Positions 1 to 48,844 of a DNA stretch of 48,844 nt are shown piece after piece (the stretch's first letter is position 1; each line of letters begins with the position of its first letter). The translations under genes were made by a program, and so were the position numbers. The stretch spans positions 1-48,844 of the forward strand of contig JAQSDJ010000073.1 of assembly GCA_029945855.1 (NCBI GenBank), given 5' to 3'. The notes under the pieces were generated by a model. The model had not been told where the DNA came from. It was given only the letters and a program-made list of their open reading frames with translations, and ran no database searches. The DNA is from Lacunisphaera sp. (GTDB taxonomy: Bacteria; Verrucomicrobiota; Verrucomicrobiia; Opitutales; Opitutaceae).

Positions 1-1707
1 CACGAGGATGGCACCCGGAGCGAACGCCGCGCGGGTCCCGTCGGCGGCAACGGCCTCAAGGGGCGACGTGAGGCCCTTTACCAACACGCCGGCCTGCTGT
101 AGGCGGAGGAGGGCACGCGGGGCATAATAACCGTTCCAGTTGAAAAGATACGCGTAGTCGCTGTGGCCGCCGACGAGCCGGCCGGCGGGAAACGATGGCC
201 GGCCGACGACCTCACCCGCGGCCGGCGCCTGCTCCAGCTCCGCGAACGGCAGGTTGTAGGCGAGCGGCAGGGTCCAGGCGGACACATCATAAAATACCGG
301 ATCGGCAAATTCGGTGCGGCGCACGAACATCTCCCGGAGCAGGCGGAACTGCGGCTGTGCGGTGAGCGCCACCCAGGCCGCGCCGGGCGCGAAGGTCTGG
401 CCGGCGGCGGTGATTTTTTCCTGCAGCGGGCGCACCTCGATCCGGTGCTGGACCAGCAGGTCCAGGAAGGCCGCGGCACGGGCCGGGTCGCCATCGTCGC
501 CGAAGACCCAGGCCTGCACCTTGTCCTGCCGGGCCAGCGCGAGCGCTTGCGCGGTGAACTCCTTCTGCAGGCCCAGCAGCTCAGGCCGGAGCGCCTGGGC
601 CGCCTCGAGCGAACTGAAGGAGCTGAGGACCTGGTTGCGGATCGTGAAAGCAAAGGAGAGCGGGCCGTTCACGCTCTCCTGCCGGTGCCCGCGCGAGCTC
701 GCCTGCTCGAAAAGAATGCCGATGGTGCCGTGGAGATCGGGATAGGTGGAACCCTTGCCCGGATAAAAATCGTCGAAGCCTTCCTCGCTGTAATAGAGGA
801 CACCCTTGGCGTTGAGGGCGCGCGCGTGGAAGGCGGCGACCTGGTGGTTCAGCTCATAAACCTTCGCCGGCGCCCCGGGCTGGTTGCGCGTCGGGATGCC
901 GGGCTGGAAAAAAAACGTGTTGTTCGTGCCCATCTCGTGATGGTCGGTCAGGAGGTTTGGGCGCCACCGGTGGAACAGCTCGGCGCGGGCCTGCGCCTCG
1001 GGATGCACCAGCGGCAGCCAGTCGCGGTTGGCGTCGAAGAAGTAGTGGTTGAAGCGGCCTCGGGGCCAGGGCTCGAGGTGCTCGCGGTCGGCGGGATCGG
1101 CCGAAGGGGTGCCGAGTGAACGGTTGCTGTTGAACCATTGCGCCGCGCGGTCGCCACCGTCGGGGTTGCGCTGCGCCTCGACGAGGATGACGGCCTCGCG
1201 GAGCAGGGCCTCGATCCGCGGGCCCTGCGCGGCGGCGAGATGGTAGACGACGAGCGGCATGGCGTTCACCCCGCTGGCCTCGTTGCCGTGGATGCTGTAA
1301 CCGAGATCGACGACCACCGGCATCGCCGCGGGATCGAGCGCCGCGTTTTTCGCCGGGTCGAGCAGCGCGAGGTGGTCGGTGCGGATCTTTTCCAGGTTCC
1401 GGTGGTTCGCGGGCGAGGTGATGGTCAGGACGACGAGCGGCTTGCGCTCGTAGGTGCGGCCGATGACCTCGAGCTGCACCCGCTCGGGGGCGGCGGCGGC
1501 CACGGCGCGGAGGTAGGCGGCGGTCTGCTCGCTGCTCAGGTGCCACTCGCCGATCTGCCAGCCGAAGAACTGCTCCGGCGTGGGAACCTTCGGGTCGTAG
1601 GCCGTGCCCGCCGGCAGGTAGTAGTCGATCGGCACTCCGGCCGGCAGCAGCGCGGGGGCAAAGGTGAGACAGGCGGCCAGGCAGAGGGTGGCAAGACGGG
1701 GCGGCAT
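1..1707 (-). CDS. M14-family zinc carboxypeptidase-like protein (C-terminus beyond window edge)
   Basis: An open frame of 569 codons runs leftward from an ATG at 1707 to the window edge with no stop, so the C-terminus is missing. A hydrophobic signal peptide covers about residues 1-23. The M14 zinc site is visible: IHGNEASG supplies H140 and E143, TDHHEMG supplies the third ligand (H256 or H257), and ILFEQ supplies the likely catalytic glutamate E334, at the spacing expected for carboxypeptidase A relatives. NPDGGDRAAQ and DANRDW are also typical of large secreted M14 enzymes. The residues after about 400 form a further domain I cannot name. The likely role is cleavage of C-terminal residues from peptides outside the cytoplasm. 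The gene diverges from the fucosidase gene, with 148 bp between the two starts. The family is secure; the substrate is unknown. Confidence 0.9.
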   Translation of the reverse strand, partial: MPPRLATLCLAACLTFAPALLPAGVPIDYYLPAGTAYDPKVPTPEQFFGWQIGEWHLSSEQTAAYLRAVAAAAPERVQLEVIGRTYERKPLVVLTITSPANHRNLEKIRTDHLALLDPAKNAALDPAAMPVVVDLGYSIHGNEASGVNAMPLVVYHLAAAQGPRIEALLREAVILVEAQRNPDGGDRAAQWFNSNRSLGTPSADPADREHLEPWPRGRFNHYFFDANRDWLPLVHPEAQARAELFHRWRPNLLTDHHEMGTNNTFFFQPGIPTRNQPGAPAKVYELNHQVAAFHARALNAKGVLYYSEEGFDDFYPGKGSTYPDLHGTIGILFEQASSRGHRQESVNGPLSFAFTIRNQVLSSFSSLEAAQALRPELLGLQKEFTAQALALARQDKVQAWVFGDDGDPARAAAFLDLLVQHRIEVRPLQEKITAAGQTFAPGAAWVALTAQPQFRLLREMFVRRTEFADPVFYDVSAWTLPLAYNLPFAELEQAPAAGEVVGRPSFPAGRLVGGHSDYAYLFNWNGYYAPRALLRLQQAGVLVKGLTSPLEAVAADGTRAAFAPGAILV

Positions 1708-1855
1708 CCGGCCAAGTTGCGGAAGGCCCCGGCCTCCGCCAGCTCAAATGAAAGCCGCCGGTTGGCGCTGGGATTGCTTCGGCGCCCTGATTGCGTTTTA
1801 TTGGCTGCCCTCCCCCGCACCCTCAGACCGGTGCCGCCCGTTTCCCCCTCCCCGC

Positions 1856-3271
1856 ATGAAATCCAAAATTCTGTCCCTGCTCGCCGCGCTTATGCTCACC
1901 CCGCCCCTCCCCGCCCGCGCCGCCGACAATCCGCCGGCTCCCCTCGATCCAGAGAGCCCTGCCGCCAAGGAGAAACGCCTTGAGTGGTTCCGCCATGACA
2001 AGTTTGGCCTCTTCATCCACTGGGGCCTCTACGCCATCCCGGCCGGCTACTGGAAGGGCGAGCGCTCGCCGGGCATCGGCGAGTGGGTCATGCACCGGAT
2101 GAAGATCCCCGTCGCGGAATACGCGCAGCTCGCCGCGCAGTTCAACCCGGTGAAGTTCGACGCCGACGCCTGGGCCCAGCTGGCGCAGGACGCGGGCATG
2201 AAATACGTCGTCATCACCTCGAAGCACCATGATGGCTTCGCCCTCTTCCGCTCGGCGGCCAGCGCCTACAACGTCGCTGATGCCACCCCGTTCAAGCGCG
2301 ATGTCGTCAAGGAGCTCGCCGCCGCCTGCGCAAGGCGTGGCCTGCGCTTCGGCGTGTATTATTCGCAGTCGCAGGACTGGCACGAACGCGGCGGCGCCGG
2401 CAACAACTGGGACTTCCCCGAGAATGCAGTGAAGGACCAGGACGGCTCCTTCGACCAGTATCTCCAGCAAAAGGTCGAGCCGCAGCTGCGCGAGCTGCTC
2501 ACGAACTACGGCCCGATGTGCCTCATCTGGTTCGATACCCCGCAACTCATGGGCACCGGCGACCGGGCCAAGCGCCTCACCGACATTGTCCGCACGCTGC
2601 AGCCCGACTGCCTGATCGATGGCCGCCTTGGCGCGGTCGGCGACTACCGCAGCACCGGCGACAACGCCATCCCCCCGACCGCCTCCGACGACGCCTGGGA
2701 GGTGCCGGCCACGCTGAACCGCACCTGGGGCTACCGCACCGACGACCACGACTGGAAATCCCCCGGCGAGCTGGTCTTCAAGCTCGTCGATGTCGCGAGC
2801 AAGGGCGGCAACTACCTGCTCAACGTCGGCCCGACCGCGGAGGGCGTCATTCCCCAGCCGAGCCAGGACAACCTCCGCGCCGTCGGCGCCTGGCTCAAGA
2901 TGAACGGCGAGGCCGTCTACGGCACCGGCCGTTCCCCGTTCGGCGAGGAGTTTGGCGACTACGCCGCGACCCAGAAAAACGCCGACGGCAAGCCGCTGTT
3001 CCTCGCGCGCACCGACTGGCGCTGCACGACCCAGCCCGGCCGGCTTTACTTCACCCTCTTCCGGATCGGCCGCGAGGGCTTCGTGCTGCCGGCCTTCAAG
3101 AACGCGATCAAGTCCGTCACGCACATCGACGAGACGGGCCGCCGCGTGCCGCTCCAGGTCAAGACCGGCGCCGACGGCACCCGCCGGCTCGACGTGCCGC
3201 GCATGGCCGTGCTCGACACGATGGGCTCCGTGGTCGTCGTCGAGATCGAGGGTGACAAGGTCGAGCGCTGA
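1856..3271 (+). CDS. secreted alpha-L-fucosidase, GH29
   Basis: 471 residues from an ATG at 1856. I prefer this start because it opens directly into a signal peptide (MKSKILSLLAALMLTPP, cleavage near ARA at 20-22). The frame stays open upstream to 1664, but that stretch overlaps the divergent promoter region and lacks secretory character. GH29 hallmarks are HDKFGLFIHWGLYAIP (47-62), SKHHDGFALF (122-131) and CLIWFDTPQ, where D227 is the expected nucleophile of this retaining family. YLLNVGPTAEGVIP closes the catalytic domain, and a beta-rich domain follows. It should release alpha-L-fucose from glycans in the periplasm or outside. A second, divergent GH29 gene lies at 22844-24307. The acid/base residue cannot be placed by eye. 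Confidence 0.95.
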   Translation: MKSKILSLLAALMLTPPLPARAADNPPAPLDPESPAAKEKRLEWFRHDKFGLFIHWGLYAIPAGYWKGERSPGIGEWVMHRMKIPVAEYAQLAAQFNPVKFDADAWAQLAQDAGMKYVVITSKHHDGFALFRSAASAYNVADATPFKRDVVKELAAACARRGLRFGVYYSQSQDWHERGGAGNNWDFPENAVKDQDGSFDQYLQQKVEPQLRELLTNYGPMCLIWFDTPQLMGTGDRAKRLTDIVRTLQPDCLIDGRLGAVGDYRSTGDNAIPPTASDDAWEVPATLNRTWGYRTDDHDWKSPGELVFKLVDVASKGGNYLLNVGPTAEGVIPQPSQDNLRAVGAWLKMNGEAVYGTGRSPFGEEFGDYAATQKNADGKPLFLARTDWRCTTQPGRLYFTLFRIGREGFVLPAFKNAIKSVTHIDETGRRVPLQVKTGADGTRRLDVPRMAVLDTMGSVVVVEIEGDKVER

Positions 3272-3371
3272 GCCAAGGAGGCGGCCGGCGGCATGACACA
3301 TCCTCCCGTTGACTCGACCCACTCCTTTCACTCTCACTCACTCTCACTTTCACCCCCGCCTCCCCTCCTCC

Positions 3372-3695
3372 ATGTCCCTCCCCGTCCAGTTCTCCGGCAT
3401 CACCGTCCTCACCAAGGCCAACATCTATTTCGACGGCAAGGTCGTCAGCCACACCGTGCAGCTGCCCGACGGCGCCAAGAAGACCCTCGGGCTCATCTAC
3501 CCCGGCAGCTACCACTTCGGCACCGGCGCACCCGAGCGCATGGAGATCGTGGCCGGGGCCTGCCGCGTCACCCTCGACGGCCAGGCGGCGGTAAAGGAAT
3601 ACCCCGCCGGCACCTGGTTCGACGTGCCGGGCCAAAGCGGCTTCACCATCGAGGTCTCCGCCGGCCTCTGCGAATACATCTGCTCGTTCCTGTAA
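3372..3695 (+). CDS. ppnP: pyrimidine/purine nucleoside phosphorylase PpnP
   Basis: 107 residues from an ATG at 3372; the frame extends upstream to 3309 but the extra 21 residues look non-coding. PpnP (formerly DUF1255) is a small cupin-fold phosphorylase that splits nucleosides into base and ribose 1-phosphate; the E. coli protein is 94 residues. Family motifs seen are NIYFDGKVVSHTV, a central PGSYHFGTGAPERMEIVAG block, and a C-terminal EYICSFL. There is no signal peptide, so it is cytoplasmic. It lies 100 bp after the fucosidase gene on the same strand, but no functional link is evident. It converges on the TauE/SafE gene with 67 bp between the stops. Confidence 0.93.
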   Translation: MSLPVQFSGITVLTKANIYFDGKVVSHTVQLPDGAKKTLGLIYPGSYHFGTGAPERMEIVAGACRVTLDGQAAVKEYPAGTWFDVPGQSGFTIEVSAGLCEYICSFL

Positions 3696-3762
3696 GGGCC
3701 CATCTGCCCAGGCGGGTGGTGGTTTTCCTGCGGTCGTGCCAGCTGCGCCCGGCTTGGTTGCT

Positions 3763-4536
3763 TCAGACCAAGCCGGAACCCAGCAGGATGGCGATCAATA
3801 GCAACATGGCCGCGACCGTGCGTTGAATCGTCTGTCGGGTGATTTTCCGCAGCAGCCTGGTGCCAAGCCAGGAACCCGCAAAGGCCGCGAGCATCGTCAG
3901 GGCCAGCAGCTGCCAGGAGTTGATTATCTCCGACTGAAGCAGGTGCCGGCTGTAGCCGGCGAGTCGGGTGAAATCCACCAGGCAGGCGATGACCACGCCG
4001 GTGCCCACGAACGCCTCCTTCGTCAGGCCCAGTCTCGAGAGAAAGGCCGCCCGCAGTGCGCCTTGGTGTCCGCTCAGGCCGCCAAAGAACCCGCTGAGCA
4101 AGCCACCGGGCAACAGCCACGCCGACCGGAAGGTCAGGCTCGCCAGAGGCGGAATCGCCTCCCACAGGGCAAAGACGATCATGAGCAGCGCGATCACGAG
4201 CTTGAGCGCGGTGATGCCGTGCACCTTTCCGGCCAGTTCATAGCTCGCGAGCGGGGCGCATCCGGCCAGCAACTGGAGAACGTGTGCTCCCAGCCAAGCT
4301 CCGATGATGGCAGGCAGACCGAACTTCCCCACGATCCGCCAGTCCGCCTGGCGGCCGAGCAAGCCGGTTTTAAAAAGATTGCCCGCCAGATGCACGATGG
4401 CGGTCATCGCCACCGCCACCTCGAGCGGAAAGAAGAGGGCGAATGCCGGCAGGAGCAGCGTGCCCAGGCCAAATCCAGAAAAGAGGGTCAGCAATGACAC
4501 CCCGGCGGCGAACAATGGCAGGAGCACCCATTCCAT
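3763..4536 (-). CDS. TauE/SafE-family permease
   Basis: 257 residues from an ATG at 4536. The frame continues upstream to 4833, but that part overlaps the kinase gene and is low-complexity shadow. The protein is almost wholly hydrophobic, with about seven or eight membrane segments. It opens with MEWVLLPLFAAGVSLLTLFSGFGLGTLL-type sequence and has the internal glycine-rich LPGGLLSGFFGGLSGHQGA, the typical second-repeat signature of TauE/SafE (DUF81) proteins. The family exports or imports small sulfur-containing or organic anions; the substrate here is unknown. It is the last gene of a leftward run, 31 bp after the histidine kinase stop, so it is probably co-transcribed with the two-component genes and may act in the same response. 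Confidence 0.9.
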   Translation of the reverse strand: MEWVLLPLFAAGVSLLTLFSGFGLGTLLLPAFALFFPLEVAVAMTAIVHLAGNLFKTGLLGRQADWRIVGKFGLPAIIGAWLGAHVLQLLAGCAPLASYELAGKVHGITALKLVIALLMIVFALWEAIPPLASLTFRSAWLLPGGLLSGFFGGLSGHQGALRAAFLSRLGLTKEAFVGTGVVIACLVDFTRLAGYSRHLLQSEIINSWQLLALTMLAAFAGSWLGTRLLRKITRQTIQRTVAAMLLLIAILLGSGLV

Positions 4537-4567
4537 GGCTGATGTATTCGCGGGCCACCGGTGCAGC

Positions 4568-6025
4568 TCAATTCGGATTTCCCGGCGGAAAGTGAAGCAC
4601 GATGGTGGTGCCGTGCCCCGGTTCGCTGCTGGCCTCCGCCCGACCCTTGTGCAGGCGCATGATGGACCGGACGATGGCCAGGCCCAGGCCCGCACCCTGC
4701 GAGGTTTGATCGCGGGATTTATTTCCCTGGAAGAAACGGTCGAATATGCGCGGCAGTTGTTCCGCCGGGATGCCGGAGCCCGTGTCACGGACCTGGATCT
4801 CGGCTGAACCATCCGCGGTGTTGCGCGCGGCAATCACCACCCGGCCGGCCGGGGGGGTATGTTTGAGGGCATTGGCCAGGAGATTGCTGACCGCGCGGCG
4901 GAATAACATGGGATCCCCGGTCAGCTTGGCGGCACCTTCACAGACCACGGCGATTTCTTTCTCCCCGGCCAGGGCCTCGTAGAATTCGCGCACGGCTTCA
5001 ATTTCCCGGCGGGCAAGAATCACGCTGTGCTCGATGGTGGCGTTGGGATCGTCGGTGCGGGCGATAAAGAGCAGGCCGTCGATCATCCGGGCGAGTCGCT
5101 CGTATTCCTCCAGGCTGGAGCCGAGGATCTGCTGGTATTCCGCCGGCGATCGTTTCTGGGCCAGCGCCACTTCGGCCTCGCCCCGCAAATTATTGATCGG
5201 ATTGCGGAGGGCGTGCGCGATGTCGGCGGAGAATTCCCTTAATCGGTCGAAGGATTTCTGCAACCGGTCCCGCATCGCATCAAAGGCCACCGCGAGTTCG
5301 CGCAGTTCCGAAGGCCATTGGTCGGGATTCAGGCGCTCGGTGAGATTGTTGGCCGTGATCCGCTGGGTGGCCTGGGCGATGGCCCGCAGCGGCTGGAGAC
5401 CAGCGCGTGTTACCATCAACCCGACCGCCGCAGCAAACACCAGGCCGAAACCAAGCACCGCAAGGAGTCGCCAGCGGTATCGGGCCAGCACCGCGCTGTT
5501 GTGCCCGACATCCAACGCGATGTGCAGAATACGCTGGTCCTGCCCGGCCGTTCCCACCTCGACTTCGGCTGCCAGCAGCAGGTAGGTGCGGTCTTCGCCG
5601 ACCTTGCGCTCGATGATCGGCGGCTCTGCCATCGTCAGCCGGACCGGTTCGGGAAAGCTGAGCACCGGCAACAGGCTTGACATGTCTGTCGTCTCGATCA
5701 GCACCCGCCCGCGCGAATCCAGCACGCGCATGTAGTAGCGGAACAATTCATTGGCGGACGCTTCGTGTTCGATTTCGTTCTCCAGCACGCCCGCCTGGCC
5801 ATGATTCTCCTGCAGGAGCCCCTGCATCACCCGAAGTTTGCCGGCGACCAAGGCCCGGTCCGTCCTGGCCAGGCTGCGCTGCGCGCCGACATAGAGGTAG
5901 CCGGCCGCCACCAGGAGCAGCACGGCCGTTGCTCCAAAATAGAGCAGGAACAGCCGCCGGGCGATGGACCACAGATGGCGGATGGGTTCCGGCAGGGGCA
6001 GGCGGGGATCAAGTTCAGTTGCCAT
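4568..6025 (-). CDS. sensor histidine kinase, CusS-like
   Basis: 485 residues from an ATG at 6025; an in-frame ATG at 6034 would add three residues. Either start overlaps the regulator gene (by 11 or 20 bp), a usual sign of translational coupling. Order: TM1 at about 24-46, a periplasmic sensor region of about 135 residues, TM2 at about 185-205, HAMP at about 206-258, then the phosphoacceptor helix [16 protein letters not shown] with H271. The ATPase domain shows [11 protein letters not shown] (N box), VRDTGSGIP (G1) and GAGLGLAIV (G2). The phosphoacceptor and HAMP sequence resemble heavy-metal sensors such as CusS, but the ligand is not readable from the sequence. The H box reads HALRNP rather than HELRTP, a known variation. 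Its partner is the adjacent response regulator. Confidence 0.93.
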
Positions 6026-6737
6026 CAAGGACATAGCCGACGCCGCGGACGGTGCGGATGAGTTTAAGGGGAAAGGGATCGTCCACCTTGCTGCGCAGGC
6101 GCCGGACGGCGACATCCACGACGTTGGTGTCGCTGTCAAAATGCATTTCCCAGACGAGTTCGGCGATGAGGGTGCGGGAAAGCACCTCGCCCATGCGGCG
6201 GGCCAGCAGCGAGAGGAGCGCGAATTCCTTCGGGGTCAGATCGAGGCGTTGGCCGGCCCGGGCGGCCTTATGGTGCGGCAGGTCAAGTTCGAGGTCGCGC
6301 ACGCGCAGCACCTCCGGTTGGCGCGTGGGTCCCCGGCGAAGGATGGAGCGCACGCGGGCCAGCAATTCGGTGAAAGCAAAGGGTTTCACCAGATAATCAT
6401 CCGCCCCGAGATCAAGGCCCTTGACCCGGTCTGCGACCGTGTCGCTGGCGGTCAGAAAAAGCACCGGGGCCTGTCGACCCGCACGGCGGAGTGACTGCAG
6501 AATGGACCAGCCGTCACGGCCGGGCAATTGCACGTCCAGCACAATGAGGTCGTAGTATTCCGTCATGGCCTGGTGCAGGCCGTCCTCCCCGTGATGGGCG
6601 ACATCGACCACAAACCCGCTCTCCGAGAGTCCTTTTCTCAGATAGTCAGCGGTCTTCACCTCGTCTTCCACCACCAGGATGCGCATGCGCGTGGACATAG
6701 AGGATGGGCAAGGCACAGGCGAGTTTGATTCTGACAT
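6015..6737 (-). CDS. OmpR/PhoB-type response regulator, CusR-like
   Basis: 240 residues from 6737. The conserved N-terminus (MRILVVEDE) begins at an internal ATG at 6686, and an ATG at 6698 is also possible; I keep 6737 because a purine-rich GGGGA lies about 8-12 bases upstream. The receiver domain has the acidic pair EDE, phosphoacceptor D68 in [11 protein letters not shown]96 in LFLTAS and K118 in YLVKPF. A winged-helix domain follows, with the motif [15 protein letters not shown] and the terminal [10 protein letters not shown]. The [19 protein letters not shown] stretch is typical of the heavy-metal CusR/CopR group. It overlaps the kinase gene. The terminator at 6780-6813 lies just upstream, so it probably has its own promoter in the 107-bp gap. 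Confidence 0.94.
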
Positions 6738-6779
6738 GAGTTAGTCCCCGGGTTCACGAACGTCCGCTGCGACCGGACC

Positions 6780-6813
6780 AAAAAGGCCGGCGCGTCAGCC
6801 AAACGCGCCGGCC
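6780..6813 (-). terminator. intrinsic terminator after the cytochrome-porin gene
   Basis: A perfect 11-bp stem (6785-6795 with 6803-6813, arm GGCCGGCGCGT) has a 7-nt loop. On the minus strand it is followed by five T residues (complement of 6780-6784). It lies 31 bp beyond the stop of the cytochrome-porin gene and should end most of that transcript before the response regulator. Confidence 0.85.
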
Positions 6814-6844
6814 CTGCTGGAACTACCAAACCGAACCTAAATGA

Positions 6845-8125
6845 TTAGAAGCCCCAGGTGACCTGGGCAAAGAACCGGTCGTCGTTGAACTTGGTCGTGC
6901 CGGCGGTGGTGATGTTGCCCCCGAGGTAGGTCTGCTTCCGCGAATATTCAAACTGCAGGCGGGCGCCGCTCTTCTCGGACTGGTAGAGCATCATGTTGAA
7001 GCCCAGCAGCACCATCGAGACCTCGTTGTTGTCGATGTCCGTGTTCGGATCGAGCCGGTCATAGCGGGCGAAGACGCCGTAGGTGTCGCTGAAGTTGTAA
7101 TCGGCGAGGGCGTAGAAGCCCGCATTACTGGCCTTGCTGCCGGTGACGTTGATCGTCTCCTCGCCCGTGAAGTAGGTGCCGACGAGGCGCCACTTGTCCT
7201 GGATGTAGCGGCCCATCAAGCCCGCCTTGTAGAAATCATTCTTGTAGAGGAGCGGGGTGGTGAAGTCCTGTTTCACGGTGAAGTTGGAGAATTTGCCCTT
7301 GTAGTAGAAGGCGCCGATGGCGGACTCGTTCTCGTCGAAATTGTAGAGGCCCGAGAGGAAGATGTCCTTGTCCGAGTCGGCGTCGATGGAGTTGGTCGTC
7401 GAGGTGTCGGAGCCGTTCACGATGCCGGCCGCCAGCTCGAAATGCTTGTTCACGATCGTGGCGTCGAGGCCCTGCTGCCGGCTGAAGGGCCGGTAGGTGT
7501 TGCTGTTGCCGGCCAGCGCCTCGTTCAGCACGATCGCGCGCTGCTCCGCGCTGCGGGCGCCCACGCCGAAGACGTGGAGGATGCCAGGCAGGATCTCGCC
7601 GGCGCGCACCGCGAGGAACGACTCGCCGTCATCACCGAGCGGGTGGTTGTATTGGATGAAGGCCTCAGCCAGCTTCTTGCGGGCGGCGTCGCCCTGCACG
7701 AGGTTGGCGCCGGAGGTCGCGCCGGTGTTCTCGCTCAGATACAGCTCGGTGAAATACGAAAAACGGTCGGCCAAGGCGCCGCCAGTGTAGATCGAGAACG
7801 AATGCTGCTCGAACTCAAGTGTCGGCTTCTGCGTGTTGGCGAGCCCGGTGCGGGCGCCGTCCAGCTGGTCGGAAAAGACGCGGCCCTTCCAGACCAGGCT
7901 GAAATAGTGGTCCCACTTCATGTCCTCGGCCGAGACCTTGAGGGCCTCGGCCCGATGGCCGTTCTTGAGAAAATCAAGGCCGGTCTTGTTCAGCTGCATG
8001 GTGGGGGTGGCGTGACAACTGGCACAGGACGCGCCAGCCTGACGGGACCAGGCAGGGACGGCAAAGGTCGTGGCAGGCACGATCGCGGTGATCGCCAGCA
8101 AGGCGATGAGGTTTCTGGTTTTCAT
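6845..8125 (-). CDS. fused monoheme c-type cytochrome and outer-membrane porin (Cyc2-like architecture)
   Basis: 426 residues from an ATG at 8125. The longer frame to 8239 is rejected because it overlaps the upstream cytochrome gene and lacks a signal peptide. A signal peptide (MKTRNLIALLAITAIVPATT) is followed directly by AWSRQAGASCASCHATP, with the single heme-binding site C34-x2-C37-H38. The rest, from about residue 75, is polar with alternating aromatic and hydrophobic residues, as in beta-strands, and ends in the aromatic motif FFAQVTWGF expected of an outer-membrane barrel. One N-terminal heme fused to one porin is the layout of the iron oxidase Cyc2; the WxRQxGxxCxxCH context also resembles it, as far as I recall that family. 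This suggests electron transfer across the outer membrane. An uncharacterised porin with an N-terminal heme is the alternative. It lies 22 bp after the small cytochrome gene. Confidence 0.8.
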   Translation of the reverse strand: MKTRNLIALLAITAIVPATTFAVPAWSRQAGASCASCHATPTMQLNKTGLDFLKNGHRAEALKVSAEDMKWDHYFSLVWKGRVFSDQLDGARTGLANTQKPTLEFEQHSFSIYTGGALADRFSYFTELYLSENTGATSGANLVQGDAARKKLAEAFIQYNHPLGDDGESFLAVRAGEILPGILHVFGVGARSAEQRAIVLNEALAGNSNTYRPFSRQQGLDATIVNKHFELAAGIVNGSDTSTTNSIDADSDKDIFLSGLYNFDENESAIGAFYYKGKFSNFTVKQDFTTPLLYKNDFYKAGLMGRYIQDKWRLVGTYFTGEETINVTGSKASNAGFYALADYNFSDTYGVFARYDRLDPNTDIDNNEVSMVLLGFNMMLYQSEKSGARLQFEYSRKQTYLGGNITTAGTTKFNDDRFFAQVTWGF

Positions 8126-8147
8126 GGGTTTGTTCTTGGGAGGAAGA

Positions 8148-8423
8148 TTATTTGCCGTTGGCGGGGTAGTCCTTGAGCCAGGACAGGTCCATTTCCTTGG
8201 CTTGGCGCTTTTCCTTCTGTTCGAGGAGCCATTTGCCACGCTCGGTCAGAGGCTCGTCCTTCTTCTTGGGCTTCTCGTTCACATGGCAGGACGCGCAACT
8301 GGTGACGCCGGCGTCGTAAACCCGGGCTTTCTTGTTCCAGGCCAATTTGGCCTGCAAAGGCCCGGCCAGCAGCGCAGCCAGCAGCAGCACTGCGATCACT
8401 TTCAGGGTGGGATTGATCTTCAT
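8148..8423 (-). CDS. small secreted monoheme c-type cytochrome-like protein
   Basis: 91 residues from an ATG at 8423. An N-terminal hydrophobic segment (VIAVLLLAALLAGPLQA, about 9-25) indicates export to the periplasm. The heme motif TSCASCHVNE gives C43, C46 and H47. The C-terminal half is highly charged (KPKKKDEPLTERG, QKEKRQAKEM) with M78 as a possible sixth heme ligand. It is shorter than ordinary class I cytochromes c and matches none I can name. It is the first gene of the leftward pair and lies 22 bp before the cytochrome-porin gene, which carries the same CASCH motif. The two are probably electron-transfer partners; that is inferred from position and motifs only. Confidence 0.85.
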   Translation of the reverse strand: MKINPTLKVIAVLLLAALLAGPLQAKLAWNKKARVYDAGVTSCASCHVNEKPKKKDEPLTERGKWLLEQKEKRQAKEMDLSWLKDYPANGK

Positions 8424-8566
8424 GACATCGGTTTTTTAGGGGTTGCCACGGCACCGGTCGCAGCACCCGCGATCCACTTGTTTGGCGGGGTCACGGAGGG
8501 TCGGCTGGTTCCGCGTTTTCATGCTCGGAGTATGCCTGAACTCCGCGCACAGAATAATGACACCCG

Positions 8567-8584
8567 GATTACATTCCTGTAATC
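8567..8584. promoter_or_regulatory. operator-like inverted repeat in the divergent promoter region
   Basis: Perfect 7-bp inverted repeat GATTACA-TTCC-TGTAATC. It sits 144 bp upstream of the small cytochrome start (8423) and 79 bp upstream of the cyclophilin start (8663), in the 239-bp divergent gap. It is AT-richer than its surroundings. Spaced half-sites of this kind suit an OmpR-family regulator such as the one at 6015-6737; that link is inference. Confidence 0.5.
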
Positions 8585-8662
8585 TGGCGCGTGTCGCGGC
8601 GGCCGGGGTGGAGCACGCAAACGAGGCTGGCGCGGAGTTGCCGCCCCGCTATCGTCCCGCCC

Positions 8663-9778
8663 ATGCGATTACCCCAGACCCTGGTCCTGCTGGCTGCGTT
8701 GCTGGCCGGTTCCACGCTCACGGCGGAGGAAAAACTGGCGGACGGCTTATACGCCGAGTTCACCACGCCGCGCGGCGTGTTTGTCACCGAGCTGTTCTAC
8801 CAACAGGTCCCGCTCACCGTCGCCAGCTTCGTCGGCCTCGCCGAGGGCACGCTCGCCCCGCGCGACGGCAAACCCTTCTACACCGGCCTGACCTGGTATC
8901 GGGTCGTGCCGGGCTTCGTCATCCAAAGCGGCAATCCCGGCCTGAAGGACACGGGCGACGACAGCATCCCCCATAAATTTCCCGACGAGTTCGTCTCCGG
9001 CCTGCGCCACGCGGAGACCGGCATGCTCTCGATGGCCAACGCCGGGCCCGATACCAACGGCTGCGAGTTCTTCGTCACGCTCGGCGACTGCACGCGCCTG
9101 AACTACCTGCACAGCGTCTTCGGCCGCACCATCCGCGGGCTCGAGGTGCTGCCGCAGATCAAGCCGGACGACGCCTTTTCGATCAAAATCCTCCGCGTCG
9201 GCGCGGCCGCGCAGGCGTTCAAGGCCGACCCTGCAACCTTCGCGGCCCTGCTCGCGGCGGGCGTGAAATACTCCGGCGCCGCTGAGCCCGGCCCAGCCAC
9301 CGCTTTCGACGATCCGGCGAAGGTCTTGCCGACCGAGGTGCCGCGCGCGAAGAATTTCAACTACAAGCTGGCCAATTTCCAGCGCGCCACCGGCCGGCAG
9401 ATCTTCGCCCGCGTCTACCCGGCCTTCACGCCGACCGAGGAGGCGAAGACGCCCGCGCCCTTCACCCAGCAGCTCGCGAAATCCCTCGGCATCCACCAAA
9501 GCGGCGTGCTCGCCGTCTACTTCGCCGACCAGGACCGGTGGTATGTCTGGGTCGGCGACGACCTCATGCCGGTGTTCAACCCGGACCACCAGAAAACCAT
9601 GGACGTGAAGAACGCCCTCTACGCCGCCGTGAAGGCCAAGGCCGCCGCCTACACCGAACTCGCCCGCGCCGCCCGCGGCCCGGACAACCCGCTGAAGCCC
9701 GCTGACCTCGCGAAATATTCCGTCGACGCCATGCTCGACCTCCTGCTCTTCCAGTTCGAATCGAAGCCCAAATCATAA
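8663..9778 (+). CDS. secreted cyclophilin-type peptidyl-prolyl isomerase with C-terminal extension
   Basis: 371 residues from an ATG at 8663, chosen over the upstream end of the frame at 8591 because it starts a clear signal peptide (MRLPQTLVLLAALLAGSTLTAEE). Residues about 30-200 are a cyclophilin domain: FVTELFYQQVPLTVASFVGLAEG, GLTWYRVVPGFVIQSGNP, GMLSMANAGPDTNGCEFFVTL and LNYLHSVFGRTIRGLEVL. These match the active-site region of bacterial PpiA/PpiB relatives, although the Arg-Phe-His motif is replaced by WYRVVPGF. About 170 further residues follow that I do not recognise. It probably helps fold exported proteins. It diverges from the cytochrome operon and may share its control region. Confidence 0.9.
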   Translation: MRLPQTLVLLAALLAGSTLTAEEKLADGLYAEFTTPRGVFVTELFYQQVPLTVASFVGLAEGTLAPRDGKPFYTGLTWYRVVPGFVIQSGNPGLKDTGDDSIPHKFPDEFVSGLRHAETGMLSMANAGPDTNGCEFFVTLGDCTRLNYLHSVFGRTIRGLEVLPQIKPDDAFSIKILRVGAAAQAFKADPATFAALLAAGVKYSGAAEPGPATAFDDPAKVLPTEVPRAKNFNYKLANFQRATGRQIFARVYPAFTPTEEAKTPAPFTQQLAKSLGIHQSGVLAVYFADQDRWYVWVGDDLMPVFNPDHQKTMDVKNALYAAVKAKAAAYTELARAARGPDNPLKPADLAKYSVDAMLDLLLFQFESKPKS

Positions 9779-9835
9779 TTCCCGTCATCTCCGGTTTGTC
9801 CTTCTGAACGCAGTGAAAAATCCTTCTGCCTCGTT

Positions 9836-9885
9836 GGAGGGCCCGGCTCCTGCCGGACCGCGGCTCAGCGGGAGCTGAGCCCTCC
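9836..9885. repeat. intergenic palindromic element (GGAGGGC...GCCCTCC class)
   Basis: An imperfect inverted repeat between the cyclophilin and M20 genes. The outer arms GGAGGGC and GCCCTCC enclose weaker GGCTC/GAGC pairing. Just before it (about 9795-9825) lies a word (CTTCTGAACGCAGTGAAAAA) resembling a dispersed sequence I associate with many environmental genomes. It is one of about a dozen palindromes in the window. Confidence 0.6.
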
Positions 9886-9919
9886 ATTGATCGCATCGCT
9901 CAAATACCCCCCCCAGAAC

Positions 9920-11245
9920 ATGAAATCCCTCCGCTGCCTCGTTTTTGTATTCGTCCTGGCCCCCGGCCTTCTCCCCGCCGCCGACGGCGTCCGCGACCTG
10001 GTCGCGCAAAAAATCGCCGCCGACTATCCGGCGCTCGAAGCCATCTACAAGGACCTGCACGCCCACCCCGAGCTCTCCTTCATGGAGTCCCGCACCGCCG
10101 CCTTGCTGGCCCAGGAGCTGCGGACCCTGGGTTATGCGGTCACCGAAAAGGTCGGCAACACCGGCGTGGTGGCGGTCCTGCAGAACGGGCCCGGTCCCAC
10201 GGTGATGATTCGGGGCGACATGGACGCCCTGCCGATGGCGGAGAAGACCGGTCTGCCCTACGCCAGCACCGCGGCCGTGAAGAATCTCGCCGGGCAGGAT
10301 TCGCCCGCCATGCATTCGTGTGCCCACGACATGCATGTCACCGGACTTATCGGCACGGCGCGGGTGCTCGCCTCGCTGCAAGACCGGTGGTCCGGCACCC
10401 TCGTCCTGATCGGTCAGCCCGCCGAGGAAATCGGCGCCGGCGCGACGGCGATGTTGCACGACGGACTTTTTGCCCGGTTCCCGCATCCCGATTACGTCGT
10501 GGCGCTGCACGTCGGCGAGGATGCCGCCGGCACGGTGCGTTATGTCCCCGGCCCCACCTACGCGAACGTCGACTCGGTGGACATCCTCGTCCGCGGTGTC
10601 GGTGGTCACGGCGCCCGGCCGCAGTCCACCCGCGATCCGGTCGTGCTTGCCTCCCAGATCGTGCTCGCCCTCCAGACCATTGTCAGCCGCGAGCTCAAGC
10701 CAGGCACCCCCGCGGTCGTGACCATCGGCGCCATCAACGGCGGCACCAAGCACAACATCATCCCCGACCAGGTGAAACTGCAGCTGACCCTGCGCTCCTA
10801 TGACGACGCGGTGGCCGATCACCTCGTCGCCTCGATCCGGCGCATCTGCGAAAACCTCGCCCGCGCCGCCGATGTGCCCGCCGACCTGCTGCCGGTCGTG
10901 ACCCTGGCCGAGACCCGCACCCCCGTCACCGTGAACGACCCTGCGCTCACGCAACGCCTGGCCGGTGTCTTCCGCACCTGGCTGGCGCCGGAACGCGTGC
11001 TCGCGGGCGAAGCGGCGACCTACGGGGAGGATTTCTCCCAATACGCCCGCACGGCGCGCAAGGTGCCCGCCTGCATCTTTTGGGTCGGCGGCAACGATCC
11101 GGCCGTCATCGACGCCGCCCAGCGCTCCGGTTCGCTGGTGCCCTCCAACCACTCGCCCTTTTTCGCCCCGCTGCCCGAGCCTACCCTCAAGACCGGTATC
11201 ACCGCCCTGACCGCCGCCGCGCTCGACTTGCTGGCCAAAAGGTAA
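9920..11245 (+). CDS. secreted M20-family amidohydrolase
   Basis: 441 residues from an ATG at 9920, where a signal peptide begins (MKSLRCLVFVFVLAPGLLPA). The M20D/amidohydrolase pattern is clear: LHAHPELSF near the N-terminus, VMIRGDMDALPM, the metal-binding block MHSCAHDMHVTGLIG, GQPAEEIGAGA with the catalytic-type glutamate pair, VALHVG, and GGHGARPQSTRDPVVLASQIV in the dimerisation domain. The family (IAA-amino-acid hydrolases, hippurate hydrolase, N-acetyl-amino-acid deacetylases) cleaves amide bonds with a di-metal centre; the substrate cannot be told. It lies 12 bp upstream of the FKBP gene on the same strand, so the two are probably co-transcribed. Confidence 0.93.
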   Translation: MKSLRCLVFVFVLAPGLLPAADGVRDLVAQKIAADYPALEAIYKDLHAHPELSFMESRTAALLAQELRTLGYAVTEKVGNTGVVAVLQNGPGPTVMIRGDMDALPMAEKTGLPYASTAAVKNLAGQDSPAMHSCAHDMHVTGLIGTARVLASLQDRWSGTLVLIGQPAEEIGAGATAMLHDGLFARFPHPDYVVALHVGEDAAGTVRYVPGPTYANVDSVDILVRGVGGHGARPQSTRDPVVLASQIVLALQTIVSRELKPGTPAVVTIGAINGGTKHNIIPDQVKLQLTLRSYDDAVADHLVASIRRICENLARAADVPADLLPVVTLAETRTPVTVNDPALTQRLAGVFRTWLAPERVLAGEAATYGEDFSQYARTARKVPACIFWVGGNDPAVIDAAQRSGSLVPSNHSPFFAPLPEPTLKTGITALTAAALDLLAKR

Positions 11246-11257
11246 TCGGCTCAAGCC

Positions 11258-11806
11258 ATGCGTCCCTACGGCATCCTCCTCATCCTCGGCCTCGTGCTGG
11301 CGTTCATCGCCTTCCAGGCCCGCACCGGCATCTTCCGCCGCCCCAGCGCCACCGACCAGCCGGCCAACAAATACATGCGGCAGATGATGGATAACCCGCA
11401 GCTCACCAGCGAGGACGACGCCATCCTCAAGGTGCGCTATGGCACGGCCCACACCAGCCCCACCGGCCTGCGCTACCTTCGCCACGCCCCGGGAGCCGGC
11501 CAGCCCCCGGCGCTCGGCGCCGAACTCGTCGTGCACTACGAAGGGTTTTTGCTCAACGGCACGAAATTCGACAGCTCGCGCGACCGCGGCAAACCTTACA
11601 CCTTCCGCGTCGGCACCGGGAGTGTCATCAAGGGCTGGGACGAAGCCTTCGCCACGATGCGCAAAGGCGAGAAACGCACGCTCATCATCCCGTATTGGCT
11701 GGCCTACGGCGAGTCCGGCAAAGGCCCGATCCCCTCGAAGGCGACACTCGTTTTCGAGGTCGAGGTGCTCGAAATCAGGTTGGGGGGCGTGGTGGTTGGG
11801 GTGTAG
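11258..11806 (+). CDS. membrane-anchored FKBP-type peptidyl-prolyl isomerase
   Basis: 182 residues from an ATG at 11258. One N-terminal membrane segment (YGILLILGLVLAFIAFQA, about 4-21) is followed by a linker and a C-terminal FKBP domain: GAELVVHYEGFLLNGTKFDSS, FRVGTGSVIKGWDEAFATMRKGEKRTLIIP, LAYGESGKGPIPSKATLVFEVEVLEI. These are the active-site strands of the FKBP fold. The domain is probably periplasmic, tethered to the inner membrane or released. It follows the M20 gene by 12 bp. The stop codon TAG (11804-11806) directly abuts a palindromic element. Confidence 0.94.
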   Translation: MRPYGILLILGLVLAFIAFQARTGIFRRPSATDQPANKYMRQMMDNPQLTSEDDAILKVRYGTAHTSPTGLRYLRHAPGAGQPPALGAELVVHYEGFLLNGTKFDSSRDRGKPYTFRVGTGSVIKGWDEAFATMRKGEKRTLIIPYWLAYGESGKGPIPSKATLVFEVEVLEIRLGGVVVGV

Positions 11807-11877
11807 GGCGGGATCGCTGATCCCGCCACGAATGCGGCAGGTTATTCGAACGCAGGCGGGATCAGCGATCCCCGCCC
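11807..11877. repeat. intergenic palindromic element (GGCGGGATC...GATCCCGCC class)
   Basis: Two nearly identical palindromic arms face each other: 11807-11827 (GGCGGGATCGCTGATCCCGC) and 11855-11877 (GGCGGGATCAGCGATCC followed by CCGCC). Each arm is itself a hairpin, and the two also pair with each other. The element fills the gap between convergent genes, starting directly after the FKBP stop and ending 7 bp before the stop of the YgjP-like gene. It may act as a two-way terminator, though there is no T tract. Confidence 0.75.
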
Positions 11878-11884
11878 AACAAGT

Positions 11885-12541
11885 TCATAGTCCCACCAGC
11901 CCGCCGTTGCGCTTGAGCCATTTCTCGGCGTCGCGCCACCCCGGGCAGACCTCCGCCACCCGCGCCCAGAAGCGGTCGGAGTGGTTCATCTCCCGCAGGT
12001 GCATCAGCTCGTGGTAGATGATGTAGTCGCGCACGCTGTCGGGCGCCTGCACCAGCCGCCAGTTCAGCGAGATCGTCCCGCCCGCCGAGCACGAGCCCCA
12101 GCGCGAACGCTGGTTGCGCACGCTGACGTGCTTCACATCGGCGTTGGTCTCGGCCGCCAGCTCCCAGGTGCGGCCCGGCAGCTCGATCTTCGCGCGCCGC
12201 GCAAACTGCGCCTCGAGCCCCGCGCGGAGGTCGCCTTCGAAAGAGTTCACGCGAAAGACATCCGCGGCGAGGCAGACCGTGGGCTTGGGCCCGGCGCTCG
12301 CCGCCCTGATCTCCGTCAATTCGCCGCGCCAGAGCACCGCGGTGCCGAGGGTCCAGGTCACCGCCGCGCGCGGCTTGCGGGCGTGCCGGGCGCGGGCCCG
12401 CTCCAGCCAGTCGCGGTGCAGCTCGACAAAGCGGCGGGCCTCGCCCTCTGAGCCGCGGGCCGGAACCGTCGCGACCGCGACGCCGTCCTTGCGGAGCGTC
12501 AGCCGGTAGTTGCGCGCCCGCAGACTGCGGACGAACACCAT
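11885..12541 (-). CDS. YgjP/DUF45-like metal-dependent hydrolase
   Basis: 218 residues from an ATG at 12541, where the conserved core begins (VFVRSLRARNYRLTLRKDG). The frame is open to 12655, which would leave only 19 bp after the upstream gene, but the additional 38 residues look unlike protein; the start is uncertain. The zinc-metalloprotease-like signature YHELMHLREMNHSDRFW supplies HExxH plus a third histidine. The preceding RNQRSRWGSCSAGGTISLNWRLV is the second family signature. Members are cytoplasmic SprT/M48-like proteins whose substrates are mostly unknown. It is probably transcribed with the YfcE-like and LysE genes upstream. Confidence 0.88.
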   Translation of the reverse strand: MVFVRSLRARNYRLTLRKDGVAVATVPARGSEGEARRFVELHRDWLERARARHARKPRAAVTWTLGTAVLWRGELTEIRAASAGPKPTVCLAADVFRVNSFEGDLRAGLEAQFARRAKIELPGRTWELAAETNADVKHVSVRNQRSRWGSCSAGGTISLNWRLVQAPDSVRDYIIYHELMHLREMNHSDRFWARVAEVCPGWRDAEKWLKRNGGLVGL

Positions 12542-12674
12542 CTCCGGCTCGACCGCCGTCCTGCTCCCGAGGTTTTCCTGTGGCACGCTGTTCACGGCGT
12601 CCACCGCTAAAGGTCGCCCGCCCCCGACGCCAGTCGGGAATGCGGGAGCGCACAAGGGACCGGCTTGGTCCGGC

Positions 12675-13115
12675 TCACAGCGGCATCAGCTTCCAGCTGA
12701 GCGGCTGATCCTTCTCCAAAATCAGCCAGGCGAAACTCGCCCGCGCCCCGCGGTTCGGGCGCGTGATGCAGCCGGGGTTGAGCCAGCGCACGCCGCGCTC
12801 GTCGGTCTCGTCGCGCGGCACATGAGTATGGCCGTGCAGCACGACGTGGACATCCGGCGGCACCCGCCGGGGCGGGATGTGCGTCAGGAAAAAGTTCAGT
12901 CCCGCGCGCTCCAGTCGCAGTTCGAGCGGCCAGAAGTTGTGCCACTCGTTGTTGCCGAGCACGACGTGCAGCGGTTTGTCGAGCTGCTGGAACTCCACCA
13001 GGGTCGACGGTTCGCACACGTCGCCGAGGTGCCAGATCTCGTCAGCGTCCGCCAGCCGCGCCGGCAGGCCCGGGGGGAACCGGTCGTGGGTGTCGGCGAT
13101 GACGGCGATGCGCAT
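12675..13115 (-). CDS. YfcE/MJ0936-type metallophosphoesterase
   Basis: 146 residues from an ATG at 13115. All calcineurin-like metal-binding blocks of this small family are present: ADTHD (D8, H10), HLGDV (D32), LGNNEW (N55), LTHIPP and HGHTHVP. YfcE relatives are cytoplasmic Mn-dependent phosphodiesterases of unclear natural substrate. The GNNEW box differs from the more common GNCD. The ATG lies 6 bp after the stop of the LysE-family gene, so the two are almost certainly co-transcribed. Confidence 0.92.
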   Translation of the reverse strand: MRIAVIADTHDRFPPGLPARLADADEIWHLGDVCEPSTLVEFQQLDKPLHVVLGNNEWHNFWPLELRLERAGLNFFLTHIPPRRVPPDVHVVLHGHTHVPRDETDERGVRWLNPGCITRPNRGARASFAWLILEKDQPLSWKLMPL

Positions 13116-13121
13116 CGGCGG

Positions 13122-13736
13122 TTACTGCGCGGCGACGGTGACCCCCGCGCCGACCAGCATCGTGCCGGCGGTGCGGTTCATGAGCCGCATGCGCGCCGGG
13201 CTCTGGAAAAAGCGCCGGCTGCCCGCGGCCGCCACGGCATAGGCGGCGGGGATCAGCCCCACGGTCAGGATCACGATGAGACCCATGAGGGCGGCATCGC
13301 CCGCCGAAAGCTGCTCGAGGTCGATGAATGTCGGCAGCAGGCCGGCGTAGAACGCGATGGTCTTGGGGTTGCCGATGGTGACCATGAAGCCGCCGAGGAA
13401 GCTGCGCCGGTAGTTTCGGGGCGAGGCCGCGGCCGCAAGGGCGGGTCCGGCCGGCTCCTGCCGCCAGAGTTTCAATCCCAGCCAGATGAGATAGGCCGCG
13501 CCCGCCAGCTTCACCACAATGAAGAACTCCCCCATCGACCGCGCCAGCGCCGCCATGCCGAACACGGCGAGATAGAAATAGATCAGGTCGCCAAGGATGA
13601 TCCCGCCGATCAGCGCCAGGGCGTCGCGCAATCCGCGGCCGAGGGCGCAGGACACCACCGCAAAGATGCCCGGGCCCGGCAGCGCCACGGCGATGGCCAG
13701 GGCCACGGCGAAGGCGGCGAGGACGGACAGGTGCAT
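13122..13736 (-). CDS. LysE/RhtB-family exporter
   Basis: 204 residues from an ATG at 13736; 12 further in-frame codons upstream (to 13772) add no membrane segment and are rejected. It has six hydrophobic segments. The family motif near the N-terminus, VALPGPGIFAVVSCALGRGLRDAL, and the central GFMVTIGNPKTIAFYAGLLPTFI are both clear. The family exports amino acids such as lysine, homoserine, threonine or leucine from the cytoplasm; the substrate is not predictable. It is first in a leftward set with the phosphodiesterase and YgjP-like genes. Nothing visible connects the three functionally. Confidence 0.92.
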   Translation of the reverse strand: MHLSVLAAFAVALAIAVALPGPGIFAVVSCALGRGLRDALALIGGIILGDLIYFYLAVFGMAALARSMGEFFIVVKLAGAAYLIWLGLKLWRQEPAGPALAAAASPRNYRRSFLGGFMVTIGNPKTIAFYAGLLPTFIDLEQLSAGDAALMGLIVILTVGLIPAAYAVAAAGSRRFFQSPARMRLMNRTAGTMLVGAGVTVAAQ

Positions 13737-13782
13737 GGCCGGGCAGCGTGCGGGTTTTCCCACGGGTCGCAACTCCGGACAT

Positions 13783-13835
13783 GTAGGGGCGGCGCTGGCC
13801 GCCGCCTGCGGGCGCCGACAAGGCGGCGCCCCTAC
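13783..13835. repeat. intergenic palindromic element (GTAGGGGCGGCGC class)
   Basis: Outer arms GTAGGGGCGGCGC and its near complement GGCGGCGCCCCTAC enclose further GC-rich pairing (GGCCGCC, GGGCGCC). It lies 6 bp beyond the stop of the CstA-like gene. A diverged copy of the same class is at 16020-16074. Confidence 0.75.
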
Positions 13836-13841
13836 AAAAAC

Positions 13842-15896
13842 TCACTTCGCCGCTTCCGTCGCCGCGAGCGGCACGTAGGGTTCCTCGTGCAGGCTGGCCG
13901 TGCGCCTGCCCGTCAGCAGTTGCCACCAGACCCGGGCGCTGGCTGCCACCACGATCAACACGAGGATCATAAAGGCCCCGGTCACCGCCACATCGACGTA
14001 ATTGTTGAGCACCTGCGCGCGCCAGGTGGCGAGTTCCGCCGGCGTGCCGCCGGCCGCGATCCGGACCTGGAGGCCACGCGCGATGGCGAGAAAACCGACC
14101 GGCGCCGCGCTGAAGATCTTCATCCACCCGGCCGTCATCGTCACCGCCAGCAGCCAGGCCAGCGGCGCGAGCGTGACCCAGGCATAGCGCCGCCGGCCCA
14201 TCTTGATGAGGACGGTGGTGCCGAGAGAAAACGCGATGACCGCGAGCAGCTGGTTGGCCACGCCGAAGATGGGCCAGAGCGAATTGATGCCGCCGAGCGG
14301 ATCGATCACACCCTGATAGAGGAACCAGCCCCAGGCCGCGACGAACAACCCGGTGGCCACCGTGTTGCCGGCGAGGGACTGCGTATCGCCGAGTTTCTTT
14401 GAAAACAACCCGAGCACATCCTGCACCAGAAAGCGCCCCACCCGCGTGCCAGCGTCGATCGTCGTCAAAATGAACAACGCCTCGAACATGATCGCGAAGT
14501 GATACCACACGGCGAGCGCCGCCTTGGAGCCGAGCACGCTGGCGAACATCTGCGCCATGCCGACCGCGAACGTCGGCGCGCCGCCCGTCCGCCCGATCAT
14601 GGTCTTCTCGCCGACACTCGCCGCGAGGTCGGCCATCTGCATTTCCGTCACCGGGAAACCCAAGGCCGAGACCTTGGCGACCACCGCGGCCGCCTCGCCC
14701 TTCATGTTGATCGCGAAATACTCGCCCGGCTCCATCGCGCAGGCCGCGATGAGCGCCATGATGCCGACCACCATCTCCGTGACCATGGCCCCGTAGCCGA
14801 CCACGCGGATGTGGCCCTCGCGCGCCAGCAGCTTGGGCGTCGTGCCCGAGGCGATGAGCGAATGGAAGCCCGACACCGCCGCGCAGGCGATGGTGATGAA
14901 GACGAACGGGAACCACGGCCCGGCCACGACCGGTCCGGTGCCGTCGATGAATTTTGTCAGCGCCGGCATCTTCAGCATCGGCCCGATCAGGACAATCGCC
15001 ACGCCGAGCGCGGCCACGGTGCCGATCTTCATGAAAGTGCTCAGGTAGTCGCGCGGGGCCAGCAGCAGCCACACCGGCAAAATCGAGGCCAGCAACCCGT
15101 AGCCCATGATCCACCACGCGAGCGTCGTGCCCTTCAGCGTCAGCCAGCCCTCGAGCGCCGTGCCATGGATGAACTGCCCGCCCCAGACCGCCGCGAGCAG
15201 CGCGACCACGCCGAAGACGCTGATCGCCACCAGCCATTTACCGCTGGAGCCGCCATAACGCATGCCGCAGCCCATCACGACCGCGATGGGCATCGTCGCC
15301 GCGATGGTGAACACGCCCCACGGGCTCTCCGCCAGCGCGTTGACCACCACAAGGGCCAGCACCGCGAGCAAAATGACCATGATGGCGATGATGCTGATGA
15401 GAGCCACGATCCCGGCGAACGACCCGATCTCCTCGCGCACCATCTGGCCGAGAGATTTGCCGCGCCGGCGCACCGAGCAGAACATGATGACGCAGTCGTG
15501 CACCGCGCCGCCCAGCGTGGCGCCGACGAGCATCCACAGCAGGCCGGGCAAAAAGCCGAACTGCGCCGCGAGCACCGGCCCGACCAGCGGCCCGGGCCCG
15601 GCGATGGCCGCGAAGTGGTGGCCGAAGACCACCCACCGGTTCGTCGACACGAAATCCTTCCCGTCCGCGTTCACCACCGCGGGCGTGGCGCGCAGCTCGT
15701 CGAGCGTCAGCACCTTCGCCATGAGCCACGCCGAGTGGAAGCGGTAGGACACCGCGAACACGCACACCGCCGCCACCACCACCCACAGCGCGCTGACCGG
15801 CTCGCCCCGTGACCACGCCAGCACGGCGATGGCGCCGACGCCGAGCGCGACGACCAGGAACCAGACAACGACACGCAGCAGGGTCTGAAATTTCAT
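13842..15896 (-). CDS. cstA: CstA-family peptide/pyruvate permease
   Basis: 684 residues from an ATG at 15896; the frame is open much further upstream to 16706, but that part is a shadow of the oxidoreductase gene. It has about 16-18 hydrophobic segments. CstA/BtsT signatures include FGHHFAAIAGPGPLVGPVLA, GATLGGAVHDCVIMF, VSGFHSLIASGTTPKLL and FEALFILTTIDAGTRVGRFLVQD. E. coli CstA is 701 residues. The family takes up peptides or pyruvate during carbon limitation; the substrate here is open. It could also be named btsT-like. Both flanks of the gene cluster carry related palindromes, one 6 bp past the stop. Confidence 0.93.
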   Translation of the reverse strand: MKFQTLLRVVVWFLVVALGVGAIAVLAWSRGEPVSALWVVVAAVCVFAVSYRFHSAWLMAKVLTLDELRATPAVVNADGKDFVSTNRWVVFGHHFAAIAGPGPLVGPVLAAQFGFLPGLLWMLVGATLGGAVHDCVIMFCSVRRRGKSLGQMVREEIGSFAGIVALISIIAIMVILLAVLALVVVNALAESPWGVFTIAATMPIAVVMGCGMRYGGSSGKWLVAISVFGVVALLAAVWGGQFIHGTALEGWLTLKGTTLAWWIMGYGLLASILPVWLLLAPRDYLSTFMKIGTVAALGVAIVLIGPMLKMPALTKFIDGTGPVVAGPWFPFVFITIACAAVSGFHSLIASGTTPKLLAREGHIRVVGYGAMVTEMVVGIMALIAACAMEPGEYFAINMKGEAAAVVAKVSALGFPVTEMQMADLAASVGEKTMIGRTGGAPTFAVGMAQMFASVLGSKAALAVWYHFAIMFEALFILTTIDAGTRVGRFLVQDVLGLFSKKLGDTQSLAGNTVATGLFVAAWGWFLYQGVIDPLGGINSLWPIFGVANQLLAVIAFSLGTTVLIKMGRRRYAWVTLAPLAWLLAVTMTAGWMKIFSAAPVGFLAIARGLQVRIAAGGTPAELATWRAQVLNNYVDVAVTGAFMILVLIVVAASARVWWQLLTGRRTASLHEEPYVPLAATEAAK

Positions 15897-16019
15897 GCGG
15901 GGGTGGGACGCCGGCGGGGGTGAGCCCACAAGCAGCCGCGAAACCCCGGCCTCCGCAATGGTGAAATATGCGCCGCAAGCAGGCGGCCTACCCTTCGTAT
16001 CGATTTCCAGCGATGGTCC

Positions 16020-16074
16020 TGTAGCAACAAGAGGCACCGCTTGGGCGCCCGCGGGCGGCGGCGCCGCCCCTACA
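16020..16074. repeat. decayed copy of the GTAGGGGCGGCGC palindromic element
   Basis: Read on the minus strand it begins TGTAGGGGCGGCGC and continues through GCCGCC, GCGGGCGCC and finally CTACA, aligning along most of its length with 13783-13835. The far arm is degraded. It ends 1 bp from the stop of the oxidoreductase gene at 16076. Confidence 0.65.
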
Positions 16075-16075
16075 T

Positions 16076-17158
16076 TCACGGTGCGATCCGGCGGGCTGCG
16101 GCCTGGGCTTTCAGGCAGAGTTCGGCGGCCTTGAAGGCGTGGGCCTGGCTCATCGCTTTCTCGGTGCGATTGAGGCAGTCGAGGATGAACTCGCCGAAGA
16201 AACGGAAGCCCACCTGACCCGCGACACTCAGGTGCTGCTCGCCCTTGTCGTCCACGAGGTAGAGCTGGTCTCCCGCCTTGTCGCGGGCGACGTCGATGTA
16301 TTTGCGCAGCTCGATGTAGCCTTTCGTGCCGAGGATGATCGTGCGGCCGTCGCCCCAGGTGCCGAGGCCGGGGGGCGTGAACCAGTCCACCCGGAAATAA
16401 TTGCTCGTCCCATTGTTCCCGGTGAGCGAGGCCTCGCCGAAATCCTCGAGCTCCGGGGTGTCGGGATTGCCGAAATTGCCGATCGCCGCCTGGGTCACCG
16501 TGGCGTCCGTCGCCCCGCTGTAGAACAGAAACTGCTCGATCTGGTGGCTGCCGATGTCGCAGAGGATGCCGCCGTAGCGGGAGCGGTCGAAGAACCACGC
16601 CGGGCGCCCGGCCTTGTCGCCGATGCGGTGCGGCCCGAGGCCGATCACCTGGATGACCCGGCCGATGGCGCCGCCGTGCACGAGGTCGCCGGCGTGCATC
16701 GCGCACTCCACGTGCAGCCGCTCGCTGTAGTAAACCATGTATTTGCGGCCGGTCGCCGCCGCCACGCGCCGCGCCTCGGCGAGCTGGTCGAGGCCGGTGA
16801 ACGGCGTCTTGTCGGTGAAATAATCCTTCCCCGCCTGCATCACGCGGCAGCCGATGCCGCCGCGCACGTGGGGGATCGCGGCCGCCGCCACCAGCCGCAC
16901 CGCCGGGTCCAGGAGGATTTCGTCAAAGGCGCTCGCGACCTGCACGCCGGGATACTTGGCGCGAAAGGCCTCCACCTTCTTCGGGTCGGCGTCGTAGACC
17001 CACTTCAGGGTGCCGCCGGCCTCGATCAGGCCGTTGCACTGGCCGTAGATGTGGCCGTGCTCGAGATACGCCGCGGCGAAGACAAACTCCCCGGGCTGCA
17101 CCACGGGTTGGGATTTCCCCTGCGGCGCGTAATTCATGCCATCGGATTTCTGGGCCAT
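16076..17158 (-). CDS. Gfo/Idh/MocA-family oxidoreductase
   Basis: 360 residues from an ATG at 17158; an in-frame ATG at 17137 is also possible. There is no signal peptide. The fold is recognised from YDADPKKVEAFRAKYPGV (after the second Rossmann strand), KDYFTDKTPFT, ILCDIGSHQIEQFLFYSG and TKGYIELRKYIDV. Members oxidise or reduce sugars and related polyols with NAD(P). Two oddities: the nucleotide-binding loop is AAYLEHGHIYGQ rather than GxGxxG, and the usual EKP is DKTPF. It diverges from another family member at 17328, with 169 bp between, which contains a palindromic element. The substrate is unknown. Confidence 0.9.
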   Translation of the reverse strand: MAQKSDGMNYAPQGKSQPVVQPGEFVFAAAYLEHGHIYGQCNGLIEAGGTLKWVYDADPKKVEAFRAKYPGVQVASAFDEILLDPAVRLVAAAAIPHVRGGIGCRVMQAGKDYFTDKTPFTGLDQLAEARRVAAATGRKYMVYYSERLHVECAMHAGDLVHGGAIGRVIQVIGLGPHRIGDKAGRPAWFFDRSRYGGILCDIGSHQIEQFLFYSGATDATVTQAAIGNFGNPDTPELEDFGEASLTGNNGTSNYFRVDWFTPPGLGTWGDGRTIILGTKGYIELRKYIDVARDKAGDQLYLVDDKGEQHLSVAGQVGFRFFGEFILDCLNRTEKAMSQAHAFKAAELCLKAQAAARRIAP

Positions 17159-17208
17159 GCCCCCAAAACATGCCGCCGGCGCCGGTATGGCAATGCTTTG
17201 CCGCGGCC

Positions 17209-17275
17209 GGGTAGGGCGAATCCTCCGGATGAGCCGCAGCCTGAACCCGGCTCGTCGAGACGACTCGCCCTACCC
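17209..17275. repeat. intergenic palindromic element (GGGTAGGGCGA...CGCCCTACCC class)
   Basis: The arms GGGTAGGGCGAATCCTCCGG and the complement of CTCGTCGAGACGACTCGCCC pair over about 25 bp with mismatches, around a short AGCCTGAACCC centre. It lies in the divergent gap between two oxidoreductase genes. Part of its left arm resembles a stretch inside the galactokinase gene (about 20462-20483). Confidence 0.75.
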
Positions 17276-17327
17276 GTCCCAACCCGCGCTCGACATCAGG
17301 GGCCGGCCGGCAAAGCTCGGCCTCCGC

Positions 17328-18368
17328 ATGGCTACCGCACCCCTCGGTTTTGGCCTCATCGGCGCCGGCACGATCGCCGGCTTCCACGCGCAGGCCATCG
17401 CGCAGCTCACCGGCGCCCGGTTGGTCGGCGTCGCCAGCCGCTCGCTCGCCAATGCCCGCAAGGTGGCCGACCCGCATGGGGTTTTCGCCACGGCCGATAC
17501 CGCCGCACTGCTCGCGCGGCCCGATCTCCATATCGTCTGCATCACCACGCCCAGCGGGGCCCACCTCGAGCCCGCCCTCGCCGCCATCCGCGCCGGGAAG
17601 CATGTCGTGATCGAGAAGCCGATCGAGATCACCCCGGCCCGCGCCGACCAGATCCTCGACGCCGCGGAACAAGCCGGCGTGCGCGTCGCCCCGATCTTCC
17701 AGGGCCGCTTCGGCGACGGCGCCCGCACCGTCAAGGCCGCGCTCGACGCCGGCCGGCTCGGCCGCCTCGTGCTGGCGAGCGCCTACGTGAAGTGGCACCG
17801 CACCGCGCAGTATTACACCGGTTACCGCGGCTCGCTTGGCCTCGACGGCGGCGGCGCGGTCATCAACCAGGCCATCCACGGCCTCGACCTGCTCCAGTGG
17901 TTCGCCGGTCTGCCCGCCGAGGTTTTTGCCTGGAAAACCCGCTGCGTCCACACCGGCATCGAGGCCGAGGACACCGCCGCCGCCGCGCTCCGGTTCCCCG
18001 GCGGCGCGCTCGGCGCCTTCGAGGCGAGCACCGCGCTGTGGCCGGGCTGGTCGCGCCGTATCGAGCTATGCGGCGAGCACGGTTCCATCTCGCTCGAGGA
18101 CGACCGCATCGCGAAGTGGGAATTCCGCGCCGCGCGACCGGAGGACGACGCCATCCGCACCGGCGGCGCCGCCAACGCCCTCGGCTCCGGTGCGAGCGAC
18201 CCCAAGGCCATCAGCACCGAGGGCCACCGCCGGCAATTACAGGATCTCGTCGATGCCCTGCGGGCTGACCGTGCGCCCGCGATCGACGGCCGCGAGGGCC
18301 GCAAGGCCGTGGCTTTCGTCCACGCCCTCTACGCCTCGGCCGAGTCCGGCCAGCCGGTGAAATTGTGA
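17328..18368 (+). CDS. Gfo/Idh/MocA-family oxidoreductase
   Basis: 346 residues from an ATG at 17328, where the Rossmann strand begins; the open frame to 17136 overlaps the divergent gene and the palindrome. It has GFGLIGAGTIAGFHAQAI (GxGxxA), CITTPSGAHLEPALAAIRAGKHVVIEKPIEI with the catalytic-type lysine of EKP, and INQAIHGLDLLQWFAG in the substrate domain. It is a cytoplasmic NAD(P)-dependent sugar-type dehydrogenase. Its stop TGA overlaps the GTG start of the next gene (GTGA), so the permease is translationally coupled to it. That suggests the permease imports the substrate or a precursor. Confidence 0.94.
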   Translation: MATAPLGFGLIGAGTIAGFHAQAIAQLTGARLVGVASRSLANARKVADPHGVFATADTAALLARPDLHIVCITTPSGAHLEPALAAIRAGKHVVIEKPIEITPARADQILDAAEQAGVRVAPIFQGRFGDGARTVKAALDAGRLGRLVLASAYVKWHRTAQYYTGYRGSLGLDGGGAVINQAIHGLDLLQWFAGLPAEVFAWKTRCVHTGIEAEDTAAAALRFPGGALGAFEASTALWPGWSRRIELCGEHGSISLEDDRIAKWEFRAARPEDDAIRTGGAANALGSGASDPKAISTEGHRRQLQDLVDALRADRAPAIDGREGRKAVAFVHALYASAESGQPVKL

Positions 18369-20053
18369 ACCCCCGGGACCAGACAAAACCGGTTTCCGCG
18401 GACAGCGCCTTGTTGCGCGAGGCCGCGGGTCGGCCGTTTCTCCGGCGCCTGCCCGTTTATTTCCGGCTTTCCGGGCCAGGCTGGTTGCAGAGCGCCATCA
18501 CGCTCGGCGGCGGGTCGCTCTCCGGCAGCCTTTACCTCGGCGTGCTCGGCGGCTTCGGCCTGCTCTGGCTCCAGCCGCTGGCGATGATCATCGGCATCGT
18601 GATGCTCTCGGCCATCGGTTACATGGCCACCGCCACCGGGCGCCGGCCCCTGCCCGCCATCAACGAATTCATCAATCCCGTGCTCGGCTGGGGCTGGGCC
18701 ATCGCCTCGCTGCTGGCGAGCATGGTCTGGGCGATGCCGCAATATTCGCTCTCGGTCGGTGTGCTGCAGCAAAACCTGCTGCCCGGCCTGCTGGGCGCGG
18801 ACGGACCGCTGGGGGAGACGGGCGGCCGGCTGGTGCCGACGCTGCTCATCGTGATTCTTTCCACCTGGATCACCTGGAGCTACGACCGGCCCGGGCGCGG
18901 GGTGAAGTTCTACGAAAACCTGCTCAAGGTCGTGGTCGGCCTCATCGTGCTGTGTTTCGCCGGGGTGGTCTGGCGCATCGCCGCCACGGCGCCGGGGCTC
19001 GACTGGGGCGTGCTGGCCGCCGGGTGCGTGCCGGATTTTTCCCTGCTCTTCCGGCCCGCCGCCGCGTTCCAGGATCTCATCGCCGCCACGCCCGCCGCCC
19101 ACCACGCCTACTGGACCGACTGGATCGTCCGCACCCAGCGCGACGTCATCGTGGCCGCGGCCGCCACCGCCGTGGGCATCAACATGACCTTCCTGTTCCC
19201 CTACTCGATCCTCCAGCGCGGCTGGGGCCGGGAATTTTCCGGGCTGCTCCGCTTCGACCTGGCGACGGGCATGTTCATCCCCTTCACGCTCGCGACCAGT
19301 TGCGTCGTGATCGCCGCCGCCTCGCAGTTCCACGCGGTGCCCCAACCGGGGATTTTGCCCGGCGAGGATCCCGCCGCCATCACCGCTCCGGCTTCGCCCC
19401 GGCAGCGCGCCGAATACGCCGGACTGTTGCGTGGGCTCGGCGCCACCAACCGGGCCACCCCCGCCGACCAGCGGCTGGCGGCGACGCTGGTCACGCGTGA
19501 CGCCCCGCATCTCGCCGCCGCCCTGGAACCGCTCACCGGGGCCTTTTTCGGCCGCGTGATCTTCAGCTTCGGCGTGCTGGGCATGACGCTCTCCACGATC
19601 ACGCTGATGATGCTCATCTCGGGCATGGTGGTGTGCGAGCTGCTCGGCCGGGAGCACCGCGGCTGGCCGCTGCGCCTGGGCAGCCTGCTGGCGGTGTCGG
19701 GCGCGCTCGGGCCGTTCCTCTGGAGCAAGGCCGCCTTCTGGCTCGCGGTGCCGACGTCCATCTTCGGCTTCATTCTGATGCCGATCGCCTACCTCACGTT
19801 TTCCCTGCTCATGAACCAGCGCCGGCTCCTCGGCGCCGACCTGCCGACGGGCGGCCGCCGCGTGATCTGGAACGTGCTGATGGGCGTCTGTCTCGGCGTC
19901 ACCGGTTCGGCCAGCGCCTACATGCTGTGGGACAAGGGCGGAAAGTGGGGCCTCGCCGCCGCCGCCGCGTTTCTGCTCGCCGCCGGGGCGGTCGATCTCC
20001 AGCGACGCTTCGCGCGGCCACCCGCGTCTCCCGTCGGCGACGAAACACGCTGA
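18365..20053 (+). CDS. NRAMP-like permease lacking the canonical metal-binding motifs
   Basis: 562 residues from a GTG at 18365 that overlaps the previous stop by 4 bp. About 11 membrane segments are seen, with the APC/NRAMP opening RLSGPGWLQSAITLGGGSLSG. In true NRAMP metal transporters the first helix carries DPGN and the sixth carries MPH. Here the corresponding segments read TLGGGSLSG and GINMTFLFPYSILQ, so the known metal ligands appear to be absent. A long loop after TM7 (about 320-375, rich in A, P, R) is also unusual. Databases would probably call it a divalent metal transporter, but the context and missing ligands make another substrate likely. Confidence 0.85.
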   Translation: MNPRDQTKPVSADSALLREAAGRPFLRRLPVYFRLSGPGWLQSAITLGGGSLSGSLYLGVLGGFGLLWLQPLAMIIGIVMLSAIGYMATATGRRPLPAINEFINPVLGWGWAIASLLASMVWAMPQYSLSVGVLQQNLLPGLLGADGPLGETGGRLVPTLLIVILSTWITWSYDRPGRGVKFYENLLKVVVGLIVLCFAGVVWRIAATAPGLDWGVLAAGCVPDFSLLFRPAAAFQDLIAATPAAHHAYWTDWIVRTQRDVIVAAAATAVGINMTFLFPYSILQRGWGREFSGLLRFDLATGMFIPFTLATSCVVIAAASQFHAVPQPGILPGEDPAAITAPASPRQRAEYAGLLRGLGATNRATPADQRLAATLVTRDAPHLAAALEPLTGAFFGRVIFSFGVLGMTLSTITLMMLISGMVVCELLGREHRGWPLRLGSLLAVSGALGPFLWSKAAFWLAVPTSIFGFILMPIAYLTFSLLMNQRRLLGADLPTGGRRVIWNVLMGVCLGVTGSASAYMLWDKGGKWGLAAAAAFLLAAGAVDLQRRFARPPASPVGDETR

Positions 20054-20074
20054 GCTTTAGGTCCGGCCGGCCGA

Positions 20075-21250
20075 TCAGGCCCGCCAGATCACCCGCGCAC
20101 CGTCGGCGCTCTGCAGGTGGATCATCTCGGGCGTGCGGCCGTGCTGGACTGCGTAAAGTCGGGCGATCTCCGCCACATCCGCCGCGGTGAACGTGTCCTT
20201 CGTCAACGCCATGACGGCGCCGCCAAAACCGCCGCCGGTCAGCCGGGCGCCGAGCACCGCGGGGTGCGGCTCCAGCAGGTTGACGAGGGTGTCGAGCGCC
20301 GGTGTGCTGTTCTCAAAGAGGTTTTGGGAGCTGCGGTGCGAAGCCGTCAGCAGGCGCCCGACCGCGGCCAGGTCGCCGCGCTGCAGGGCGGCGACCGTGT
20401 CGTGCACGCGCGCATGCTCCTCGACAATGTGTTTTGCGCGCTGGGCGAGCGCCGCCGGCAAGGCGAGTCCTCCGGACGAGCCGTTCTTCTCCGCCAGCTG
20501 CGCCGGCGTGAGATCGGCGAGCAAGGCGACACCCAACGTCTTGGCGGCGTCGAGACATTCCTGGTGCCGGGTCGCGTAAAGACCATCGATCAGCGCGTGC
20601 TTTTCGCGCGTGTTGAAGATCCACAGATGCGCCGACGGCGGGAACGGCACGACGGTAAAAGCCGGGCCCCGACAGTCGATGTGCACGAGGTGGCCCGCCT
20701 GGCCGTGGGCGCTGGTGCCCTGATCGAGGATGCCGCAGGGCACGCCGACATATTTGTTCTCCGCGTGGCGGCCGAGCGCGGCCAGCGGGCCGGGTTCGAT
20801 CGTCGCCCCCACCAGGGCGAGCAGGGCCAGCGTCGTCGACAGTTCCAGCGCCGCGCTGCTGCTGAGCCCGGCGCCTGCGGGCAAATCAGACACGACCAGC
20901 AGGTCGAAACCCGCGGGCCGGGGCAGGTTGAGATCGCGGAGGCTGCGCCAGACGCCGAGCGGATAGTTGGCCCACGAGTCGGAGCCGGTGATGCGCGTGC
21001 CGGGATCCGCCGGCAATTCGAGCACAGCCGGCCCGGTCGCGCTGCACAGGCGCAACCGCCCGGAAGAATTGCCCGCGGCCGCGACCCATACGTAGCGGTC
21101 GATGGCTGCGCCGAGCACGGCCCCGCCGTTGTAGTCGGTGTGGTTGCCGATGAACTCCACCCGGCCGGGCGCCCGGGCGATGACCGCCGGCGCCTGGCCG
21201 TAGGTCTGCTGGAAAAGGGCGGTGACTTCCTGAGTGGTTGGCGTGCTCAC
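20075..21250 (-). CDS. galK: galactokinase
   Basis: 391 residues from a GTG at 21250 (MSTPTTQEV). The frame continues three codons to a TTG at 21259; neither has a clear ribosome site. The signature GRVEFIGNHTDYNGG is the galactokinase motif, in a variant with N in place of the usual E. The GHMP ATP-binding loop PAGAGLSSSAALE and the third motif LTGGGFGGAVMAL are both present. It phosphorylates galactose to galactose 1-phosphate, the entry step of the Leloir pathway; no galT or galE is in the window. The segment NGSSGGLALPA (minus strand near 20462-20483) is encoded by a sequence resembling a nearby intergenic palindrome. Confidence 0.94.
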   Translation of the reverse strand: MSTPTTQEVTALFQQTYGQAPAVIARAPGRVEFIGNHTDYNGGAVLGAAIDRYVWVAAAGNSSGRLRLCSATGPAVLELPADPGTRITGSDSWANYPLGVWRSLRDLNLPRPAGFDLLVVSDLPAGAGLSSSAALELSTTLALLALVGATIEPGPLAALGRHAENKYVGVPCGILDQGTSAHGQAGHLVHIDCRGPAFTVVPFPPSAHLWIFNTREKHALIDGLYATRHQECLDAAKTLGVALLADLTPAQLAEKNGSSGGLALPAALAQRAKHIVEEHARVHDTVAALQRGDLAAVGRLLTASHRSSQNLFENSTPALDTLVNLLEPHPAVLGARLTGGGFGGAVMALTKDTFTAADVAEIARLYAVQHGRTPEMIHLQSADGARVIWRA

Positions 21251-21298
21251 AGGGGCCAAGGAAAAACCAAGCAGGCGGGCGGCGTCAAGGATACGACC

Positions 21299-22600
21299 TC
21301 AGTTCTTCGTCCCCGGCTCCGGCCGGCGGGGCGACGGGCCTCCCGGGCCGGGCGACTGGTTCAGGTAATCCGGCGGCGATTCGGGCTGCGCGGGATCCAT
21401 GTCCCGGTAATCATCCACGATGAACTTCGCGAGCGCGGGCACGTTCGCCTTGATGCCGCGGACGATGTTCTTCGCCAGCAGGTAGCCGCCGTAACCGTTG
21501 AGATGCGTCTGGTCGGCGAAGGCCGTGCCGACATCCGGCCCGAGCGCCGTCCACATCACCTTGCTCATGGCCCATTGGTCGATGAGCGGCACGTTGTGCT
21601 CCGCGGCGAACTCGCGCATGGCCCGGGCCCACGGCCCGACGGTGTCGCCGTTGCTGCGGCGTTCCATCGGCGTGACGAGCACGAGGGTCGCCCCGCGGCG
21701 CCTAGTCTCGGCGAGGTAGACGCCAAGGTAGGCCTTGAACGTGGTCGCCGGGTCGGTGTAGCTCTGCGGCCATTGCGGCTTCGAGTCGTTGTGGGCGAAC
21801 TGCACGAGGAAGAAGTCGCCGGCCTTCATCTGGCTGAGGACCTTGTCGAAGCGATGACCGGTGAGGAAGCTCTTGCTCGTCTCGCCGCCCTCGGCGGCGT
21901 TGCATAGCGCGATCTCCGGCTTGAGGAACTGGCAGAGCTGCGTCGGCCAGTTGCCGCCGGGGCCGCGGCGCGGGTCGCCCACCGTCGAGTCGCCGGCGGT
22001 GAAGAGCGTCGGCACAGTGTCATCCTTCACGAGTTCCAATGCGGCGAGGACCGGCCGGCGGCCGTTGAACTCAAGGGTGAGTTTCTCGTCCCAATGGCGC
22101 GCCTCGGTCTCGCCGGCCAGGAACATGTGGACGATCGAGCCGCCCGGCGCGTTCGGCGGCGGCGGCGGGAGCTGCGGCCGGCGCACGTTGGCATAAAACG
22201 TCCGCTGCGTGAAATGTCCGGCGGCCGTCACGATCTCCACGGCCATGATGTGACCTGACTCGGTGCGGAGGGTGGTGTCGGTCGCCTCGGCGGGGTCTCC
22301 GAGTGTGACGATGACCCGGTAATTTCCCTCCGGCACCTTGACCGAGAAGAAGAACGGGGTGTCGACGCCGGGCTTGGTGCCGAGGTCGAAGCCGTGACCT
22401 TTCTCGACGGTGTAAGCGTCGTCGGCCTTCACCGCCGTGGCGCCGGCCGCGCCCTGGCCTGCGCCGAAGTCGAAATGGTATTCCACGCTGACCGGTGGCG
22501 GCGGCGGGAGGGGTTTGTCCTCGGGCCGCTGGGCGAAGAGCGCGGTGGCGCCGAGCAGGCAGAGGCCCGCGAGGAGAATCGAACGGGAATGGTTTTGCAT
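21299..22600 (-). CDS. secreted SGNH esterase, CE12-like (rhamnogalacturonan acetylesterase type)
   Basis: 433 residues from an ATG at 22600, with a signal peptide (about 1-23). Residues about 38-195 form a beta-rich N-terminal domain. The SGNH hydrolase follows: TAGDSTVGD with nucleophile S205, the glycine block AAEGGETSKSF, FAHND with N271, and FADQTHLNGYGG with D363 and H366. This arrangement matches CE12 rhamnogalacturonan acetylesterases, which remove acetyl groups from pectin backbones. The C-terminal tail is proline-rich. It lies 48 bp downstream of the galactokinase start on the same strand. With the GH29 gene it suggests pectin or similar glycan breakdown. Confidence 0.9.
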   Translation of the reverse strand: MQNHSRSILLAGLCLLGATALFAQRPEDKPLPPPPPVSVEYHFDFGAGQGAAGATAVKADDAYTVEKGHGFDLGTKPGVDTPFFFSVKVPEGNYRVIVTLGDPAEATDTTLRTESGHIMAVEIVTAAGHFTQRTFYANVRRPQLPPPPPNAPGGSIVHMFLAGETEARHWDEKLTLEFNGRRPVLAALELVKDDTVPTLFTAGDSTVGDPRRGPGGNWPTQLCQFLKPEIALCNAAEGGETSKSFLTGHRFDKVLSQMKAGDFFLVQFAHNDSKPQWPQSYTDPATTFKAYLGVYLAETRRRGATLVLVTPMERRSNGDTVGPWARAMREFAAEHNVPLIDQWAMSKVMWTALGPDVGTAFADQTHLNGYGGYLLAKNIVRGIKANVPALAKFIVDDYRDMDPAQPESPPDYLNQSPGPGGPSPRRPEPGTKN

Positions 22601-22626
22601 GGGGAGGAAAAGAAGAGGCGAACTTT

Positions 22627-22790
22627 TTAACCACTGATTTTACCCGGATGAAACCGGATCAGAGGATTGCCACAAAGAGACACGAAAATGATCTGATTTG
22701 CCTGCGTGAATGTTCCGCGCGCCTGTAGGCGCCTTGTGCGTTTCGCAGGCCAGCAGATTCTTGTGGCTTTTTGCGGCCATCAAATGCCTT
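22627..22790. repeat. composite AT-richer dispersed repeat
   Basis: The left part (22629-22663) has the wording AACCACTGATTTTACCCGGA. Next, ATTGCCACAAAGAGACACGA (22666-22685) pairs imperfectly with TTCTTGTGGCTTTTTGCGGCC (about 22760-22780). Just beyond, TTGGACGTT occurs twice (about 22808-22828). The whole is less GC-rich than coding DNA and holds no gene. It is the same style as elements at 24444, 39118 and 42543. Confidence 0.6.
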
Positions 22791-22843
22791 GGTTCGATAT
22801 TCAGCATTGGACGTTACAAGTTGGACGTTGAGCGTTCGGCGCT

Positions 22844-24307
22844 TCAGTGCGCCGACGGGGTCTTGCTCGGGTCGACCAGCGTGCCGGAGTGACCGATATC
22901 CTGCGGCAGCGGTTCGCCGCCGTCGACCACGATGGGGGTGGCAAACTCGAGCACCGCAACCGATACATCGGGATCGGGCGCGGCGCCGGGCAGCGTCACG
23001 ACAAGACCTTCGGGGGTGACGACCGCGGTCACGGTCGCGCCGCCGTTCAGCAGACGGCCGTTGTGCGCAGGCTGCTTCACGCCGGGCAGGAGAATTTTGC
23101 CGTCGGCCGGCCAGGTCCACACGTGGAGGTAGAGAGTCGTCGTCCCATCGGTTGCGCGCCGATAGGTGGTGCGGCCCCAGTCAAGCGGCTTGAGGTAGAG
23201 CCCGCCACGGGTCGCGTAGATCGCCTCGCCGTTGACCTTGAGCCAGCGGCCCATCGCGAGCAGGCGGTCGATCTCCGGCTGGGGAATCACGCCCTCGGCC
23301 GTCGGACCGACGTTGAGCAGGTAGTTGCCGTCCTTGCTGGCGATGTCGGAGAGGTTGTGGATGAGCTGCGGCGCGGACTTCCAGTTCAGGTCGTCGGCCC
23401 GGTAGCCCCACGAACCGTTGATGGTCATGTTGACCTCGAGGGCGCGGCCGAGCATGGCGCTGGCCGGGATGCGCTGTTCGGAGGTGCGGAAGTCGCCTAG
23501 CACACCGCCGCCAAGCCGGCTGTTGTGGATGAGCCCGGGCTGCGCGACGACGAGGTCGAAGAACGGCTTCGCGCGCGCGGGCGTCATCGAATACTCCGTG
23601 TCCCACCAGAGGATGTCGGGGTGGAACTTCTCGAGCAGCTCGCGCGCCTGCGGCAGCGCGATGGTCCGGAGGTAGGTGTCGAAGTCGCCGTGTTGATGCG
23701 CGGCATCCCAGGGCTGGTCGCGGCCCTTGCCGCCGCCGGGGTTCACCCAGTCCTGCGACTGCGAATAGTAGGTGCCGAACTTCAGGCCCCGGGCGCGGAC
23801 GGCGGCGGCGAGCGGCGCGATCAGGTCGCGCCTCGCGCCGGAGGCCTTGACCGCGTTCCAGTCGGAATACGCGGAATCATACAGGGCGAAGCCGTCGTGG
23901 TGCTTGGCGGTGATGACGACATATCTGACGCCCGCGTCGGCCGCGAGTTGCGCCCAGGCGACCGGGTCATATTTTGCCGCGGTGAAGTCCTTCGCGAAAG
24001 CCTTGTAGTCGGCGATGGGGATCCGACCCTGGTTCATGATCCACTCCGCGCCGAGGGATTGGCCCTGCCAGACGCCGGCGGGCACGGCGTAGACCCCCCA
24101 GTGGATGAACAGACCGAAGCGCGCCTCGCGAAACCATTGCAGCCGCGCCACCTGCTGGGCGGGCGATTCGGCACGCACCACCGCCGGCAGCGGCGGCAGA
24201 CCGGCGGCCGCGGGCGCCATCAATATCGCCGGGGCGGGCGCATCCGCCGCCAGGGCGGCCACTGGCAGCGAAAGCAAAAGGACCAGGCGAAGGAACTGGA
24301 GGCTCAT
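22844..24307 (-). CDS. secreted alpha-L-fucosidase, GH29 (second copy)
   Basis: 487 residues from an ATG at 24307, opening with a signal peptide (MSLQFLRLVLLLSLPVAALA). The catalytic domain matches the first GH29 protein in layout: EARFGLFIHWGVYAVP, TAKHHDGFALYDSAYSDW, a nucleophile segment HPDILWWDTEYS with D236, LEVNMTINGSWGYR and YLLNVGPTAEGVIPQP. A C-terminal beta-domain follows. Sequence outside these blocks differs strongly from the copy at 1856-3271, so the two probably prefer different linkages or act on different glycans. It is oriented with the esterase and galactokinase genes, but a 243-bp gap with a repeat separates it from them. Confidence 0.94.
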   Translation of the reverse strand: MSLQFLRLVLLLSLPVAALAADAPAPAILMAPAAAGLPPLPAVVRAESPAQQVARLQWFREARFGLFIHWGVYAVPAGVWQGQSLGAEWIMNQGRIPIADYKAFAKDFTAAKYDPVAWAQLAADAGVRYVVITAKHHDGFALYDSAYSDWNAVKASGARRDLIAPLAAAVRARGLKFGTYYSQSQDWVNPGGGKGRDQPWDAAHQHGDFDTYLRTIALPQARELLEKFHPDILWWDTEYSMTPARAKPFFDLVVAQPGLIHNSRLGGGVLGDFRTSEQRIPASAMLGRALEVNMTINGSWGYRADDLNWKSAPQLIHNLSDIASKDGNYLLNVGPTAEGVIPQPEIDRLLAMGRWLKVNGEAIYATRGGLYLKPLDWGRTTYRRATDGTTTLYLHVWTWPADGKILLPGVKQPAHNGRLLNGGATVTAVVTPEGLVVTLPGAAPDPDVSVAVLEFATPIVVDGGEPLPQDIGHSGTLVDPSKTPSAH

Positions 24308-24443
24308 GGGGTGCAGGCAGGATGCGCCTCCCCGGTGCCGGCGGCCAGCTTCGTTCCAGTATGACAGTAAGGACGCCGCTCCCAAAAACTTTGGCTTTCC
24401 TTCGGCGGACTACCGCGGACTACCGATACGGACTCTTGCAGTT

Positions 24444-24588
24444 GAAAACCACCGAAGAACCCAAATGAACACAGATAGGCCGGACCGCGCAGCTGAAGGG
24501 AACTGGCACCCGGGAGCCGAATGGTTCCGACTCGGGGATCTCCCACTCTTTATCGATCCGTGTGCATCCGTGTTTATCTGTGGTTGAA
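24444..24588. repeat. dispersed inverted repeat (AACCAC...GTGGTT class)
   Basis: The left arm (AAACCACCGAAGAACCCAAA and ATGAACACAGATA) pairs imperfectly with the right arm (CATCCGTGTTTATCTGTGGT). The spacer is about 70 bp of GC-rich sequence. It occupies most of the 296-bp gap between the second fucosidase and the small gene at 24604. An open frame through it is not a gene. Confidence 0.75.
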
Positions 24589-24603
24589 ATGAATTGTTCC
24601 CGT

Positions 24604-24822
24604 TCAGGCAACCGGCAGCTTGTTTTTCCGCAGGAACTGGTCGAGGGCGGCGAGATCGGCGGCCTCCGTTTCGCCGAGCAGGTATTTCGGCGCCGCTGCC
24701 CGCTGCAGGAAGTCTTTCAGCCAAAGCAGCATGTTTTCGCGGCGCGGCAGCCAAATCGCCGGGGCGGCGAGGATGTCGGCTTGCAGGGCGCGGGCTTGGG
24801 CCAGTTGTTCGTTGTTGTTCAT
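24604..24822 (-). CDS. small hypothetical protein coupled to the transglutaminase gene
   Basis: 72 residues from an ATG at 24822 that overlaps the upstream stop (ATGA), so translation is coupled. The longer frame to 25422 is a shadow of the transglutaminase gene. The sequence is mainly helical (QLAQARALQADILAAP, ENMLLWLKDFLQRAAAPKYLL) with no signal peptide or cysteines. I do not recognise it. The 4-bp overlap and normal high-GC codon use support a real gene. It may bind or regulate its partner; that is inference. Confidence 0.75.
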   Translation of the reverse strand: MNNNEQLAQARALQADILAAPAIWLPRRENMLLWLKDFLQRAAAPKYLLGETEAADLAALDQFLRKNKLPVA

Positions 24823-25802
24823 AAGCTGTCCGGAGAGGAGAGGACGGGCAGATCCGCGGCCGCATACGGCACCTCGGTCTGCACCGTGGTCCGGTTGTCG
24901 AGACGGCGGGAGAAATCGAGCGGGTCGCCGACGCCGACCGTGCCGCGCGGCACCTGGTAGGCCCAGACTTGGAAATAGGTGAGCGTCGCGCCGCCAAAGA
25001 TCGTGGAGAAGGCTCCGTCGACGGCGTCCTGGCCGCAGGCGATGTCGATGCGGCCGATGCGCGGGGCATGGAAACGCGCGTCCGTTGTGAACCAATGGCC
25101 GCCGACGTAGACCTCGGCGTAGGCGTGGAAATCCATGTGGTTCTCCGGATCCGGCACGCCGACGTCGGGCAGGTGTCCCGTGACATAGCGCGCCGGGAGG
25201 TTGAAGGTGCGGTTGAGCGCGACGGCCAGGTGGGCGAAGTCGCGGCAGACGCCGTAGCCGCGCTGGAGCACGTCCCACGCGGACAGCTCGGGCCGGCCGG
25301 ACAGGTAGCGATACTCGAGGTTGTCGTGCAGCCACCGGCTGATCGCGGCCACACGCGGCAGGCCGTGCTCGACGCGGCCGAATTTCTCCCAGGCAAAATT
25401 GGCCAGCTTGTCCGAGTCGCAATACCGGCTGGGCAGCGTGTAGCGGAGGATTTCCGGCGGCAGCTCCTCCGGCGCGACCGGCCGGTCGGCGGGCAGGCCG
25501 GCGTTGTCCGGGAGCGCCGAGACGGCCAAAATGGCGTCGTGGCGGATGGAATTGGTGCCCGGCGCGAGGCGGACCTGCCGGACATGGTTTCCGTGGCTGT
25601 CGGTGAATTCCCGCGTCGGGAGGTTTTCGCCGATGGTCAGCGCCTGAAACACGACCGCATGGTTGCGGCCCGGGCGCGGCTGCAGGTTGAGCAACAACGA
25701 GGCCGTGCCGGTGACCTCGTAGGCGAGGCTGCAGCCGACGCGCAACGTCAGGTCGAACTCCGGCGCGATGTTAAGGCCCGGCGGGCGGTTGGTGGCGGAC
25801 AC
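24819..25802 (-). CDS. transglutaminase-like cysteine protease-fold protein
   Basis: 327 residues from an ATG at 25802. The N-terminal half (about 17-110) is beta-rich. The transglutaminase core has its triad in order: C186 in GYGVCRDFAHLAVAL, H226 in MDFHAYAEVYV and D241 in FTTDARFH. Such proteins (COG1305 type) may cross-link, hydrolyse or transfer on amide bonds; bacterial members are mostly of unknown function. No signal peptide is seen, so it is probably cytoplasmic. The stop overlaps the start of the 72-residue gene. Confidence 0.9.
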   Translation of the reverse strand: MSATNRPPGLNIAPEFDLTLRVGCSLAYEVTGTASLLLNLQPRPGRNHAVVFQALTIGENLPTREFTDSHGNHVRQVRLAPGTNSIRHDAILAVSALPDNAGLPADRPVAPEELPPEILRYTLPSRYCDSDKLANFAWEKFGRVEHGLPRVAAISRWLHDNLEYRYLSGRPELSAWDVLQRGYGVCRDFAHLAVALNRTFNLPARYVTGHLPDVGVPDPENHMDFHAYAEVYVGGHWFTTDARFHAPRIGRIDIACGQDAVDGAFSTIFGGATLTYFQVWAYQVPRGTVGVGDPLDFSRRLDNRTTVQTEVPYAAADLPVLSSPDSL

Positions 25803-26353
25803 GCTCCGACGGTAGCAGGAACCTGCCCAACCGGACGATGTATATCGGCCCGCCGGAGCCGCGCGCGGGCAACGGGTTGCCCGGCCATGCGCTTAACCGG
25901 ATTATAGTTGGCGAAACCCGCGTCGGCCGTGCGCGGGACCGGCGCTTGAAATTTCATGGCCCCGAGGGTGCGGTCTTTGTGTTTCATACTTTTGTCGGGG
26001 TTGGGGGTTAGGGATTGAGGGGTTGCTGCCGGCACTCGGCTTGCGCCTGTGCCTTGGGCAAAATGTCGTCGCGGTGAAATCGCCGTAGGCGAGCTGCGCC
26101 TTCCAATGAAGGCGAGCGCGTGAACCTGCGAGCGGTCTCGACCGCGATCGTGATTCAACGCCGACCGCAGGGTCGTTGGCGGCAAAAACGTTATCTGGAC
26201 GCACGCGGCCCCGGCGAAAACCGGCACGCTGCCCACGCGATGAATATTCACGCGAAATTCTCTTCCCGAATTCACCCCGCGCGATTTATTGACCATGCGT
26301 CTCCACAAAAAGCCAATCCCCAGCTGCGTGCTTCGCGCCCCCATACTCCGCCC
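25803..26353. other. 551-bp divergent intergenic region
   Basis: It lies between the transglutaminase gene and the large Asp-box protein gene. No convincing gene: the open frames through it lack protein-like composition. It holds a near-perfect palindrome at 25864-25881 (arms CGGGCAAC and GTTGCCCG) and an AT-rich one at 26241-26250 (TGAATATTCA) framed by CGCG on both sides, 104 bp before the downstream ATG. These may be operators. Confidence 0.5.
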
Positions 26354-29290
26354 ATGATAATCCGTCCCCTCTTCCTCTGCACCCTTCTCCTGATGGCCGG
26401 TCCCCACCTCCGGGCGGAAAGGGTGACCGATCTGTCGGACACGGCCATCGCGCAACGTTATGAGCAGAGACGAAAGTTCATCCTCGATCAGGCGGTCGCC
26501 GCCGTGGTGCCGGGCGATCCGGCCAAAGGGAGCAAGTTCGACATCGCGGCATGCCTGCAGCGCGGCGAAAATGTGGAAGCCGCCCTCGCCCGCCTCGCCC
26601 ACCTCGACGGCGGTCCGCCCTCCGGCAACATGTTCTGGGTCTACCCCACCGTGGCCGTGATGATGGCCGGCGGAACCACGCTGGACGAACCGAGCCGCAC
26701 CCGCATCGCGGAGTTGTGGCGCACTTACTGGCCGAGCCGCGGTGACACGGAGAACCACTGGGTGCTCACCTACGCGAGCCTCTACCTGGCGGCGCAGGCC
26801 TATCCCGGAGCCGGCCCAGAGCGCTGGTTCAACGGCAAGTCCTCCGCCGAGAACATGGCCGAGGCCCGGGACTATCTCGAACACTGGATGGACGTCACCA
26901 CCGCCCACGGCCAGGGCGAATACGATTCCCCCAACTACCTCGAGGAATACGCGGTCGGGCTGTCCTTGCTCGCCGGCTGGGCGCAGGATCCCGTGTTCCG
27001 CGAGCGGGCCCGGCGGCTGTTGGATTACCTCTTCTACGACTATGCCGTGGAGACGCTCGACGGCCTTTACGGCGGCGCGCATAGCCGCGTCTATCCGCGC
27101 CACATCATGGCGCCCGGCCGCACCGCCGCCGCCGCGCTCGGCTGGCTGCTCTTCGGCCTCGGGGACTACGAGCCCAGCGAACGCCAGGTCACCCGCCATC
27201 AGCTGCGCGAGGAATTGCCGGAGCGCGGCGCCAAGATCATCGCGCTCAGCGGCTATGCGCCGCCGCCCATCCTGGAACGCATCGCACGCGACCGGTCCAA
27301 GCCCTACGTCGAGCGCGAACTCAAGCGCACCCGCTGGCGCATGCGCCACGCCGGGCCCGAGTCCTTCGTCATCGGCGACAAGCGCACGGCGCCGGTCTAC
27401 AAGTACAGCTACGTCGATCCTGATTTCATCCTCGGTTCGTCCCAGGGCGGGCTGCTCCAGCCCATCCAGCAGTCGACCTGGAACCTGATCTGGCGCACGG
27501 ACCACGCCGTGTACCGCTGCCCGACTTTCTTTGGCACCCAGCCGTTTTACTCCGCGATCGAAGGCAGCATGTACTTCTGCGCGGACCCCGACGTCGTCAC
27601 CGACCTGATCGTCCGCTCCAAGGCGGACTACAATTCGCCGGACAAGCTGCCGGGCGGTTCACCCTACGAGCAGGTGATGCAAAGCGGCACCGCCCTCATC
27701 GCCCTGCAGAGCATCCCGGCGCCCGCGGCGTTTCACCACACAACGCTCTTTTTCTCCCGCGACCTGGGGGAAACGGTGGAGGATGCTTCGGGCTGGATCT
27801 TCACGTGCGGTGGTCCGGTCTATATCGCGTACCGGCCCTTCGTCGCCGGCGAATGGAAGCCGAACGACTGGACCGGCTTCCTGGGCCGGGGCGGCGGGGG
27901 GATTTTGATCAGCGGCGATTTCAACGAATGGGGTACGGGGCACCGCTGCTACGTCAGCACCGCGCGGCAAAACGGCTACGTCGTACAGGTCGCCCCCGCG
28001 CGGGATTTTCCCAGCTTCGCCGCCTTCCAACAAGCGGTCCGCGCCCTGCCCCTCGCCTTCACGCTGGCACCGGTCCCGACCGCGACCTTCACCGCCTTGG
28101 ACGGCACCGTGCTGCATGCGCGCTACGGAGATCCGCCGGCGGTGAACGGGGCGCCCCTCGACTACGCCCACTGGCCGCTGTTCGAAAGTCCGTTCGGCCA
28201 CGCCGTCGCCGGGGAAAACAAACTCACCCTGCGGCATGGCGAGGAAACCTACTCCCTCGATTTCACGACCAATCGTAACGCCGCACCGGCCGCAGCACCC
28301 GCCGCGCCGACGCCCCCCGCCGCTTCGGCCATTCCGGCGGCACCCGACAGCTCGCCCACGCTTTTTGCGGCGGTCGCCATGACCGGAGCGCAGCGCAACA
28401 CGTCGACGCCTTCCGACTCCGGCCTGTACCGGCGGCAGACCTCCGGCGAGTGGGTGCACACCGGACCGCGCATTCTCGGCGTGGCCAATGTCGCGATCCA
28501 TCCCACCGATCCCGCGGTGCAGCTCATCGCTTCGGCCGACGGCATCGTACGCACCGCAGACGGCGGCCGCACCTGGCGCAAGACCACCGGCTGGGACGTC
28601 GCCGACGTGCGCTCCATCGCCTTCGATCCCGCGCACCCCGCGCGCGCCTACGCGGTCACCGCGTGGGGCCCGTTGCGCTCCGACGACGCCGGTCAGACTT
28701 GGTCGCTCACCCAACACGGCCTGGACCGACTCTATTGCCAGGCGCTCGTCGTCGACCGCGAGCAACCGGACCGCGTTCTCATCGGCATGGAGCAGGGCCT
28801 GTACGCCTCGACCGATGCAGCCGCTTCGTGGAGCCGTCTGGATTTCCCCGCCGTGCCGGTGGCCCGGCTGGCGCAAAGCCCGGTCCTGCCCAGCGTGCTT
28901 ATCGCCGTCACCACTGGCCGTGGCGCCTGGGTTTCCCGCGACCGCGGCGCCAGCTGGACCGCCGTGGATGCAGACACCGCCACCGCCAACCTCTACGCGA
29001 CGGCCCTGAGTCCGCACGACGCCGCGTTGATGGCAACTGGCGGATGGGAAACCGGCGTGCGTCTCTCGGTCGACGGCGGCCGGAGCTGGACGGACGGCAG
29101 CGGCGGGCTGCCCAATCGCCGGATCTTCGTCCTCGCCTTCGACCCCGTGGAGAAAAACCGCCTCTGGGCCTCCACCTTTGAGGAAGGCACCTTCTATAGT
29201 GACGATCTCGGTCGAACCTGGAATGACGGTGGCCTCTACGGAGCCTACGGAGCCGACTTTGTCTTCGCCGGCACCGGGAAACGAAAATAA
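26354..29290 (+). CDS. large secreted protein: helical domain, beta domain and C-terminal Asp-box propeller
   Basis: 978 residues from an ATG at 26354 that begins a signal peptide (MIIRPLFLCTLLLMAGPHLRA). Residues about 25-330 are helical with repeated aromatic and acidic motifs (ENHWVLTYASLYLAAQ, GQGEYDSPNYLEEYAVGLSLLAGW, GGAHSRVYPR), like an alpha/alpha-toroid of glycan-active enzymes. About 340-635 is beta-rich. An Ala/Pro linker (about 636-665) leads to a propeller with six Asp-boxes spaced about 43 residues apart: TADGGRTW, SDDAGQTW, STDAAASW, SRDRGASW, SVDGGRSW and SDDLGRTW. Asp-boxes occur in sialidases and VPS10-like propellers. I cannot assign an enzyme family; polysaccharide lyase or hydrolase is a guess from the fold-like features. 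Confidence 0.85.
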   Translation: MIIRPLFLCTLLLMAGPHLRAERVTDLSDTAIAQRYEQRRKFILDQAVAAVVPGDPAKGSKFDIAACLQRGENVEAALARLAHLDGGPPSGNMFWVYPTVAVMMAGGTTLDEPSRTRIAELWRTYWPSRGDTENHWVLTYASLYLAAQAYPGAGPERWFNGKSSAENMAEARDYLEHWMDVTTAHGQGEYDSPNYLEEYAVGLSLLAGWAQDPVFRERARRLLDYLFYDYAVETLDGLYGGAHSRVYPRHIMAPGRTAAAALGWLLFGLGDYEPSERQVTRHQLREELPERGAKIIALSGYAPPPILERIARDRSKPYVERELKRTRWRMRHAGPESFVIGDKRTAPVYKYSYVDPDFILGSSQGGLLQPIQQSTWNLIWRTDHAVYRCPTFFGTQPFYSAIEGSMYFCADPDVVTDLIVRSKADYNSPDKLPGGSPYEQVMQSGTALIALQSIPAPAAFHHTTLFFSRDLGETVEDASGWIFTCGGPVYIAYRPFVAGEWKPNDWTGFLGRGGGGILISGDFNEWGTGHRCYVSTARQNGYVVQVAPARDFPSFAAFQQAVRALPLAFTLAPVPTATFTALDGTVLHARYGDPPAVNGAPLDYAHWPLFESPFGHAVAGENKLTLRHGEETYSLDFTTNRNAAPAAAPAAPTPPAASAIPAAPDSSPTLFAAVAMTGAQRNTSTPSDSGLYRRQTSGEWVHTGPRILGVANVAIHPTDPAVQLIASADGIVRTADGGRTWRKTTGWDVADVRSIAFDPAHPARAYAVTAWGPLRSDDAGQTWSLTQHGLDRLYCQALVVDREQPDRVLIGMEQGLYASTDAAASWSRLDFPAVPVARLAQSPVLPSVLIAVTTGRGAWVSRDRGASWTAVDADTATANLYATALSPHDAALMATGGWETGVRLSVDGGRSWTDGSGGLPNRRIFVLAFDPVEKNRLWASTFEEGTFYSDDLGRTWNDGGLYGAYGADFVFAGTGKRK

Positions 29291-29324
29291 AATTCCCTGG
29301 GCTTGCCCCGGAGATTTTGATCGT

Positions 29325-29510
29325 GACCGCTCGAAATCCAACCTGATCCACCTGCCGGTCTATTACATCGTGGAAAAACTCATCCCGGAGGCCCCGTTGC
29401 TGGTCCGGCTCAGCGTCAAGGTGCCGGTGAGCATCGCGCTCGCCGCCGCCTCGTTTTACCTGGTCGAACGCCGCTGCCTGCACCTGAAGGATCGCTTCGA
29501 GTCCCCGGTG
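29325..29510 (+). pseudogene. C-terminal remnant of an acyltransferase-3 (OafA-like) gene
   Basis: In one frame the DNA encodes two membrane-like stretches, LIHLPVYYIVEKLI and VPVSIALAAASFYLVERRCL, followed by HLKDRF. The last part is the typical end of acyltransferase-3 family proteins, where a final helix is followed by ERxxxxLKxRF. There is no start, no upstream catalytic part, and the frame runs on without a natural stop. It sits 35 bp after the Asp-box protein gene. It is best read as a decayed tail left by deletion. Confidence 0.6.
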
Positions 29511-29656
29511 CCGCGCGGCACAGAAACTCGCGGCGTGACCGGCCGGCGGCGCCCTTCAAGACGCCGCGGCGAGGTCACCGCGGCTCCCGTTTTCAGCGGG
29601 CAGCCCGGGAATTACTGGCGACGCGCCGACCCCGGCGCATGCGGTCAGGCGCGATC

Positions 29657-30508
29657 TCAACCGAATTTGGCTAGGCGGCCGGCGACGTCGGCGGCGAAGC
29701 GCTGGATAAGCGCCTGGGTGTAGTCGGCGACAGCAAGCGCGGGATCGAGCACGAGCGGGGTGAGGTCCATGGCCCAGGTGATGGCCTGGCACTGGTCCGT
29801 GGCGTGCGAGGTGTGGAAGGTCGCGTTGGCGAGGCGGCGGCCGGCGGTGGCCAGGTCGTAACGTTTGCCGCCGCCGATCTGGGACTCAAACACCGCCACC
29901 AGGGCGGCGGCGAGTTCGGGCCGGGCGCTCACATCCAGGAGCACCTTGTCGGCGTCGCAGAGCCAGTCGAGGTCGCGCCAGACCTCGCAGCCGAGCACGC
30001 GCTTGGGCCGACGTGCCGGCGGGAGCGCGCGCAGGGCCTGGAGGACGTGGGTGAAAACCGCGACGTGCGTGTCGTGCTTGTCGGCCGGCTGGTGGAGGTA
30101 GACCACCTCGGGCGTGGCGACCGCGAAGATCGCGGCGAGGTCGGCCTGCACGGCCGCATCAGCCGGGTTCTTGACCGCCGCGCTCGGGTGCGCGAGCTGC
30201 AGCTGGATGCCGTAGCTGCCGAGGGTGGCGGCTTTCCGCTGTTCGCCACGGCGCACGGCCTGCATCTGTTCGTCGGTGAACCCCGCAAACGCCCCGGTGC
30301 GCGGACTGCCGGAACCGTTGGTGACCACCACGCCGCCGAACCACCGGTCGGTCCGGTCGAAACATTCCGCGATGCCGTGGTAGGCCATGATCTCGATGTC
30401 GTCCTGGTGCGCGGCGATGCACAGGTGGGTCGTGCGGGCGAGCGCCGCCGGCGGCGGGAGGGCGTCCCCGGGAACGAAAATATCGGCGGCGGGCTGGGAG
30501 AATTTCAT
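29657..30508 (-). CDS. PIG-L-family deacetylase
   Basis: 283 residues from an ATG at 30508; the frame to 30628 adds 40 residues of unlikely composition. The zinc-site motif is AAHQDDIEIMAYHG (normally xHPDDxE, here HQDD), and the second block is YLHQPADKHDTHVAVF, which supplies the third ligand. The family (LmbE-like) removes N-acetyl groups from sugar amines such as GlcNAc conjugates. There is no signal peptide, so it is cytoplasmic. It lies downstream of the PhyH gene, but the terminator at 30618-30650 separates the two. Confidence 0.92.
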   Translation of the reverse strand: MKFSQPAADIFVPGDALPPPAALARTTHLCIAAHQDDIEIMAYHGIAECFDRTDRWFGGVVVTNGSGSPRTGAFAGFTDEQMQAVRRGEQRKAATLGSYGIQLQLAHPSAAVKNPADAAVQADLAAIFAVATPEVVYLHQPADKHDTHVAVFTHVLQALRALPPARRPKRVLGCEVWRDLDWLCDADKVLLDVSARPELAAALVAVFESQIGGGKRYDLATAGRRLANATFHTSHATDQCQAITWAMDLTPLVLDPALAVADYTQALIQRFAADVAGRLAKFG

Positions 30509-30617
30509 GGCGGAAGAGATGGGCAGGCTGCAGCAACGCGACCGCGCTGGCGAGGATTTGCTCGGGGCCACGGCCGGCGCCGGATTCCGACGGGGACCCC
30601 TGACGGAATCCCGCCGC

Positions 30618-30650
30618 AAAAAAGCCATGGCGCCGACGGCGTCATGGCTT
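30618..30650 (-). terminator. intrinsic terminator after the PhyH gene
   Basis: The stem AAGCCATG (30622-30629) pairs perfectly with CATGGCTT (30643-30650), with further pairing inside. On the minus strand it is followed by a run of T residues (complement of the A run 30618-30623). It lies 51 bp beyond the stop of the dioxygenase gene. Confidence 0.85.
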
Positions 30651-30700
30651 GGAGGGGTGGAGCCCGGTCGCGAACGGGGGCGGGCGCGTTTCCCGGCCGC

Positions 30701-31540
30701 TCAGTGACTGTTCTTGCCGTGCTTCGCGCGGAAGCGGGCGAGTTCGGGATAGGCCTTGGTCGGGTCGCCGTAGATGTTGCCACCCAGGTCGCGGCCGCGG
30801 GCGAGGTAGATGTTGTGATAGGTGCCCGCCATCTCGTGGTTTTCCCGCACCTTGCTGCTCATGTAGCGCATGGTGTAGCCGCAGCGCCGGATGTTGCTGG
30901 TGTTGGGCGCGCTGCCATGGATTATGCGGCCGTCGTGGAGGCTGCAGTGGTTGGGCTGCAGCTCGATCGGGATGGCGCGGGAGTCGTCGCGCTGCGACGC
31001 CGTGATCTCGTCGGGGAACACCGCCTCGCCGGGCTGCAGGTCGTCGTAGTCGGAGAAACCCTGCTTGCCGGTGTTGTGCGTGCGCGGGATGACGTGCATG
31101 CAGCCGTTCACCGTGGTGGAGGGGTCGATGGCGAGCCACACGGTGACCACCTCCATGGGCGTGATCATTTTTTTCCAGTAATGGGAGTCCTCGTGCCACG
31201 GCACGCGCTTGCCGTTGCCGCGAGGCTTGCAGATGAAGTGGCTGGAAAACAGCGCGATATCGGGCCCGATGATGGGCTCGACCAGATCGAGCACCTCTTT
31301 GGCAAACAACCATTCAAAGAGCTCGGGGTGCTGGAAGTGCGGGACATCCATGGACTCGGGCCGCACGTCGGCCGGCAGGTTGTTCAGGATGTTTTCGAAG
31401 CAGTTCTTCAGGCCGTCGAACTTGGCCTGCGGGAAGACCGGCGGGGCGAAGATGTGATAACCTTCGCGGTTGAACTGGGCGACCTGATCCGGCGTGAGCC
31501 GGGGGTGCGCCGTGGCGGGCGTGGAGCTGGGGGTAACCAT
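30701..31540 (-). CDS. PhyH-family Fe(II)/2-oxoglutarate dioxygenase
   Basis: 279 residues from an ATG at 31540. The iron-binding facial triad is visible: VPWHEDSHYW gives the H-x-D-like pair, and DGRIIHGSAPNTS gives the distal histidine, with the 2-oxoglutarate-binding arginine in NIRRCGYTMRY. Phytanoyl-CoA dioxygenase relatives hydroxylate diverse small molecules. No signal peptide. It diverges from an AraC-type regulator over only 74 bp with striking repeats, so the regulator probably controls it. The substrate is unknown. Confidence 0.93.
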   Translation of the reverse strand: MVTPSSTPATAHPRLTPDQVAQFNREGYHIFAPPVFPQAKFDGLKNCFENILNNLPADVRPESMDVPHFQHPELFEWLFAKEVLDLVEPIIGPDIALFSSHFICKPRGNGKRVPWHEDSHYWKKMITPMEVVTVWLAIDPSTTVNGCMHVIPRTHNTGKQGFSDYDDLQPGEAVFPDEITASQRDDSRAIPIELQPNHCSLHDGRIIHGSAPNTSNIRRCGYTMRYMSSKVRENHEMAGTYHNIYLARGRDLGGNIYGDPTKAYPELARFRAKHGKNSH

Positions 31541-31614
31541 GTTCCTTGTGTTATATCAGCTTATGGCCGGGATTTCTTGCCATAAAAGCGCACTTTCTTG
31601 TGTTATATTGCCCC
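31541..31614. promoter_or_regulatory. divergent control region with direct and inverted repeats
   Basis: A perfect 12-bp direct repeat, CTTGTGTTATAT, occurs at 31545-31556 and 31597-31608, 52 bp apart (about five helical turns). Between the copies lies an inverted repeat, TTATGGC (31561-31567) and GCCATAA (31579-31585). The region is far AT-richer than its surroundings. It is a strong candidate operator for the AraC-type protein; the TTATAT parts may double as -10 elements. Confidence 0.65.
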
Positions 31615-32457
31615 ATGCGGCTGGCCTGCCTCCATTTTCACCTCGCCGACTTCGTGCGGCCGGGCGAAAGCTATCATTTCGCGCAGACCGGGCTGACGGC
31701 GGACAACGCCGCCCGCTGTCACGACCATGACTACCATGAGGTCTTCTGGGTGACGCACGGGCACGGGGAGCATTTCCTGAACGGGGCGACCGCGCCGCTC
31801 CAGGCCGGCCAGCTGCATCTCATCCGGCCGCGGGACCGGCATCGCGTGACCGGGTCGGCGAAGGCGCCGCTGCGCATCGCCAACCTGGCGTTTCCCGGCC
31901 GCGCCTGGGCGGAGGTGCGCCGGCGGTATTTCCCCGGCGAGCGCGACTGGTTCGCGCAGCCGGCAGGGCGGCGGGTGTGGCGGGTGGACGCAAAGGCCCA
32001 GGCCGGCCTCGCGCACTGGGCGGAGCGCCTGGCGGAGCCGGAGCGGCCGCGCCTCGCCCTGGACGGGTTCCTGATGGAGCTGCCGTTGTTCCTGCGCCGG
32101 CCGCCGGCCGGGACGGAGCCGCTGCCGGAGTGGCTGGAAGAGGCCTGCCGGGAGATCGCGCACCCGGAGCATTTCAGCGGCGGCACGCCGGCACTGGCGC
32201 GGCTGGCGGGGCGGAGCCCGTCGCATGTGGCGCGCGCGACGGTGCGCTGGCTGAAGCAGACGCCGACGGAGATCGTGAACGCGGCGCGGCTGGGCTACAG
32301 CGCCCGGCAGCTGGCCGAGACCGCCCAACCCATCATGGAGATCGCGCTGGATTGCGGACTGAACAACCTCTCGCATTTCTACGCGCTCTTCCGCAAACGC
32401 TTCGGCGTGAGCCCGCGCAAATACCGGCTGCAGGCCATGCCAACCGTGCGGGCGTGA
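31615..32457 (+). CDS. AraC-family transcriptional regulator
   Basis: 280 residues from an ATG at 31615; the frame extends to 31546 but that would cover the repeats. The N-terminal cupin-like sensor domain has CHDHDYHEVFWVTHGHGEH and LQAGQLHLIRPRDRHRV. The C-terminal AraC domain (about 190-275) has LARLAGRSPSHVARATVRWLKQTPTEIVN and the second helix-turn-helix IMEIALDCGLNNLSHFYALFRKRFGVSPRKYR. Such proteins sense small sugars or metabolites. Its only plausible local target is the divergent dioxygenase gene, and perhaps itself. Confidence 0.93.
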   Translation: MRLACLHFHLADFVRPGESYHFAQTGLTADNAARCHDHDYHEVFWVTHGHGEHFLNGATAPLQAGQLHLIRPRDRHRVTGSAKAPLRIANLAFPGRAWAEVRRRYFPGERDWFAQPAGRRVWRVDAKAQAGLAHWAERLAEPERPRLALDGFLMELPLFLRRPPAGTEPLPEWLEEACREIAHPEHFSGGTPALARLAGRSPSHVARATVRWLKQTPTEIVNAARLGYSARQLAETAQPIMEIALDCGLNNLSHFYALFRKRFGVSPRKYRLQAMPTVRA

Positions 32458-32512
32458 TACCCGCCGGCCGAGGCGGCTTGCCTCACCCCACCCCGGACCC
32501 TTTGCTCGCCGC

Positions 32513-33802
32513 ATGCTTCCGCCCCCAAGCCTGCGCCCGACCACTCCCCCGGCCCGGACGCCGTTCCACCTGCTGACCAAGCCCATCGGGTCGCGGTGCA
32601 ACCTCGACTGCAGCTACTGCTTCTATCTCGAGAAGGAAAAACTCTACACGGACGCCGGCGGCATGCGCATGAAGCCTGAGGTGCTCGAGACCTACGTGCG
32701 CGACTACATCGCCGCGCAGCCGGGTCCGGTCGTCAGCTTCGCCTGGCAGGGCGGCGAGCCCACCCTCCTCGGCGTCGGGTTTTTCCGCACGGCCGTCGCC
32801 CTTCAGACCAAATACGCCCGGGGCAAGACCATCGAGAACGCCTTCCAGACCAACGGCGTGCTGCTCGATGACGAATGGGGCGAGTTTCTGGCTCAAAACA
32901 AATTCCTCGTCGGGATCAGCATCGACGGTCCGCGCGAGCTCCACGACGCCTACCGCGTCGACAAGGGCGGCCAGCCCACTTTCGAGCGGGTGATGGCCGG
33001 CCTCGCGGTGCTGAAAAAACATAAGGTCGAGTTTAACACCCTGACGACCGTCCATCGGAAGAACTCCCCCCACCCGCTCCTCGTCTACAAATTTCTCCGG
33101 GAGATCGGCTCGGGCTACATCCAGTTCATCCCGATTGTCGAGCGCAACGCCGCCAGCGCCGACAACGGCCTGTGGCTGGCCCCGCCGCCCGACCACGAGG
33201 ACGCCGCCGCCCTCGACACCCAGGTGACGCCCTGGAGCGTGCGGCCGGGCGAGTTCGGCAAATTCCTCTGCACCATCTTCGACGAGTGGGTGCAGCGCGA
33301 CGTCGGGACGATCTTTGTCCAGCAATTCGACGCCGCGCTCGCGAACTGGGCCGGCCAGCCCGCCGGCGTCTGCGTCTTTTCGGAAAACTGCGGCCGCGCC
33401 CTGGCGATCGAGCACAATGGCGACATCTACAGCTGCGACCACTACGTCTACCCGCGTTACCAGCTCGGCAACCTGATGAACACTTCGCTCGCGACGCTGG
33501 TGGATTCGCCGCAGCAACAGGCCTTCGGCGCCGCCAAGTCGGCCAGCCTGCCCCGCTACTGTCGCGAGTGTCCTGTGCGTTTCGCCTGCCACGGCGAGTG
33601 CCCCAAGCACCGCTTTCTCAAAACTCCGCACGGCGAGCCGGGACTCAACTACCTCTGCGCCGGCTACAAGATGTTCTTCAGCCACATCGATGCGCCGATG
33701 AAAACCATGGCTTCCCTGCTCGATATGGAACGCGCGCCCGCCGAAATCATGCGCCTCCCCCGCAGCCAGTGGCTCCCCCGCTCGGTGCCGGCAAAGTTCT
33801 GA
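32513..33802 (+). CDS. radical SAM protein of the anaerobic sulfatase-maturase type
   Basis: 429 residues from an ATG at 32513. The radical SAM motif is CNLDCSYC (C29, C33, C36). The family's further blocks follow: SFAWQGGEPTLLG, NAFQTNGVLLDDEW, VGISIDGPRELHDAYR, and a C-terminal auxiliary iron-sulfur region with CGRALAIEHNGDIYSCDHYVYP, YCRECPVRFACHGECPKHR and LCAGYKMFF. Such enzymes convert the active-site Cys or Ser of sulfatases to formylglycine. No sulfatase gene is in this window, so its clients must lie elsewhere. Confidence 0.92.
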   Translation: MLPPPSLRPTTPPARTPFHLLTKPIGSRCNLDCSYCFYLEKEKLYTDAGGMRMKPEVLETYVRDYIAAQPGPVVSFAWQGGEPTLLGVGFFRTAVALQTKYARGKTIENAFQTNGVLLDDEWGEFLAQNKFLVGISIDGPRELHDAYRVDKGGQPTFERVMAGLAVLKKHKVEFNTLTTVHRKNSPHPLLVYKFLREIGSGYIQFIPIVERNAASADNGLWLAPPPDHEDAAALDTQVTPWSVRPGEFGKFLCTIFDEWVQRDVGTIFVQQFDAALANWAGQPAGVCVFSENCGRALAIEHNGDIYSCDHYVYPRYQLGNLMNTSLATLVDSPQQQAFGAAKSASLPRYCRECPVRFACHGECPKHRFLKTPHGEPGLNYLCAGYKMFFSHIDAPMKTMASLLDMERAPAEIMRLPRSQWLPRSVPAKF

Positions 33803-33960
33803 CCCGGATGGCGCCGGTTCCGGCCGGGCCCGGCAGAGCCCCTCGCAAGAGAATGCCCCCGGCGAAAAATATCTTTGAACGAATCCATCCCGTCCTCGTC
33901 TTACTCCTCGTTCAACGGTTTGTTTAGGTGTTAGGGTAAAGTTAGTGTGTGTTAGAAATC

Positions 33961-33990
33961 AAAAAGGCCGTCCAGGGGTGGACGGCCTTT
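33961..33990. terminator. bidirectional intrinsic terminator
   Basis: A perfect 11-bp stem, AAAGGCCGTCC (33963-33973) with its complement at 33980-33990, has a 6-nt loop. An A run precedes it and T-rich sequence follows, so it can work on both strands. It lies about 160 bp after the radical SAM gene. Another weak stem, GAACGA with TCGTTC, is at about 33877-33916. The transcript between could include a small RNA, but nothing proves it. Confidence 0.8.
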
Positions 33991-34600
33991 CTGTTGCCCG
34001 CCGGGGCCGGATCCTGCGCCGAAACAAGCGCAAAATACCGCTAATCATTGATGTAGCGACTGGTTCCCCTGGGCGGGCATCGGGCCTTCGCCAAACCTGC
34101 GGTCGGTAGGCCGCCCGCGACTGTCCTTACGGCACGCCCAGAAGTCGCACCCGGCCCCTGTAGGCCGGACCAGATGGCGACCGAGCCGTTTGCTCCAGAA
34201 GCCATCGCACAGGAAATCCGGGGCCCGCCTCTCGCAGTCTGAATCGCCCTGCCACCCGACTTCTAGGCCCGCAAGACCATCGCGGTGATCGGCCCCCCAA
34301 GACCTCCACGATCGGGACCGGTGGCCACCGCATGCGGCATAATCAGTGGTGAGAATTCCCGAGGGTATCCGGACTGCTCTCACCTCAAGCCCATCAGCCC
34401 GGGACCAACGAATCCAGGCCGGAACGACCTGGGATGGACCAAGCCGGTCCCGAATCCCCAAGGCCGGATTTTTGGGTTTGGATTTTAAACAACACCCTTG
34501 CTCATCCGCCCCTTCCTTGAAAAAATAGGGTTCTCCATCCCTCTTCATTGCGCCCGCGCGATCCTTGGACGTATTCCCCCCAACCCCCGTCCGCCTTATC
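33991..34600. other. 610-bp stretch without a recognisable gene
   Basis: A long minus-strand frame (34045-34704) crosses it, but the translation has no family features and its third codon positions are about half A or T in the part checked, unlike true genes here. The stretch has several short GC palindromes (for example CCGGCC/GGCCGG at 34151-34168). It may be decayed or acquired DNA, or a long leader for the DUF1080 gene. Confidence 0.45.
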
Positions 34601-36016
34601 ATGAACATCAGACCCCTGTTTTCTTCCGCCTTGCTGGCCTGCGCCCTGCCGCTCCTGGGCCGGGCCCAGCCGGCCGAATCCCTCTTCAACGGCCATGACC
34701 TCACCGGCTGGATCCAGCGCGGGGGCCAGGCGACCTACGCGATTGAGGGCAACGAGATCGTCGGCCGGTCCGTCCCCGGCACGCCGAATTCGTTTCTCTG
34801 CACGGAAAAGACCTACGGGGATTTCATCCTCGAATACGAATTCAAGGTCGACGAGCGGCTGAACTCGGGCGTGCAGATCCGCAGCGAGTGCTTCGACCGG
34901 CCGGTCGAGCTGGCCTGGGAGGGCCGGACCATCAAGATCGAGGCCGGCCGCGTGCACGGCTATCAGATCGAGATCGATCCCGACGTGAAGCGCGGGCGCA
35001 TGTGGAGCGGAGGCATCTATGACGAGGCCCGCCGGGGCTGGCTCTTTCCGGCCGGGGGTGAGCAGAGCGCGCAAAGCCAGGCCTTCAGCGCGCTGGGCCG
35101 GGGCATCTTCAAGGCCGGGGACTGGAACCGGGTGCGCGTGGAAGCCCAGGGTGACTCGTTGAAAACCTGGCTCAATGGCACGGCCTGCGCCGACCTCAGC
35201 GATGCGCTGACGCCGCGCGGCTTCATCGCCCTGCAGGTCCACAGCATCGGTCAGGACATGACCAAGGCCGGCACGCAGGTGCGCTGGCGGAACCTGCGGC
35301 TCACCGAGCTCCCGGCGGCCAACACCCTGACCGCCGCGGAAAAGGCGGCGGGCTGGCGGCGGTTGTGGGACGGCCGCACGGGCGACGGCTGGCGCAGCGC
35401 GCAGGCCGCATCCTTTCCGGCCAAGGGCTGGATGATGCAGGACGGCGTCCTGCACGTGCTCGACAGCGGCGGCGCGGAGGCGGTCGGCGGCGGCGACATC
35501 ATCACCCGGGAACAATTTTCCCACTTCGAGCTCACCGTCGATTTCCGGCTCACCCCGGGCGCGAACAGCGGCATCAAGTATTTCGTCCAGCCCAACCTCG
35601 ACCCGGTCACCGGCACCGGCGCCAAGGCCGCCGCCGGATCGGCCATCGGCCTGGAATTCCAGCTCCTCGACGATGCGCTGCACCCCGACGCAAAGCTCGG
35701 CCGCGACGGCAACCGCACCGTCGGCTCGCTCTACGATCTGCTGCCCGCCGCGGCCGGCAAGCAGCCCGCGCCGATCGGCGGATGGAACACGGCGCGCATC
35801 CTCGTGCAGGGCGACCAGGTCGAGCACTGGCTGAACGGGACCAAGGTGCTGGAGTATGAGCGCGGTTCCGCGGCGTTCCGGACGGCCGTGGCCGCGAGCA
35901 AATACAAGAACATCCCGGGCTTCGGCGAATGGCCGTCCGGCCACATCCTGCTCCAGGAACATGGCAACCGCGTGTCCTTCCGCAACGTCAAGCTCCGCGT
36001 CCTCACTCCCCGGTAA
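34601..36016 (+). CDS. secreted protein with two tandem DUF1080 (3-keto-glycoside hydrolase type) domains
   Basis: 471 residues from an ATG at 34601 with a signal peptide (MNIRPLFSSALLACALPLLG). Domain 1 (about 25-230) begins SLFNGHDLTGWIQRGG and has SGVQIRSECFD, RVHGYQIEIDP and KTWLNGTACADL. Domain 2 (about 245-470) repeats the plan: RLWDGRTGDGWRSAQA, FRLTPGANSGIKYFV, AIGLEFQLLDD and EHWLNGTKVLEYER. DUF1080 members include 3-keto-disaccharide hydrolases, with a concanavalin-like jelly roll. It lies 8 bp before the Tat-exported oxidoreductase gene, matching the known functional pairing: one enzyme oxidises glycosides at C3 and the other cleaves the keto product. Confidence 0.92.
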   Translation: MNIRPLFSSALLACALPLLGRAQPAESLFNGHDLTGWIQRGGQATYAIEGNEIVGRSVPGTPNSFLCTEKTYGDFILEYEFKVDERLNSGVQIRSECFDRPVELAWEGRTIKIEAGRVHGYQIEIDPDVKRGRMWSGGIYDEARRGWLFPAGGEQSAQSQAFSALGRGIFKAGDWNRVRVEAQGDSLKTWLNGTACADLSDALTPRGFIALQVHSIGQDMTKAGTQVRWRNLRLTELPAANTLTAAEKAAGWRRLWDGRTGDGWRSAQAASFPAKGWMMQDGVLHVLDSGGAEAVGGGDIITREQFSHFELTVDFRLTPGANSGIKYFVQPNLDPVTGTGAKAAAGSAIGLEFQLLDDALHPDAKLGRDGNRTVGSLYDLLPAAAGKQPAPIGGWNTARILVQGDQVEHWLNGTKVLEYERGSAAFRTAVAASKYKNIPGFGEWPSGHILLQEHGNRVSFRNVKLRVLTPR

Positions 36017-36024
36017 CCCCTGTC

Positions 36025-37437
36025 ATGAAAAAACTCACCCGTCGCTCCTTCGTCCAAAAATCCCTGCTCGGCGGCGCCGGCCTGCTGCTGTTGCCCGGCC
36101 TCCTCCGCAGCCGCGCCCTGGGCGCCACCGGGTCCGGCTCGCGCCTGAACATCGCCCAGATCGGCTGCGGGCGCATGGGCACCGCCGACATGGAAAATCT
36201 CCTGGCCCAGCCGCTGGCCCGGGTGGTCGCCGTCTGCGACCTCGACTCCCGCCGCGCCGGCCTGGCGCGCGAGACCGTGATCAAGTTCTACCAGCAGCAG
36301 GGCGAGACGAACGTGGACGTGAAGGCCTACCACGATTACCGCGAGGTGCTCGCCCGCAAGGATATCGACGCCGTGGTCGTCACCACCCCCGACCACTGGC
36401 ACGCGCTCGTGGCCGTGCAGGCGGCCCTGGCCGGCAAGCACCTGTTCGTGCAGAAGCCCATCACCTACGACATCGTCGAATCCATCGCGTTGCGGACCGC
36501 CGTGCGCGCCAAGGGGGTCATTTTGCAGACGGGCTCGCAGCAGCGGTCGGAGAAACCTTATTTTGCCTTCCGGCAGGCGAGCGAACTGGTCCGCAACGGC
36601 CGGGTGGGCCGGTTGCGGGTCATCCGCGTCGGCGTGGGCATCGACAAGCTGAGCGGCCGGAAACCGGCGCCGATGCCGGTGCCGGCGACCTTCGACTACG
36701 AGCGCTGGCTGGGGCCGGTGGTGCAGCAGCCCTACATGGAGGGGCGCGTGCATCCGCAGGATTCCATCACGGGCCGGCCGGGCTGGATCACCACCGAGGA
36801 TTTCGGCCTCGGCATGATCACGAACTGGGGAGCGCACCATATCGACATCGCCCAATGGGCCATGGGCCAGGAACTCGGCGGGCCGGTGACGATCGACGCG
36901 AAGGCCGGCTTCATGCAGGATGACGTGTGGACGGTGCATCGCGACTATCACATCGAGATGAAGTATCCGAACGGCGTGCAGGTGATCCTGGACGACAAGT
37001 TCGAGAACGGCCTGCATTTCGAGGGCGACGCCGGCTGGATCTTCTGCGCCCGCGGCTCGGAAAAGGTCACCGCGAGCGACCCGAACGTGGCGGCCGATCC
37101 GTCCGGCCGGGGCCCTTTCCGTGTGAGCGACGCCAAGCTGCTCGCCCCGTTGGAGCCGGGCGAAACGCGCTGGCTGCCCAGCCCCAACCATTACCTGAAC
37201 TGGCTGGAAGGCATCGTCGCCCGGCGCGACCCGATCGCCCCGGTGGATCAGGCGGTCAAGAGCGTCCAGACCTGCTGCGCCGCCTGGATCGGCATGAAGC
37301 TCGGCCGCCCGCTGCAATGGGATCCGGCCGCGGAGTCGTTCCCGGGCGACGCGCCGGCGAACGCCATGCGCGGCCGCCCGGCCCGGAGCCGCGAATACGA
37401 CATCAACGTGGTGATGAAGAACGCGGGACTGGCCTGA
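36025..37437 (+). CDS. Tat-exported Gfo/Idh/MocA-family oxidoreductase
   Basis: 470 residues from an ATG at 36025. The N-terminus MKKLTRRSFVQKSLLGGAGL is a twin-arginine signal (R6, R7). The mature part starts with the Rossmann strand LNIAQIGCGRMGTADM (GxGxxG), then VVTTPDHWHALVAVQAAL, LFVQKPITYD (QKP in place of EKP) and TNWGAHHIDIAQWAMG. Tat export implies folding in the cytoplasm with bound NAD(P). Family members of this kind oxidise glycosides at C3 in the periplasm. It lies 8 bp after the DUF1080 gene in an evident operon. Confidence 0.94.
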   Translation: MKKLTRRSFVQKSLLGGAGLLLLPGLLRSRALGATGSGSRLNIAQIGCGRMGTADMENLLAQPLARVVAVCDLDSRRAGLARETVIKFYQQQGETNVDVKAYHDYREVLARKDIDAVVVTTPDHWHALVAVQAALAGKHLFVQKPITYDIVESIALRTAVRAKGVILQTGSQQRSEKPYFAFRQASELVRNGRVGRLRVIRVGVGIDKLSGRKPAPMPVPATFDYERWLGPVVQQPYMEGRVHPQDSITGRPGWITTEDFGLGMITNWGAHHIDIAQWAMGQELGGPVTIDAKAGFMQDDVWTVHRDYHIEMKYPNGVQVILDDKFENGLHFEGDAGWIFCARGSEKVTASDPNVAADPSGRGPFRVSDAKLLAPLEPGETRWLPSPNHYLNWLEGIVARRDPIAPVDQAVKSVQTCCAAWIGMKLGRPLQWDPAAESFPGDAPANAMRGRPARSREYDINVVMKNAGLA

Positions 37438-37509
37438 AGCGGCGGTCCGTGGTGGGCGATCCCGAGAAGGGGTTCCTCCCATTGCCCAGCCGCAGGATAG
37501 GGCCCCAGG

Positions 37510-37650
37510 TCAAGTTAACCGATCCCAACTGAAGCCGGTCAGGCCGAGCGCGAATGCGGCCGGCCTGCCGGGCTTGGGCAGGCGAGCAAAGAACCGCTGG
37601 GCCGGCTTCGGGAATTCGACGTTCTTCGACGATGTGGATGAAGTGATCAT
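37510..37650 (-). CDS. possible small open frame (46 residues), doubtful
   Basis: A short minus-strand frame, ATG at 37650 to TGA at 37510, encodes a basic peptide with ends MITSSTSSKN and GLTGFSWDRLT. Third codon positions are GC-rich like real genes here, whereas other frames are not. It lies between the oxidoreductase gene and tRNA-Glu, close to a tandem ATTGTCAGTTT word (about 37739-37760). I do not recognise it. It could be a gene remnant beside a tRNA rather than a working gene. Confidence 0.25.
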   Translation of the reverse strand: MITSSTSSKNVEFPKPAQRFFARLPKPGRPAAFALGLTGFSWDRLT

Positions 37651-37774
37651 GACAAAGTCGTCTTAGCACATTCATCACGCCCAGCATTGTCCTTGCACCG
37701 AAGACGACCCCGTTTTCAGGGCCCCGTTTCAGGGCTTTATTGTCAGTTTCATTGTCAGTTTGCCTTAATCGCCA

Positions 37775-37812
37775 AAAGCAAAGCGCCGCATCTTGTTAGG
37801 ATAGCGGCGCTT
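37775..37812 (-). terminator. intrinsic terminator after tRNA-Glu
   Basis: The stem AAGCGCCGC (37781-37789) pairs perfectly with GCGGCGCTT (37804-37812). On the minus strand it is followed by TGCTTTT. It lies 8 bp beyond the tRNA 3' end. Confidence 0.9.
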
Positions 37813-37820
37813 AAACCCGT

Positions 37821-37897
37821 TGGCGTCCCCACGGGGATTCGAACCCCGGTTCTCACCGTGAAAGGGTGGTGTCCTAACCGGGCTAGACGATGGGGAC
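37821..37897 (-). tRNA. tRNA-Glu (anticodon UUC), CCA encoded
   Basis: Read on the minus strand: acceptor 5' GTCCCCA pairs with 3' TGGGGAC, discriminator G, then an encoded CCA (37821-37823). The D arm is GTCTAGCCCGGTTAGGAC. The anticodon loop CTTTCAC gives UUC. The T arm is CCGGGGTTCGAATCCCCG. The lowest anticodon-stem pair is a C-A mismatch (27-43). The sequence closely resembles bacterial tRNA-Glu. A terminator follows. Confidence 0.97.
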
Positions 37898-38202
37898 CCA
37901 GCACGGAGTCGGGCAAGCTACGACCTGCCTCCGCTCGCGCAAGGATTATCTCCGGGGCTGGATCGGGCGGGTTAAGCCGCCCCGGCCGGACCCCAAAGAC
38001 CCCGGAAAGCGGCTTTCGGATGGTATGCCCCGCAGCGAGGGCGCCGCGGCTCCAGTTTTCCTTACAACCCTGATCCGCCTTGATCTGTCCTCTGACTTCT
38101 GTTCCAGCCTCCCTTAGCGTCCTCCCTGCCCCAACTTGGGCGTTGAACGTTGGCGGTGTTGGCGGTTGAACGTTTCTCCGGTATTCCGCATCCCGACCGC
38201 CC
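37898..38202. other. 305-bp region between tRNA-Glu and purC
   Basis: It holds the promoters of the leftward tRNA and probably of purC. There is no gene. It contains dispersed words: TCTGTCCTCTGACTTCTG (about 38085-38102), which resembles 48045-48062, and GTTGAACGTT twice (about 38141 and 38165), in the style of 22800-22830. Confidence 0.5.
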
Positions 38203-39114
38203 ATGAACTTCGCCGACATCAAAGCTTCGCTCCCGGCCAACGCCGTTGTTTCCATCGAGGGCCTCCCCTTCCCGCACCTCGCCAGCGGCAAGGTCCGCGA
38301 AATCTTCGACCTCGGCGACGCCCTCCTCCTCACCGCCACCGACCGGCTCTCGACCTTCGACGTCATCATGCCCGACGGCATCCCCGGCAAGGGCATCATC
38401 TTGACGCAAATGAGCCTGTGGTGGTTCGCGCAGCTGGAGGGCCTCATCGCCAACCACCTGTTGCCCGACCAGGCCGGCGAATTCGCCCGCCGCGGGATCA
38501 CCGACCGCGATCTCCAGCTGCGCAGCATGATCGTCAAAAAGCTCAAGCCGCTCACCATCGAGTGCGTCGCGCGCGGCTACCTCATCGGCAGCGGCTGGTC
38601 GGCCTACCAGAAGACCGGCGAGGTCTGTGGCCTCAAGCTGCCCGCCGGCCTGCGCCAGGCCGACAAGCTGCCCGCGCCCATCTTCACGCCCACGACCAAG
38701 GCGCCGAAGGGCCAGCACGACGAGCCCATCAACGACGCCCAGGGCGCCGCCACCATCGGCGAAAAACTCTACGCGCAGGTGAAGGCCCACAGCCTCGCGC
38801 TCTACCAGTTCGGCCATGACCGCGCGCGCGCGGCCGGGATGATTCTGGCCGACACGAAGTTCGAGTTCGGCACCGACGCCGCCGGCCGCCTGTTCCTCAT
38901 CGACGAGGTGCTCACGCCGGACTCGTCGCGCTACTGGCCCGCCAGCGAGTATCGCCCCGGCATGTCGCCCCCGAGCTACGACAAGCAGTTCGTCCGTGAC
39001 CATCTCCTCGCGCTCCAGTGGAACCAGACGCCTCCCGCCCCGCGCCTGCCGGCCGACGTCATCAGCCGCACACAGGAGAAATACCTCGCGGCGTTGCAGA
39101 ACCTGCTCGGCTAG
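38203..39114 (+). CDS. purC: phosphoribosylaminoimidazole-succinocarboxamide synthase
   Basis: 303 residues from an ATG at 38203. SAICAR synthetase signatures are present: LASGKVREIFDLGDALLLTATDRLSTFDVIMPDGIPGKG, ECVARGYLIGSGW, and LADTKFEFGTDAAGRLFLIDEVLTPDSSRYW. It is the longer (yeast ADE1-like) form common in several bacterial phyla. It ligates aspartate to CAIR using ATP in purine synthesis, in the cytoplasm. No other pur gene is near. A dispersed repeat starts within a few bases of its stop. Confidence 0.97.
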   Translation: MNFADIKASLPANAVVSIEGLPFPHLASGKVREIFDLGDALLLTATDRLSTFDVIMPDGIPGKGIILTQMSLWWFAQLEGLIANHLLPDQAGEFARRGITDRDLQLRSMIVKKLKPLTIECVARGYLIGSGWSAYQKTGEVCGLKLPAGLRQADKLPAPIFTPTTKAPKGQHDEPINDAQGAATIGEKLYAQVKAHSLALYQFGHDRARAAGMILADTKFEFGTDAAGRLFLIDEVLTPDSSRYWPASEYRPGMSPPSYDKQFVRDHLLALQWNQTPPAPRLPADVISRTQEKYLAALQNLLG

Positions 39115-39117
39115 AAA

Positions 39118-39190
39118 TTGAACAGGAGGCAACCGAGGAAAGGCCGGAGGTAAAAATTGAATCCCTCGGTTTTCTCTGTTAACTCCTGTG
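39118..39190. repeat. dispersed inverted repeat (ACAGGAG...CTCCTGT class)
   Basis: The left arm GAACAGGAGGCAACCGAGGA pairs imperfectly with the right arm CCTCGGTTTTCTCTGTTAAC followed by TCCTGT. It starts about 3 bp after the purC stop and fills the gap before the next gene. The style matches the elements at 24444 and 42543. Confidence 0.7.
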
Positions 39191-39212
39191 AAAATAATTG
39201 AATCCTTCGCGT

Positions 39213-39683
39213 GTGAATAAAGCCCTCCGATTCTCCCTGTTCGCCGTCACGCTCCTCGTTTCGCCCGCCCACGCCGTGCTCGGGGAAACCCTCGAGCAGC
39301 TGAAGGCGCACATGGGCAAGCCCGAGCCGCAGACCCGGAAGGACGCCGCGGTGTGGTTTTTCGAGGTGGAGGACGGACGGCTGGTCTACACCGTGACCTT
39401 CAATGCCAAGGGCCTGTCCATCGCCGAGGGCCTGAAACCGCTCAAGCGCGCCCTCTTCACGAGCAAGGCGGCGCAGGATTTCATCGACGCCCAGCTCACG
39501 CTGGCCAAGGACTCGAAGACCGTCCGCACCTTCAAGCCCGGGGAGACCTACACCTTCGGCGGCAAGCCCTTCACCTGCGGCCCCCAGGAATATGTCACGG
39601 TGGACGAAGCCAGCGACCTCGCGATCGTCTGGAACCGCACGCGCCTGCCCACGGTCATCGCCTTCCGCCGCGAGATGTTGTAG
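39213..39683 (+). CDS. secreted hypothetical protein
   Basis: 156 residues from a GTG at 39213; a TTG at 39198 is the other option, but GTG gives a better signal peptide (NKALRFSLFAVTLLVSPAHA). The mature protein has no cysteine pair or known motif: LGETLEQLKAHMGKPEPQTR, VWFFEVEDGRLVYTVTFNAKG, FKPGETYTFGGKPFTCG. The composition suggests a small beta-rich domain. I do not recognise the family. GC-rich third positions and the signal peptide support expression and export. Confidence 0.8.
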   Translation: MNKALRFSLFAVTLLVSPAHAVLGETLEQLKAHMGKPEPQTRKDAAVWFFEVEDGRLVYTVTFNAKGLSIAEGLKPLKRALFTSKAAQDFIDAQLTLAKDSKTVRTFKPGETYTFGGKPFTCGPQEYVTVDEASDLAIVWNRTRLPTVIAFRREML

Positions 39684-39798
39684 TGACGCGGGGCCGCGGT
39701 CGCCCCGCGCGCCGCTGCCGTCCGTCCGCCTTCCGCCGCCATCCGTCCCAATTTCCTGCCGGGCGCCTTCGCCACTGCTAAGGTCGCGGCCTTAATCC

Positions 39799-40761
39799 AT
39801 GCCTACCGTGAAACTCCCACGCCTCACCTGCCTCGCTTTGCTCACCGTCCTGGTTCCTGGCCTGCGGGCCGCCGACCAACCCGCCCCGCGCGCCCCGGCG
39901 CCCGTCTCGGTTTCGTCGCTCAACTACGCCAACACCCCCCGCGAGGAACTGATGCGCCTCGAGGGCGGGGCCAACAACCTCAACCCGACCACCCCGGCCC
40001 TGCAGCCGCTGGCCAAGCCGCAGCGCTACGTCTTCATGCCGGGCGATCTCTATGAGGCCGACGTGGACTTCGGGGAGATCTGCCGCCGCCTCGCCGTGGC
40101 GCTGGCGAAGAAGGGTTATATCAACGCCACCGACGACCAGGACCGCGTCATCGCCCCGCAGGAGGTGGACCTCATCCTGCGCATCCACGGCGGCGAGCGC
40201 GAATGGCGCAATCCCACCGTGCGCACCGACCAGCTTACCTGGCGCGACGGCCTCGCCGCCCGCCCCCGCGGCCGCACGCTCACCACCCTGGGCGGCAGCG
40301 TCGCCTGGGAAAACCGCGCCGGCGGCAACGACGCCGCGCTGGGCGCCGCCGCCGCCAACGAGAACGCCCCGGGCTTCGGCTTCGGCAGCTCGCCCGCCAC
40401 ACCCGCCGGCGGCAACCCCCTCAACGCCGGCTCCGCCCTCACCCTCTCGGCGACCGGCTCCGTCGCCGGCGAATACCAGACCACCCGCGACTTCTACCTC
40501 ATCGTCGTCGACGCCTTCAGCTACGCCGAGGTCCGGCAGAAGGGCCGCGACGCCAAGCGCCTCTGGACGACCTTCATCGCCGCCCCGCGGCAGCCGGGGC
40601 AGAAATTCTCGGCCATGCTCGATCCCATGCTCCGCATGGCCACGCCCTACTTCGGCGAAAGCACCGCCGGCCTCCAGATGTTCAACGACGCCCGGGCCAC
40701 CGTGAACCTCGGCGAACTGCAGATCCTCGAGTCCGACGTCAAGATGCCGGAGAAGAAGTAG
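39799..40761 (+). CDS. secreted hypothetical protein
   Basis: 320 residues from an ATG at 39799 with a signal peptide (about 1-25, RLTCLALLTVLVPGLRAAD). Features: YVFMPGDLYEADVDFGEICRR, VIAPQEVDLILRIHGGEREW, a Gly/Ala/Asn-rich middle (about 170-220) that is probably disordered, and YLIVVDAFSYAEVRQKGRDAKRLWTTFIAAPR, FSAMLDPMLRMATPYFG near the end. The end part resembles secreted proteins of planctomycetes and verrucomicrobia with no assigned role. It follows the previous secreted protein by 115 bp with a GC-rich hairpin (39687-39709) between. A terminator follows. Confidence 0.85.
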   Translation: MPTVKLPRLTCLALLTVLVPGLRAADQPAPRAPAPVSVSSLNYANTPREELMRLEGGANNLNPTTPALQPLAKPQRYVFMPGDLYEADVDFGEICRRLAVALAKKGYINATDDQDRVIAPQEVDLILRIHGGEREWRNPTVRTDQLTWRDGLAARPRGRTLTTLGGSVAWENRAGGNDAALGAAAANENAPGFGFGSSPATPAGGNPLNAGSALTLSATGSVAGEYQTTRDFYLIVVDAFSYAEVRQKGRDAKRLWTTFIAAPRQPGQKFSAMLDPMLRMATPYFGESTAGLQMFNDARATVNLGELQILESDVKMPEKK

Positions 40762-40803
40762 GCCGGACCCGCGGGCGGGGTCGCCTGCGCTCCATTCCTG
40801 GAG

Positions 40804-40829
40804 CCACGGCTACCTCGCCGTGGATTTTT
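40804..40829 (+). terminator. intrinsic terminator
   Basis: The perfect 7-bp stem CCACGGC (40804-40810) with GCCGTGG (40817-40823) is followed by ATTTTTC. It lies 42 bp beyond the stop of the secreted protein gene and just before the convergent HD-GYP gene end. Confidence 0.85.
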
Positions 40830-40836
40830 CTCCGCC

Positions 40837-42474
40837 TCAATCCCCCGAATACCCCGGAATCTTCGTCACGTCGACCGCGTCGATCTGCGCGGGGTCCATG
40901 AACTCCTTCGCGTAGCGCTCGTAGACGCGCGAGCGGACGAAGATGTCAAACAATTCGGGGTCGATGTGCCCGCCCAGCCGCATGTTCCCCAAGATCTGCA
41001 GCGACTCGGTGAGCGTCTTGCCCGGCTTGTAGGGCCGGTCGCGCGCGGTCAGCGCCTCGAAGATGTCCGCGATGCCCATGATGCGCGCCTGCACCGACAT
41101 CTGGTCGCCCTTCAGCCCGCGCGGGTAGCCCTTGCCGTCCATCCGCTCGTGGTGGCCGCCGGCGTATTCGGGCACGTTCATCAGGTGCTTCGGCCACGGC
41201 AAGGCCTCGAGCATCTGGATGCTCACGGTCACGTGGTGGTTGATGATCGCCCGCTCGGCGGCGGTGAGCGTGCCGGCGCGGACGGTGAGGTTCTCGACCT
41301 CGTTCTCCGTCAGGAAATCCACCGTCGCGCCCCGCGGGTTGGTCCACGGGTATTGCTTCGCGATGGTCCGGACGCGCTCCTGGTTCTCGGGCGACATGGC
41401 CTCGCCGCCGATGTTGCAGAGCCGGAGGAATTCGCGGTCTTCCTGGATGTCCCAGAGCCGCTGGTGGTAGGCCTGGTCGAGGGCCTTCAGGTCGGCGCCC
41501 GGGACGGTCATCGCGCGCAGCAGCGCGATCTCGGCGTCGCGCTTGACCACCTCGAAGCGGGTGTCGAGGAGGCCGATGCGATCGTAGAGGGTCTGCAGCT
41601 TCGTGGCCTTGTCGACGACGTGGACGGGCGTGGTGACCTTGCCGCAATCGTGCAGCAGCGCCGCGATCTTGAGCTCGTAGCGGTCGAGGTCGGTCATGTT
41701 CCACAGCGCGTGCGGGCCGGTCTTCGTCTCGTGCACCGCCTCCGCCAGCTGCATCGTGAGCACGGGCACGCGCAGGCAGTGCCCGGCGGTGTAGGGTGAT
41801 TTCTCGTCGATCGCCTTGTTGAGCAGGCTGACGAACGACTCGAACAGGTTCTCGAGCTGGGTGATGAGCAGCCGGTTCGTCAGCGCCACGGCGGCCTGCG
41901 ACGCGAGCGACTCGGCGAGCCGCTGGTCGGTCTCGGTGAAGGGGATCGTCTCACCGGTGGCGCGGTCCTGCGCGTTGATGAGCTGCAGCACGCCGATGAT
42001 CTCGTCCTCGTGGTTCTTCATCGGCACCGTGAGGAAGGAGGTCGAGTGATAGCCCGTATGCCGGTCGAAGGCCTTGGTGCCGGAAAAATCGAAGCCGCGC
42101 TCCTGGTAGGCGTCGGCGATGGCGACGGTGCGCCCCTTCAGCACCGCGTAGGCCGCGACCATAGACAGATTCTCGCGGCCCCGCGCATCGCGGAGCTGGA
42201 GGGGCGGGAACGGGATCTTCACCCCGGTGGTGCCGCCCATGGCGATGTTGAGCGAGTCGGTGCGGATGATCTCGAAGGACAGGACATCCTGGCCGGCGGC
42301 CCGGCGGTAGAGCGTGCCGCCGTCGGCGTTGGTGATCTTCTTGGCCGCGATCAGGATGGTCTCGAGCAGCCGGTCGAGGTCCTTTTCCTGCGAGAGCGCG
42401 ATGCCGATTTCGTTGAGCTCCGCCAAGCGCCGGATCAGGTCATCCGGAGGTTCGCGACTGGCCGTGCTTTCCAT
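40837..42474 (-). CDS. GAF-HD-GYP protein, likely cyclic-di-GMP phosphodiesterase
   Basis: 545 residues from an ATG at 42474; the frame extends 23 codons to 42543 without gain. A GAF domain covers about 15-205 (LNEIGIALSQEKDLDRLLETIL, SFLTVPMKNHEDEIIGVLQLIN). The HD-GYP domain follows: HCLRVPVLTMQLAEAV, LLHDCGKV with H275 and D276, and GGHHERMDGKGYPRGL with H441, H442, E443. The IMGIADIFEALTARDRPYK block closes the active site. About 120 residues between HDCGK and HHE are longer than in standard HD-GYP domains. No membrane segment. The GAF domain probably senses a small ligand and controls cyclic-di-GMP breakdown. Confidence 0.93.
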   Translation of the reverse strand: MESTASREPPDDLIRRLAELNEIGIALSQEKDLDRLLETILIAAKKITNADGGTLYRRAAGQDVLSFEIIRTDSLNIAMGGTTGVKIPFPPLQLRDARGRENLSMVAAYAVLKGRTVAIADAYQERGFDFSGTKAFDRHTGYHSTSFLTVPMKNHEDEIIGVLQLINAQDRATGETIPFTETDQRLAESLASQAAVALTNRLLITQLENLFESFVSLLNKAIDEKSPYTAGHCLRVPVLTMQLAEAVHETKTGPHALWNMTDLDRYELKIAALLHDCGKVTTPVHVVDKATKLQTLYDRIGLLDTRFEVVKRDAEIALLRAMTVPGADLKALDQAYHQRLWDIQEDREFLRLCNIGGEAMSPENQERVRTIAKQYPWTNPRGATVDFLTENEVENLTVRAGTLTAAERAIINHHVTVSIQMLEALPWPKHLMNVPEYAGGHHERMDGKGYPRGLKGDQMSVQARIMGIADIFEALTARDRPYKPGKTLTESLQILGNMRLGGHIDPELFDIFVRSRVYERYAKEFMDPAQIDAVDVTKIPGYSGD

Positions 42475-42542
42475 CGCCCCAGCCAAAGGGAATTGCCGGA
42501 CCGATACAATCCCGGTCTGGGGGACCAGAACCTGAATTTTCA

Positions 42543-42623
42543 AACCCAGAGATCACGGAGAACGAGGAGCGCAGCCGCCCCATCCGATTTTTCAGGGAAT
42601 CACCTCTGTGCTCTCTGGGTTTA
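42543..42623. repeat. dispersed inverted repeat (AAACCCAGAG...CTCTGGGTTT class)
   Basis: AAACCCAGAGATCACGGAGA at the left and CACCTCTGTGCTCTCTGGGT with TTAC at the right form an inverted repeat around GC-rich sequence. It lies 68 bp upstream of the HD-GYP start. It belongs in style with 24444 and 39118. Confidence 0.75.
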
Positions 42624-42653
42624 CAATCCGGATTTCCCCGCCGGCTCAGCCGA

Positions 42654-42781
42654 GATCATGCAGTTGGCGTGGGCCAGCGAGCTTGCTCGCGCTCTGAAGA
42701 GCGCCCGCGAGCGGGCTGGCCCACATGAAACCATTCAGTTCTCCCATGGTTAGAGCGGAATATCCACCCAACTGCATGATC
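42654..42781. mobile_element. MITE-like element with perfect 14-bp terminal inverted repeats
   Basis: GATCATGCAGTTGG at 42654-42667 is repeated perfectly inverted at 42768-42781. Inside lies a second long palindrome: TGGGCCAGCGAGCTTGCTCG (from 42670) with GCGAGCGGGCTGGCCCA (to about 42722). The element is 128 bp, carries no gene, and ends 5 bp from the stop of the glycosyltransferase gene. Part of the inner palindrome recurs reversed at about 47313-47336. No target duplication was seen. Confidence 0.55.
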
Positions 42782-42786
42782 CCGTA

Positions 42787-43941
42787 TCAGAGCTTGTTCG
42801 CCTTGAGGTCGTGCAGCGGGTAATGCGTGCCGCGCCAGACGATGCCGCGGCGCCAGAGCGTCAGCACCATCGAGCGCACGATGGCGTAGTCGATCACCAC
42901 GAGGCCCACGGGAAAAAGCAGGCCGTGCCAGGCGCGGCCGCCGTCGAAGCGGTGGTTGTCCGCCGCGACGCCCAGCATCACCGCCACGGCGCCCAGCCAG
43001 AGCCAGCGCGCGACGTCGGTCGCGATGAACACCGCCGCCAGCGGCCAGAACACGCACACCGCGTGCAGCAGCAGCCCCACCCCGACCAGCCAGATGCGGT
43101 AGTCCGCCCCGGCAAAGGCGTTTTTCTCCAAGCCGCCGACCAGCCCGCGGACCGAGTCATACCACGCGACCGAGATCGCGTCGACGCCGAGCACGATCTC
43201 GCTGAATCCGCCCGCCTTCATCAGCTTGCCGAGCTTCAGGTCGTCGTCCGGCCGGAGCCGCAGCGGGGCGTGCCCGCCCATCTTGCGGTAGGTGGAGGCG
43301 CGCACGAGGTTGAACGCGCCGATGCCGCCGTGGCAGTGGCTCGAGGGATTGGGCACCCGCCAGGGCCGCACGAACAGCGCGAAGAGCAGGCTGAACGCGC
43401 TCACGCAAACCGCGAGCAGGTCGCGGCTTTCCTGCAGGACGGGCACGGCGGCAAGGTGGTCGAGCGATTGCGCCCGGGCGTAGGCCACGGCCTTTTGCAG
43501 CACCGGCGGCGTGAAATGGATGTCGGCGTCGGTGAACAGAATCCATTCGCCGGTCGCCTGCTCGCCGCCGCACTGGAGCCCGTGCGTCTTGCCCAGCCAG
43601 CCGGGCGGCAGTTCCGCGACATGGATGACCTTCACCCGCGGATCGACAGCGGCGAATTTTTCCAAAATCACCCCGGAGTCGTCTTCCGAGCGGTCGTCGA
43701 CCAAAATGAACTCGAGGTCGGGGTAATCGAGCGCGAGCATCGTCGGCACCGCCGTGCCAAGCGTCGCGCCCTCGTTGCGGGCGGTGAAGACCACCGAGAC
43801 GCGCGGCCAGCGGGTCGGCGCCGGCGCCCGGAGCGTGGCGAGGCGGCGCAGCTGGCGGTTGCCGTGCATGAGCTCCAGCGCGACCACCAGCCAGCCGAGG
43901 AGCACCACGGCGGCAAAATAGGTCATCGGGTCGGTCGGCAT
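42787..43941 (-). CDS. membrane glycosyltransferase, GT2 family
   Basis: 384 residues from an ATG at 43941. One N-terminal membrane helix (YFAAVVLLGWLVVALELM) is followed by a GT2 domain: RVSVVFTARNEGATLGTAVPTML, FILVDDRSEDDSG, EWILFTDADIHFTPP (the D-x-D site) and RPDDDLKLGKLMKAGG. Two or three C-terminal helices follow (about 285-375). It resembles polyprenyl, carotenoid or hopanoid-type glycosyltransferases such as HpnB and CrtQ, but no carotenoid or hopanoid gene is near, so the acceptor is open. It is alone on this strand. Confidence 0.88.
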   Translation of the reverse strand: MPTDPMTYFAAVVLLGWLVVALELMHGNRQLRRLATLRAPAPTRWPRVSVVFTARNEGATLGTAVPTMLALDYPDLEFILVDDRSEDDSGVILEKFAAVDPRVKVIHVAELPPGWLGKTHGLQCGGEQATGEWILFTDADIHFTPPVLQKAVAYARAQSLDHLAAVPVLQESRDLLAVCVSAFSLLFALFVRPWRVPNPSSHCHGGIGAFNLVRASTYRKMGGHAPLRLRPDDDLKLGKLMKAGGFSEIVLGVDAISVAWYDSVRGLVGGLEKNAFAGADYRIWLVGVGLLLHAVCVFWPLAAVFIATDVARWLWLGAVAVMLGVAADNHRFDGGRAWHGLLFPVGLVVIDYAIVRSMVLTLWRRGIVWRGTHYPLHDLKANKL

Positions 43942-44003
43942 GCCGGGCCACCCTGAACAGGGCGGCCGCCGGGGTCAACGCGCGCGGTAAAGAAGAAATC
44001 CTT

Positions 44004-44077
44004 GGAGGCGGGACTATCAGTCCCGCGGGTTTCCGGCAGCAGCGCATATGCCTCGCGGGACTGCTAGTCCCGCCTCC
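44004..44077. repeat. intergenic palindromic element (GGAGGCGGGACT...AGTCCCGCCTCC class)
   Basis: The outer arms GGAGGCGGGACTATCAGTCC and GGACTGCTAGTCCCGCCTCC each form a hairpin and pair with each other across a short GTTTCCGGC centre. It ends 4 bp before the stop of the CNNM/CorC-type gene. The two-hairpin design is the same as at 11807-11877. Confidence 0.8.
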
Positions 44078-44081
44078 ACCC

Positions 44082-45410
44082 TCACCCCGGCGGGTTCGTG
44101 TCGGCGGGGCTGCGCTCGATCTTCACCCGGCGCGGGCGCTCGGTGTTGGCCTCGATCACGAACAGACGGTATTCGCCGACGGTCACGGTGTCGCCGCGCT
44201 TGGGCAACCGGCCGAAATGCCGCATGGTCCACGTCGCCACCGTCTCGCGGGGCGTCCACTCGAGCGGCCAGCCCGTCTCGGCCTGCAGCTCGCGCAGGGT
44301 GAACGAGCCGCTGACGGTGATGGCGTTCTCCGTGCGCTCGTAGATGGGGCCGCTCTCGATGTCGGTCTCGTCGCGAATGTCGCCGACGATCTCCTCGAGC
44401 ACGTCCTCGAAGGTGACGATGCCGGCCAGCGCCTTCTTCTCGTCGAGCACGACGGCGAGGTGGCTGCGGGCGGTGCGGAAACGCTCGATCATGGCGTGGA
44501 TGGGCGTGGTGAGCTCGAACTCGAGCGCCTCGCGGATGAGCGGCTCGAACGAGGTCTCGGGCCCGAGCAGGCTGATCTGCCAGAGCCATTCGCGGATGAG
44601 GAGCATGCCCTCAACCTTGTCGAGCGTGCCGGAGCAGACGGGGTAGCGGCTGTGCCCGCTGGTCTGGGCGGTGCGCAGGTTCTCCGCCAGCGGTTTGTCG
44701 AGCCACAAGGCCACGACCTGGTCGCGCGGCCGCATGATCATCTGCGCCGTGGTGCGGCGGACACGCAGCGACTGGACCATGAGCTTGTTGATCAGGGCGT
44801 CGCCGGCGTGCACATGCCGCGCGTGGCTGAACACATATTCCAGCTCCTCGGCGCTAAAGGTGTGTTCGCCCTCCGAGGCCGGCCCGAGCCCGGCCCAGCG
44901 GAGAAACAGGTTGGCGAGGCTGTTGAGCGTCCAGATGAAGGGGAAGAAACTGTAGTAGAACACCAGCAGCGGCGCCGCGACCCAGAGTGACACGGCCTTG
45001 GCCCGCTGGATGGCGAGGGACTTCGGGGCCAGCTCGCCAAAGATGATGTGCAAAAAGGTGATGACCGCGAAGGCTACCGCGAAGGAGATCGAGGACACGG
45101 TCGCCGCCTCGGTGATGCCCCAGCCCGCGAGCAGCGGCTCCAGCCGTTTCGCGAGAAAGGGCTCGCCCACCCAGCCGAGCCCGAGGCTGGCCAGCGTGAT
45201 GCCCAGCTGCGTGGCTGACAACGCGGCATCGAGGTGCTCGGTGGCCTTGAGGGCGAACTTCACCCGCCAGCCACCCGTCTTGAGCAGGGGCCGGAGCTGG
45301 CTGGCCCGCACCTTCACCAGCGCAAACTCGGCGGCCACGAAGAAGCCGTTGGCGAGCACGAGCGCGACAATGACCAAGACCTCCAGGGTGATGCCGAAAA
45401 AGGCGTTCAT
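44082..45410 (-). CDS. CNNM/CorC-type transporter (hemolysin-C family) with CBS and CorC domains
   Basis: 442 residues from an ATG at 45410; the frame to 45452 adds nothing. Order: an N-terminal CNNM membrane domain (about 1-200) with ANGFFVAAEFALVKVRASQLR, ATQLGITLASLGLGWVGEP and FLHIIFGELAPKSLAIQRA; a pair of CBS domains (about 205-345) with MIMRPRDQVVAL and LAVVLDEKKALAGIVTFEDVLEEIVGDI; and a C-terminal CorC/HlyC domain (about 360-430). Such proteins (YfjD/PaeA, MpfA, YtfL) are thought to export Mg2+, Co2+ or polyamines. It diverges from the symporter gene over a 393-bp region. Confidence 0.94.
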   Translation of the reverse strand: MNAFFGITLEVLVIVALVLANGFFVAAEFALVKVRASQLRPLLKTGGWRVKFALKATEHLDAALSATQLGITLASLGLGWVGEPFLAKRLEPLLAGWGITEAATVSSISFAVAFAVITFLHIIFGELAPKSLAIQRAKAVSLWVAAPLLVFYYSFFPFIWTLNSLANLFLRWAGLGPASEGEHTFSAEELEYVFSHARHVHAGDALINKLMVQSLRVRRTTAQMIMRPRDQVVALWLDKPLAENLRTAQTSGHSRYPVCSGTLDKVEGMLLIREWLWQISLLGPETSFEPLIREALEFELTTPIHAMIERFRTARSHLAVVLDEKKALAGIVTFEDVLEEIVGDIRDETDIESGPIYERTENAITVSGSFTLRELQAETGWPLEWTPRETVATWTMRHFGRLPKRGDTVTVGEYRLFVIEANTERPRRVKIERSPADTNPPG

Positions 45411-45803
45411 GCAGTGGAGGCGTGAACTTACGTTCCCACTCCCGTCCGGCAATTCTTTTGGCCCACGCCTCGGGTTAAACCCGCCCGCACAAGGCGGTTA
45501 AATATTTTCGCGGCCTCCAGACATGGTGGTCCGGGAGGACGATCGTGGGTCTGTTTGTGTAGGTCGGGCTTTATGCCCGACACTTAAATCCCCGGATGTC
45601 GGGGATAAACCCCGACCTACAGAAATTCCGCTTACTGAGCATGATTAAACCAACCCGTCCGGGAGGACGGGTTCCATCCGCTGCACGCATCATTCGGAGG
45701 CGCGCCCCGGCAATCCCTCCGGCCGCCCCGCGCCGACCGGTGTAACCGCTTGGTATTCACGTTCGACAAGCCTCCCTCGCCTCCTACGCTCCGCCCACCT
45801 CCC
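45411..45803. other. 393-bp divergent intergenic region with two palindromes
   Basis: It separates the transporter and symporter genes. No gene is present. It holds the palindrome at 45558-45621 and a second, AACCCGTCC and GGACGGGTT around GGGA (about 45644-45665). The words CAACCCGTCC and GGGTTCC of the latter recur in the element after the symporter (47201-47271). Confidence 0.6.
45558..45621. repeat. intergenic palindromic element (TGTAGGTCGGG...CCCGACCTACA class)
   Basis: Perfect outer arms TGTAGGTCGGG and CCCGACCTACA. Inside, two shorter stems, GTCGGGCTTTATGCCCGAC and GTCGGGGATAAACCCCGAC, form two hairpins, so the design matches 44004 and 11807. Confidence 0.8.
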
Positions 45804-47180
45804 ATGGCCGGCTCCACTTCCGAAAAATTGGCCAACCGCATCCTCCGCGGCCTCGTCATCGGCATCATTCTGGGCGTCATCACGCTCCTCGCCGGACCCC
45901 ATGTGCATATCCCGGAACTCCTCCAAGGCTGGCTGGCCCACGTAGGCGTCAAACCCGCCCTCACCCTCCTCGAGGCGATGCGCGGCGTGTCCACCGTTCT
46001 GCTCGATCCGTTCGGCCGCGTTTTCCTGCGCCTGCTCTTCTTCGTCGTCATGCCGCTGGTCTTCGCCTCGCTCGCGACCGGCGTCGTGCAGCTCGGCCGC
46101 CCCGACAAGCTCGGGCCGCTCGCCGGCCGCACCTTCCTGTTTTTCTTCCTCAACATGGCCATCGGCGTCGCCCTGGGCCTGGTGATGATGAACACCCTCT
46201 CCCCGGGCAGCCATGTCGACCCGGAGACCAAGGCCCGGCTCATGGCCGAGTTCGGCACCGTCGCCTCCAAGCACGTCGCCGCCGCCCAAAGCCAGACCGG
46301 ACTGTCGCTGGCGGTCATCGTCGAGATGTTCATGCCGGCCAACCTGCTGGCCGCCGTCGTGGGTTCCACCACCGCGCGCATCGGCGACGTGCTGCCGCTC
46401 ATCCTCTTCGCCATCCTTATCGGCGTCGTCGGCACCACCCTGGCCGAGGAGAAACGCCGGCGCCTGCAAGCTTCGCTCGAACTCGTGACGGAACTGATGA
46501 CCGGCATCGTCCACCTCGCCCTGCGCCTGGCGCCCTACGCCGTGCCGTGCCTCATCTACAGCGTCCTCGTCAAGTCGGGCCTCGACATCATCGTGGCGCT
46601 CGGGGTCTTCGTCCTCGGCTGCGCCGGCGTGATGGCGCTGCACCTCTTCGGCACCATGTCGGTCTGGCTCCGCCTGTGGACGACGTGGACGCCGCGGGCG
46701 TATTTCAAGGCGATCAAGGAGGTGCTGGTGACGGCCTTCTCGACCAGCTCGAGCAACGCCACGCTGCCGGCCGCGCTGGAGAACGCGACGGACAAGTTGC
46801 ACATCACGCCCAGCACCGCCGGTTTCGTGCTGCCGCTCGGCACCACGATGAACATGAGCGGCACCGCGCTCTACGAGGGCTGCGTCGTGCTGTTCGTCGC
46901 GCAGGTCTTCGGCGTGGACCTGTCGATCGGCCAGCAGATCACCCTCCTGCTGCTCTCCGTGCTCAGCGCCGTGGCGGTGGCCGGCATCCCCGGCGGCTCG
47001 CTGCCGCTCATCGCCGGCCTGCTCATCACCTTCGGCATCCCCGCGGAGGGCATCGGCATCATCCTTGGCACCGACCGCATCCTCGACATGTGCCGCACCG
47101 CGACGAACGTCGGCTGCGACCTGACGACCGCCCTCGTGGTCGACGAGATCACGAAGAAGGCCGAGGCGAAGGCGGGTTAG
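45804..47180 (+). CDS. dicarboxylate/amino-acid:cation symporter (DAACS family)
   Basis: 458 residues from an ATG at 45804; a TTG at 45750 would add 18 residues of low quality. About eight membrane segments and two re-entrant loops are expected. The family signatures are plain: FLRLLFFVVMPLVFASLATGV, VTAFSTSSSNATLPAALEN (the serine-rich re-entrant loop) and FVLPLGTTMNMSGTALYEG (the substrate and Na+ binding NMxGT block), then IPGGSLPLIAGLL and DRILDMCRTATNVGCD. GltP/DctA relatives take up glutamate, aspartate or C4-dicarboxylates with Na+ or H+. Which substrate is used is not readable. Confidence 0.95.
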   Translation: MAGSTSEKLANRILRGLVIGIILGVITLLAGPHVHIPELLQGWLAHVGVKPALTLLEAMRGVSTVLLDPFGRVFLRLLFFVVMPLVFASLATGVVQLGRPDKLGPLAGRTFLFFFLNMAIGVALGLVMMNTLSPGSHVDPETKARLMAEFGTVASKHVAAAQSQTGLSLAVIVEMFMPANLLAAVVGSTTARIGDVLPLILFAILIGVVGTTLAEEKRRRLQASLELVTELMTGIVHLALRLAPYAVPCLIYSVLVKSGLDIIVALGVFVLGCAGVMALHLFGTMSVWLRLWTTWTPRAYFKAIKEVLVTAFSTSSSNATLPAALENATDKLHITPSTAGFVLPLGTTMNMSGTALYEGCVVLFVAQVFGVDLSIGQQITLLLLSVLSAVAVAGIPGGSLPLIAGLLITFGIPAEGIGIILGTDRILDMCRTATNVGCDLTTALVVDEITKKAEAKAG

Positions 47181-47200
47181 TTAAAAGCTGCGATTGATAT

Positions 47201-47385
47201 GGGTGGAACCGGGCCTCCGGACCGGTTTGCTCTGCGCACATCCCACAACCCGTCCAGAGGCCGGGTTCCACCTTTTGGAGCACGCCTCCGGGCAAGGAAG
47301 TCATCCCCAAGGCGCGAGCTAGCTCGCTGGCCCACCCAGGCAGCCGCAGCCAATTCCCGGGCGTCGGCAAGCGACGCCCCTACCC
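47201..47385. repeat. patchwork of palindromic modules
   Basis: Three pieces lie side by side. 47201-47271: arms GGTGGAACCGGGCCTCCGGA and the complementary AGAGGCCGGGTTCCACC. 47313-47336: half of the inner palindrome of 42654-42781, reversed (GAGCTAGCTCGCTGGCCCAC). About 47359-47385: half of the GTAGGGGCG class (GGCGTCGGCAAGCGACGCCC then CTACC). It begins 20 bp after the symporter stop. Confidence 0.65.
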
Positions 47386-47424
47386 AAAAAAGAATCCAGC
47401 CCCGTTGCCAGGGCTGGAATCTTT
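47386..47424 (-). terminator. intrinsic terminator after the 106-residue gene
   Basis: A 14-bp stem with one mismatch (47389-47402 with 47411-47424; arm AAAGATTCCAGCCC on the minus strand) is followed by six T residues on the minus strand. It lies 30 bp past the stop of the gene at 47455. Because both ends are A/T-rich it could also stop the symporter transcript. Confidence 0.85.
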
Positions 47425-47454
47425 GTTGCTGTGCTTCTGGGGGTTCTTCGGCCC

Positions 47455-47775
47455 TCAAAATTTTGCCTGGCTGCTCTTGGTCGGCTCGTCGGGGCCGAAG
47501 CCCTCGTAGTTGTGCGCGCTGCCGGCGCTGTCCGCCCACTTCGGCAGATTGTTTTTGCGTGCCAGCTTCTGGTTGTGCACCTCGGCCCGCATGGACGCGA
47601 AGTCGGTGTGGATCTTTTTGCACTCGGGACCGCAGTGTTCCTTGAAGTTGCCGAGCCGCAGCATGTATTCGTTGATGGCGGTGTAGACGACGTCCTCCAC
47701 CTCGCAGCCCAAGGCCTCGGCCGTGCGCTTAAGGGGATCATATTCGGCGTAGTCCAGATGCACTTTGACGTTCAT
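47455..47775 (-). CDS. conserved-looking hypothetical protein, 106 residues
   Basis: From an ATG at 47775; the frame to 47994 is open but covers a palindrome and has unlikely composition. Sequence: MNVKVHLDYAEYDPLKRTAE opens, then GCEVEDVVYTAINEYMLRLGNFKEHC, KKIHTDFASMRAEVHN, and a polar tail ending PTKSSQAKF. The first 45 residues (a beta-strand then two helices with VVYTAINEYM) are reminiscent of small ribbon-helix-helix DNA-binding proteins, but that is only a resemblance. Two cysteines (C31-region and CGPEC) are present. There is no signal peptide. It has its own terminator. Confidence 0.8.
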   Translation of the reverse strand: MNVKVHLDYAEYDPLKRTAEALGCEVEDVVYTAINEYMLRLGNFKEHCGPECKKIHTDFASMRAEVHNQKLARKNNLPKWADSAGSAHNYEGFGPDEPTKSSQAKF

Positions 47776-47951
47776 GGCGGGGTCCTCGTGGGTTGGGGGG
47801 CGTGGATGATTTGGCCCGGGCTTCGGGCTTTGACCCATTCTCCGCCACAACCCGGTTTTTGGCTGTTCACATTTTGCCCAAGGCTGGGCGCGGGTTGTTT
47901 GCCCGGAGCCACGCGCCAGAATGACCCTCGCCGATAAGGCCAGCTGATGGC

Positions 47952-48005
47952 GGTAGGGGCGCTTGCCCCCAAGCGCCCGGGCCGTTGAGGGCAACGGCCC
48001 CTACC
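47952..48005. repeat. intergenic palindromic element (GGTAGGGGCG...CCCCTACC class)
   Basis: The arms GGTAGGGGC and GCCCCTACC-like ends enclose two internal hairpins: GGGGCGCTTGCCCCCAAGCG and GGCCGTTGAGGGCAACGGCC. Its right arm contains the complement of the TAG stop codon of the gene at 48001-48390. Confidence 0.75.
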
Positions 48006-48390
48006 CTGTCCCATCCTCGCCCGCCCCGGACGCCGGCGGGACCTCTGTCGCCTGACTTCCGCTCGCCGCGCCGAAGTCGGACGAAGGCGGGTCCTCTGTC
48101 CTCTGTATTCGCGCCGGCCATTTCGCCCCCACCGCCACGATCTCGACATACACCGTCGCGCCGCCGCCGGCGGCCACGGCGTCGATCGCCGCGGCGACCT
48201 CCTTGAACGGCCGGCCCTCAGCCAGCGCCGCCTCGGGCCCGACCCGGCACTGCAGCTCCCACAGGTCGAAGCCCTCCGGCAGCGGCTTCCGCCGCTCGCG
48301 CTTCGCATACTTGCGCACGTCGTTCTTGATGGCCTCGACCACGCGCGGGTCGGCCTTGGCCGGGTCTTTCAGGGAAAATGTTTTCTTCAT
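48001..48390 (-). CDS. small conserved protein, DUF6172-like, with repeat-derived tail
   Basis: 129 residues from an ATG at 48390. MKKTFSLKDPAKADPRVVEA opens, followed by IKNDVRKYAKRERRKPLPEG and FDLWELQCRVGPEAALAEGR. This basic N-terminal region matches my memory of DUF6172 proteins, which are about 100 residues and of unknown function. The last 25-30 residues (TEDPPSSDFGAASGSQATEV...) look unlike the family and are encoded by a dispersed sequence (CTCTGTC, CTGACTTC words). The stop itself is inside a palindromic element. The core is probably a real gene and the tail probably an accidental extension. Confidence 0.8.
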   Translation of the reverse strand: MKKTFSLKDPAKADPRVVEAIKNDVRKYAKRERRKPLPEGFDLWELQCRVGPEAALAEGRPFKEVAAAIDAVAAGGGATVYVEIVAVGAKWPARIQRTEDPPSSDFGAASGSQATEVPPASGAGEDGTG

Positions 48391-48561
48391 GCGTTGGGCG
48401 GCGGGGCCGCCAAGAAGGCACACAGACACCAAGGGGCGGATTGGTCACCATGAAACATACCCCGGGCACGAAAGAAACCCGGTGGATTGGCTTGTGCGTC
48501 TTGCGCGCGGGGTGGGTTCAACCCCATATCGTGCCCACTCCCGGTGGGTTAGAGTCCCGGA

Positions 48562-48759
48562 GTGCCTGTCGAGAAATCACCGTCCCAGTCCGCCCCCGCC
48601 ACTTTCATCGGCATCCAGGATGGCTTTGGCTCCCTGCCCGAGGAAGAGCTCTACAACCTGCGGGCGCCGGTCGGAGAACATCCCGTCGGCTCGACCGTTT
48701 CGCGTTCGACCCTCGAAAAGCATGGCTTCCAGATTTTCCCCGGCAGTCCCGAACGTTAG
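48562..48759 (+). CDS. small hypothetical protein, 65 residues
   Basis: From a GTG at 48562 (MPVEKSPSQSAPATFIGIQD). It continues GFGSLPEEELYNLRAPVGEH, PVGSTVSRSTLEKHGFQIFP. There is no signal peptide, membrane segment or cysteine. The composition is protein-like and third positions are GC-rich for most codons, so I take it as a likely gene. I do not recognise it. A purine run is not evident upstream. Confidence 0.55.
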   Translation: MPVEKSPSQSAPATFIGIQDGFGSLPEEELYNLRAPVGEHPVGSTVSRSTLEKHGFQIFPGSPER

Positions 48760-48795
48760 CCCGGATTGGTGAGAGTGGAGGCGAAACCGCTAGTA

Positions 48796-48811
48796 ATACT
48801 TAGTTAAGTAT
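48796..48811. promoter_or_regulatory. AT-rich palindrome near the right edge
   Basis: ATACTTAGTTAAGTAT is a perfect inverted repeat with 7-bp arms and a 2-bp centre. It stands out in GC-rich DNA. It may be an operator or a promoter element for a gene beyond the window. Confidence 0.4.
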
Positions 48812-48844
48812 ACGATTGCGCCTCGGCGCCCCGCGGGCCAGGCT

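Follow-up and report, generated by a model that had tools for sequence, protein, structure and literature searches.

Organization of the locus

The window, by which we mean the whole 48,844-nucleotide stretch of DNA analysed here, carries on its minus strand a gene for a fused monoheme cytochrome–porin of 426 amino acids (6845–8125). The open reading frame starts with ATG and encodes a signal-like N-terminus, a AVPAWSRQAGASCASCHATPTMQLNKTGLDFLKNGHR heme domain with one CASCH and a predicted 16-strand barrel, and its product ends in QVTWGF. Adjacent to it on the same strand lies the gene for a small monoheme protein of 91 amino acids (8148–8423), likewise with an ATG start, a signal-like beginning and one CASCH. 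The preliminary description of this DNA had noted two neighbouring exported proteins with one heme site each; both reading frames are confirmed, the signal-like character of the N-termini being judged by eye. An inverted repeat at 6780–6813 (minus strand; −28.8 kcal/mol, z −4.27) followed by UUUUU lies 3′ of the porin gene and before the genes for a regulator and a kinase, and this fold energy and U tract bear out the terminator that had been placed there, a strong intrinsic one on the minus strand. Beyond it are an OmpR-family response regulator of the CzcR/SilR/CopR subfamily (6015–6737, minus strand; start codon uncertain) and a sensor histidine kinase assigned by NCBIfam to the CzcS/SilS/CopS subfamily (4568–6025, minus strand). 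A TauE/SafE-family permease gene (3763–4536, minus strand) follows the kinase gene after about 30 bases. It was considered as a part of the module and set aside (P0005 without a match in L012 and L015–L018; reading frame unclustered with any reading frame of 18 loci), and is probably incidental to the locus.

Besides the window, 18 related loci were found in Verrucomicrobiota, Geothrix/Holophagaceae, Gemmatimonadota and Bdellovibrionales, with porin identities of 46–86%. Since the locus is kept in four phyla, chance is ruled out. The nearest relative is a Lacunisphaera MAG, in agreement with the verrucomicrobial host proposed earlier. Two of the loci, L034 and L036, belong to one genome; 11 strong genome-search matches besides the window were taken as loci already among the 18 and counted once, and the weak matches G003, G010, G509 and G605 were left out of the member count. 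A simple script predicted the genes of the relatives' loci and mis-set at least one start, that of L029, whose heme domain is cut; in the alignment, the second L035 copy runs from an internal start and the rows of L029, L033 and the other Bdellovibrionales from start codons that are not the true ones.

The fused cytochrome–porin and its relation to Cyc2

The AlphaFold2 model of the porin (pLDDT 72, pTM 0.75) contains 16 strands within residues 75–425 and aligns with the solved 16-strand porins VhChiP, Omp32, PorB, OprP and OprO with VIA-align Z values of 22.8–24.9; confidence is low for the heme domain (mean pLDDT 41–59, residues 21–60). The absence of a barrel from such a model had been named in advance as grounds for abandoning the reading, and a predicted barrel was obtained; sequence and model thus support a single N-terminal heme joined to a 16-strand porin. 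A second ground named in advance was a best match to an unrelated porin family combined with no heme-domain homology to Cyc2. No Pfam or NCBIfam profile came near its cut-off with the porin (top NCBIfam model TIGR01904, 17.7 of 27 bits), and the heme domain matches Cyc2-type proteins; Porin_O_P (PF07396, phosphate porin) appeared weakly in one of the 20 family members (E = 4.6e-4), and also in one of seven Cyc2-like comparators (E = 0.0042). CCP_MauG was matched weakly by three of the 20 members (best E = 9e-4). A PDB sequence search gave no convincing relative (8e5f_A, E = 0.0044 with the single protein and 0.54 with the profile), and tblastn of the porin against plasmids gave no match.

The resemblance of the barrel to chitoporin, Omp32 and OprO, together with a host that is a likely carbohydrate degrader according to the preliminary description, would suit a substrate-specific porin whose heme serves the structure or acts as a redox gate, with no net electron transfer. 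We consider this very improbable: the heme-domain residues are invariant in 20 sequences from four phyla, the domain is homologous to an electron-transfer family, and cytochromes are neighbours of the gene in several relatives.

The electron-transfer family is that of Cyc2. As given in the accessible text of Keffer 2021 (PMC8406198), Cyc2 is recognized by one N-terminal CXXCH, a length of at least 365 amino acids, a 16-strand porin barrel and the motifs AXPXFAR[Q/K][T/Y] and PXL. Like Mariprofundus Cyc2PV-1 and Acidithiobacillus Cyc2, the porin combines one CXXCH in a short N-terminal heme domain with a 16-strand porin, the latter as predicted by the model, and its 426 residues exceed the minimum length. 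Its heme domain aligned by hhalign with the Cyc2-motif proteins at 97.4% (E = 1e-11, residues 12–128), the comparators being seven plasmid or genome proteins with the motif or near it rather than biochemically tested Cyc2s. The control comparison of the porin heme domain with c-type cytochromes gave 16% over 12 columns; a less favourable control, in which c-type cytochromes were compared with the Cyc2-like set, reached 61% (E = 8e-5, 38 columns).

The porin nevertheless differs from Cyc2 in its motifs. AXPXFAR[Q/K][T/Y] upstream of the CXXCH was found in none of the 20 family members (19 scanned together, the 20th read separately) and strictly in three of the seven comparators, and PXL downstream of the CXXCH in none of the 20 and in all seven. 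All 20 members instead share PT(W/M/Y)QL...GHR, which none of the comparators has, six of the seven carrying G-Y in place of G-H. The family also has the extra invariant histidines H57, H108 and H184, with no near-invariant methionine. Further differences from Cyc2 are the copper-type regulator that stands alongside in Verrucomicrobiota and the occurrence in Geothrix. The Cyc2-like identity first proposed therefore holds for the heme-domain homology and the predicted barrel but not for the Cyc2 motifs; judged by sequence, the porin family is a separate one beside Cyc2, and its distant relative. No description of it was found in the accessible literature on fused cytochrome–porins, cyc2, Geothrix and Opitutaceae electron transfer: the main text of the Cyc2 history paper PMC12442345 lacks the phylum and genus names searched for, and the accessible parts of PMC10654088 and PMC11748539 hold nothing on the family.

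The small monoheme protein matched the porin heme domain at 86% (E = 5e-6), the Cyc2-like set at 79% and c-type cytochromes at 57% (E = 1e-4, 19 columns). Because this signal is not clearly apart from c-type cytochromes, the protein is only possibly a detached relative of the porin heme domain. Its pairing with the porin stands in the window and does not extend to most relatives, seven of the 19 loci having such a protein, which weakens the idea of an essential partner.

The regulator pair and its putative promoter box

Both proteins of the two-component system exceed their NCBIfam cut-offs (regulator, TIGR01387, 340.5 against 279.2 bits; kinase, TIGR01386, 394.0 against 292.55), and the kinase is the sole protein in the genome to do so for its model (one of 60 matches). 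The equivalog-level models for Cu/Ag (292.4 of 420 bits) and HprR (282.5 of 353) were not reached. Regulators of the CopR/CusR class usually answer copper, silver or oxidants. A two-component system adjoins the porin gene in 16 of the 19 loci; two in Bdellovibrionales are PhoB/PnpS-like.

Upstream of the operon lies a candidate regulator box of the CusR/HprR type, ATTACA-N4-TGTAAT (8568–8583), with a second putative element, GTCA-N6-TGT (8549–8561, minus strand), and a −10-like GCATACT (8529–8535, minus strand). The box, as AT(G/T)AC-N5-(C/T)GT(A/C)AT, recurs together with GCAT at a fixed offset in all 11 verrucomicrobial loci having the regulator pair; GCATA is kept in ten of these, GTCA in ten and TGT in seven. 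The verrucomicrobial locus L028, which lacks the pair, has no box within two mismatches, and neither have L022, the three Holophagaceae loci, L032 and L034; visual inspection of L022 did reveal a box that departs from the plain core at three positions. The absence from Holophagaceae and the different class of two Bdellovibrionales systems indicate that the copper-type box is verrucomicrobial. Its distance to the start codon is 61 bases in L020 (likely start 8657) and 103–193 in the other loci, with start codons chosen by hand.

In the 5.0-Mb assembly the exact ATKACANNNNTGTAATC occurs at one place, the porin operon promoter; allowing one mismatch adds three box-like places, none an evident promoter; two fall within open reading frames and the third within a match to cytochrome c. 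Across nine genomes the exact pattern occurs once in six, each time at the porin promoter, and not in the other three, where the boxes deviate. A plus-strand scan of the 19 loci (315,801 bases) found 15 sites, ten of them at the operon promoter; sites with two mismatches away from it lie in L035 (three), L036 (one) and L020 (one, besides its own promoter box). The single exact occurrence in six of nine genomes, at the porin promoter, makes a single-target regulator well supported. From these promoter sequences we strongly infer that the CopR/CopS-type pair activates the porin operon and has no, or almost no, other target; this backs the control by a CusRS-like pair put forward in the preliminary description.

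The E. coli CusR/HprR box has the same architecture (PMC9302797), and PMC8249747 counts both CusR and HprR among the regulators of that organism with a single target. The window pair thus resembles CusRS/HprRS in the subfamily models passed, in the box and in its apparently single target; the apparent target, however, is a heme porin rather than cusCFBA or hiuH-msrPQ. The likenesses lend some weight to a metal- or oxidant-stress protein, by which a pair sensing copper, silver or oxidants would induce an outer-membrane heme protein that oxidizes or reduces the toxic species. Several observations make this improbable, somewhat more so than the iron oxidation considered below. The equivalog models were not reached, two Bdellovibrionales systems belong to another class, and none of the 22 Pfam-scanned neighbours (three in the window, 19 in relatives) is an efflux pump, a copper oxidase or an Msr. 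The invariant residues of the sensor, moreover, include E83, E85, H86, E87 and M114 (11 of 11), which do not form an obvious Cu(I)-thioether set and appear to differ from the conserved residues of CusS.

Electron-transfer neighbours and proposed role

The only electron-transfer neighbour of the porin gene within the window is the small monoheme protein. In L028, genes for a cytochrome c and for a hexaheme protein of the NapC type come after the porin gene, and a homologue of the hexaheme protein (81% identical) is encoded in the window's genome on another contig, within a multiheme-cytochrome cluster. The Gemmatimonadota locus has the porin gene among proteins with four to 16 CXXCH, and NrfAH lies within approximately 6.5 kb of it in two of three Holophagaceae loci. 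The MtrAB, MtoAB and PioAB systems are comparable in the proposed carriage of electrons across the outer membrane and in the NapC-type partner, which stands beside the porin gene in L028. In the MtrAB type, as described in the accessible text of PMC8406198, a decaheme protein sits inside a separate 26-strand barrel; the porin, in contrast, is one fused monoheme protein with 16 predicted strands, and its locus has one CXXCH per protein and no separate multiheme cytochrome with a 26-strand porin.

The homologous heme domain, the same fusion and the predicted 16-strand barrel also fit a Cyc2-like Fe(II) oxidase, in which the heme would take electrons from ferrous iron entering the pore and hand them inward to cytochromes and an oxidase; Cyc2 homologues are reported in Verrucomicrobia MAGs in the accessible text of PMC6344600. 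We regard this as unlikely. The Cyc2 motifs are absent from all 20 members, although the first is strict in fewer than half of the comparators too; the relatives' neighbours are NapC/NrfH-type and multiheme cytochromes; and the hosts include Geothrix, a known Fe(III) reducer in the same source. Given the hexaheme and other multiheme cytochromes, NrfAH and the Geothrix hosts, electron transfer outward or in both directions seems to us likelier than Fe(II) oxidation.

We infer an electron-transfer role for the porin, and think it rather probable that the product of the locus is a single-polypeptide electron conduit of the outer membrane, of a family separate from but beside Cyc2 and regulated by the CopR/CopS-type pair. 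The N-terminal monoheme domain would be placed within the pore of the 16-strand barrel or at its periplasmic face, and through its heme electrons would be exchanged between periplasmic c-type cytochromes and a substrate, soluble or small, that enters the pore. Less certainly, electrons would flow outward or both ways, supplied by NapC-type multiheme cytochromes, to a metal, humic or other extracellular acceptor; the distal heme ligand may be H57 (most likely), H108 or H184, and the potential lower than that of Cyc2, for which PMC8406198 gives 208 mV in Cyc2PV-1. We advance only tentatively the wider proposal of a second, unrecognized clade of fused cytochrome–porins in four phyla including Geothrix, with a bis-histidine low-potential heme (one of these three histidines distal) and a 16-strand barrel, passing electrons outward and, in Verrucomicrobiota, the sole target of an adjacent pair that senses extracellular metal or redox state.

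The presence of this porin in Geothrix, an iron reducer, means that it may represent an overlooked route for electrons out of cells. If this is true, single-heme fused outer-membrane conduits do not serve iron oxidation solely, and surveys that demand the Cyc2 motifs would miss the porin clade. A Trout Bog study (PMC12285243) assigns zero oxidative EET genes to its Geothrix. With a single apparent target and a single promoter box, the regulator would also offer a handle on the natural signal, and the inducer of the operon would likely name the substrate.

The distribution of the hexaheme gene also speaks for such an electron partner: it is present in 11 of 12 porin-bearing genomes of the host's family and in 92 of 238 other genomes of that family, counted with relatedness ignored and with the gene widespread in the family in any case.

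Locus organization and predicted fold

The window is a single contig of a genome that amounts to 5.0 Mb in 330 contigs. On the window's minus strand, in the order of transcription, the locus begins with a promoter region bearing a palindromic box (8568–8583) upstream of the operon, followed by the genes for a small monoheme protein of 91 amino acids (8148–8423) and a fused monoheme cytochrome-porin of 426 amino acids (6845–8125), each with a signal-like start as judged by eye. A terminator (6780–6813) and the genes for a response regulator (6015–6737) and a sensor kinase (4568–6025) come next. Approximately 30 bases past the kinase gene lies that of a TauE/SafE permease (3763–4536), which is possibly cotranscribed with it; no similar open reading frame was found at the porin loci of relatives. 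The locus is real and well conserved, and its recognition in the preliminary description was right in outline.

That description had also predicted a barrel for the porin, and the structural comparisons bear this out. The AlphaFold2 model, computed from a 20-sequence alignment (pLDDT 72, pTM 0.75), contains 16 strands within residues 75–425, and its top Foldseek matches are the porins PorB, VhChiP, OprO and Omp32. VIA-align likewise returned porins, with Z scores of 21.3–24.9 over 280–310 residues at 9–17% identity among the 50 matches listed. The N-terminal heme domain is modelled with low confidence and includes a helix at residues 47–58.

Relationship to Cyc2 and heme ligation

The window protein and its relatives form a family of 20 fused monoheme cytochrome-porins. 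Its profile was compared using hhalign with that of seven proteins carrying a Cyc2 motif or near-motif, from five plasmid sources (Acidithiobacillus ferrooxidans, Methylocystis, Caballeronia, Ideonella and Polymorphobacter) and two verrucomicrobial genomes. The two profiles matched with a probability of 97.4% (E = 1e-11, the E-values here being those of a single profile–profile comparison with no database behind them) over residues 12–128, which cover the heme domain and the first strands of the porin. Against a control profile of six c-type cytochromes whose genes adjoin such porin genes, the family reached 16% over 12 columns around CXXCH and the comparators 61% over 38 columns. The available portion of Keffer et al. 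(2021; PMC8406198) gives AXPXFAR[Q/K][T/Y] and PXL as the motifs of Cyc2; the former is strictly present in three of the seven comparators and the latter in all seven, whereas neither occurs in any of the 20 family members, which carry PT(W/M/Y)QL and G-H throughout instead (G-Y at the latter place in 6/7 comparators). The earlier Cyc2-like reading thus stands for the homology of the heme domain but not for the published motifs. The absence of these motifs, together with the family's own, argues for a sister family of fused cytochrome-porins rather than Cyc2 itself. The locus is best filed among fused cytochrome-porins, as a variant with an unusually clear dedicated regulator.

Cyc2 homologues are known from Verrucomicrobia MAGs of a humic lake, according to the accessible part of the report (PMC6344600), and the occurrence of a Cyc2-like protein in this phylum therefore has precedent. 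Literature searches on fused cytochrome-porins, Cyc2, Geothrix and Opitutaceae turned up no account of this porin family, its histidines, the regulator or the box. A protein from another verrucomicrobial genome (locus L018, 5446–7799) has the Cyc2 motif in exact form (AIPAFARKY...CTMCH...PRL); its gene lies directly 3′ of one for a product that, by eye, is di-heme cytochrome c peroxidase-like. Within the family of the window's genome, one other genome encodes two additional Cyc2-like heme domains inside a 3.2-kb stretch, one on each strand (L047).

No methionine is shared by 17 or more of the 20 family sequences, and the only invariant histidines beyond that of CXXCH are His57, His108 and His184; the seven comparators have no such invariant histidine. 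His57 lies 19 residues past the CXXCH histidine, within the predicted helix. The lack of a conserved methionine and the three invariant histidines suggest that the heme may be bis-His ligated and of lower potential.

Distribution and redox gene context

One genome from each of 84,980 species was scanned with two short conserved peptides from four close relatives, queries with which more distant members may be missed. The 18 loci found belong to Verrucomicrobiota (11), Holophagaceae (three: Geothrix limicola, G. fermentans and a MAG), Gemmatimonadota (one) and Bdellovibrionales (three, from two genomes). The closest relative, from a Lacunisphaera MAG, is 86% identical, which makes an Opitutaceae-type verrucomicrobium the very likely host, in keeping with the verrucomicrobium-like genome of the preliminary description. 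Counting the window's own genome each time, a full-length porin occurs in 12 of 250 genomes of its family (four further matches are weak), and strong matches number three among 57 genomes of close relatives and two in a phylum sample of 387, with one weak match in each. In the porin tree the Bdellovibrionota sequences occupy one side of a branch, as do the Acidobacteriota sequences, and the sole Gemmatimonadota sequence is long-branched and placed among Verrucomicrobiota at an open fork. The 58–68% identity between verrucomicrobial and Holophagaceae porins and the patchy presence of the gene suggest that it may have spread by lateral transfer. One Bdellovibrionales locus (L035, 8854–14924) holds a tandem pair of fused cytochrome-porins; behind them come a two-component system of the PhoB/PnpS-like type and a protein with two hemes.

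Downstream of its porin gene, Lacunisphaera nzgw616 (L028) encodes a cytochrome c of class I and a hexaheme protein of the NapC type. A hexaheme gene 81% identical to the latter lies on another contig of the window's genome (C97; L083, 1508–15996), in a cluster with two cytochromes c of the same kind as in L028 (55–59%), a 7-heme protein, a 707-residue protein with no Pfam match that appears barrel-like by eye, and proteins with 13 and 11 CXXCH that match cytochrome b561, the latter barely over the cut-off; an NiFe hydrogenase is encoded farther upstream. This cluster resembles a porin–cytochrome electron conduit. Within the family, 11 of the 12 genomes with the porin and 92 of the 238 others carry the hexaheme gene (E up to 1e-30; Fisher p = 3e-4, uncorrected for kinship and assuming the same 250 genomes in both sets). 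In the Gemmatimonadota MAG (L032, 2259–12344) the porin gene lies amid those for proteins with 4, 7, 9, 10 and 16 CXXCH; a 499-residue protein with no Pfam match is also encoded there. NrfA and NrfH are encoded within about 6.5 kb of the porin gene in two Holophagaceae loci, assigned by Pfam in L031 and by similarity to L031 in L030. Given these multiheme, NapC and NrfAH contexts and the Geothrix hosts, electron transfer through the porin would more likely be outward or bidirectional than serve Fe(II) oxidation.

Two-component system and promoter box

Of the 19 loci, the window among them, 16 have a two-component system adjoining the porin gene or a tandem copy of it; L028, L032 and the Bdellovibrionales locus L034 are the exceptions. 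The pairs of the window and of L027 score over the heavy-metal subfamily cut-offs; the remaining verrucomicrobial pairs match the same models. Two Geothrix pairs fall slightly under the cut-offs (250.4 and 257.8 versus 279.2 bits; 260.9 and 267.7 versus 292.55 bits). In Bdellovibrionales, two of the systems resemble PhoB/PnpS instead. Among 60 TIGR01386 matches in the window's genome, the window's kinase alone passes the cut-off. The sensor residues Glu83, Glu85, His86, Glu87 and Met114, invariant in 11/11, could be metal ligands.

Upstream of the operon, AT(G/T)AC-N5-(C/T)GT(A/C)AT is present in all 11 verrucomicrobial loci with the pair (TGTAAT exact in eight), at 61 (L020) to 193 bases from the first gene. 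GCAT follows at a constant offset in all 11 (GCATA in ten), with GTCA in between in ten and TGT six bases on in seven. L028, the verrucomicrobial locus without the pair, has no box within two mismatches. Exact ATKACANNNNTGTAATC occurs at a single place in the 5.0-Mb genome, the operon promoter, and the reversed-pattern control gave none; allowing one mismatch adds three places, one in a cytochrome c match, one in a long open frame and one in open frames where a contig ends. In eight relatives' genomes a slightly wider pattern, ATKACRNNNNTGTAATC, was found once each in five, at places that fit the porin gene positions, and in none of the other three, where the boxes deviate. The window's box shares the ATTACA-N4-TGTAAT of the Escherichia coli CusR and HprR boxes, given as CATTACAAAATTGTAATG in the available text of PMC9302797. 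The box, the regulator class and the uniqueness of the box agree in pointing to the pair as a single-target regulator of the porin operon, presumably acting through this box.
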